In this document: piece by piece, positions 1-40,540 of the stretch
How the letters are laid out: every line of letters starts with the position of its first letter
Position numbering within the stretch: position 1 is the stretch's first letter
NCBI GenBank assembly: GCA_025360495.1
Contig: JANYCC010000252.1
Location: 1-40,540, forward strand
Length of the DNA stretch: 40,540 bases
Source: Verrucomicrobiota bacterium
GTDB taxonomy: Bacteria; Verrucomicrobiota; Verrucomicrobiia; Limisphaerales; UBA9464
Direction of reading: 5' to 3'
Notes under the pieces: model-generated
Database searches by the model: none
What the model was told of the DNA's origin: nothing
The model's input: only the letters and a program-made list of their open reading frames with translations
Position numbers and translations under genes: made by a program

Positions 1-1019
<1,019 letters not shown>

Positions 1020-1051
1020 CGGGGTCGCGGGCCGAACGCCCGGAACCGATC

Positions 1052-1091
1052 ACTAGCTACTGATAACTGGTTACTGATTACTGATTACTGA
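1052..1091. repeat. Imperfect heptanucleotide tandem repeat (consensus ACTGATT, about 5.7 units) between atpD and atpC
   Basis: actagct actgata actggtt actgatt actgatt actga read directly. Confidence 0.85.
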
Positions 1092-1112
1092 AGCCTCTTC
1101 ACCTCCCGTCGC

Positions 1113-1520
1113 ATGGCCACCCTCAGACTTGAAATCGTGACGCCGGACGCCCGGATCTACTCGGATGACGTTGACATGGTCACGTTGCCGGGGATCGAGG
1201 GCGAGATGGGCATCTTCCCGATGCACGTGCCGCTCATGACGCAGGTGGCGGCGGGTGAGATCATCGCGCGGAAAGGCGGACAGGACTTCTACCTGGCGGT
1301 GGGCGAGGGATTTGTCGAGGTGACCGGGGAACGGGTGGCGGTGTTGACCGACATGGCGATCCGGGCCGACGACATTGACGAGGCGAAGGCGGAAGAGGCT
1401 CGGAAGCGTGCCGAGGCCCGGTTGTTGGAGAAGATCAGCGACGAGGAGACGGCCATGGTCCAGGCGGCCTTGCTCCATTCATTGACGCAACTGCACGTCA
1501 AGCGGCGGCACCGGGGGTAG
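1113..1520 (+). CDS. atpC: F1F0 ATP synthase subunit epsilon
   Basis: MATLRLEIVTPDARIYSDDVDMVTLPGIEGEMGIFPMHVPLMTQVAAGEI; position immediately after atpD. Confidence 0.95.
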   Translation: MATLRLEIVTPDARIYSDDVDMVTLPGIEGEMGIFPMHVPLMTQVAAGEIIARKGGQDFYLAVGEGFVEVTGERVAVLTDMAIRADDIDEAKAEEARKRAEARLLEKISDEETAMVQAALLHSLTQLHVKRRHRG

Positions 1521-1524
1521 GACC

Positions 1525-1591
1525 GTAGCCGACGAGGTACGAGGCGGACTCTCGCAGGCCGTGGGGATCCGCCTCGTACCTCGGCGGCCAC
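1525..1591. repeat. Palindromic dispersed repeat, two inverted 24-bp arms (1525-1548, 1568-1591) around a 19-nt loop
   Basis: gtagccgacgaggtacgaggcgga ... tccgcctcgtacctcggcggccac; 22 of 24 positions pair; same arm recurs at 2263 and 29133-29261. Confidence 0.9.
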
Positions 1592-1598
1592 GGGTGAG

Positions 1599-2246
1599 TC
1601 ACCGCCTCCGTCCAGACCACAGCAACACTCCGGCGCCGACGCCGGCCAACGCCCATGCCGACGGCTCCGGAACGGATGAGATGGGGTCGGGCGAGAAGTG
1701 GATGTTGTCGAGTACGACGGCAAGACCATCGCCTGGATAGACTGGATCCGGATTCATTCGAAATCGGAGTTCCAACGTCATTCCCGCATAGGCGGTGACG
1801 TCCACCCCCCAAAGCCCGGACGCCAATTCCAAGACTGGTTCAAGATGACCCCCAAGACTCACGTCGAATTGATCTCTGTCATTAATTAGGGCGGAGAACT
1901 GCAGAGAGCGGGCTGACATTGGGACGTCACCCACTTGACTGAGGCTGGCTTCACCGAAAACGACATCTGGAGGAAATCCGCCGATCAGGCCTGCTTTCAT
2001 GAGGAAGGTGTATTTTCCAATCACTGGTGGACCTCCTTGGGAGAATAGCGAGGCACACGCGGCATCCAGCGTTTGATTGTTGTAATACATGTTTACCTGA
2101 ACCTGCTCGCCTAAGCGGACGGTCCAGCCCGGAACCGCATATGCTGTCTTGACCGTCGATCCCGTCAGCCCGGCGACGATGGGCGATTCAAAGTCCAAAT
2201 CCCGGAACGGCGCCGCCAGGCAGGGAATGCCCAAGGTTGAAGCCAT
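1599..2246 (-). CDS. PEP-CTERM sorting domain protein, apparently 5'-truncated (lacks most of a signal peptide)
   Basis: C-terminus VPEPSAWALAGVGAGVLLWSGRRR (PEP motif, hydrophobic helix, Arg cluster); N-terminus MASTLGIPCLAAPFRDLDFES looks like the tail of a signal peptide. Confidence 0.8.
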   Translation of the reverse strand: MASTLGIPCLAAPFRDLDFESPIVAGLTGSTVKTAYAVPGWTVRLGEQVQVNMYYNNQTLDAACASLFSQGGPPVIGKYTFLMKAGLIGGFPPDVVFGEASLSQVGDVPMSARSLQFSALINDRDQFDVSLGGHLEPVLELASGLWGVDVTAYAGMTLELRFRMNPDPVYPGDGLAVVLDNIHFSPDPISSVPEPSAWALAGVGAGVLLWSGRRR

Positions 2247-2251
2247 CAGCT

Positions 2252-2286
2252 ACAGGACGGGATCCGCCTCGTACCTCGTCGGCTAC
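2252..2286. repeat. Dispersed repeat arm copy (core 2263-2286) plus tail of a preceding unit
   Basis: ctacaggacgggatccgcctcgtacctcgtcggctac, matching the 29211-29234 unit and its spacer. Confidence 0.88.
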
Positions 2287-2304
2287 GGGACCTCGGCGTA
2301 CGTT

Positions 2305-4722
2305 TCACGGATTCACGGTCGTCGGCTTTTCGGCGGCGATCTTCCGGATCAGTGTGGCGAGGTCCGCCATGCGGATGGGTTTGGAGGCGAAGTGATCCAT
2401 GCCGGCCTCATGGCAGACCGCCTGCTCCTCCTTGAGAACACTGGCGGTGAGCGCGACGATCGGGGTCGGCGAGATCCTCCCGGTGGCCACTTCGGACCGC
2501 CGGATTTCCCGGGCGGCATCCATCCCGTCGAGTTCGGGCATCTGGCAATCCAGGAAGATGATGTCGTAGTGCGTCCGGGACGCCATCTCCACGGCGGAAC
2601 GGCCGTTGGTGACGACATCGACCTGCAAGCCGAGGCGTCGGAGCATCTCCTCCTCAAGTCGGCGGTTCACCAGGTTGTCCTCCGCGAGCAGGGCCCGCCA
2701 TCCCTGCGGCAGCGAGGTGAGGTCGGCCCGCCAGCGTCCGGTGTCGGCCGGGGTCTCGGTCTCGCCGCTGGCGAGGGTGCGGATGGCGCGCCAGAGCGGT
2801 GCGCGTTTGACCGGCTTGGTCAGGACGGCGGCAAAACCGCCGGCCTGGAGTAGGGGGACGGCGGGTTGGCGGGTGGAATCAATGACCCCGATGCGGCGCG
2901 AGACCGGGCCGCCGGGAGAGGTGGCCTCGGCGGCCGCGTCATAATGGCAGAAATCAAACTGGGCACCGGGCCCGGCCGGTGCGCCCGGCATCACGGAGAT
3001 GCCGCCGGATTCGAGATAGGCGGTGAGCACCTGGTCGGTGCGGCGACTGCCCGTGTTGATCCGGGCGGCGAGTTTGAGGTGACTGAATGCCGGGGGTGAG
3101 GCCGGCAGGGTGGACCTTTCGGGGAGTTCGAACCAGAAGCAGGAACCGGATCCGGGCTGGCTCTCCACGCCGATGCGCCCGCCCATGAGCTCGATCAATC
3201 GACGGCTGATGGCCAGGCCCAGACCGGTGCCCCCGAACCGCCGCGTGGTGGAGCCGTCGGCTTGGGTGAACGAGGCGAACAACAGGGGCATGACCTCCGG
3301 GGCGATTCCGATCCCGGTGTCCCGGACCGAAAACAGGAGCCACTGCCCATCCGGATGCTGCTTACGTTCCAAGGAGACATGGACCTCACCGTGTTCGGTG
3401 AATTTCACGGCGTTGCTCAGCAGGTTGTTGAGCACCTGCCGGAGCCGCACGCCGTCGCCCAAGATCCGGCGCGGGAGATCGGGGGCGAGGGTGATGTTGA
3501 CATCGAGACCCTTGGGAAACGCGACGGAAGCCTGGAGTTCGGTGGTGGATTCGACCAACTCGCCGGGATCGAACTCGGACTCTTCCAGGGCCAGTCGACC
3601 GGCCTCGATCTTGGAGAAATCGAGGATGTCATCGAGGATGCGCAACAGGGTTTCGGCGCTGGCCCGGGCGGTGCTGGCGAGCTCCATCTGGTCGGGACGC
3701 AGGGGGGTGTCGAGCAGGAGATCGGTGGTGCCGATGATGCCGTTCATCGGGGTGCGGATCTCATGGGACATGATGGCGAGGAACTCGGATTTGGCGCGAT
3801 TGGCGGTGTCGGCGGCGTGGGCGAGTTCGCGGGATTCGGTGGCGCTGCGTTCGAGGCGCTGATTGGCGGCCTCCAAGGCGGCATTGATGCGGGCCAGGCG
3901 GTCGCGGGCCTCGACCAGGTGGCGTTGGGTGGCGTGGTGTTGGGCGACTTCCTCGCGGAGTTCACGGGTCCGTTCGAGCACGCGGACTTCCAGGGCCTGC
4001 TGGGCCTCGCGCAGGGCGGAATCGCGGTCTTGGATCTGGCCCAGCATGTTGTTGAACCCCTCCGCCAACAGGCTCAATTCGTCGTTGCCAGCCACCGGGG
4101 AACGCAGCGAGTAATCCCGGCGTTCGCTGACCCCGCGCATCGTCGAGAGGAGGTTGACGATGGGGCGCGAGACGATTTGCCCGAGCACCCACGCGAGCCA
4201 GATCGCGACCAGCAACACGCCGGCCACCAACCCGCCCAGGATGATCGCGAAATTCCAGGCCCGGGCGTTGAGCGGGGCCAGGTCACCCTCGATATAGAGG
4301 ATCCCATGGACGCCATCGGCATCCACGACCGGCTGGAACACGTGGATGTGGGTCCCGCTGATGGTGAACGGGGTGGAGGACGGGTGAGCGGGCACCGAGC
4401 CTTCGGACCCGACGCGGACCCGTTGGACGAAGATCTCGTTGACGGTGGTGTAGACGGCGGTCGCGAGGACGCCGGGTTTGTCCACCAACGATTGCAATTG
4501 CCCGCGGGCGGTTTCCTTGTCCCGGAACAGCAGGGCGCCGGGCAGGTTGAGCGCCACGACGCGGGCATCCGCCCGGAGTCCCTCGACAAAGGCCGCACGG
4601 GATTGACGCCGGTCCACCCAGAGCACGGCCGACCCCAGCAGGATGACCGCGACCACCGTCGTGGTGACGCTGAACGTGACCAGACGGGCGCGGAGGCTGC
4701 GGGGGGCGAAGAACATCTTCAA
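2305..4722 (-). CDS. Membrane hybrid histidine kinase (CHASE8-like periplasmic region, HAMP, HisKA, HATPase, receiver)
   Basis: [21 protein letters not shown] (HisKA), [11 protein letters not shown] / [10 protein letters not shown] / GGTGLGLAI (HATPase), [17 protein letters not shown]...[15 protein letters not shown] (REC); two N-terminal TM stretches flanking a sensor region. Confidence 0.93.
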
Positions 4723-4800
4723 ATGATTGGGATCAGCGGGGCGACCGGGTTCGGAGGGCGTGGTTTCGTCAACCCATACGGCTTTCGAGGCGGATTGCGC

Positions 4801-5535
4801 TCAAGGGGTCCCGGCCCTCGCGATCCATTCGATCCCTTTCAATTGCCCGAGGCTGGAACGAATGCCAAGCCCGGTTATCTCGACCGCTTCCCGGCAGATC
4901 TCCAAAGAAAGGAGGTTTCCACGCATCCGCAGGTTCACCATGCCTCCGCGTCGCGCAAAATCCGGTTCGTCGCCCACCGTCAGGACCGGGGCCCGGATCA
5001 GGTCCGACACGATGTCGTCCAGGCTGATCTCCCGGTCCGGTGCGATGAAGATCAACCGGCAGTCCTTCAGGTCGGACACTTTTTTCCCGTGCACCAACAC
5101 CAACGGGTGACCTTGGATGGTGAGCCCGGCCGACTCCTGCTTGAGGTAATCCTCGAAGGGATCGGTGCCGAGGATCCCGAGCCGGAACGGTTTTTCCGCG
5201 GGACCCAATGATGCTTCGGGCCAGCTGAAAAAGCGCGCGAGGTTGATGAGGATCGCGGCCTTGAGCTTTTGGGCGGGAGCGGATTTCTGCGCCGGGGGTT
5301 TGGCTCCCTCGGCCGCGGAAACGGTGTTTTCCCCGGGCCGGAATCCGCCGTCGGGGGTGTTCAGCCCGAACGCCGGGCCACCGGCCCCGACGACTTGGAG
5401 GAACGCGATCCCGAGCGCGCCCGTCAACCGGACCGCCCACCGTGGTCTCGGTCCGGGTCGTCGTGTGGCCCTCACCGTCTCCCGGGGAAGGGGCGGGGAG
5501 GCGGCAACCGCCAGGGGATGGGGCACCGGCAACAT
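4801..5535 (-). CDS. YfiR family (DUF4154) periplasmic protein
   Basis: LKAAILINLARFFSWPE...RLGILGTDPFEDYLKQE...CRLIFIAPDRE...VLTVGDEPDFARRGGMVNLRMRGNLLSLEIC; start codon uncertain. Confidence 0.83.
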   Translation of the reverse strand: MLPVPHPLAVAASPPLPRETVRATRRPGPRPRWAVRLTGALGIAFLQVVGAGGPAFGLNTPDGGFRPGENTVSAAEGAKPPAQKSAPAQKLKAAILINLARFFSWPEASLGPAEKPFRLGILGTDPFEDYLKQESAGLTIQGHPLVLVHGKKVSDLKDCRLIFIAPDREISLDDIVSDLIRAPVLTVGDEPDFARRGGMVNLRMRGNLLSLEICREAVEITGLGIRSSLGQLKGIEWIARAGTP

Positions 5536-5538
5536 GGG

Positions 5539-7599
5539 TCAGAACGAGTAACTCAGTTTCACCCGGAAAGCCCGGCCGTCCTGGACGATGGAATCCTGAC
5601 GGAGATCCGTGCCCACCGGATCGGCGAAACGGCGGTCGAACACATTGTAAATGGAGGCCGAAAGCTCGGCGCCCTTGGCCCAGCGGTACGCCAACAGGGT
5701 CACGTCCGCCTCGAAGTACCCGCCCGCCAGCCCACCTCGCGGCGTGATCCGACCGGACAGGTGGCGTCCGTCGATCCCGGCGAACAGGTGTTCCCGGTAG
5801 AGTGGCACGATCAGGGAACCCTGGACCATGTGCCGGGGCGAATTGCTGAGGGGTTGCCGGGTGTCCAGATCATGGGATTGCTGGTAGGCATAGCTGATGC
5901 GCCCCCGGAGACCGCTCTCCCAACGGCCCTCCAATTCCGCCTCCAACCCGATCGCCCGCGTCCGGGAGGTGTTCTGATAGACCAGCAGGTCATCGGCCGG
6001 ATCCGTGGTGAGCGTGATCAGGTCGGTGGCCTCATAAAGGAAGGCGGCGAGGGTGGTCTTATAATGGGGGCCGAGATCCTGTTCCCACACGGCCTCATAG
6101 GTCCGGATCTGTTCCGGCCGGAGACCGGAACTGGGTTTCTGGGTCTGATCGCCGTCCCCATAATACAATTCATAGGCGTTCGGGGCCCGGAATGCCGTGC
6201 CATAGAGAAGTTTCAGGTGGGTGCTGTCCCACGGGCGATAAACGGCGGCCAGCCGCGGGTTCCAGGAATTGGCCCGCCCCTCGTAATAATCATAGCGCAG
6301 GCCGGCGGAAAGCGTCAGGCGCGGATGAAGCCGCCATTCCGCCTCCGCATACGGCCCGAGCTGCATCGAGTGCCGGTGATCGTCCAATTGCCGGACGTAA
6401 GGGGCACGGTCCTCGGCGCTGAACTGGTCCTGGTGAAGGTTGTCCCGCACCTCCAGCCCCGCGGTCAGGGTCACCGTCTCCAGGAAGCTCCGTCGCACCA
6501 GCACATCCCCGCCCACCCATTCCGACCGGAAGCCATCCCGCAGCGGGTACGTGCCGGTGCCGCCCCCGGGCAGATCCTGTTCATAGATATAGGTCCCGTC
6601 ATAAGCCGAGAGGTTATAACTCAGGTTGGCGACCACCTGGATGCCGTTCTCGAGCGTCCGGTCCAGCCCCGCACGAAGGTAGTCCTTTCGGTCGTCGGTC
6701 TGCGTCCCGGCCGCCCCGAACACGGTGTCGAACGACGCGGTCGGGATGCGCTTGAAACGATCGACGTGCCCACCCTCGAGGGTGAGGCCCTTCCACGCCA
6801 AACGGGCATAGGCGCTCTGCGCTTCCTCCCGGTCCAGCCAATGGGCCACGCCGTCCGACTCGGGCGGATGGTCGAATTCGGGAAAGTACAGGCTGGGATG
6901 CCCGCCCCGGTCGAGCCAGGTGCCGGAGACCAGGAGGTCGACCTCGTTGTCCCATTTGTGGCCCAAGGTGAAACGCCCCTTGTAAGTGTCGTAGCTCCCG
7001 ACCTCGGCGGACGCCTGTCCGTAGCCGTAAGCCGCCCCGGCGCGGGTGACGACATTGACCACGCCGAACAGGGCGGAGCTGCCGTAGATGGCCGAGCCGG
7101 GACCGCGGACGACCTCGACGCGTTCGATCAGGTCGACGTCGACGGGGAATTCATTGCCGATGAGGGTGCCTTCGGTGACGCCGTCGGCGATGCGCTGGCC
7201 GTTGATCAGGAACAGGACCCGGGAATTGTAATCGCCGGGAGGGCTGAATCCGCGGGCGCCGAGATAGGAATAATTCCGGTCATTGGAAACATAGAATCCG
7301 CGGACCTGGCGGAGGATGTCGGCCAGCGAGGTGTAGCCGAGTTTCCGGATCTGGTCGCGGTCGACGATCGTCACCGAGGAAGGGGCCTCGGAGACGAGTT
7401 GATTGCGTTTGCTGGCGGCATCGACCGATTCCACACGGATTTCGAGGAGTTGATCGAGGGGCAGACCGGCCAGGTTGTCGGCGGGGTCGGGGGCGGGATT
7501 GGGATCGGGGGTGGGTGCTGCGGACAGGAGGAAGGGTGCCAGCGCGGGCAACCATCGCGCCAGACGGTACCACCCGGGGGTGTGGACACACATAGGCAT
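5539..7599 (-). CDS. TonB-dependent receptor
   Basis: Plug domain VTIVDRDQIRKLGYTSLADILRQVRGFYVSNDRNYSYLGARGF, VEVVRGPGSAIYGSSALFGVVNVVTR; C-terminal beta strand ending AFRVKLSYSF. Confidence 0.95.
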   Translation of the reverse strand: MPMCVHTPGWYRLARWLPALAPFLLSAAPTPDPNPAPDPADNLAGLPLDQLLEIRVESVDAASKRNQLVSEAPSSVTIVDRDQIRKLGYTSLADILRQVRGFYVSNDRNYSYLGARGFSPPGDYNSRVLFLINGQRIADGVTEGTLIGNEFPVDVDLIERVEVVRGPGSAIYGSSALFGVVNVVTRAGAAYGYGQASAEVGSYDTYKGRFTLGHKWDNEVDLLVSGTWLDRGGHPSLYFPEFDHPPESDGVAHWLDREEAQSAYARLAWKGLTLEGGHVDRFKRIPTASFDTVFGAAGTQTDDRKDYLRAGLDRTLENGIQVVANLSYNLSAYDGTYIYEQDLPGGGTGTYPLRDGFRSEWVGGDVLVRRSFLETVTLTAGLEVRDNLHQDQFSAEDRAPYVRQLDDHRHSMQLGPYAEAEWRLHPRLTLSAGLRYDYYEGRANSWNPRLAAVYRPWDSTHLKLLYGTAFRAPNAYELYYGDGDQTQKPSSGLRPEQIRTYEAVWEQDLGPHYKTTLAAFLYEATDLITLTTDPADDLLVYQNTSRTRAIGLEAELEGRWESGLRGRISYAYQQSHDLDTRQPLSNSPRHMVQGSLIVPLYREHLFAGIDGRHLSGRITPRGGLAGGYFEADVTLLAYRWAKGAELSASIYNVFDRRFADPVGTDLRQDSIVQDGRAFRVKLSYSF

Positions 7600-7667
7600 T
7601 CGGGACGAGGCTGGACCCCGGGGAAGGGGAGCGCGAGCCCAGAGATGTTTCGGTCCGTGCGGGCGAC

Positions 7668-7687
7668 TTTGTGAAAAAGTTCACAAA
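7668..7687. promoter_or_regulatory. Candidate Rex (NADH/NAD+ sensing repressor) operator upstream of nuoB
   Basis: TTTGTGAA AAAG TTCACAAA: perfect 8-bp inverted arms with 4-nt spacer, matching known Rex consensus TTGTGAAnnnnTTCACAA; 72 bp before nuoB start. Confidence 0.78.
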
Positions 7688-7759
7688 AGCGTCTTGCAGC
7701 GTCGGAGGGCCAACCATAGTTTGCCGCGGTCTTTCCCCTGAGAGACCGCGCACACCCCT

Positions 7760-8368
7760 ATGGAGAGCCCAAGTTTGGTCCAGGCCGGCACGGTCGTGAC
7801 GACTGAGTTCGGCTACAATTCGAAGATCGAAGGCGAGGTGGTCCACACCCAGCTCGACTCCGCGCTCAATTGGTTTCGAAAGAACTCATTGTGGCCAATG
7901 CCCATGGGCCTGGCCTGCTGCGCCATCGAGCTCATGGCCGCCGGGGCCAGCCGGTTCGACATTTCGCGCTTCGGTTCCGAGGTCATGCGGTTCTCCCCCC
8001 GGCAATCCGACGTCATGATCGTGGCGGGGACGGTGACCTACAAGATGGCCTTGGCCCTGCGGCGCATTTATGAGCAGATGGCCGAGCCGAAATGGGTCAT
8101 CGCCATGGGTGCCTGCGCCTCCACCGGAGGCATGTACCGCAGCTATTCGGTGCTCCAAGGCGTCGATAACATCGTGCCGGTGGATGTGTATGTCGCCGGA
8201 TGCCCGCCCCGTCCCGAGGCGTTGCTGGATGCCTTGATCAAGCTTCAGGAAAAGGTCTCGCGCGAACCGATCACGCGCACCCTCAAGCGCGACAGCGGCC
8301 CGGAGAAATATGGCCGGCTGGGGATCGAGGTCACCGCGCAGAGCATCGAGGAAACCCGTTCGCATTGA
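7760..8368 (+). CDS. nuoB: NADH-quinone oxidoreductase subunit B
   Basis: [55 protein letters not shown]. Confidence 0.97.
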
Positions 8369-8384
8369 ACCCGACCCTGACCCC

Positions 8385-8966
8385 GTGCCCACCCCCCTTG
8401 AACTGGCCCGTCAATTACGGGAGACCTTCAGCGATCTGCTGGCGGAACCGCTGGAATTCCGCGGGGAAGTGACCTTGGTCGTCCGTGATCCGGAGCGCAT
8501 CGCCGAGGTGTGCCGGCACGCGAAGGAAACCCTGGGTTACGACCTGTTGCTGGACCTCAGCAGCGTGGACAACTACGGGGATGAGCCGCGTTGGACGGTG
8601 GTTTACGAACTTTACGGTCTGGCCCACGCCTGCCATCTGCGCCTGAAGACCAGTGTCGGCGAGGAAAAGGGGTCGGTGCCGACGGTGAGCACTGTCTGGC
8701 GCACCGCCGATTGGCATGAGCGCGAGGTGTACGACATGATGGGCATCCGATTCGCGGGTCACCCGGACCTGCGCCGAATCCTGATGTGGGAGGGTTACCC
8801 GTATCATCCGTTGCGGAAGGATTTCCCGTTGGCCGGCAAGCCCACCGATCTGCCCGAGGTGGCCTTCACCCGGGCGGCGCCCTTGGATGGCGGTCCGTTT
8901 GTCACGGTGGCGGGCGGGGCGGACAGCATCGCGCGCGAACCGCGTTCCCGGACCCCTGAGGATTGA
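8385..8966 (+). CDS. nuoC: NADH-quinone oxidoreductase subunit C (GTG start VPTPLELARQL)
   Basis: WHEREVYDMMGIRFAGHPDLRRILMWEGYPYHPLRKDFPL; ORF is open further upstream but coding similarity begins near 8385. Confidence 0.95.
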   Translation: MPTPLELARQLRETFSDLLAEPLEFRGEVTLVVRDPERIAEVCRHAKETLGYDLLLDLSSVDNYGDEPRWTVVYELYGLAHACHLRLKTSVGEEKGSVPTVSTVWRTADWHEREVYDMMGIRFAGHPDLRRILMWEGYPYHPLRKDFPLAGKPTDLPEVAFTRAAPLDGGPFVTVAGGADSIAREPRSRTPED

Positions 8967-8975
8967 TTCGTTCCC

Positions 8976-10280
8976 ATGGCCACTGCGCAAACCATCGAGT
9001 TCAAGGATCCCGGGATCCGGACGGCCGCCGCCGCAACCGCCGCCGCCGCGACCACCCTGGGTGCGGGTGACGACCTGCAGGATCTGCATGGCGAGAAACT
9101 GATCCTTAACATGGGTCCGTCGCATCCCTCGACCCACGGGGTCCTGCGGGTGGTGATCGAGTTGGATGGCGAGACGATCACCCGGGCGGTCCCCGACCTG
9201 GGATACCTTCATCGGGGGGACGAGAAAATCGCGGAGAACATGACCTACACCCAGTTCATTCCTTACACGGATCGACTGGATTACCTCGCCCCGCTGGCCA
9301 ACAACGTGGCCTACGCGCTGGCGGTCGAGAAGTTGCTGGGCATCCACGACCAACTGCCGCCGCGCTGCCAGTACATCCGCGTCATCTGCTGCGAACTGGC
9401 GCGGATCTCGGCCCATCTGCTGGGTCTGGGTGCGTTTGCGATGGATGTCGGGGCTTTGACGGTGTTCCTGCACACCTTCACCGAGCGCGAAAAGATTTAT
9501 AACCTGGCCGAGTGGCTCACCGGTGCGCGTTTCACCACGAGTTACACCCGGATCGGCGGACTGGCCCGCGACCTGCCCGCCGGTTGGGTGGGCAAGACCG
9601 GCAAATTCTGCGACGAGGTGCTGGTGGCGCTGGACGAGGTCGAGCGGCTCCTCACCCGCAATCGGATCTTCGTGGACCGCACCCGGGGCGTGGGGTCGAT
9701 TTCGAAGGCGGTGGCCGTGGATTATGGGCTGACCGGGCCGAACCTGCGGGCGTGCGGGGTGGACTATGATGTCCGCAAGGCAAACCCCTATCTGTGTTAC
9801 CGGGACTTGGAATTCGACATCCCGGTGGGCCAGGTCGGTGATTGCTATGACCGTTACATGGTGCGGATGGAGGAGATGCGCCAGAGCGTGCGGATCCTGC
9901 GCCAGGCGTTGCAGAAGCTTCCCGGCGGCCCGGACAATGCCGGACGTGAGCCGGTGAACGTGGCCGATGGCAAGGTGGTGCTCCCGCCCAAGGAGAAGGT
10001 TCTCACGAGCATGGAGGAACTCATCCACCAGTTCATGCTGGTGACGCAGGGGGTGAACGCGCCGCCGGGGGAAATCTATTTCGGCGCCGAGAATCCGAAG
10101 GGCGAACTCGGCTTCTTCATCCACAGCCGCGGCGGTGGAACCCCTTACCGGATGAAGATCCGGGCCCCGTCTTTTGTGAATCTCGGCATCCTGCCCACGC
10201 TCCTGCCCGGGCATCTCATGAGCGATGTCGTGTCGATCCTCGGGTCGATCGATTTCGTGATGGGCGAGGCCGACCGGTGA
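8976..10280 (+). CDS. nuoD: NADH-quinone oxidoreductase subunit D
   Basis: LNMGPSHPSTHGVLRVVIELDGETI, GYLHRGDEKIAENMTYTQFIPYTDRLDYLAP, C-terminal DVVSILGSIDFVMGEADR. Confidence 0.97.
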   Translation: MATAQTIEFKDPGIRTAAAATAAAATTLGAGDDLQDLHGEKLILNMGPSHPSTHGVLRVVIELDGETITRAVPDLGYLHRGDEKIAENMTYTQFIPYTDRLDYLAPLANNVAYALAVEKLLGIHDQLPPRCQYIRVICCELARISAHLLGLGAFAMDVGALTVFLHTFTEREKIYNLAEWLTGARFTTSYTRIGGLARDLPAGWVGKTGKFCDEVLVALDEVERLLTRNRIFVDRTRGVGSISKAVAVDYGLTGPNLRACGVDYDVRKANPYLCYRDLEFDIPVGQVGDCYDRYMVRMEEMRQSVRILRQALQKLPGGPDNAGREPVNVADGKVVLPPKEKVLTSMEELIHQFMLVTQGVNAPPGEIYFGAENPKGELGFFIHSRGGGTPYRMKIRAPSFVNLGILPTLLPGHLMSDVVSILGSIDFVMGEADR

Positions 10281-10777
10281 AATCCCCCGCCATGGCGTTT
10301 TCCGTACCCGCGAAACTGGAGGCTGAGCTCGATGAACTGGTGACCCACTATCCGCAGAAGCGGAGTGCGTCGCTGATGTTCCTCCACGCCTTGCAGGAAC
10401 ACTTCGGCCATCTGCCCAGGGAGGCGGTGGAATGGACCGCGGTGAAACTGGGATTGCAACCGATCAACGTGCACGAGTTGGTCACGTTCTACCCGATGTT
10501 CCGCCAGGAACCGCTGGGTCGCACCCAGATCAAGGTGTGCCGGACGCTGAGTTGCGCGATGGCGGGGAGCGGGGAACTGCGCGGGCATTTCTGCGGGAAG
10601 CTGGGACTGGACCCGCATCATCACGGGCCGCAGACAACACCCGACGGGAAGTTCACCGTGGAATTTGTCGAGTGCCTGGCCAGTTGCGGGACCGCACCGG
10701 TCGTGCTGGTCAATGACGACCTGCTGGAGAAATGCACCGTGGCCGATTGCGACCGGGTGCTGGCCCAGGGCCGGTGA
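10277..10777 (+). CDS. nuoE: NADH-quinone oxidoreductase subunit E (thioredoxin-like 2Fe-2S)
   Basis: CRTLSCAM ... VECLASCGTAPVVLVND; overlaps nuoD stop by 4 nt. Confidence 0.95.
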   Translation: MKSPAMAFSVPAKLEAELDELVTHYPQKRSASLMFLHALQEHFGHLPREAVEWTAVKLGLQPINVHELVTFYPMFRQEPLGRTQIKVCRTLSCAMAGSGELRGHFCGKLGLDPHHHGPQTTPDGKFTVEFVECLASCGTAPVVLVNDDLLEKCTVADCDRVLAQGR

Positions 10778-10816
10778 ACATGAAGACCCCCTCCCATTCA
10801 CGGGTGAAAGCCACCG

Positions 10817-10852
10817 GATCAGTCGGATCCGACCGATCGGTCCGATCGGGTG
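10817..10852. repeat. Degenerate 9-bp tandem repeat built on GATC (4 units)
   Basis: gatcagtcg gatccgacc gatcggtcc gatcgggtg; GATC at 10817, 10826, 10835, 10844 (exact 9-bp spacing). Confidence 0.75.
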
Positions 10853-10862
10853 GGTGTGGCCA

Positions 10863-10886
10863 AAGAAAAACCCCCTCAGAGGGGTT
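10863..10886 (-). terminator. Rho-independent terminator of the minus-strand tRNA-Gln
   Basis: Minus strand AACCCCTCTGAGGGGGTTTTTCTTT: GC stem (CCCCTC/GAGGGG) followed by T-rich tail, just downstream of the tRNA 3' end. Confidence 0.85.
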
Positions 10887-10911
10887 CCGGGTGAACCGAC
10901 TCCAAGGGGGA

Positions 10912-10985
10912 TGGCTGCCCGACATGGATTTGAACCATGACAAGCAGATTCAGAGACTGCTGTGCTACCGTTACACCATCGGGCA
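10912..10985 (-). tRNA. tRNA-Gln (anticodon CUG), CCA encoded
   Basis: Minus strand TGCCCGATGGTGTAACGGTAGCACAGCAGTCTCTGAATCTGCTTGTCATGGTTCAAATCCATGTCGGGCAGCCA; acceptor TGCCCGA/TCGGGCA, anticodon loop CTCTGAA, T-loop GGTTCAAATCC. Confidence 0.93.
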
Positions 10986-11000
10986 GTCGGTAGGGGCGAG

Positions 11001-11028
11001 AGGCTAACGGGAGAACACTTCGAGTCAA
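11001..11028 (-). promoter_or_regulatory. Candidate sigma70-type promoter for tRNA-Gln
   Basis: Minus strand TTGACT (11028-11023), 16-bp spacer, TAGCCT (11006-11001), a short distance before the tRNA 5' end. Confidence 0.45.
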
Positions 11029-11036
11029 GCACGACC

Positions 11037-12461
11037 ATGCCGCAAGAATACCGATTGATCCTGAAGCACGCCGACCAGCCCGGTTACACACCGGACCTCG
11101 CGTGCTATGTGCGCCATGGCGGATACGATGCGCTCAAGAAGGCACTCGCCACCCCGGGTCGGGAATTGCCCGACGGCAAAAAGCAATCGCCGCAGGAGGT
11201 GCTGCGCGACGACGTCCTTAAGTCCGGCCTGCGTGGCCGTGGCGGCGCCGGTTTCTCGGCCGGTCTCAAATGGAGCTTCGTCGATCGGCGCGGCGGCAAG
11301 CCGATCTATCTCATCTGCAACGCCGACGAATCGGAGCCCGGCACCTTCAAGGACCGTCAGATCCTGTATAAGGATCCGCACCAGTTGATCGAGGGCATGG
11401 TGATCTCGTGCTGGGCCAACGACGTCAAACTGGCCTATATCTATATCCGCGGCGAGATGGCGAAAGGGGCGAAGCTGCTGAACCAAGCCCTCGCCGAGGC
11501 CCGTGCGAAGGGTTTTCTCGGCAAGAACATCCTCGGTACCGGTTACGATCTCGAGATCCACATCCATCGCGGCGCCGGTTCCTATATCTGCGGCGAGGAA
11601 ACGGGCCTCATCGAGTCGCTCGAGGGCAAGCGCCCGTACCCGCGGATCAAGCCCCCGTATTTCCCGGCGGTGCTCGGGCTCTATCTCGCGCCCACCATCG
11701 TCAACAACGTGGAAACCCTCTGCCACGTGAAGCACGTCGTGCTGATGGGCGGCGTGGAATATGCGAAGCTTGGCACCCCGAACAACACCGGCACCCGCAT
11801 CGTCTCCCTCAGCGGCGACGTCCAGCAACCTGGCTATTTCGAGGTGGAGGTCGGGAAGGTCACGCTGGGCGAGATCATCTTCGACCGGAATTTCGGCGGC
11901 GGACTCCGGCCCGGGCGTTCGCTCAAGGCCGTCATTCCCGGCGGTTCCTCCTCCAAGGTCCTCAAGGCCGGTGAGAAATTCAAACTGCGGCGCAAGGGTG
12001 CGGACGGCCAGATGTCGGCGGTCGAGGTGGACCTGCTGGACCTGCCTTATGACTTCGATTCGCTGCAGCAGGCGGGGACGATGTCGGGTTCCGGGGCGGT
12101 GATCGTGCTGGATGACACGCGCAGCATGGTCGAGACGCTGGACAACGTGGCCGAGTTTTATGCGCACGAGAGCTGCGGGCAGTGCACGCCCTGCCGCGAA
12201 GGCGCGTTGTGGATGAGCAAGGCGCTGCACCGGATGACCACCGGGGACGGCCGTCGCGAGGACGCCGAGTATCTCCGCCAGATCGCCCAAAACATCCAGG
12301 GCCGGACGATCTGCGCCTTCGGTGAGGCGGCGGCCTGGCCGGTCCTGAGCTTCGTGAAGAAGTTCAATGACGAATTCGTGGCGCGGGGTGCGGCCGATGA
12401 GGCGGCCCGTGCCTCCACCCCGGCCACCGCCGCCCCCGTTGTCCGCGTCGCCCATCCCTGA
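11037..12461 (+). CDS. nuoF: NADH-quinone oxidoreductase subunit F
   Basis: GLRGRGGAGFSAGLKWSF, NADESEPGTFKDRQIL, GAGSYICGEETGLIESLEGKR, ESCGQCTPCREG; ATG at 11037 (MPQEYRLIL). Confidence 0.97.
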   Translation: MPQEYRLILKHADQPGYTPDLACYVRHGGYDALKKALATPGRELPDGKKQSPQEVLRDDVLKSGLRGRGGAGFSAGLKWSFVDRRGGKPIYLICNADESEPGTFKDRQILYKDPHQLIEGMVISCWANDVKLAYIYIRGEMAKGAKLLNQALAEARAKGFLGKNILGTGYDLEIHIHRGAGSYICGEETGLIESLEGKRPYPRIKPPYFPAVLGLYLAPTIVNNVETLCHVKHVVLMGGVEYAKLGTPNNTGTRIVSLSGDVQQPGYFEVEVGKVTLGEIIFDRNFGGGLRPGRSLKAVIPGGSSSKVLKAGEKFKLRRKGADGQMSAVEVDLLDLPYDFDSLQQAGTMSGSGAVIVLDDTRSMVETLDNVAEFYAHESCGQCTPCREGALWMSKALHRMTTGDGRREDAEYLRQIAQNIQGRTICAFGEAAAWPVLSFVKKFNDEFVARGAADEAARASTPATAAPVVRVAHP

Positions 12462-12467
12462 TTTCCC

Positions 12468-14183
12468 ATGTCGAACGCCGCGACCACCGCCCCCGCGCCC
12501 GCCGCCCCGCCCCCGGTCGAGAAGATCCGGATCCGGGTCGATGGCCGTGAGATCGACGTGCCCAAGACCCTGCCGGACTGGCAGGGCAAGCCGCAGGCCA
12601 CGACGATGCTGCAGGCCTGTCATCTCGCCGGCTGCGAGGTGCCGCATTATTGCTATCATCCGAAGCTCCCGGTCGCGGGCAACTGCCGGATGTGCCTGGT
12701 GGAATTCGGCACGCCGGTCATGGATCCGGCCACGCGCAAGCCGGTCCTGAACGAGGACGGTTCGCCGAAGATCGCCCGTTCGGTCCTGCCCTACGAACCG
12801 CAGACCCCGCGCGGTGCCATCGCCTGCGCCACCCCCATTTCACCGGGCATGGAACTCTACCCGGGTTCCCCCGCGACCAAACAGATGCGCGAGGCGGTCT
12901 TGGAATCGCTGCTCATCAATCATCCGCTCGACTGCCCCATCTGCGACCAGGCCGGCGAATGCAAGCTGCAGGAATATTCCGTGCAGCACGGGCAGGCCGG
13001 GAGCCGTTTCGTCGAGGCCAAGGTGCATAAGCCCAAGGCCGTCGACCTCGGGCCCCGGATCGTTCTCGACGACGAACGCTGCATCCTGTGCACCCGCTGC
13101 ATCCGGTTCACCAAGGACATCGCGGGCGACGACGCGCTCGGGATCGTCAACAGCGGATCCTATAACACGATCGCCACTTTCCCGGGACGGCCGTTCGACA
13201 ACAATTACACGCTCAACACCGTCGACCTCTGCCCGGTCGGCGCGCTCACGTCCAAGGATTTCCGGTTCAAGATGCGGGTGTGGTTCCTGCGCGAGACCCG
13301 CAGCGTGTGCACCAGTTGCGGCAGCGGTTGCAACATCACCATCGGATCGCGCGAGGACACCGTTCACCGCTATGAACCGCGGGAAAACGACGCGGTGAAT
13401 TCCAGCTGGATGTGCGATTCCGGCCGCCTGAATTACCGGTGGATCGGGCGACCGGACCGGTTGCAGAACGTCTTGGTGAACGGCATCAAATCGACTTGGA
13501 AAGCGGCGCTCACCGAGATCGGTTCCCGGCTCACCGCGGCTCCGGCCGGCAGCGTGGCCCTGGTCGCCAGCGCGCGCCAGACGTGTGAGGAACTTTACCT
13601 GTTGAAACGGCTCGCGACCCGGTTGGGCGCGGTCACCGACTCGGTCCCGCGGGAAGGGGAGGGCGACCGGTTGTTGGTGGCGGAGGACCGCAACCCCAAC
13701 AGCAATGGCGCGCGTCTGACCGGCATCTGCTATACGGAGATGGGACTGCAATTGCCGCGCATCGCCGACGGGATCCGCAGCGGCGCGATCCGGACCCTGG
13801 TGGTGTTCGGCGAGGACGTGACCCTCCACGGCATCGGACCCGACCTGCTCGCGAAATTGGAGACGCTGGTGGTGAGCGACATCCTGCCGAACGCGACGAC
13901 GGCGGCCGCGCATTATGTGTTGCCGGGTTGTGCGCACGCGGAGAAGCGGGGGACCTTCGTGAACGTGAAGGGACGCCTGCAACGGTTCCTGAAGGCGGTC
14001 GAACCGAAAGGGGACGGCCGGCCCGAAGCGGAATTCCTGCAGGAACTGGCGGCCGGCCTCGGGGTCGGCGGTGGTCATGCGACGATCGAGGGTTTGTTCA
14101 ACCAGATGGCGAAGGACGTGCCGGCCTTCGCGGGGGTCGAATGGGCCCACCTTGGCGACACCGGAGTCAACGTGCCGATCTGA
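12468..14183 (+). CDS. nuoG: NADH-quinone oxidoreductase subunit G, short form (571 aa)
   Basis: N-terminal 2Fe-2S (GCEVPHYCYHPKLPVAGNCRMCLVEFG), His-Cys cluster (HPLDCPICDQAGECKLQ), 4Fe-4S (CILCTRCIRF), CTSCGSGC-x27-C. Confidence 0.94.
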   Translation: MSNAATTAPAPAAPPPVEKIRIRVDGREIDVPKTLPDWQGKPQATTMLQACHLAGCEVPHYCYHPKLPVAGNCRMCLVEFGTPVMDPATRKPVLNEDGSPKIARSVLPYEPQTPRGAIACATPISPGMELYPGSPATKQMREAVLESLLINHPLDCPICDQAGECKLQEYSVQHGQAGSRFVEAKVHKPKAVDLGPRIVLDDERCILCTRCIRFTKDIAGDDALGIVNSGSYNTIATFPGRPFDNNYTLNTVDLCPVGALTSKDFRFKMRVWFLRETRSVCTSCGSGCNITIGSREDTVHRYEPRENDAVNSSWMCDSGRLNYRWIGRPDRLQNVLVNGIKSTWKAALTEIGSRLTAAPAGSVALVASARQTCEELYLLKRLATRLGAVTDSVPREGEGDRLLVAEDRNPNSNGARLTGICYTEMGLQLPRIADGIRSGAIRTLVVFGEDVTLHGIGPDLLAKLETLVVSDILPNATTAAAHYVLPGCAHAEKRGTFVNVKGRLQRFLKAVEPKGDGRPEAEFLQELAAGLGVGGGHATIEGLFNQMAKDVPAFAGVEWAHLGDTGVNVPI

Positions 14184-14195
14184 CCGGGAATCCCC

Positions 14196-15305
14196 ATGTT
14201 CGAGACGCTATTTTCAGATCCGACGGTGCAGTTCATCGCGTTCAGCACGGTGAAGATCCTGGTGGTCTTCGGCGTGGTGATGACCTTCGTCGCCTATGCC
14301 GTGCTGGTGGAGCGGAAGGTCTCGGCCTTCATCCAGGACCGGGTGGGACCGAACCGCACCGCGCCGCCGTTCGTGATGAAGATCCCGGTGATCGGGCCGT
14401 TCCTGGTCCGCTGCGGTATTTTCCAGCCGATGGCGGACGGGTTGAAATTCATCCTGAAGGAGGATTTCACGCCGGATTATGTGCGGAAGGTCTATTTCTG
14501 GCTGGCGCCGGCGATCGCGGTGATCCCGGCGTTCCTGACCCTGGCGGTGATCCCGTTCGGCTCGCAGTTGAGCGCGGGACCCGGCGCGCAGAAGATGGTC
14601 ATCGCCGACCTGAACGTCGGCATCCTTTATACGTTCGGCATCGTGTCGCTCGGAGTGTACGGCATCGTGCTGGCGGGTTGGTCCTCCAATTCCAAGTACC
14701 CGTTCCTCGGCGGCATCCGGTCGAGCGCGCAGATGATCTCCTATGAGCTGGCGATGGGGATGAGCGTGGTGGCGGTGTTCCTGGTGGTGGGCGACCTGAA
14801 CCTGGGGAAGATCGTCAGGTTCCAGGCGGAACACGGCTGGATGATCCTTTATCAGCCGGTGGCCTTCCTGCTGTTCCTGGTGTCGGCGTTTGCGGAGACG
14901 AACCGGCTGCCCTTCGACATGCCGGAGTCGGAAAGCGAGTTGGTGGGTGGTTACCACACCGAATACAGCTCGATGAAGTTCGCGCTCTTTTTCCTGGGCG
15001 AATACGCGAACATGATCGCGAGTTCGGCGATGATGGTGACGCTGTTTTTGGGCGGATGGTCGCTGCCATTCCTCGGGGAGCCGGCAGGTTCGCTGTGGGG
15101 CGGCCTGCTGCACCTGGGGATCTTCGTGGCGAAAATGCTGGTGATGCTGGTGGTGTTCATCTGGGTGCGCTGGATGCTGCCGCGCTTCCGTTATGACCAG
15201 TTGATGGACCTGGGTTGGCGCCGGTTCATACCGCTCGCACTGGCCAACATCGTGGTGACCGCGCTGGTGCTGGCGCTGGTGGACGGCTGGGGGAAAGGGA
15301 CCTGA
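14196..15305 (+). CDS. nuoH: NADH-quinone oxidoreductase subunit H
   Basis: ERKVSAFIQDRVGPNRT, PMADGLKFILKEDFTP, AFAETNRLPFDMPESESELVGGYHTEYSSMKFALFFLGEYANM. Confidence 0.97.
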   Translation: MFETLFSDPTVQFIAFSTVKILVVFGVVMTFVAYAVLVERKVSAFIQDRVGPNRTAPPFVMKIPVIGPFLVRCGIFQPMADGLKFILKEDFTPDYVRKVYFWLAPAIAVIPAFLTLAVIPFGSQLSAGPGAQKMVIADLNVGILYTFGIVSLGVYGIVLAGWSSNSKYPFLGGIRSSAQMISYELAMGMSVVAVFLVVGDLNLGKIVRFQAEHGWMILYQPVAFLLFLVSAFAETNRLPFDMPESESELVGGYHTEYSSMKFALFFLGEYANMIASSAMMVTLFLGGWSLPFLGEPAGSLWGGLLHLGIFVAKMLVMLVVFIWVRWMLPRFRYDQLMDLGWRRFIPLALANIVVTALVLALVDGWGKGT

Positions 15306-15307
15306 TT

Positions 15308-15886
15308 ATGACCAAGGTTGTGGACCGCAAACCGCTGTCTTTTTATGAGCGGACCTATGTGCCGGCGCTCTGGGAGGGCCTCAAGGTCACCGCGCGGCAT
15401 TTCAAGCGCTCGGTGCAGGGCCACAACACCGCCAAGGAACTGGGGGAGGGCTATTATCCCGAGGTGCCGTGGCGCGTGAGCGAGGGCTACCGCGGCGCGC
15501 CCTATCTCGTCCGGGACCAGGACGGCCACACCAAGTGCGTCTCCTGCCAGTTGTGCGAGTTTGTCTGCCCGCCCAAGGCCATCCGCATCACGCCGCCCGG
15601 TCCGGACGGCCCGCCCGCAGACCGCCCGAACGCGGAGAAGATGCCGCGTGAATTTGAGATCAACATGCTCCGGTGCATCTTCTGCGGCCTGTGCCAGGAA
15701 GTCTGCCCGGAGGAGGCGATCTTCCTGGAGGACCATTATTCCCTCACCGGATTGACCCGCGAGGAGATGGTCTTTGACAAGGAACGCCTGCTGAAACTCG
15801 GCGGGGTCCACGCCGGCACCCAGAAGTGGAAAAACAAGCTGGAGGAGGCCGCGGCCCAGGAATCCTTCCCGGTCGCCACCCACTGA
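15308..15886 (+). CDS. nuoI: NADH-quinone oxidoreductase subunit I
   Basis: Two 4Fe-4S motifs CVSCQLCEFVCPPKAI and CIFCGLCQEVCPEEAI; ATG at 15308. Confidence 0.96.
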   Translation: MTKVVDRKPLSFYERTYVPALWEGLKVTARHFKRSVQGHNTAKELGEGYYPEVPWRVSEGYRGAPYLVRDQDGHTKCVSCQLCEFVCPPKAIRITPPGPDGPPADRPNAEKMPREFEINMLRCIFCGLCQEVCPEEAIFLEDHYSLTGLTREEMVFDKERLLKLGGVHAGTQKWKNKLEEAAAQESFPVATH

Positions 15887-15914
15887 CGCAGCACCGGAGC
15901 CACTGGAGACGTCC

Positions 15915-16433
15915 ATGCCAGAATTCACCGACCTGCTTTTTTTCGTGTTCGCCGGGCTGACCCTGTTGTTCGGGTTCCTGTGCGTGGCCAATCCACTCAG
16001 CCGGAACCCGGTCACCAGCGCGATGTTCCTCGTCCTCACCATCATCTCGATGGCGGGATTGTTCGTGCTGCTTCACGCCTTCTTCCTCGCGGCGGTCCAG
16101 ATCCTCGTTTATGCCGGCGCGGTCATGGTCGTCTTCCTCTTCGTGATCATGCTGCTCGATCTCAAGGAGGAGGCCCGCCGGAAACTCAACCGCGTCGCGC
16201 TCACCGCCGGGGTCCTCGCCGTGTCCGGCCTGGCCGCGATCCTCGTCCGCGCCGTCACCGCCGCCCGCCCCGCCGCCCTCGCCCTCAAGGCCGGGCCGCT
16301 CGCCGAGGGTGACACCGCACCGCTCGGCCGCATCCTCTTCCAATCCTACCTCCTCCCGTTCGAGATCCTGTCGATCCTGCTCCTGGTGGCGATGGTCGGC
16401 GTCATCCTGCTCAGCAAAAAGGATCTCCGGTAG
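15915..16433 (+). CDS. nuoJ: NADH-quinone oxidoreductase subunit J
   Basis: Hydrophobic, [53 protein letters not shown]. Confidence 0.94.
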
Positions 16434-16449
16434 CCGCGGAGCCGAACCC

Positions 16450-16755
16450 ATGAACGTCACCCTCAATCATTACCTGGTGGTCAGCGTCCTGCTGTTCTGC
16501 CTCGGGCTGTTCGGAGTGCTCGCGCGGCGCAACGTGCTCGTCATCTATATGAGCCTCGAACTGATGCTCAACGCCGCCAACCTCGCCCTGGTCGCCTTCT
16601 CCCGCTTCAACAACAATCTCAACGGCCAGGTGATGGTCTTCTTCATCATCACCGTCGCCGCCGCCGAGGTCGCCGTCGGTCTCTCCCTCATCGTGGCCCT
16701 CTACCGGAAACGGCAGACCGCCCACGTCGAGGATCTCACGTCGCTCAAGCTCTGA
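16450..16755 (+). CDS. nuoK: NADH-quinone oxidoreductase subunit K
   Basis: [35 protein letters not shown]...[22 protein letters not shown] at 16450. Confidence 0.95.
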
Positions 16756-16765
16756 TCCCCACCCG

Positions 16766-18790
16766 ATGGACGCCCACGCCGCCCAAACCGCCGTCGCCGT
16801 CGCTTCCGGCGCGAAGTACCAGGACCTTGCCTGGATGGTCCTCGCCATCCCGCTCATGACCGGGATCGGCACCTGGTTCCTGCTCCGCCGTCACCAGGCC
16901 CTGACCGCCGGGTTCAACATCGCCGGCGTGCTGCTCAGCTTCGTCCTCGGCGTCATCCTTCTCAACCTCACCGGCGGATCCGACCTCCCCACGACCCCGT
17001 TCCACTGGCTCCCTCTGGAGGGACTCGACCTCACGCTGGGCCTGCTGGTCGACCGGTTGTCGGCGCTGATGACGCTGGTGGTGACCGCGGTGGCGGCTTT
17101 GGTGATGATTTATTCGACGGGTTATATGAAGGGGGACCGGTCCTATAGCCGGTTCTTCTGCACGCTGAGCCTGTTCGTGTCCTCGATGCTGGGGATCGTG
17201 CTCGCGGACAACTTCGTGATGCTCTTCATCTTCTGGGAGTTGGTGGGCGTCTCCTCCTATCTGCTGATCGGGTTCTGGTACGAACGGCCGGCGGCGGGGG
17301 ACGCGGCGAAGAAGGCGTTCCTGACCAATCGCCTCGGGGATTTCGGGTTCCTGCTGGGGATCCTGGTGGTGTGGGGTGCGGCGGGCACGGTGAACTTCAC
17401 CGAACTGGCCGCCAAGTTTCACGCCAACCCCGCGCTGCTGGGACCGATGGCCGGGGTGGCCGGACTGTTGATTTTCCTCGGGGCCATGGGCAAGAGCGCG
17501 CAATTCCCGCTCCATGTGTGGTTGCCCGACGCGATGGAAGGTCCCACTCCGGTCTCCGCGCTGATCCATGCGGCGACGATGGTGGCGGCCGGCGTCTATA
17601 TGCTGTGCCGGGTGTTCTTTCTTTATACGGTGCCGCCGGGTTGGCCCACCCCGCTCGCCTTTCTCGGGGATCTTTCCGCGGCCACGATCATCGCCTGCAT
17701 TGGCGGCTTCACGGCCCTGTTGGCGGCCCTGATCGCGGTCCAACAGAATGACATCAAACGCATCCTGGCCTACTCCACCCTGTCGCAGCTGGGTTACATG
17801 GTGATGGCGGTCGGGTTGGGTGCGCACGCCGGGACCCCGGCCTCGGCCATGTTCCACCTGGTCACGCACGCGTTCTTCAAGGCGATGCTCTTCCTCGGGG
17901 CCGGCTCCGTGATCCATGCCTGCCATCATGAGCAGGACATCTGGAAGATGGGCGGCTTGCGCCAAAGGATGCCGGTGACGTTCTGGACGTTTGTCATCGG
18001 GACGGCCGCGTTGGCCGGACTGCCGCCCTTCAGCGGTTTCTATTCCAAGGACGAGATCCTGGTCACGGCGTTGGAGGCCTCCCCGCTGCTGTTCGGGTTG
18101 GCCGTGCTGGTGGCCTGCCTGACGACGTTTTATATGACCCGGTTGGTGCTCGTCGCCTTCCTCGGTGCGCCGCGTTCGGATCCGGCCGGCCACGCGCACG
18201 AGTCGCCCCGTTCCATGACCTGGCCGTTGATCGCTCTCGCGGTGCCGAGCCTGGGTTTGGCGTGGACCCCGGTCGGGTCGTTCCTGGCCGCGCATTTCGG
18301 CGGGTCCGGACATGCGATGGCCGAAGCGACGGTGGCAGCCCCGGCCGCGGTCGGTGTTCTCCCGATGTTGGAGAACCTGGCCGGCGGGGTGAACGAGGCG
18401 ATGTTCGGTCCGTTCAACCACAATGCGCTGGCGGCCACGATGGGGCTGTTCGCGGTGATCCTGGGAGGCAGCCTGGCCTGGGCCGCGTACGGTCATGCCA
18501 CCAGGGATCCGCTGCCCAAGCTGCTGGGCGGGTTCGGCCGGACCCTGCGCCACAAATTCTATCTCGATGAACTCTACGAAGGCGTGTTCATCCCGTTGCA
18601 CGATCTCGCCGGCACGCTGGCCGACTGGCTGGATCGCTGGCTGCTCAACGGCCTGGTGATCCGTGGGGCCCACGGGTCGGTCGAGTTGATCGGGCGGGCG
18701 CTGCGCCTGGCCCAGACCGGCAATCTCCAGACCTATGCCTTCCTGTTCGCGGCCGGACTCGCGGTCGTCGCCTGGTTCATCCTTCGCTAA
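16766..18790 (+). CDS. nuoL: NADH-quinone oxidoreductase subunit L
   Basis: FIFWELVGVSSYLLIGFWYERPAAGDAAKKAFLTNRLGDFGFLLG, SAQFPLHVWLPDAMEGPTPVSALIHAATMVAAGVYML. Confidence 0.97.
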   Translation: MDAHAAQTAVAVASGAKYQDLAWMVLAIPLMTGIGTWFLLRRHQALTAGFNIAGVLLSFVLGVILLNLTGGSDLPTTPFHWLPLEGLDLTLGLLVDRLSALMTLVVTAVAALVMIYSTGYMKGDRSYSRFFCTLSLFVSSMLGIVLADNFVMLFIFWELVGVSSYLLIGFWYERPAAGDAAKKAFLTNRLGDFGFLLGILVVWGAAGTVNFTELAAKFHANPALLGPMAGVAGLLIFLGAMGKSAQFPLHVWLPDAMEGPTPVSALIHAATMVAAGVYMLCRVFFLYTVPPGWPTPLAFLGDLSAATIIACIGGFTALLAALIAVQQNDIKRILAYSTLSQLGYMVMAVGLGAHAGTPASAMFHLVTHAFFKAMLFLGAGSVIHACHHEQDIWKMGGLRQRMPVTFWTFVIGTAALAGLPPFSGFYSKDEILVTALEASPLLFGLAVLVACLTTFYMTRLVLVAFLGAPRSDPAGHAHESPRSMTWPLIALAVPSLGLAWTPVGSFLAAHFGGSGHAMAEATVAAPAAVGVLPMLENLAGGVNEAMFGPFNHNALAATMGLFAVILGGSLAWAAYGHATRDPLPKLLGGFGRTLRHKFYLDELYEGVFIPLHDLAGTLADWLDRWLLNGLVIRGAHGSVELIGRALRLAQTGNLQTYAFLFAAGLAVVAWFILR

Positions 18791-18795
18791 CCGCC

Positions 18796-20337
18796 ATGTC
18801 GCTGCTGAACACGCTCATCCTCACGCCCTTCCTGACGGCGTTGCTGATCCTGGCCATCCCGGGCAATTACCGGTTCGTGATCCGGTGCCTGGCACTGCTC
18901 GGGTCGGGTTTCACCGCGGTCCTCGGCACGGTGCTCTTTTTCCGGTATGCGCCCGGAACCCCCGGATACCAGTTCGATGAATCCGCCATCTGGGTGTCCT
19001 CCAGCATCCTCCGGCTGAATTACCATGTCGCGGTCGATGGGATTGCGGCCGGGATGCTGCTGGTCACCGCGTTGGTGGGTTTCGCGGCGGTGGCGGTGTC
19101 TTGGGAAATCGAGCGGCAATCGAAGCTTTTCTACCTGCTCCTGCTGATGATCATCGGCGGGGCATTGGGGGCGTTCGCGTCGCTCGACCTGTTCTTCTTC
19201 TATTTCTTCAACGAACTGGCCCTGGTGCCGACCTTCATCATGATCGGCGTGTGGGGGCGCGGCGAGGAGCGGACCTATGCGGCGTATAAGATCACGCTGT
19301 ACCTCACGGCGGGCGCGTTGGTGGGATTGACCGGACTGATTGCACTCTATTCGGCCTCGGGCGCGAGTTCGCTCGACCTGCTGGACCTGCAGCGCCAGGT
19401 GGCGAAGACGCCGATCGCCCCCGCGATGCAGAGCTTCATCTTCCTGTGCCTGGTGTTCGGATTCGGCACGCTCGTCGGGTTGTGGCCGTTCCATTCGTGG
19501 GCGCCCCAGGGTTATGCCTGCGCGCCGACCGCCACGGCCATGCTGCACGCCGGCATCCTGAAGAAGGCCGGTCTGTTCGTGCTGCTCCGGGTCGCCTACC
19601 CGCTGCTGCCGGATGCGGTGGCGCAGTGGAGTTGGATCCTCGGGGTCCTGTGCGTGGGCAACCTGTTGTATTGCGGGTTTGTGGCCCTGCGGCAGCGCGA
19701 TCTCAACCTGCTGATCGGCAACTCGAGCCTGGCGCACATGGGTTTCGCCTTCCTCGGCCTCGCCTCGGTCAATGTCATCGGCATCACCGGCACCGTCCTG
19801 GTGATGGTGTCACATGCGCTGCTCGCGGCCCTGAGCTTTGCGCTGAGCGGTTGGCTGCGCCACCAGACCGGCACCACGGATCTCGGGAAGATGGGCGGCC
19901 TGTTGCGCCGGATGCCGTTCATCGGGACGGTGCTGGTGTTGTGTTTCCTGGCGGGATGCGGGGTCCCGGGCTTTGCGAATTTCGCCGGTGAACTCTCGGT
20001 GCTCTTCGGGGCCTGGAACGGATTGCCGGTGATCGTGGTGGCGGCCGCCTGGGCCGGGTTGATCCTCGGCGGTGTCTATATGTTGCGCGCCCTCCGCCAG
20101 ATCCTCCAGGGAGAGTCCCGCGAGCCCTTGAAGGGGGTGCTGGACGCCGTGGGCCTCTGGCGGCAACTGCCCTTCGCCTTGCTCGCGGCTGGGCTGCTCT
20201 TTTTCGGCATCTTCCCCAACGTCCTCGTCAACCGCGTCAAGCCCGCCGCCTCCGCCGTGGTCCGGTTGGCCACCACCCTCACCCCCGCCGCGCCCGTGAA
20301 GGCCGCGCCCACCCGCACGGCCGCCCCCGCCAAGTGA
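18796..20337 (+). CDS. nuoM: NADH-quinone oxidoreductase subunit M
   Basis: FFFYFFNELALVPTFIMIGVWG, LWPFHSWAPQGYACAPTATAMLHAGILKKAG; follows nuoL by 5 nt. Confidence 0.94.
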   Translation: MSLLNTLILTPFLTALLILAIPGNYRFVIRCLALLGSGFTAVLGTVLFFRYAPGTPGYQFDESAIWVSSSILRLNYHVAVDGIAAGMLLVTALVGFAAVAVSWEIERQSKLFYLLLLMIIGGALGAFASLDLFFFYFFNELALVPTFIMIGVWGRGEERTYAAYKITLYLTAGALVGLTGLIALYSASGASSLDLLDLQRQVAKTPIAPAMQSFIFLCLVFGFGTLVGLWPFHSWAPQGYACAPTATAMLHAGILKKAGLFVLLRVAYPLLPDAVAQWSWILGVLCVGNLLYCGFVALRQRDLNLLIGNSSLAHMGFAFLGLASVNVIGITGTVLVMVSHALLAALSFALSGWLRHQTGTTDLGKMGGLLRRMPFIGTVLVLCFLAGCGVPGFANFAGELSVLFGAWNGLPVIVVAAAWAGLILGGVYMLRALRQILQGESREPLKGVLDAVGLWRQLPFALLAAGLLFFGIFPNVLVNRVKPAASAVVRLATTLTPAAPVKAAPTRTAAPAK

Positions 20338-20353
20338 CCTGCCCCAACGCGCG

Positions 20354-21847
20354 ATGAACTACTCGCTCCTCCTGGTCGAAATCCTCGTGGCCGTCCTCGG
20401 TCTCGGGGTGTTGCTGGCCGACCTCTGGATCCCCGCCGAACACCGCCGCAAACTCGGCTATGCCGCCGCGGCCGGTCTCACCCTCATCTTCTTCGTCGGC
20501 CTCAGCGACGTCACCGAGACCTCCTATGCGTTCACCGCGCCGGGCGCCCGCACCGGCATGTACGTGTTCGACAGCCTGTCGGTGTTCTTCAAGGAGTTCT
20601 TCCTGCTGGCCGGCATCATCGTGATGCTGCTCTCGGTGGCGTTCTCCGACCGTTTCACCACCGGGGTTTCGGAGTTTTTCTCGCTCACCCTCTTCGCGCT
20701 GCTGGGGATGCTGTTCGCCGCCTCGGCCAACGATTTCGTCCTGATGTTCGCGGCGCTGGAACTGATCACGATCACCTTCGTGGTGCTCAACAGCTATCAG
20801 CGCAACCGGGCGGCTTCGATCGAGGCCGGCGTGAAATACCTGATCCTCGGCGCGCTGGCCTCAGCGATCATGGTGTTCGGCATCGCCTTGGTGTTCGGTT
20901 CGGCCAACACCACCAATTTCAACGAGATCTTCCTCGCGCAAAAGCAACTCGCCGGCAACCCGGTGTTCCTCGCCGGACTCGCCATGGTCCTCGGCGGACT
21001 CGCTTTCAAGGTCGCCGCCGTCCCGTTCCAAGTCTGGGCCCCGGACGTGTACCAAGGGTCGCCCGCCCCGGCCACGGCGTTCCTGGCGGTCGGTTCCAAG
21101 GCCGCCGGATTCGTCCTGCTTCTGCGGGTCCTGTTCGGGGTCGTGCCACAAATCACCGCGCAATGGAATCACCTGCTCGTCGTGATCGCGGCGCTGACGA
21201 TCCTTTACGGAAGCCTGTGCGCCATCCCCCAACGCAGCCTCAAACGGCTCATGGGCTATTCCAGCATCGCCAACGCCGGCTACCTGCTCATCGGTTTCGC
21301 CAGCGTCAGCAAGGCCGGCGCCGCCGGTGTCCTCTTCTATCTCGGCGGCTATCTGTTCACCGTCCTCGCCACCTTCACCGTCCTCTGCGTGATCCTTCGT
21401 CACACCGATTCCGATGACATCAGCTCCCTCGCCGGACTGGGTCAGCGGTCCCCCGTGCTGGCCGGTGTGCTCTCCCTCTCGATGGTCTCGCTCGCCGGCA
21501 TCCCGCCGCTGGCCGGGTTCTTCGGGAAATTCCTGCTCCTGAAATCCATCGTGATGCTCGGGGTCCGGGATCCCGCCTATTATTGCCTGCTCGCGGTCGC
21601 GCTATTGGGCGTGGTCATCTCGCTCTATTATTATTTCGGTGTGATCAAGGCCGTGTATTGGGGCGGCGGGGCGGTCGATCTCTCCCCGATCCCCTTGGAT
21701 TGGCCGGTGCGGATCTCGCTGACGGTCTGTGTGCTCGGGATGTTCTGGCTCGGCGTGTTTCCGGACCATGTCGTCAAGCTCTCGACGCCGGCGGTCGAGG
21801 TGCTCAAGCCGGAGGCGCCCGCCTCGCTCCACGAAAAAGGCCGCTGA
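20354..21847 (+). CDS. nuoN: NADH-quinone oxidoreductase subunit N
   Basis: AALELITITFVVLNSYQRNRAASIEAGVKYLILGALASAIMVFGIALVFG, VPFQVWAPDVYQGSPAPATAFLAVGSKAAGF. Confidence 0.95.
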   Translation: MNYSLLLVEILVAVLGLGVLLADLWIPAEHRRKLGYAAAAGLTLIFFVGLSDVTETSYAFTAPGARTGMYVFDSLSVFFKEFFLLAGIIVMLLSVAFSDRFTTGVSEFFSLTLFALLGMLFAASANDFVLMFAALELITITFVVLNSYQRNRAASIEAGVKYLILGALASAIMVFGIALVFGSANTTNFNEIFLAQKQLAGNPVFLAGLAMVLGGLAFKVAAVPFQVWAPDVYQGSPAPATAFLAVGSKAAGFVLLLRVLFGVVPQITAQWNHLLVVIAALTILYGSLCAIPQRSLKRLMGYSSIANAGYLLIGFASVSKAGAAGVLFYLGGYLFTVLATFTVLCVILRHTDSDDISSLAGLGQRSPVLAGVLSLSMVSLAGIPPLAGFFGKFLLLKSIVMLGVRDPAYYCLLAVALLGVVISLYYYFGVIKAVYWGGGAVDLSPIPLDWPVRISLTVCVLGMFWLGVFPDHVVKLSTPAVEVLKPEAPASLHEKGR

Positions 21848-21901
21848 AAATCAGAGCCTCAGAGCCTCGGAGGTTCAGCGGTCCGTCCTTCGCTCCGAGT
21901 C

Positions 21902-22705
21902 TCAGCGCCTTCCCTCGTCCCCACACACGCCGCGCCGGCTGGCCGCCACAAAATCGACCAGTTCCGTCACCGGCGGAAATCCACCCAGCTCGGTCCGGAC
22001 CGAGGCCAGGGCATCCCTCTGGGCACGGTGCGAACGGAATAAACGCGTGTAGGCCCGCTTGAGCGCCAGGCGTTCACCGGCATCCAGGCCCGCACGGCGC
22101 AATCCGACGATGTTCAATCCGCACAGGGTGTTGTTGTCCCGGGCGACACAGAACGGCGGCAGATCCTTGGAGATGCCCGCGCCGCCCTGCATCAGCGCGA
22201 GACGACCGATCCGGCATCCCTGGTGGACCAGGCAGTTGCCGGAAATGAAGGCGCGATCACCGAGGATGACATGGCCGGCGAGCAAGGCGCCGTTGGCCAC
22301 AATGTTATGATTCCCGATATGACAATTATGCCCGACATGGCTGCCCACCATGAAGAGGTTCCCGTCCCCGATCACGGTGTCCTCGGCGGTCTGGTTGGAG
22401 CGATGGACGGTGACGTGTTCACGGAACGTGTTGCCGGACCCGATGACCAATCGCGTGGGGGTGCCATCGTATTTCAGATCCTGCGGCGCATCACCGATCA
22501 CGGCCCCGGCATGGAACCGGTTCCGGGGGCCGATCCGCGTGATGCCGGTCAGATGCACGCCGGGCCCGACCTCACAGCCATCGCCCAATTCCACGCCGAC
22601 ATCGATGACCGCGTACGGACCGACACGACAGCCGGAGCCGAGCTTCGCGCCCGGGGCGATGACGGCGGTGGGATGGATGAGGGGAGGAAGGCGACCGTCA
22701 GACAT
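21902..22705 (-). CDS. lpxA: Acyl-ACP--UDP-N-acetylglucosamine O-acyltransferase (LpxA-like)
   Basis: Hexapeptide repeats IHPTAVIAPGAKLGSGCRVGPYAVI; NLFMVGSHVGHNCHIGNHNIVANGALLAGHVILGD; GLNIVGLRRAGL. Start at MSDGRLPPLIHP preferred over the ORF start 22819. Confidence 0.9.
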   Translation of the reverse strand: MSDGRLPPLIHPTAVIAPGAKLGSGCRVGPYAVIDVGVELGDGCEVGPGVHLTGITRIGPRNRFHAGAVIGDAPQDLKYDGTPTRLVIGSGNTFREHVTVHRSNQTAEDTVIGDGNLFMVGSHVGHNCHIGNHNIVANGALLAGHVILGDRAFISGNCLVHQGCRIGRLALMQGGAGISKDLPPFCVARDNNTLCGLNIVGLRRAGLDAGERLALKRAYTRLFRSHRAQRDALASVRTELGGFPPVTELVDFVAASRRGVCGDEGRR

Positions 22706-22888
22706 CGTAGCGGCGGATGGAACCATGTCTGATCGGCGGGGGGAAGCGCGCGGGCGGGGGGAGTGAGGATCGGTGAGACCGTGATGCGACCCCTGCATTC
22801 CTTGCGATCGACCCGCCAAACAATGTCGGATCTTCGGGGGCGCCTGGCGGCGGTGGTGGGATTATAGGGGTTTGGAGCTGAATCTGCC

Positions 22889-24391
22889 ATGAGGGTCCCG
22901 GATCCATTCCGAAGTCTCGGTGAGCTCGCCGGGCGGTTGGGCGCAGAGCACCCGGAGGACACGGCATTTCGCGCGGGCGGGCGCACTTACGCGCGAGGCG
23001 AAATCGCCTACCGGTCCCGGTTGTTGGCCGTGACCTGGCCCGCCCGGGGTTTGGTGCCGGGCGACGTGGTCGGGATTGTGGGGGATGGCGGTCCGGTCCT
23101 GGCACTGGCCCTTTTCTCCACCGCAATGGCGGGACTGGTTCCGCTGCTGCTGGATTCGCGACTCACCTCCGACGAGGCCCGCACTGTCTTCGAACGGGCC
23201 CGGCCCCGGGCATTGGCGCTGTGCACCGCAGCGGACCCGCCGTGGGCCGCGGAACTGCCCAGGCAGGTCTTCACCGGCGAGGAACAAAGCCATGGCGGGG
23301 AGCCTCCATCCCTTCCGTCCGACCCGGACGCGCCCGCGGTCCTCCTCGTGACTTCGGGCACCTCGGGCCGGCCGCGTGTCGTGCCTCTTTCCGCGGCCAA
23401 TCTGTCCTCCAATATCCGCGCCGGATGCGAGGTTCATCCCTGCGGCCGGGGTGAGGTTTTCCTTTCGATCCTTCCCGCGACGCACGCCTTTGAACTCACC
23501 ACCGGGCTTCTGGGCCCGCTGGTCTGCGGGGCCTCGGTGGTGGTTCCGGGGTCGCGCAATCCCAGGCGCCTGCTCGACGAGATGGCCACTGGGCGGGTGA
23601 CCCGGATCAATGTCGTGCCTGCTATCCTCGGCATGATGGCGGCGGAATTGCGCGATTCGGAGGGGGCCCGGGAGATCCTGAAGGCGTTGGGTGGAAGCCT
23701 GCACTCGATTGTCTGCGGGGGTGCCGCGATCGATCCGGACCTGGCGCGGTTGGCCGTCGCGCACCACCTGCCGTTGTGGGTGGGTTACGGCCTGACCGAG
23801 GCCTCCCCCATCGTCGCGCTGGGGCGGGCCGAGTCGTCGCCGGTGGGTTCCACCGGGCGTCCGCTCCCCGGGGTGCAAGTGCGTATTGACGGGGAGACCG
23901 GTGAGGTGCAGGTGCGCGGCCCCAACGTGACGAAGGGTTATGTCGGCGACGAAACCGCCACCACCGCGCTGTTCCAGGACGGTTGGCTCCGCACCGGAGA
24001 CCTCGGGCGACTGGACGCGGATGGCTTCCTGTTCATCCTGGGTCGGCGTCGCGAGATGATCGTGACTGCGGCCGGCCTCAAGCTTTCACCCGAGGCGATC
24101 GAGGCCGCCTATCGGTCCCCCCGGTTTGCGGATGTCTGCGCCGTCGGTGTTCCCGATCGCGCCGGCGGCGGAGGCGAGAAGCCGCAGTTGGCCGTGGTGC
24201 CGTCGCCTGACGAGGGCGTGGGCGGGGACGTTTTGCGGGCGGAGTTCGCGCGGCTTTCCGGGATGGCGGGGGATCGTCGGGCGTTTGCGATGACGGTGTT
24301 CAGCCGGGCGTTCCCGCGCACGGGAACCCTGAAGCTGCGGCGCGACCTGGTGCGGCAGGCGGTGATCGCAAGGGAAGGAGTGATCGCATGA
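22889..24391 (+). CDS. AMP-forming acyl-CoA/acyl-ACP synthetase (ANL superfamily ligase)
   Basis: LLVTSGTSGRPRVVPLSAANL, GYGLTEASPIVALG, DGWLRTGDLGRLDADGFLFILGRRREMIVTAAGLKLSPEAIE. Confidence 0.93.
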   Translation: MRVPDPFRSLGELAGRLGAEHPEDTAFRAGGRTYARGEIAYRSRLLAVTWPARGLVPGDVVGIVGDGGPVLALALFSTAMAGLVPLLLDSRLTSDEARTVFERARPRALALCTAADPPWAAELPRQVFTGEEQSHGGEPPSLPSDPDAPAVLLVTSGTSGRPRVVPLSAANLSSNIRAGCEVHPCGRGEVFLSILPATHAFELTTGLLGPLVCGASVVVPGSRNPRRLLDEMATGRVTRINVVPAILGMMAAELRDSEGAREILKALGGSLHSIVCGGAAIDPDLARLAVAHHLPLWVGYGLTEASPIVALGRAESSPVGSTGRPLPGVQVRIDGETGEVQVRGPNVTKGYVGDETATTALFQDGWLRTGDLGRLDADGFLFILGRRREMIVTAAGLKLSPEAIEAAYRSPRFADVCAVGVPDRAGGGGEKPQLAVVPSPDEGVGGDVLRAEFARLSGMAGDRRAFAMTVFSRAFPRTGTLKLRRDLVRQAVIAREGVIA

Positions 24392-24828
24392 ACGACCCGG
24401 TTCGCGAGCCTTCCGTCCGGTTGGGCCTCCGCAGTCGCCGGTTCGGCTGGAGCCTGTTCCTGGCGGGCATTGTCTACGGAATGATCCTGGGCACTTTTGC
24501 CTTCGACGGGCCCCTGGCGGCGCCGGACCGATTGGCGGATTATGTGGCGACACCCCGTCGGATGATCCGTCTGGCGCACATCGCCTGCATGGCGCTCGGC
24601 TTGGTGAACGTTCTCTACGGAAACGAACTGGGGCGGGTGCCATTCAGCGATCGCCTGGCGCGGGTGGGTTCCGGCGCCCTGATCGTGGCGGGCCTGTTGA
24701 TGCCGGGCATCCTGACCTTGGCGGCGTTCCAGCCCGCTTGGAAGTGGGGCCTGCCCGTTCCGGCCACGGCCGCACTGGTCGCGGTGTCGGTGTTGGTCTG
24801 GGGGCTCGGGAAGGAGGATCGGCCATGA
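24388..24828 (+). CDS. Small multi-TM protein of unknown function (146 aa)
   Basis: ATGA overlap with upstream ligase; about four hydrophobic segments; contains RRMIRLAHIACMALGLVNVLYGNELGR. Confidence 0.8.
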   Translation: MNDPVREPSVRLGLRSRRFGWSLFLAGIVYGMILGTFAFDGPLAAPDRLADYVATPRRMIRLAHIACMALGLVNVLYGNELGRVPFSDRLARVGSGALIVAGLLMPGILTLAAFQPAWKWGLPVPATAALVAVSVLVWGLGKEDRP

Positions 24829-26159
24829 ACATCGGACTCATCGCCATGTCGGGGGTGCGCGTCCGGACCGCCGAGTTGGCCGAACTCGGCGTGACGCTGC
24901 CCGGATTCGTGAACCGCGGAACGGTGATAGCCTCGCTGCCGTCGCTGGGCCTGCTCATCGTGGCCGCACTCACGCCGCCGGAGCACACCGTGAGCTACGT
25001 GGAGGTGGCCGATGTCCGGGACGTGAAGGAACCGCCCCCATTCGACCTGGTGGGGATTTCGTCCTTCACCGCGCAGATCGGCGAGGCCTACGCGCTGGCC
25101 GATCAATACCGGGCGCGCGGCACTCCGGTGGTGATCGGCGGCACCCACACCACCCTGTGTCCGGAGGAGGTCCTCGAGCACGCCGACGCCATCGTGTGCG
25201 GCGGAGCGGAGGAAACCTGGCCGCAATTGCTCCGCGACCTGGAGGCCGGCACGCTGCAGCGCCGGTACCACGGCTCCAACCGCGGCTTTTACACCCGGGG
25301 CGAGCCGGTGATGCCCCGGTTCGAACTGCTGCTGGGGCGCCCCTATAACCGGATCACGGTCCAGACCTCGCGCGGATGCCCGCTGGATTGTGAGTTTTGC
25401 GCCGCCTCAAAAATCTTCACGCCCCATTTCGAACAGAAGCCGGTGGCGGTGGTGGAACGCGAATTGCAGCGTGCGGCCGGATTGTTCGACCGCCCCTTCA
25501 TCGAGTTTGCCGACGACAACACTTTCGTCAATCCGGCCTGGTCCCGCAAATTCCTGGCGATGCTCGCGCGCCAGGGGTTGCGTTGGTTCACGGAGACCGA
25601 CCTGCGCGTGGCCGACGATGCCAGGATGCCCCGGATGCTCTATGAGGCCGGATGTTATCAATTGCTGATCGGGTTTGAGAGTCCGCGGGAGCAGAGCCTG
25701 GAGGGCCTGGAACGTAACAACTGGAAGGCGAAGCGACGAGGCCATTATATGAAGGCCATCGACCGTCTGCAGTCGGCCGGTGTCACCGTGAATGGCTGTT
25801 TCATTGTGGGGCTCGACAGCGACACGCCGGACATCTTCGGCGAGATCCGGGATTTTGTGCGCGAAGCGGGGTTGCTGGAGGTGCAGATCACCTGTCTGAC
25901 GCCCTTCCCGGGCACGCGGCTTTATCAGCGGCTGGAGCGGGAAGGCCGCCTGCTGAGCCGGCGCTTCTGGGATCGTTGCACTCTCTTCGACGTGAATTTC
26001 CGTCCGAAAAACATGAGCGTGGAGGAACTGGAGGCGGGCCTGCGCTGGCTGTTCCGGGAACTCTATAGTGAGGACATGGTGCACGAACGACGCCGGCATT
26101 ATGTCGACCTGATCAAGGCGCTGGACAACCCGGTGCCGGCCGCGGAGGCACGGTCGTGA
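24825..26159 (+). CDS. B12-binding domain radical SAM protein
   Basis: CxxxCxxC motif CPLDCEFC; N-terminal Rossmann-like region DLVGISSFTAQIGEAYALADQYRARGTPVVIGGTHTTLCPEEVL...IVCGGAEETWPQLL; ATG at 24825 overlaps upstream stop. Confidence 0.92.
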   Translation: MNIGLIAMSGVRVRTAELAELGVTLPGFVNRGTVIASLPSLGLLIVAALTPPEHTVSYVEVADVRDVKEPPPFDLVGISSFTAQIGEAYALADQYRARGTPVVIGGTHTTLCPEEVLEHADAIVCGGAEETWPQLLRDLEAGTLQRRYHGSNRGFYTRGEPVMPRFELLLGRPYNRITVQTSRGCPLDCEFCAASKIFTPHFEQKPVAVVERELQRAAGLFDRPFIEFADDNTFVNPAWSRKFLAMLARQGLRWFTETDLRVADDARMPRMLYEAGCYQLLIGFESPREQSLEGLERNNWKAKRRGHYMKAIDRLQSAGVTVNGCFIVGLDSDTPDIFGEIRDFVREAGLLEVQITCLTPFPGTRLYQRLEREGRLLSRRFWDRCTLFDVNFRPKNMSVEELEAGLRWLFRELYSEDMVHERRRHYVDLIKALDNPVPAAEARS

Positions 26160-26434
26160 GGGTCGGGGACGCCACCGGGCCCGGCCCCGGACAGGGTCCG
26201 GGCGCCACGACCGAGACCCGGTTGCGTGCGGTGGTGGCCCGGGTGGCGCACGTGGAGCCCGATTCGTTCGGGGTCGACGACGACCTGCGGGTCCGTCTCG
26301 GGTTGGATTCGCTCTCGGTGCTGCGTATCGCCGCGGGCGTGGAGCGCGAGTTCGGGGTGACGGTCCCCGATGCAAAGCTTCACGAGATGCGGACGCTGCG
26401 GGAAATGGAGGGGATCGTGGGCGGGAAAGCGTGA
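26156..26434 (+). CDS. Acyl carrier protein
   Basis: LGLDSLSVLRIAAGVEREFGVTVPDA with the phosphopantetheine Ser in DSL; GTGA overlap with radical SAM gene. Confidence 0.88.
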   Translation: MRVGDATGPGPGQGPGATTETRLRAVVARVAHVEPDSFGVDDDLRVRLGLDSLSVLRIAAGVEREFGVTVPDAKLHEMRTLREMEGIVGGKA

Positions 26435-26475
26435 GTTCCCCGTCCCTTCCAACGGCATCCTGAGCGCGATGAAGC

Positions 26476-27201
26476 TCACCCCTTGGGAGTCTCCTCCTCG
26501 CCCGGTTCCGATTCCTCCGTCGCCCCGGGCAGCAGGGAGTCTTCGGTGGCGGGTTCCCCAACCTCTTCCCCGGCCTCGGCCTCCTCTTCCGGCGGCACCC
26601 AGTGGGGCCCCTTTTCGTGAATGGTGCCCGCCGGTCCGATGCGGGGCCGGGGAACACGCCCTTCCTTCTCCAAGCGCTCCTCCACTTCCCGTGTGTACCG
26701 GGTCCATGGAATCGCCTTCAACCGGGCGGCGGGGATGGCCTTGCCGGTGACCGCGCATTGGCCATAGCTGCCGTCCATGATCCGTTGGAGCGCCTCGCTG
26801 ACCTCCTTCAAGGCGTTCATTTCCATGGACAGACGGGTCAACGCCAGACCGTGGTCGAATTCGTCGGTGGCGCTGTCCGCTTCGTCCAGGCTGTGAGGTT
26901 CGAGGGGTTCCGTGACCGAATGGCGCAACTGGCTCCGGTCACCCAGAAGGCGGTCGTGCAGTGATAGCAACACCCGATAATGCCAGCGCCATTTCGCCGG
27001 AACCTGCCGGGATGCGGGCGCGGCCTTGGGGGTGCGCCCCAGTATCTCCACGACCTTGCCGGGCCGGGAGGCTTTCGGGTCCGACTTGCCATCAGTTTGC
27101 GACCCGCTGGGCGAAGGTGCCTTCGTCCGCCGCGGTCCCCGGGGTTTTTTGTCTTTCATGGCTGCAACGTCCTGATCATCCGATTGGCCCATGAATCCCA
27201 T
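26476..27201 (-). CDS. DksA/TraR-like protein with degenerate zinc finger and charged extensions
   Basis: SATDEFDHGLALTRLSMEMNALKEVSEALQRIMDGSYGQCAVTGKAIPAARLKAIPWTRYTREVEE aligns by pattern to DksA coiled coil plus C4 region, but only one of four Cys remains. Confidence 0.78.
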   Translation of the reverse strand: MGFMGQSDDQDVAAMKDKKPRGPRRTKAPSPSGSQTDGKSDPKASRPGKVVEILGRTPKAAPASRQVPAKWRWHYRVLLSLHDRLLGDRSQLRHSVTEPLEPHSLDEADSATDEFDHGLALTRLSMEMNALKEVSEALQRIMDGSYGQCAVTGKAIPAARLKAIPWTRYTREVEERLEKEGRVPRPRIGPAGTIHEKGPHWVPPEEEAEAGEEVGEPATEDSLLPGATEESEPGEEETPKG

Positions 27202-27270
27202 GGCTCCACGGTGGGTTGCCAGTCATTTGTGGCGACGGGTCATCCGCCGGGCGCAGCGGGGGGCATTGTG

Positions 27271-27305
27271 AATTGGCGATTGCAGATTGTTGATTGCCAA
27301 TTTGG
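27271..27305. repeat. Heptad repeat element GATTGNN (copy 1) flanked by AATTGGC/GCCAATT
   Basis: aattggc gattgca gattgtt gattgcc aatttgg. Confidence 0.82.
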
Positions 27306-27314
27306 GGAACCGCG

Positions 27315-29108
27315 TCATTCCGGTTTGGTCTCGCCGAAGCGGGCCCCGGAAAAATCCAACCGGTAGATCATCCCCTCGAAGCCGACCGCATAAATGTTGC
27401 CCGCCTCGTCGGTCCCGAAGGAGACGAGTCCCTGCGGGATGCTCCCGATCTGTCGGACCGTCTTGAGCAGGCCGTTTTCCCGGGTCAGGCCGAAGATCCG
27501 CTTGGAGGTGTAATCACCGAAGATATAAACCCCGTAAAAGGACGATTGCCGGTCGCCGCGATAGACATGCCCGCCGGTGATCGAATTGCCATATTTCCGC
27601 TTATAGGCGAAGAGGGGCGGCGTATAAGCCATGCCCTCCTTGCGATATTGGTTGGAGAACGGTTCGAAGGCCTCGTACACGTTCCAGCCGTAATTCTGCC
27701 CGCGTTGAACGATGTCCACCTCCTCCACCCGGTCCTGTCCGACGTCCGCCAGCCACAGTTCGCCGGTGACCCGATCAAAACTGAAGCGCCAGGGTTCGCG
27801 GAAACCGTACGCCCAAATCTCCGGGCGCGCATCCGTCCGGCCGCGGAACGGATTGTCGGCGGGGATGGCATAAGCCAGGTCGCCCTCGGTCCGGTCCACG
27901 TCGATCCGCATCATTTTGCCGAGCAACAATTGCAGGTTTTGGGCGTGGCCGTTGGGATCATTATGCGGTCCCGTGTCGCCCATGCCGAAATAGAGGAAGC
28001 CGTCCGGACCGAATTGCAGGCAACCGCCGCTGTGATCCTCGGCCACGCTCCGGATTTTCAGCAAGGGACGGGGCGGTTGACCGGAATCATGCCGGAAATC
28101 CGCCGCGAACCGCTTCTCGACGATGTGCGTGGTGACCCTGCCCTCCGCGAACGTCTGATACTTCAGGTAATACTTCCGATTCTCGCGGAATTTCGGGTGA
28201 AAGGCCAGGCCGAGCAGACCGTTCGGTCCGCGATCGCTGAAGACCTCCTGGGTCAGGTCGGCGAACACGGTCTTCTCCTCGGCCGTCGCGGTCTTCTCCA
28301 TCATCCAGATCATCCCCTTCTGGTGGAGCACCAGGAAAACATTGCTGAGGCCGGGAACCTGATGGAAAGAGGTCAGTCCCGTCTGGACCTTGGCCGGGGG
28401 GACGCGGAGTTCCTGGGTGAAGAAGGGTTGCGCCGTCACCGGTCGGGCCAGTTCGGGGATGGTGCCAGGCATCCCCTGATGGGCGACCAGCGCACTCTCC
28501 GGCTGCTTCAGGGTGGCGAGGTATTCTATGACATCGGTGAATTGCTGGGGCGACAGTCCCGCCTGCAATCCCTCGGGCATGAGCGAGACGCTGCTGCCCC
28601 GCTGCCGTTGGATGTCGGCCGTGGCGAGCGTCACCAGTTTGCCATCCGCACCCATCAACTGGATGCCGGCATCGGTCGACTGCTTGAGAATGCCCTGGTA
28701 TTCCACGCCGGCTTTGGTCTCGACGATGATCGCGCCATAGCCTGGGGAAATCACGGCCGAGGGCAGGAGCACGGCATCCACGAGATCGCGGCGCCCGAAC
28801 TTGTCGCCCACCGCCAGGAGATCGGGTCCGGCCTTGCCTCCGCGTCCATCCAGCGAGTGGCACTTGGAACAGGCGAGCTTCTGGTCATCCGCGAAGAGGC
28901 GGGCTCCGTTCGCGACATTCCCATCATGGGTCCACGCGAACCGGCGGTAATCTTCCACGCTCGGAGTCGGGGCCGATCCCGGGGTTGCGGGGGCTTGGGC
29001 GAATCCGGCGAGGCCACCAGCCCATACGGAGCCGAGCGCCAGGGAGGCAGAGAGGAAACGGGGGGTCACGATTTTCAAAGGATCGCCAAAAGTGGGGATG
29101 GTGACCAA
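27315..29108 (-). CDS. Cytochrome c / PQQ-dependent sugar dehydrogenase-like fusion protein
   Basis: Single heme motif CSKCHSLDGRGGKAGPDL; GSDH-like NGLLGLAFHPKFRENRKYYLKY, GGCLQFGPDGFLYFGMGDTGPHNDPNGHAQN, EIWAYGFREPWRFSFD; signal peptide near N-terminus. Confidence 0.88.
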   Translation of the reverse strand: MVTIPTFGDPLKIVTPRFLSASLALGSVWAGGLAGFAQAPATPGSAPTPSVEDYRRFAWTHDGNVANGARLFADDQKLACSKCHSLDGRGGKAGPDLLAVGDKFGRRDLVDAVLLPSAVISPGYGAIIVETKAGVEYQGILKQSTDAGIQLMGADGKLVTLATADIQRQRGSSVSLMPEGLQAGLSPQQFTDVIEYLATLKQPESALVAHQGMPGTIPELARPVTAQPFFTQELRVPPAKVQTGLTSFHQVPGLSNVFLVLHQKGMIWMMEKTATAEEKTVFADLTQEVFSDRGPNGLLGLAFHPKFRENRKYYLKYQTFAEGRVTTHIVEKRFAADFRHDSGQPPRPLLKIRSVAEDHSGGCLQFGPDGFLYFGMGDTGPHNDPNGHAQNLQLLLGKMMRIDVDRTEGDLAYAIPADNPFRGRTDARPEIWAYGFREPWRFSFDRVTGELWLADVGQDRVEEVDIVQRGQNYGWNVYEAFEPFSNQYRKEGMAYTPPLFAYKRKYGNSITGGHVYRGDRQSSFYGVYIFGDYTSKRIFGLTRENGLLKTVRQIGSIPQGLVSFGTDEAGNIYAVGFEGMIYRLDFSGARFGETKPE

Positions 29109-29132
29109 CCGGGGTCAAGTCTGGCGTGGGAC

Positions 29133-29261
29133 GTAGCCGACGAGGTACGAGGCGGAATCCTGGAAGGCTTGGCTTGGATCCGCCTCGTACCTCGTCGTAT
29201 AGGACGGGGATCCGCCTCGTACCTCGTCGGCTACAGGACGGGGATCCGCCTCGTCGGCTAC
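29133..29261. repeat. Dispersed repeat cluster: one inverted arm (29133-29156) and three direct arms (29179-29200, 29211-29234, 29245-29261)
   Basis: Arms match tccgcctcgtacctcgtcggctac; direct arms separated by aggacgggga; last arm carries a 7-bp deletion. Confidence 0.92.
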
Positions 29262-29322
29262 GGGTCACACCCCCCAAGAAGCGGGTTGCCCGCGCACCCG
29301 TGCTTCGCTACAGACAAGGTTC

Positions 29323-32001
29323 ATGCACCGGCAGTCCCCACAACGCCCGCAGAAGTTGTCGGACCGCACGACGGCGCACTGGCTGGCCCGGGCCGTCGTC
29401 AGCCTGGCGATCTGGCATGGATCAGCGTCGGGTGCCGGGGTTCCGGCCACGGTTTCCTTTCGCAATGACGTGCAACCCATTCTCCGGGAGTTCTGCTTTG
29501 ATTGTCACGGCGACGGCGCAAAAAAGGGCGGGCTAGCCTTCGATGAACTGACATCGGACGCGACGCTGCTGGATCACGATCTCTGGCTCAAGGTGCTGAA
29601 GAATGTCCGCGCCGGCCTCATGCCACCGCCCCGGAAGCCGCATCCGTCCGCCGGGGAACAACAGCGCCTCGAACAATGGATCAAGCGGGACGCCTTCGGA
29701 ATCGACCCAAAGAATCCCGATCCGGGACGCGTCACCGTCCGGCGGTTGAACCGCGTGGAGTATCGGAACACGGTTCACGATCTCATGGGCATCGACTTCA
29801 ATTCGGAGGTCGAATTTCCGCCGGACGACACCGGCTATGGTTTCGACAACATCGGGGATGTGCTGACGGTTTCACCCATGTTGCTGGAGAAGTATCTCGC
29901 GGCGGCGAAGGCCATCGTGGCCGAGGCGGTGCCGACGGTGGACCGGGCCGTCGCGGAACAGATCGTGTCGGGCAACCGGTTCCAGCGGACGGACGTCGCG
30001 CCGGTCCGGGACGGGGGCCGGGTGGTCCCGCTCTCTTATTATGCACCGGGGACGGTTTCGACGACCTTGGATGTCGATCGCGCCGGGGGTTATAAGCTGG
30101 TGTTGGAATTGGGGGTGAGAGGTGGTTTTGATTATGATCCGGGCCGGTGCCGGGTGACTTTCAAACTGGGTGACCGCGAATTGCTGGCGAAGGAGTTCGG
30201 CTGGTACGACAACAAAACGTTCCGGTTCGAATTCGATGAGAAATGGGAGCCGGGCCGGCAGTCGATGACGGTCGCACTGGAACCGCTGGTTCCGGTGGAT
30301 CGGAAACTCTTCAACCTTGAGATGCGGGTCGTCCAGGTGACGGTGCTGGGGCCGCTGGAGCGGGAGCATTGGACCCATCCCAAGAATTATGATCGTTTCT
30401 TCACGCGCGAAGTCCCCGCGGGTCGTGCGGGACGTCGCGCTTATGCCCGTGAAGTGCTGGGTAGGTTCGCCACGAAGGCTTTTCGCCGGCCGGTGGACGA
30501 CCCGACGGTGGGCCGTCTCGCGGGGTTGGCCGAGGGGGTTTATACCCAACCGGGCAAGACGTTCGAGGCGGGGATCGCCCACGCGATGGTGGCGGTGCTC
30601 GCGTCGCCCCGTTTCCTGTTCCGCCTGGAGGAACCGGCCGGCGCAGGTGCTTCAACCGCCAACGCCGACATCGATGAGTATTCACTCGCCTCGCGCCTTT
30701 CTTATTTCCTGTGGTCCACCCTGCCGGACGACGGGTTGCTCGCCCTGGCGGGTCGCGGCGAATTGCGAAGGAACCTGTCCGCGCAGGTGACGCGCATGCT
30801 GGCCGATCCCCGTTCGGACAACCTGATCCGGAATTTCACCGGTCAATGGCTCCAGACGCGCGATGTGGAAGGCATTTCCATCGACGCGCGGACGGTGCTG
30901 GCACGGGACGACGGCCAGGAACGCCAGATGCGTGAACAACTGGCCGCCTTTCGCGCCCAATTTGGAAAGGGCACCAACCGGCCCGCGGCCACGACTCCGC
31001 CGGCAGCGGGCCCCACGAACAACGTGGCCCAAGCCAATTCCGCGGGGCCGACGAACCCTGCGGGACAGACCAATGCCCCGGGTCAACGCCCCGGTCCGCC
31101 ACTCCGCCGGTTTGGTCCGCCGCGGGTCGAACTGGATCGGGACCTGCGGGACGCGATGCGCCGCGAAACCGAGATGTTTGTGGGCAGCATCGTCCACGAA
31201 GACCGCCCGGTGACCGAACTGATTGAAAGTGATTACACCTTCCTCAACGAGAAGTTGGCGAAGCTCTATGGCATGACCAATGTGATCGGCGTTGAAATGC
31301 GCCGGGTCACGCTGCCTGCCGACAGTCCGCGGGGCGGAGTGCTCACCGATGGCAGTTCGCTGGTCGTGACATCGAATCCGGACCGGACCTCACCGGTGAA
31401 GCGCGGCCTGTTCATCCTCGAGAATGTCCTGGGCACGCCGGCGCCCCCACCGCCACCGAACATCCCCGCGTTGGAGGCGAGCGAGAAGGATTTCAAGGAT
31501 CACGAACCGACTTTGCGCGAAGCGTTGCAGGTGCATCGTGAGAAGCCGTTGTGCGCCTCGTGTCACGATCGGATGGACCCGCTCGGCCTGGCCTTCGAGA
31601 ACTTCAACGCGCTGGGCATGTGGCGCGAGAAAGAGCGCAACCAATCAATCGATGCCGCCGGCAGACTCGCCACGGGTGAATCCTTTGGCAGTGTCCGGGA
31701 ACTGAAACATATCCTCGTCCAGGGTCATCGCACGGAGTTTCACCGGTGCCTGACGGAAAAGTTGCTGACCTATGCCCTGGGTCGGGGCCTCGAATATCAC
31801 GATGTGGAGGCGGTCGACGGCATTGTGGAACGGTTGGGGCGCGAGGACGGACGATTCTCGGCTTTGCTGATGGGGGTCATCGAATCCACGCCCTTCCAGA
31901 GGATGCGCCGCCAGGCCACACCGACCGCCTCCGGTTCCGGCGGAATACCGATGATTCACGCTGCCGCAAACCAGGTCCCGGGCAAATCGAAACAGCCATG
32001 A
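29323..32001 (+). CDS. DUF1592/DUF1588/DUF1587/DUF1585-type cytochrome-like protein
   Basis: VQPILREFCFDCHGDGAKKGGLAFDEL, VRRLNRVEYRNTVHDLMG, AGRRAYAREVLGRFATKAFRRPV, LCASCHDRMDPLGLAFENFNALG, KLLTYALGRGLEYHD. Confidence 0.92.
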   Translation: MHRQSPQRPQKLSDRTTAHWLARAVVSLAIWHGSASGAGVPATVSFRNDVQPILREFCFDCHGDGAKKGGLAFDELTSDATLLDHDLWLKVLKNVRAGLMPPPRKPHPSAGEQQRLEQWIKRDAFGIDPKNPDPGRVTVRRLNRVEYRNTVHDLMGIDFNSEVEFPPDDTGYGFDNIGDVLTVSPMLLEKYLAAAKAIVAEAVPTVDRAVAEQIVSGNRFQRTDVAPVRDGGRVVPLSYYAPGTVSTTLDVDRAGGYKLVLELGVRGGFDYDPGRCRVTFKLGDRELLAKEFGWYDNKTFRFEFDEKWEPGRQSMTVALEPLVPVDRKLFNLEMRVVQVTVLGPLEREHWTHPKNYDRFFTREVPAGRAGRRAYAREVLGRFATKAFRRPVDDPTVGRLAGLAEGVYTQPGKTFEAGIAHAMVAVLASPRFLFRLEEPAGAGASTANADIDEYSLASRLSYFLWSTLPDDGLLALAGRGELRRNLSAQVTRMLADPRSDNLIRNFTGQWLQTRDVEGISIDARTVLARDDGQERQMREQLAAFRAQFGKGTNRPAATTPPAAGPTNNVAQANSAGPTNPAGQTNAPGQRPGPPLRRFGPPRVELDRDLRDAMRRETEMFVGSIVHEDRPVTELIESDYTFLNEKLAKLYGMTNVIGVEMRRVTLPADSPRGGVLTDGSSLVVTSNPDRTSPVKRGLFILENVLGTPAPPPPPNIPALEASEKDFKDHEPTLREALQVHREKPLCASCHDRMDPLGLAFENFNALGMWREKERNQSIDAAGRLATGESFGSVRELKHILVQGHRTEFHRCLTEKLLTYALGRGLEYHDVEAVDGIVERLGREDGRFSALLMGVIESTPFQRMRRQATPTASGSGGIPMIHAAANQVPGKSKQP

Positions 32002-33386
32002 ACACCCACCCGATGCCGGATCGCAACATCGCCGCTGAACGGCACGCGAGTCTCAGCCGCCGTCGTTTCCTTCGCGGCCTCGGCGCCTGCGTGGCGCTGC
32101 CGGCGTTTGAATCCCTGGCCGCACCGGCCGCGGTGGTGGGTGCGACGGCCGGAAAGACGGCCCCGGTCAGGATGGCCTTTCTTTATGTCCCGAACGGCAC
32201 CATCCCGTCCGCATGGTGGCCGGAAGGCGAGGGAGGGAATGGCTTCGCCCTGTCGCGCACCCTTCAGCCCCTCGAAAAGGTCCGGCACCAGTTACAGGTC
32301 ATTTCCGGATTGGGCGACGTCAGCGCCGATCCCGGGCCCGACGGTGCCGGTGATCATGCGCGGGCGGGCGGCACGTTTCTCACCGGGGTCCGCATCAAGA
32401 AGACGGCCGGGTCCGACATCTATGCCGGTGTCTCGATCGATCAGGTCGTGGCGAATCAGATCGGTCATCTCACGCGGTTTGCCTCGCTGGAGCTGACCTG
32501 TGACGCGGTGCGCAAGGCGGGGAATTGCGACTCCGGTTATTCCTGCGCCTATGAGTATAATCTGGCGTGGCGTTCCCCGACGCTGCCGCTGACACCGGAA
32601 CCGAATCCGCGCCTCGTCTTCGAGCGTCTCTTCGGGACCGGATCGCCCGGGGAACGCCGCGAAAACCTCCGGCGCCGTCAACGGGAGCAGCAATCGATCC
32701 TGGATTTCGTGTTGGAGGATGCGAATGCAGTCGGACGGAAATTGAACGGGCGGGACCGGCAGAAACTGGACCAGTACCTGACCGGCGTGCGGGAGATCGA
32801 GCAGCGCATTGAAAGGGCCGAAAAAATGCCCGCAGCCAACCCTGCGGAGGATGCCCCATCGGGCATTCCCAAGGATTATGAGGGGCACATCGGGGTCATG
32901 CTCGACATGTTGGCGTTGGCGTTCCAGACCGATTCCACGCGCATTGCCACGCTGATGCTGGCGGGCGAGGGGAGCAACCGCACCTTCACTGAGATCGGGC
33001 TTTCCGAAGGTCACCATAATCTCACGCATCATCGCAACAACCCGGAGATGATCGACAAGGTCAAGGAGATCGACCTTTGGTATGTGAAACGGCTCGCCCG
33101 GTTCCTGGAGAAACTGGAGCAGACCCAGGATGTCGACGGCCGATCCCTGTTGCACAATTCGATGATCGTCTATGGCTCCGGGAATGCCGATGGCAACCGT
33201 CATACGCACGACAACCTACCGATCCTGCTCGCCGGCGGCGGTGGGGGCACCCTCAGGCCCGGACGCCATCTGAAGGAGAAACCCGCACCGGTCACGAACC
33301 TGTTCCTGAGCCTGGCGGATCGGATGGGCGTGCCCGGCATCGCGAGGCACGGGGATTCCACGGGCCGCCTGACGTCGATCAGTTGA
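31998..33386 (+). CDS. DUF1552 family protein with Tat-type signal
   Basis: SRRRFLRGLGACVALPAFESL; VRMAFLYVPNGTIPSAWWPEGEG; overlaps upstream stop (ATGA). Confidence 0.92.
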   Translation: MNTHPMPDRNIAAERHASLSRRRFLRGLGACVALPAFESLAAPAAVVGATAGKTAPVRMAFLYVPNGTIPSAWWPEGEGGNGFALSRTLQPLEKVRHQLQVISGLGDVSADPGPDGAGDHARAGGTFLTGVRIKKTAGSDIYAGVSIDQVVANQIGHLTRFASLELTCDAVRKAGNCDSGYSCAYEYNLAWRSPTLPLTPEPNPRLVFERLFGTGSPGERRENLRRRQREQQSILDFVLEDANAVGRKLNGRDRQKLDQYLTGVREIEQRIERAEKMPAANPAEDAPSGIPKDYEGHIGVMLDMLALAFQTDSTRIATLMLAGEGSNRTFTEIGLSEGHHNLTHHRNNPEMIDKVKEIDLWYVKRLARFLEKLEQTQDVDGRSLLHNSMIVYGSGNADGNRHTHDNLPILLAGGGGGTLRPGRHLKEKPAPVTNLFLSLADRMGVPGIARHGDSTGRLTSIS

Positions 33387-33392
33387 CGTTGG

Positions 33393-34121
33393 TCACATGG
33401 CCCCCACCATCGCCTGTGCGGCGGGGAACAGGACCGCGTTTTCCAGGTGGATGTGGCGGTGCAGATCCGCTTCCAGATCGTCCAAACCCGCGAACAAAGC
33501 CCGATAAGTGTTGCAGGCGTCGGCGGGTGGTTGGAATCCGTGACTCAACTCGTGGAGGCGGGCCAGGGCTGACCCGACCTCCTCGTGTTCGTGGATCATG
33601 CATCCGATCGGGCCGTCCAAAGATCCCGGTGCCGGCTCGCCCCGGCTCATGGCGCTGATCGCAGGGAAGAGGATTTGTTCCTCCTTGATCATATGGCTGG
33701 TTAACTCGGCTTCCATGCCGGTGAAGACGTGGAACATCTCCACCAAGGACGGCGTGTGGCCTCCGTGGACCTTGGCGACGCGTTCCGACATCGCGTGCAG
33801 TCGTGGGAGTTCCGAACGCAGGAAACTGTGGTGGGTCGCGACGATATAGGCAGCCAGTTCGTGCGGGGGAAGCCCGGCGGGATTCTGCGCCGGGGCGGAT
33901 TTGTCCGCGAGTTCCGCCTCCAACTGTTCGACGACAGCATCGTGGGCCAGGCCCTTGCTTTCGCAGGCCTCGCGCAGGGTCCGTGCGCCCTGGCAGCAGA
34001 AGTCGATGTTGAAGGCCTGGAAGACCCGGGAGCGCCCCGGGCGTTCGGCGACCAGTTCACCGACGGTGCGCCCGAGCAGCGGGGTTCCGACGGGGGAGAG
34101 AGTGACGGGATGATGGCTCAT
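33393..34121 (-). CDS. Iron-sulfur cluster repair di-iron protein (Ric/YtfE/ScdA family)
   Basis: VGELVAERPGRSRVFQAFNIDFCCQGARTLREAC (ScdA N-terminal domain) then hemerythrin-like His/Glu pattern (HHSFLRSELPRLH, HMIKEEQILFPAI, HEHEEVG, HIHLENAVLFPAA). Start alternatives at 34193 or 34208. Confidence 0.9.
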   Translation of the reverse strand: MSHHPVTLSPVGTPLLGRTVGELVAERPGRSRVFQAFNIDFCCQGARTLREACESKGLAHDAVVEQLEAELADKSAPAQNPAGLPPHELAAYIVATHHSFLRSELPRLHAMSERVAKVHGGHTPSLVEMFHVFTGMEAELTSHMIKEEQILFPAISAMSRGEPAPGSLDGPIGCMIHEHEEVGSALARLHELSHGFQPPADACNTYRALFAGLDDLEADLHRHIHLENAVLFPAAQAMVGAM

Positions 34122-34226
34122 GGCTTTTGGAATGGTGGCGACCGGCGCCGGCGTTGATCCGCCGCGGATGAAGGATTCATCCTGGTTCGGCATGAAGTGA
34201 GTATGCATGCCTGGGACTCCGGCCGA

Positions 34227-34242
34227 CTTGACCCGGGTCAAG
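34227..34242. promoter_or_regulatory. Candidate FNR/CRP-superfamily binding site upstream of ric
   Basis: Perfect 16-bp palindrome CTTGACCCGGGTCAAG = TTGAC-N4-GTCAA; candidate -10 CATACT at 34205-34200 on minus strand. Confidence 0.6.
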
Positions 34243-34303
34243 CCGGCGGGGCGCGAGGGTTTCGGGCGAGGTTACACCCGAGCCGCGGGGGGACGGAATT
34301 GAT

Positions 34304-34338
34304 GATTGGCGATTGGGGATTGTTGATTGCCAATTGGG
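34304..34338. repeat. Heptad repeat element GATTGNN (copy 2)
   Basis: gattggc gattggg gattgtt gattgcc aattggg; nearly the same as copy 1 at 27271. Confidence 0.82.
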
Positions 34339-34352
34339 GGAAGCGCGTCGTG

Positions 34353-34371
34353 CAAGACCGCGCCGGTCTTG
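34353..34371. other. Short perfect hairpin, 8-bp arms and 3-nt loop
   Basis: caagaccg cgc cggtcttg; no clear T-run either side. Confidence 0.5.
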
Positions 34372-34476
34372 AATCATCAATGTCCCGGGCCGCGGTGGAG
34401 TTGGGGTGATCCTCCCGCCTTTCCATTCGCCCTTTGTGGTTAGAATTCCTTCGCCGTTCCCTCCACCATCGCGCTG

Positions 34477-36258
34477 ATGAACGCTTGGTTTCGGCGGAGG
34501 GCGCTTCTCCTGTCGTGGTTGATCGCACTCACCATCCGGGCCGCCCCTGATGAGGACCGCTGGTGGCCGGTGCAAGCCGTGCCCGAAACGTGCGTGCGAA
34601 CCGCGAATCCGCCCGGGCCCGCCCTCCAGATGTTGGTGCAATCGGTCGCCGGGTTGGCGGCCAAGGCGGTCAATGAAGGTCGGGGCGGGGAACTGGTCTG
34701 GGTCGGCAGCGGGAATGCCGATCTTGAGGCGTGGTATGCCCGGTGGATCGCGACCCACCCGGGTCTCAAACCTTCGGGCAGCTTCGAACCTTGGGAATTG
34801 GTCGATCGTCAGGTGAAACAGGGCCTCATCCAAGGCTATATATTATATCGCCTCGACCGGTCCGCCGGGGAGATGAACGCGCATCGTCCGGGCATGGATT
34901 GCTCGGTCAACGTGGCCACGAGCCTGGCTGGAATACTGGATGGCGTCCTGATCGACGAGGGATTGGAACCGGAGGCCCGGAAGCATGGGCTCAAGCTGCT
35001 GCTGGATGTCCGGGAAAAAACACCGGCGTGGTGTTTCCAGACCTATCGCGACCGGTTCAACCGCCGGATGCTTTGTGCGCAGGATCCGAGGAAGCCCCAC
35101 GTCCGTGACCTGGCGATCGCGCAAAAGGCCTTCACCGTCTTTGGCAACGACGAACCGACCCCGTCCGCGCTGGCGTGGTTGGAGCCGCTTTCGCCGATCC
35201 TCGGTTGGAATGGCGGCGATGAATTTGTCACCACGGATCTCTCGACGCGCCACGGTCACATCCAGACCGCCACCGACTGGTGCATGAACCTGCCCGTGCT
35301 GATGGCCGGGTCGGAAAAGTCGGAGCCTGTGAAGGGGTATTTCCCGGACCCGGCCCGGATCGATTGGGGGGATCAGCGGAGTGCCGTCAGCTTTGTCGAG
35401 ACGGACGGCGACAACGTGCAGTGGTTTCAGGGGAATTTTTTCCGTGGGAACCCGGGCTATTGGGGTGATCCCGATCGCGGTCGGATTCCGTTCGGCTGGT
35501 CCTGCTGTTTCGCGCAGTTGACCCAACTGTGTCCGCAAGTGATCGACCATGCGCTGGCCACACGCACTCCCAACGACTCGTTCATCGAGTGGGGCGGTGG
35601 GTATTATTATCCCGATCATTTCGGATTCGACCGGACGGACCGATGGGACCTGCTCGCCCGTCAGTCGCGTCGGACCTGGGCGCTGATGAGGCGGACCGGC
35701 ACCCGTCTCATCGGCTTCAATGTGGTGCAATGCGATTCGCCGGACGCCCGCCATGCCTATGAGGTGATCGCCGGGCAGACCGACAATCTGTTGGGGATCC
35801 TGGTGTTCCAGTATTCGCCCTATGAGGGAGGGGCGGGGAAGACATGGTGGGTCCGGGACCGCAACGGGACCGAGGTGCCGGTGATCACCGCCCGATACTC
35901 CATTTGGGAACACGCGAACCATCGCGCGCGGGCCGGCACACCGGCGAAGGTCGCCCGCGAAATCCGGGAGACCGTGGGGAAGATACCGTCTGGGGAAGGG
36001 CCACGGTTCGATTGGGTCATCGCCCATGCCTGGTCTTATTTCAGGAAGACATCCGGCGCTGACGAGGAGGGTGAGAACCTGACGCAGGCGAACGCGGTCA
36101 GCGAAGGGGGCGTGCGCGGTTTCGCCCCGGTCCTCCGGTGCGCGGAACGACTCCCCTCCGAGATCCGTGTCGTGAGCCCGGAGGAATTGGTGTGGAGAAT
36201 CCGCATGAAGCATGACCCCGCCCAGACCCGGCGATTCATGGCGGGGTTCGGAAGATAA
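34477..36258 (+). CDS. GxGYxYP family protein (putative carbohydrate-active/secreted)
   Basis: Signature FIEWGGGYYYPDHFG; N-terminal signal-like LLLSWLIALTIRAAP. Confidence 0.85.
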   Translation: MNAWFRRRALLLSWLIALTIRAAPDEDRWWPVQAVPETCVRTANPPGPALQMLVQSVAGLAAKAVNEGRGGELVWVGSGNADLEAWYARWIATHPGLKPSGSFEPWELVDRQVKQGLIQGYILYRLDRSAGEMNAHRPGMDCSVNVATSLAGILDGVLIDEGLEPEARKHGLKLLLDVREKTPAWCFQTYRDRFNRRMLCAQDPRKPHVRDLAIAQKAFTVFGNDEPTPSALAWLEPLSPILGWNGGDEFVTTDLSTRHGHIQTATDWCMNLPVLMAGSEKSEPVKGYFPDPARIDWGDQRSAVSFVETDGDNVQWFQGNFFRGNPGYWGDPDRGRIPFGWSCCFAQLTQLCPQVIDHALATRTPNDSFIEWGGGYYYPDHFGFDRTDRWDLLARQSRRTWALMRRTGTRLIGFNVVQCDSPDARHAYEVIAGQTDNLLGILVFQYSPYEGGAGKTWWVRDRNGTEVPVITARYSIWEHANHRARAGTPAKVAREIRETVGKIPSGEGPRFDWVIAHAWSYFRKTSGADEEGENLTQANAVSEGGVRGFAPVLRCAERLPSEIRVVSPEELVWRIRMKHDPAQTRRFMAGFGR

Positions 36259-36472
36259 GTTCCGGACTCCCGCGGCATTGGCGGCGAAACACTTGCAGGA
36301 TCCGAGCCTGGTGGCGCGTTCGCGGACCGCGGGGTGGAGAGGTGTTCGACGCGGCGGCGGGGACGGTGGCCGGACCGCCCCCTTTCCCCGGATTTCGCCT
36401 TGCGGCACCCCCGGACGGTCAACATGGTGCAATGAATCGATCATTTAGAGTGAGGTTGGATTCGCCCATGAA

Positions 36473-39400
36473 ATGAAGCCGCCGCCACAACCGGCCAATG
36501 AGGCACTGCGTCTGGAGGTGCTGCGGAAGTACGGTGTCCTCGACACGTCGCCGGAGCCGGCGTTGGACGATCTGACGGCCCTGGCGGCGCATATCTGTGG
36601 AGCGCCCATCTCCCTCATATCGCTGGTGGATGAACGGCGGCAGTGGTTCAAATCCAAGGTCGGCTGGACCGCCGATGAAACCGAGCGGGACGTTTCCTTC
36701 TGCGGACATGCCATCTTGGGGGAGGGATTGATGGTGGTGCCGGACACGGCGCAGGATGAGCGGTTCGTGGACAACCCGCTGGTCATCGGCGAACCCCGCA
36801 TCCGCTTTTATGTCGGTGCGCCCCTGCTGACCCATGACGGCCATGCGATCGGTTCGCTGTGCGTCCTGGACCATGTGCCGCGCCATCTGGATGCGCCGCA
36901 ACTCGAGGCCCTGCGGGTTCTGGGCCGGCAGGTGGTGTCGCAATTGGAGTTGCGGCGCCAGGCGCGGGAACTGGCCGAGAGCCAGGAGAGGTTGCGGATC
37001 GTGACGGACAATGCCCGGGTGGGCCTGGTCACCGTCAACCGGGAGCGGCGCTATGTCTATGCGAACTCCACTTACGCCGAGATCCTGGGATTGTCCTCGG
37101 CCGAGATCGTCGGACATTCGGTGCCGGAGGTGCTCGGGGGGATCTACAACGAAAAGGTCCGCCCCCGGTTGGACCGCGCTTTCGCCGGGGAGCGGGTGGC
37201 GTATGAATTATGCAAGCGGGGAGCGGGTGGCGTCTGCCATTATGCCGTCGGGTATGAACCCCTGCAGGTGTCGGGGGTGACGCAGTTCGTCGTGGTGGTG
37301 ATCACCGACATCACCGAGCGCAAACAGGCGGTGGCTGAAAGTGAGCGCCAACGGGCCGAGTTGCAGTTCATCATGGATGCCGTCCCCGCGCTGGTTTTTT
37401 ATAAGGACCGCGAAGGCCGGTTCCTGCGGGTCAACCGTGAACTCGCACGGCTTGTCGGTGCGGCACCGGAGGAATTCATCGGCAAGACCGACTGCGAGAT
37501 GGGTGCCCCCGAAGGTGTGCGGTACCGCGAGGACGACCTGCAGGTCATCGGGACGGGCGAGCCGATCCGGCACTTGGAGGAACAGATCCAGACGGCGGAA
37601 GGGCCCCGCTGGCTGCTCACCGACAAGATACCTTATAGGGATGAGGCCGGACACATCACCGGCGTCATCGGCTTCGCGGTGGATATCACGGAGCGCAAAT
37701 TCACCAAGATGGCCGCCCTGCGTCTGGCGGCGATTGTCGAATCCTCGGACGACTGCATCATCGGCAAGGATCTCTCCAGCATCATCACCAGTTGGAACCG
37801 GGGGGCGGAAAAGATCTTTGGCTACACGGCGGAAGAGATGGTGGGGAGTTCCATCATGCGGTTGATCCCGGCCGATCGGCACGACGAGGAGGTCCAGATC
37901 ATCGGGAAGATCAGGCGGGGTGAGAGCGTCGAGCATTTTGAGACCCTGCGGTTGACCAAGTCGGGACGATTGATCGACGTGTCGGTCACGGCCTCGCCGA
38001 TCCGGGATGCCGGCGGCGGGATCATCGGGGTGTCGAAGGTTGCGCGGGACATCACCGAGCGCAAGCGGGCGGCCGAGGTGCTGCGTTGGAGGACGGCATT
38101 CTTCGAGGCCCAGGTGGATTCCTCGCCGGATGCGGTGCTGGTGGTGGACCGGCAGAACCGGATCATCCTTCGGAACGAACGGTTGGACCGGCTTTTCAAG
38201 GTCCCGAAGGAGATTGCGGAGGACGATGATGATTTCAAGTTGCTGCGGCACGTGACCCGGCAGGCGCGCGATCCCGAACAATTCACCGCCCGGGTCATGC
38301 ACCTCTATGAGCATCCGGACGAGACGGGACTCGACGAGATCGAATTGGTGGATGGGACGTTCCTGGACCGGTATTCGGCGCCGGTGCGGGACAAGGCGGG
38401 CGTCTATTATGGCCGGATCTGGACGTTCCGGGACATCACCGAACGGAGGCGGACCGAGGCGCGTTTCCGGCGTTTGGTGGATTCCAATGCCCAGGGGGTC
38501 ATGTTTTGGAATGCCCGGGGTGAGATCACCGGGGCCAATGACGCCTTCCTGGGCATCGTGGGCTATGAGCGGGAGGACCTGAAGGCGGGTCGGATCCGCT
38601 GGGCCGCGATCACGCCGTCGGGCAGCGAGGAATTCGACCGGCGGCATTCGGAGGCTGTGGCCGCCGACGGGTTTTGCGCGCCTTATGAACGGGAATTGAT
38701 CCGCAAGGACGGCGTGCGTGTGCCCGCGTTGATCGGGGCGGCGGCGTTCGAGGACAATCGGGAGGAGGGCGTCTGCTTTGTCCTGGACCTCACGGAACGC
38801 AAGAAGCTGGAGGCCAAATTCCTCCGGGCCCAGCGGATGGAGAGCATCGGAACGCTGGCGGGCGGCATCGCGCACGATCTGAACAATGTTTTTGCGCCGA
38901 TCCTGATGTCCTTCGAGTTGTTGAAGGAGATGGCGCGGGACGAGGCGGATCTCAGCCTGCTGGCCACGATCCAGGGAAGCGCGCAACGCGGGGCGGACCT
39001 GGTGGCGCAGGTGCTTTCCTTCGCCCGTGGGGTGCAGGGCAAACGGGTCCATGTCAATCTGCTCCATATTCTGCGGGAGTTGACCAACGTGATGCGGGAC
39101 ACCTTCCCGAAGTCGATCCAAGTCTGTCTGGGAACGGCCCCGGGTCTGTGGTCGGTGAGTGGCGACCCCACCCAGATCCACCAGATCTTCCTGAACCTCT
39201 GTGTCAATGCGCGGGACGCCATGCCAACGGGCGGCACCCTCGGCATCACGTTGGAGAACGTCGTGTTGGACGAGACTTATACGGCGATGACCACCGATTC
39301 CCATCCCGGCCCGTATGTGATGGTGAGGCTGCAGGATACCGGCATGGGCATTGCGCCGGAGATCCAGGATCGCATCTTTGAACCGTTCTTCACGACGAAA

Positions 39401-39976
39401 GGCGTCGGCAAAGGAACCGGTCTGGGACTGGCGACCACGCTGGGCATCATCCGGAGCCACGGTGGATTCATCAATGTCTACAGCGAGGTGGGCAAGGGGA
39501 CGAAGTTCAAAGTCTATCTGCCGGCTGAAGCCACCCAGGCTGAGGTGGAGGAGGAGGCCACCGGGCGAACCCCTCTGCCGCGCGGCAATGGGGAACTCAT
39601 CCTGGTGGTGGACGATGAGGCAGCCATTTCCCGGATCGTGCAAAGCACGCTCGAGCGTTTCGGATACCGTGTCGTCCAGGCCTCCAATGGCGTCGAAGCC
39701 CTGGCTGTCTATCGCGAGGGCGGGGACCGGATCGCGGTGGTCCTGACCGACATGGCGATGCCCCTCATGGACGGGCCCGCGCTGATCCTGGCCCTCATGG
39801 AGATCAATCCCCGGGTCCGCATCATCGGATCCAGCGGCCTGGCATCCAACGGGGGCGTCGCCCGGGCGATGGGCGCCGGAGTGCGGCATTTTGTCCCCAA
39901 ACCTTATACCGCCGGGGTCATGCTCAAAGTCCTGCGGGAGATTCTGGAGGGCTCGTCGGAGGGTCCGGTGAAGTAG
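36473..39976 (+). CDS. Soluble GAF/multi-PAS hybrid histidine kinase with C-terminal receiver
   Basis: N-terminal GAF (LRLEVLRKYGVLDTSPEPALDDLTALAAHICGAPISLISLVDE), repeated DITERK PAS endings, RMESIGTLAGGIAHDLNNVF (HisKA), GMGIAPEIQDRIFEPFFTTKGVGKGTGLGLATTLG, ILVVDDEAAISRIV...VVLTDMAMPLMDG. Confidence 0.95.
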   Translation: MKPPPQPANEALRLEVLRKYGVLDTSPEPALDDLTALAAHICGAPISLISLVDERRQWFKSKVGWTADETERDVSFCGHAILGEGLMVVPDTAQDERFVDNPLVIGEPRIRFYVGAPLLTHDGHAIGSLCVLDHVPRHLDAPQLEALRVLGRQVVSQLELRRQARELAESQERLRIVTDNARVGLVTVNRERRYVYANSTYAEILGLSSAEIVGHSVPEVLGGIYNEKVRPRLDRAFAGERVAYELCKRGAGGVCHYAVGYEPLQVSGVTQFVVVVITDITERKQAVAESERQRAELQFIMDAVPALVFYKDREGRFLRVNRELARLVGAAPEEFIGKTDCEMGAPEGVRYREDDLQVIGTGEPIRHLEEQIQTAEGPRWLLTDKIPYRDEAGHITGVIGFAVDITERKFTKMAALRLAAIVESSDDCIIGKDLSSIITSWNRGAEKIFGYTAEEMVGSSIMRLIPADRHDEEVQIIGKIRRGESVEHFETLRLTKSGRLIDVSVTASPIRDAGGGIIGVSKVARDITERKRAAEVLRWRTAFFEAQVDSSPDAVLVVDRQNRIILRNERLDRLFKVPKEIAEDDDDFKLLRHVTRQARDPEQFTARVMHLYEHPDETGLDEIELVDGTFLDRYSAPVRDKAGVYYGRIWTFRDITERRRTEARFRRLVDSNAQGVMFWNARGEITGANDAFLGIVGYEREDLKAGRIRWAAITPSGSEEFDRRHSEAVAADGFCAPYERELIRKDGVRVPALIGAAAFEDNREEGVCFVLDLTERKKLEAKFLRAQRMESIGTLAGGIAHDLNNVFAPILMSFELLKEMARDEADLSLLATIQGSAQRGADLVAQVLSFARGVQGKRVHVNLLHILRELTNVMRDTFPKSIQVCLGTAPGLWSVSGDPTQIHQIFLNLCVNARDAMPTGGTLGITLENVVLDETYTAMTTDSHPGPYVMVRLQDTGMGIAPEIQDRIFEPFFTTKGVGKGTGLGLATTLGIIRSHGGFINVYSEVGKGTKFKVYLPAEATQAEVEEEATGRTPLPRGNGELILVVDDEAAISRIVQSTLERFGYRVVQASNGVEALAVYREGGDRIAVVLTDMAMPLMDGPALILALMEINPRVRIIGSSGLASNGGVARAMGAGVRHFVPKPYTAGVMLKVLREILEGSSEGPVK

Positions 39977-39984
39977 GGCGGAGG

Positions 39985-40000
39985 CCGCCGGACCCGGCGG
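39985..40000. terminator. Possible GC-rich hairpin between convergent genes
   Basis: ccgccgg ac ccggcgg; no T-run, so intrinsic termination uncertain. Confidence 0.3.
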
Positions 40001-40010
40001 TTCCCCGGCG

Positions 40011-40540
40011 TCAGAAGAAGATCGGGATGATCAGGATGGCGACGATGTTGACGACCTTGATCATCGGGTTGATGGCCGGACCCGCCGTGTCCTTATAGGG
40101 ATCACCCACCGTGTCGCCGGTCACCGCGGCAGCGTGGGCGGGGGAGCCTTTGCCGCCGTGGTGGCCCTGCTCGATGTACTTCTTCGCATTATCCCACGCG
40201 CCCCCGCTGGAGGTCATCGCGATCGCCACAAACAGGCCGGTCACGATCGTCCCGACCAGCATCCCGCCCAGCACCACGGGGCCGAGCGGCGGGATCACGG
40301 CGACGGCCAGGACGAAGGCGACGGGCAGGAGTGCGGGCGCGATCATTTCCCGGAGTGCGGCCTTGGTCACAATGTCGACACAGGTGCCATACTCGGGGAC
40401 GTCCTCGCCGCGGAGGATCCCGGGCTTGGCGGCGAGTTGGCGACGCACCTCCCGCACGACAGCGCCCGCCGCCTTGCCCACCGCGTCCATGCTGAAGGCG
40501 GTGAACAGGAAGGGCAGCAACCCGCCGATGAACAGGCCGA
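40011..40540 (-). CDS. hppA: Membrane-bound ion-translocating pyrophosphatase, C-terminal part (5' end outside window)
   Basis: [64 protein letters not shown]. Confidence 0.95.

Follow-up and report, generated by a model that had tools for sequence, protein, structure and literature searches.

Gene context of the nuoB upstream site

The window (the whole stretch of DNA analysed here, 40,540 nucleotides) comes from a Limisphaerales/Pedosphaera-like member of the Verrucomicrobiota, and not from an actinobacterium; its genome is 5.8 Mb in 482 contigs. It carries a complex I operon that begins with nuoB, and a divergently oriented gene for a TonB-dependent receptor (Table 1). The window opens with atpD (60-1019) and, since atpG lies at the end of contig C163, the atp operon probably runs on from that contig into the window, where it adjoins nuo. 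Between the ATG codons of nuoB (7760) and the receptor gene (7599) stands the palindrome TTTGTGAA-AAAG-TTCACAAA, 73 bp 5' of the nuoB start. The window reads TTTGTGAAAAAGTTCACAAA at exactly this place, with the AAAG spacer set between two perfect 8-bp arms, and the core has no mismatch to the Rex operator (ROP) consensus TTGTGAAnnnnTTCACAA (PMC5355995, PMC2883068), which confirms the perfect palindrome and consensus match reported in the initial annotation of this DNA.

Table 1. Coordinates of the features discussed; positions are those of the window unless a locus (L) is named.
Feature	Position	Strand	Evidence or remark
TonB-dependent receptor gene, divergent neighbour, probably no target	5539..7599	-	TIGR01785, E 6e-48
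Rex operator (ROP), predicted; 18-bp core TTGTGAA-AAAG-TTCACAA	7668..7687, core 7669-7686	.	sequence, unique in window, conserved, co-occurs with Rex
Predicted -35, TTGCAG	7694..7699	+	conservation; 7 bp downstream of operator core
Predicted -10, TAGTTT	7717..7722	+	conservation; 17-bp spacer
nuoB, first gene of complex I operon	7760..8368	+	NCBIfam NF011390, E 1.6e-99, above cut-off
nuoC, start codon approximate	8385..8966	+	TIGR01961, above cut-off
nuoD	8976..10280	+	TIGR01962, above cut-off
nuoE	10277..10777	+	TIGR01958, E 5e-37
nuoG	12468..14183	+	TIGR01973, E 6e-124
nuoH	14196..15305	+	NF004741, above its cut-off
nuoJ	15915..16433	+	NF005164, E 1e-34
Rex-type motif TTGTGAAACATTTCACGA	L010 7031-7048 (= G000:C163:17030-17047)		90 bp 5' of atpB
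Motif TTGTGATTTTTTTCACGA	L012 2446-2463 (G000:C240)		before alternative complex III operon
orf232, conserved exported protein	L011 1905-2603	-	C-terminus weakly carboxypeptidase-regulatory-like; heads ctaA-ctaB, with a Rex motif 5' of it

Scanning the window with TTGTGAANNNNTTCACAA and allowing up to three mismatches returned this site as the sole match, at a threshold loose enough that shuffling gives an expectation of 0.49. From base composition (64% G+C), the expected number of perfect consensus matches is about 1e-5 for the window and 0.002 for the 5.8-Mb genome. Palindromy alone means little here, since roughly one arbitrary inverted repeat with 8-bp arms and a 4-base loop is expected in every window; the significance lies in the agreement with the Rex consensus and in its conservation. 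That background of inverted repeats would favor a chance palindrome, to which we assign a negligible probability given the rarity of consensus matches and the co-occurrence with Rex described below; the conservation data refute it.

The operator lies in the promoter of an operon for NADH and energy metabolism, beside a conserved -35 and -10. A generic sigma-70 scan returned no promoter in the nuoB upstream region, and the assignment of these two elements therefore rests on conservation. Of 58 nuoB promoters, 54 have CTTG 5-8 bp downstream of the operator (shuffles: mean 1.6, maximum 6), and 44 have TA at the -10 spacing (shuffles: mean 0.4). Some 51 bp separate the center of the nuo operator from the predicted transcript start downstream, which by homology would be near 7729.

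The initial annotation also proposed that the operator could affect the TonB receptor gene, and the two genes do share the intergenic region, with the operator 69 bp from the receptor's start codon. Of the compared loci, however, just 5 have a homologous gene beside nuoB, all of them from close relatives, and where it is absent the operator is kept along with the -35 and -10 that face nuoB. The proposal is thus unsupported, and we find it hardly credible that the site mainly controls the receptor gene.

Conservation of the site and its co-occurrence with Rex

The initial annotation had taken the palindrome for a near-ideal Rex operator in front of the complex I operon, to be checked by looking for a Rex homolog in the genome, for conservation upstream of nuo in relatives, and for further copies before NADH-linked genes. 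The host genome does encode Rex, as a single protein on contig C87 with PF06971 (E 7e-18) and a CoA_binding Rossmann domain, scoring above the cut-offs of the NCBIfam Rex models NF003995, NF003993, and NF003992. It aligns over its full length with solved Rex proteins and keeps both their recognition region, QLRKDLTYFGQFGTRGLGY (QxRKDLxYFGxxGTRGxGY), and their nucleotide-binding motifs, GVGNLG and FDADP. Rex of this clade is encoded at L009 4866-5498.

Using 0-1 mismatch to TTGTGA-N6-TCACAA to define a conserved site, we found that each of the 24 genomes examined from the genus and family has one 5' of nuoB, at a nearly constant distance. Among named public genomes it is present at 36 of the closest 80 nuoB loci, in records whose titles include Limisphaerales, Pedosphaera, and subdivision-3 Verrucomicrobia; it is missing at nuoB where the record title names Opitutales, Chthoniobacterales, or Methylacidiphilum. 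The second nuo copy of some genomes, which is more distant (∼50-68% NuoB identity), carries the site in 0 of the 12 cases examined. Most members of the order read TTGTGAAAAAAATCACAA at the inner positions, so that the strictly kept part is TTGTGA-N6-TCACAA only; at nuoB almost every site keeps the outer T of TTGTGA, as is expected for Rex.

Rex scores over cut-off in 59 of 189 genomes of the class, and because only about a third encode it, its co-occurrence with the site is testable. Within the order, leaving the family aside, the site is found in 24/24 genomes with an orthologous Rex and in 2/11 without one, the other nine lacking it (p ∼8e-7, relatedness ignored). Conservation at nuoB and this co-occurrence, with the site present in every family relative and following Rex across the order, support the operator as annotated. 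Elsewhere in the class the site is absent from nuoB in all 22 Rex-less genomes and present in 9 of 25 Rex-bearing ones, the other 16 having none, and we conclude that a site at nuoB is characteristic of this order and sporadic in the rest of the class. Motif copies with 0-1 mismatch, counted at any position, average 4.2 per genome with Rex versus 0.95 without (p ∼3e-6, relatedness ignored); a reversed control motif gives 0.35.

Individual genomes add detail to these counts. Within family f18, G187 has both Rex and the site and G059 has neither. In G137, G178, and G022, whose assemblies are incomplete, the site is present and rex was undetected; G137 has four motif copies. Two apparent exceptions were explained: in G032 a contig break interrupts nuoB, whose actual upstream region carries a perfect site, and the only Rex of G183 is a divergent, non-orthologous copy (34% identity) beside a second nuo cluster (L305, contig C22), in a genome that has neither an orthologous Rex nor a nuoB operator. 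Separately, G097 has two more Rex-domain matches on opposite strands of one contig (C21, 29398-30138), and a perfect motif, TTGTGAAATTTTTCACAA, lies ∼0.6 kb from them (28794-28811), which suggests an additional Rex paralog with its own operator.

The palindrome also reads TGTGA-N6-TCACA, the CRP core at the exact CRP spacing, and an N6 spacer would also accommodate the inner positions that the order conserves. A CRP/FNR-family regulator could therefore be considered as its ligand, and the host genome encodes one full protein of this family (C35), adjoining an SCO1-like gene. Its recognition helix is SETLSR, however, which is nearer the FNR type (E..SR, TTGAT half-site) than CRP (RETVGR). The distribution of such proteins also argues against this reading: across 18 site-bearing and 8 site-less genomes of the order, the site does not co-occur with a CRP-type regulator, a full over-cut-off HTH_Crp_2 being present in 6/18 versus 6/8 (Fisher p 0.09, in the opposite direction), and G044, G146, G156, and G178 keep the site with no HTH_Crp_2 match at all. 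Given in addition the near-invariant outer T that Rex predicts, we regard a CRP/FNR-family site as very unlikely.

Four operons and two promoter arrangements

For regulon counts we used the strict motif TYGTGANNNNNNTCACRA in 18 family genomes, with the reversed pattern as control, and obtained 66 matches versus 1. Fifty-four of the 66 precede four operons (nuo, 17; orf232-cta, 16; act, 15; atp, 6); the remaining 12 are scattered, and those inspected are mostly within coding sequence and have G+C-rich spacers. The window's own genome, searched by pattern, has four strict matches, which are exactly those before nuo, act, orf232-ctaA-ctaB, and atp, so that the further copies sought by the initial annotation are present before other respiratory operons. 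With up to 2 mismatches the own-genome scan gave 7 motif and 6 control matches, no enrichment, and for this reason the strict motif alone was used. No match with 0-2 mismatches lies on the rex contig in the own-genome pattern scan, and thus none that would mark rex for autoregulation.

The act match precedes actA-actB of alternative complex III, with a TAT-variant molybdopterin oxidoreductase above the TIGR04519 cut-off. The match at orf232 lies 5' of a gene for a conserved exported protein, after which come ctaA and, in the window's genome, ctaB (cytochrome-oxidase haem maturation), and the last precedes atpB of the F-ATPase operon. In a further genome, G003, the nuo and atp operators are 7 kb apart on a single contig (L306). 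These motif copies before the respiratory and ATP-synthase operons point to an NADH-linked control of the whole respiratory chain.

The operators fall into two positions relative to the predicted promoters. The orf232-cta promoters are arranged as at nuo, with CTTG 5-8 bp after the operator in 16/16. At actA, by contrast, CTTGC is found 11-16 bp before the operator in 15/15, so that the operator covers the predicted -10; the 18-mer that overlies it, TTGTGATTTTTTTCACGA, is identical in nearly all family genomes examined. Rex would accordingly be placed to occlude the -10 at act, but at nuo and cta it would adjoin the -35 on its upstream side.

A predicted Rex regulon for respiration

We consider it very probable that the 20-mer is an operator of the NADH/NAD+-sensing Rex encoded on C87 and that this protein controls nuo, act, orf232-cta, and atp. 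At low NADH/NAD+, Rex would occupy the operator and transcription of nuoB-N would be held down; accumulating NADH would bind Rex and take it off the DNA, allowing complex I to be made and NADH to be reoxidised, which, we infer, could constitute a "direct redox feedback" on NADH oxidation. Its predicted reach extends to act (alternative complex III), orf232-ctaA-ctaB, and atp as well, and with one Rex on all four operons, the respiratory chain and the ATP synthase would be tuned together. Rex binding, its release by NADH, and repression as the sign are taken from known Rex biochemistry, and since the nuo operator falls immediately 5' of the predicted -35, repression at that promoter is a presumed sign.

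Known Rex proteins are mainly repressors. An activating or dual role, with Rex in an activator position near the -35 at nuo and cta and necessarily repressing from the -10 at act, would fit the rigid conservation of both geometries (54/58 at nuo, 16/16 at cta, 15/15 at act), and an activator just upstream of the -35 could contact RNA polymerase. A Rex footprint of 27-29 bp (PMC5355995) would reach the edge of the -35, making occlusion possible there as well, and the start sites are predicted ones; overall, we judge activation or a dual role to be unlikely. A fuller proposal seems to us similarly doubtful: that oxidative phosphorylation in this lineage has Rex as its dedicated coordinator, whose sign differs or is even opposite between the two geometries, with activation or modulation from a position 5' of the -35 at nuo and cta, and repression from the -10 at act. 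Rex as an NADH-released repressor remains the favored reading. The rigid promoter geometries lend themselves to a clean test of the way in which the position of Rex determines its regulatory sign, and the compact predicted regulon of four operons is testable with one purified protein.

A literature search on Rex in Verrucomicrobiota, and on its connection with alternative complex III, returned nothing on point, a Rex-regulon comparison in J Bacteriol from 2012, reportedly a broad one, being outside its reach. As far as the literature searched shows, what is new is the occurrence in this phylum, act (alternative complex III) and orf232-cta as predicted targets, and the pair of promoter geometries, each of them fixed. 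Our findings would bring respiration under Rex in a group of Verrucomicrobiota that is abundant and mostly uncultured, and they supply a predicted regulator for the operon of alternative complex III.

Rex control of nuo and atp is already known from Streptomyces avermitilis, where Rex binds and represses nuoA1-N1 and atpIBEFHAGDC via the same consensus and responds to NADH/NAD+, as established by EMSA, ChIP, and footprinting (PMC5355995). The two systems are thus alike in their operator consensus and in nuo and atp, which are direct Rex targets there and motif-marked here, but in S. avermitilis cydABCD, rex-hem, ndh2, and hppA are also targets (PMC5355995), whereas here we saw no motif in the vicinity of rex, and the marked operons instead include orf232-ctaA-ctaB and that of alternative complex III. 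The nuo operator is also placed differently, over the -35/-10 in S. avermitilis (footprint -42 to -16, PMC5355995) and here further upstream, just before the predicted -35. CRP sites share the core letters and spacing of TGTGA-N6-TCACA, but the presence of the site here follows Rex and not CRP/FNR-family proteins. The Rex operator of Staphylococcus aureus, TTGTGAAW4TTCACAA, is near-identical to ours, and the Rex fold is likewise shared with S. aureus and other Firmicutes (PMC2883068), but Firmicutes Rex regulons comprise mainly fermentative and anaerobic genes (PMC2883068), whereas the genes marked here are those of aerobic oxidative phosphorylation.
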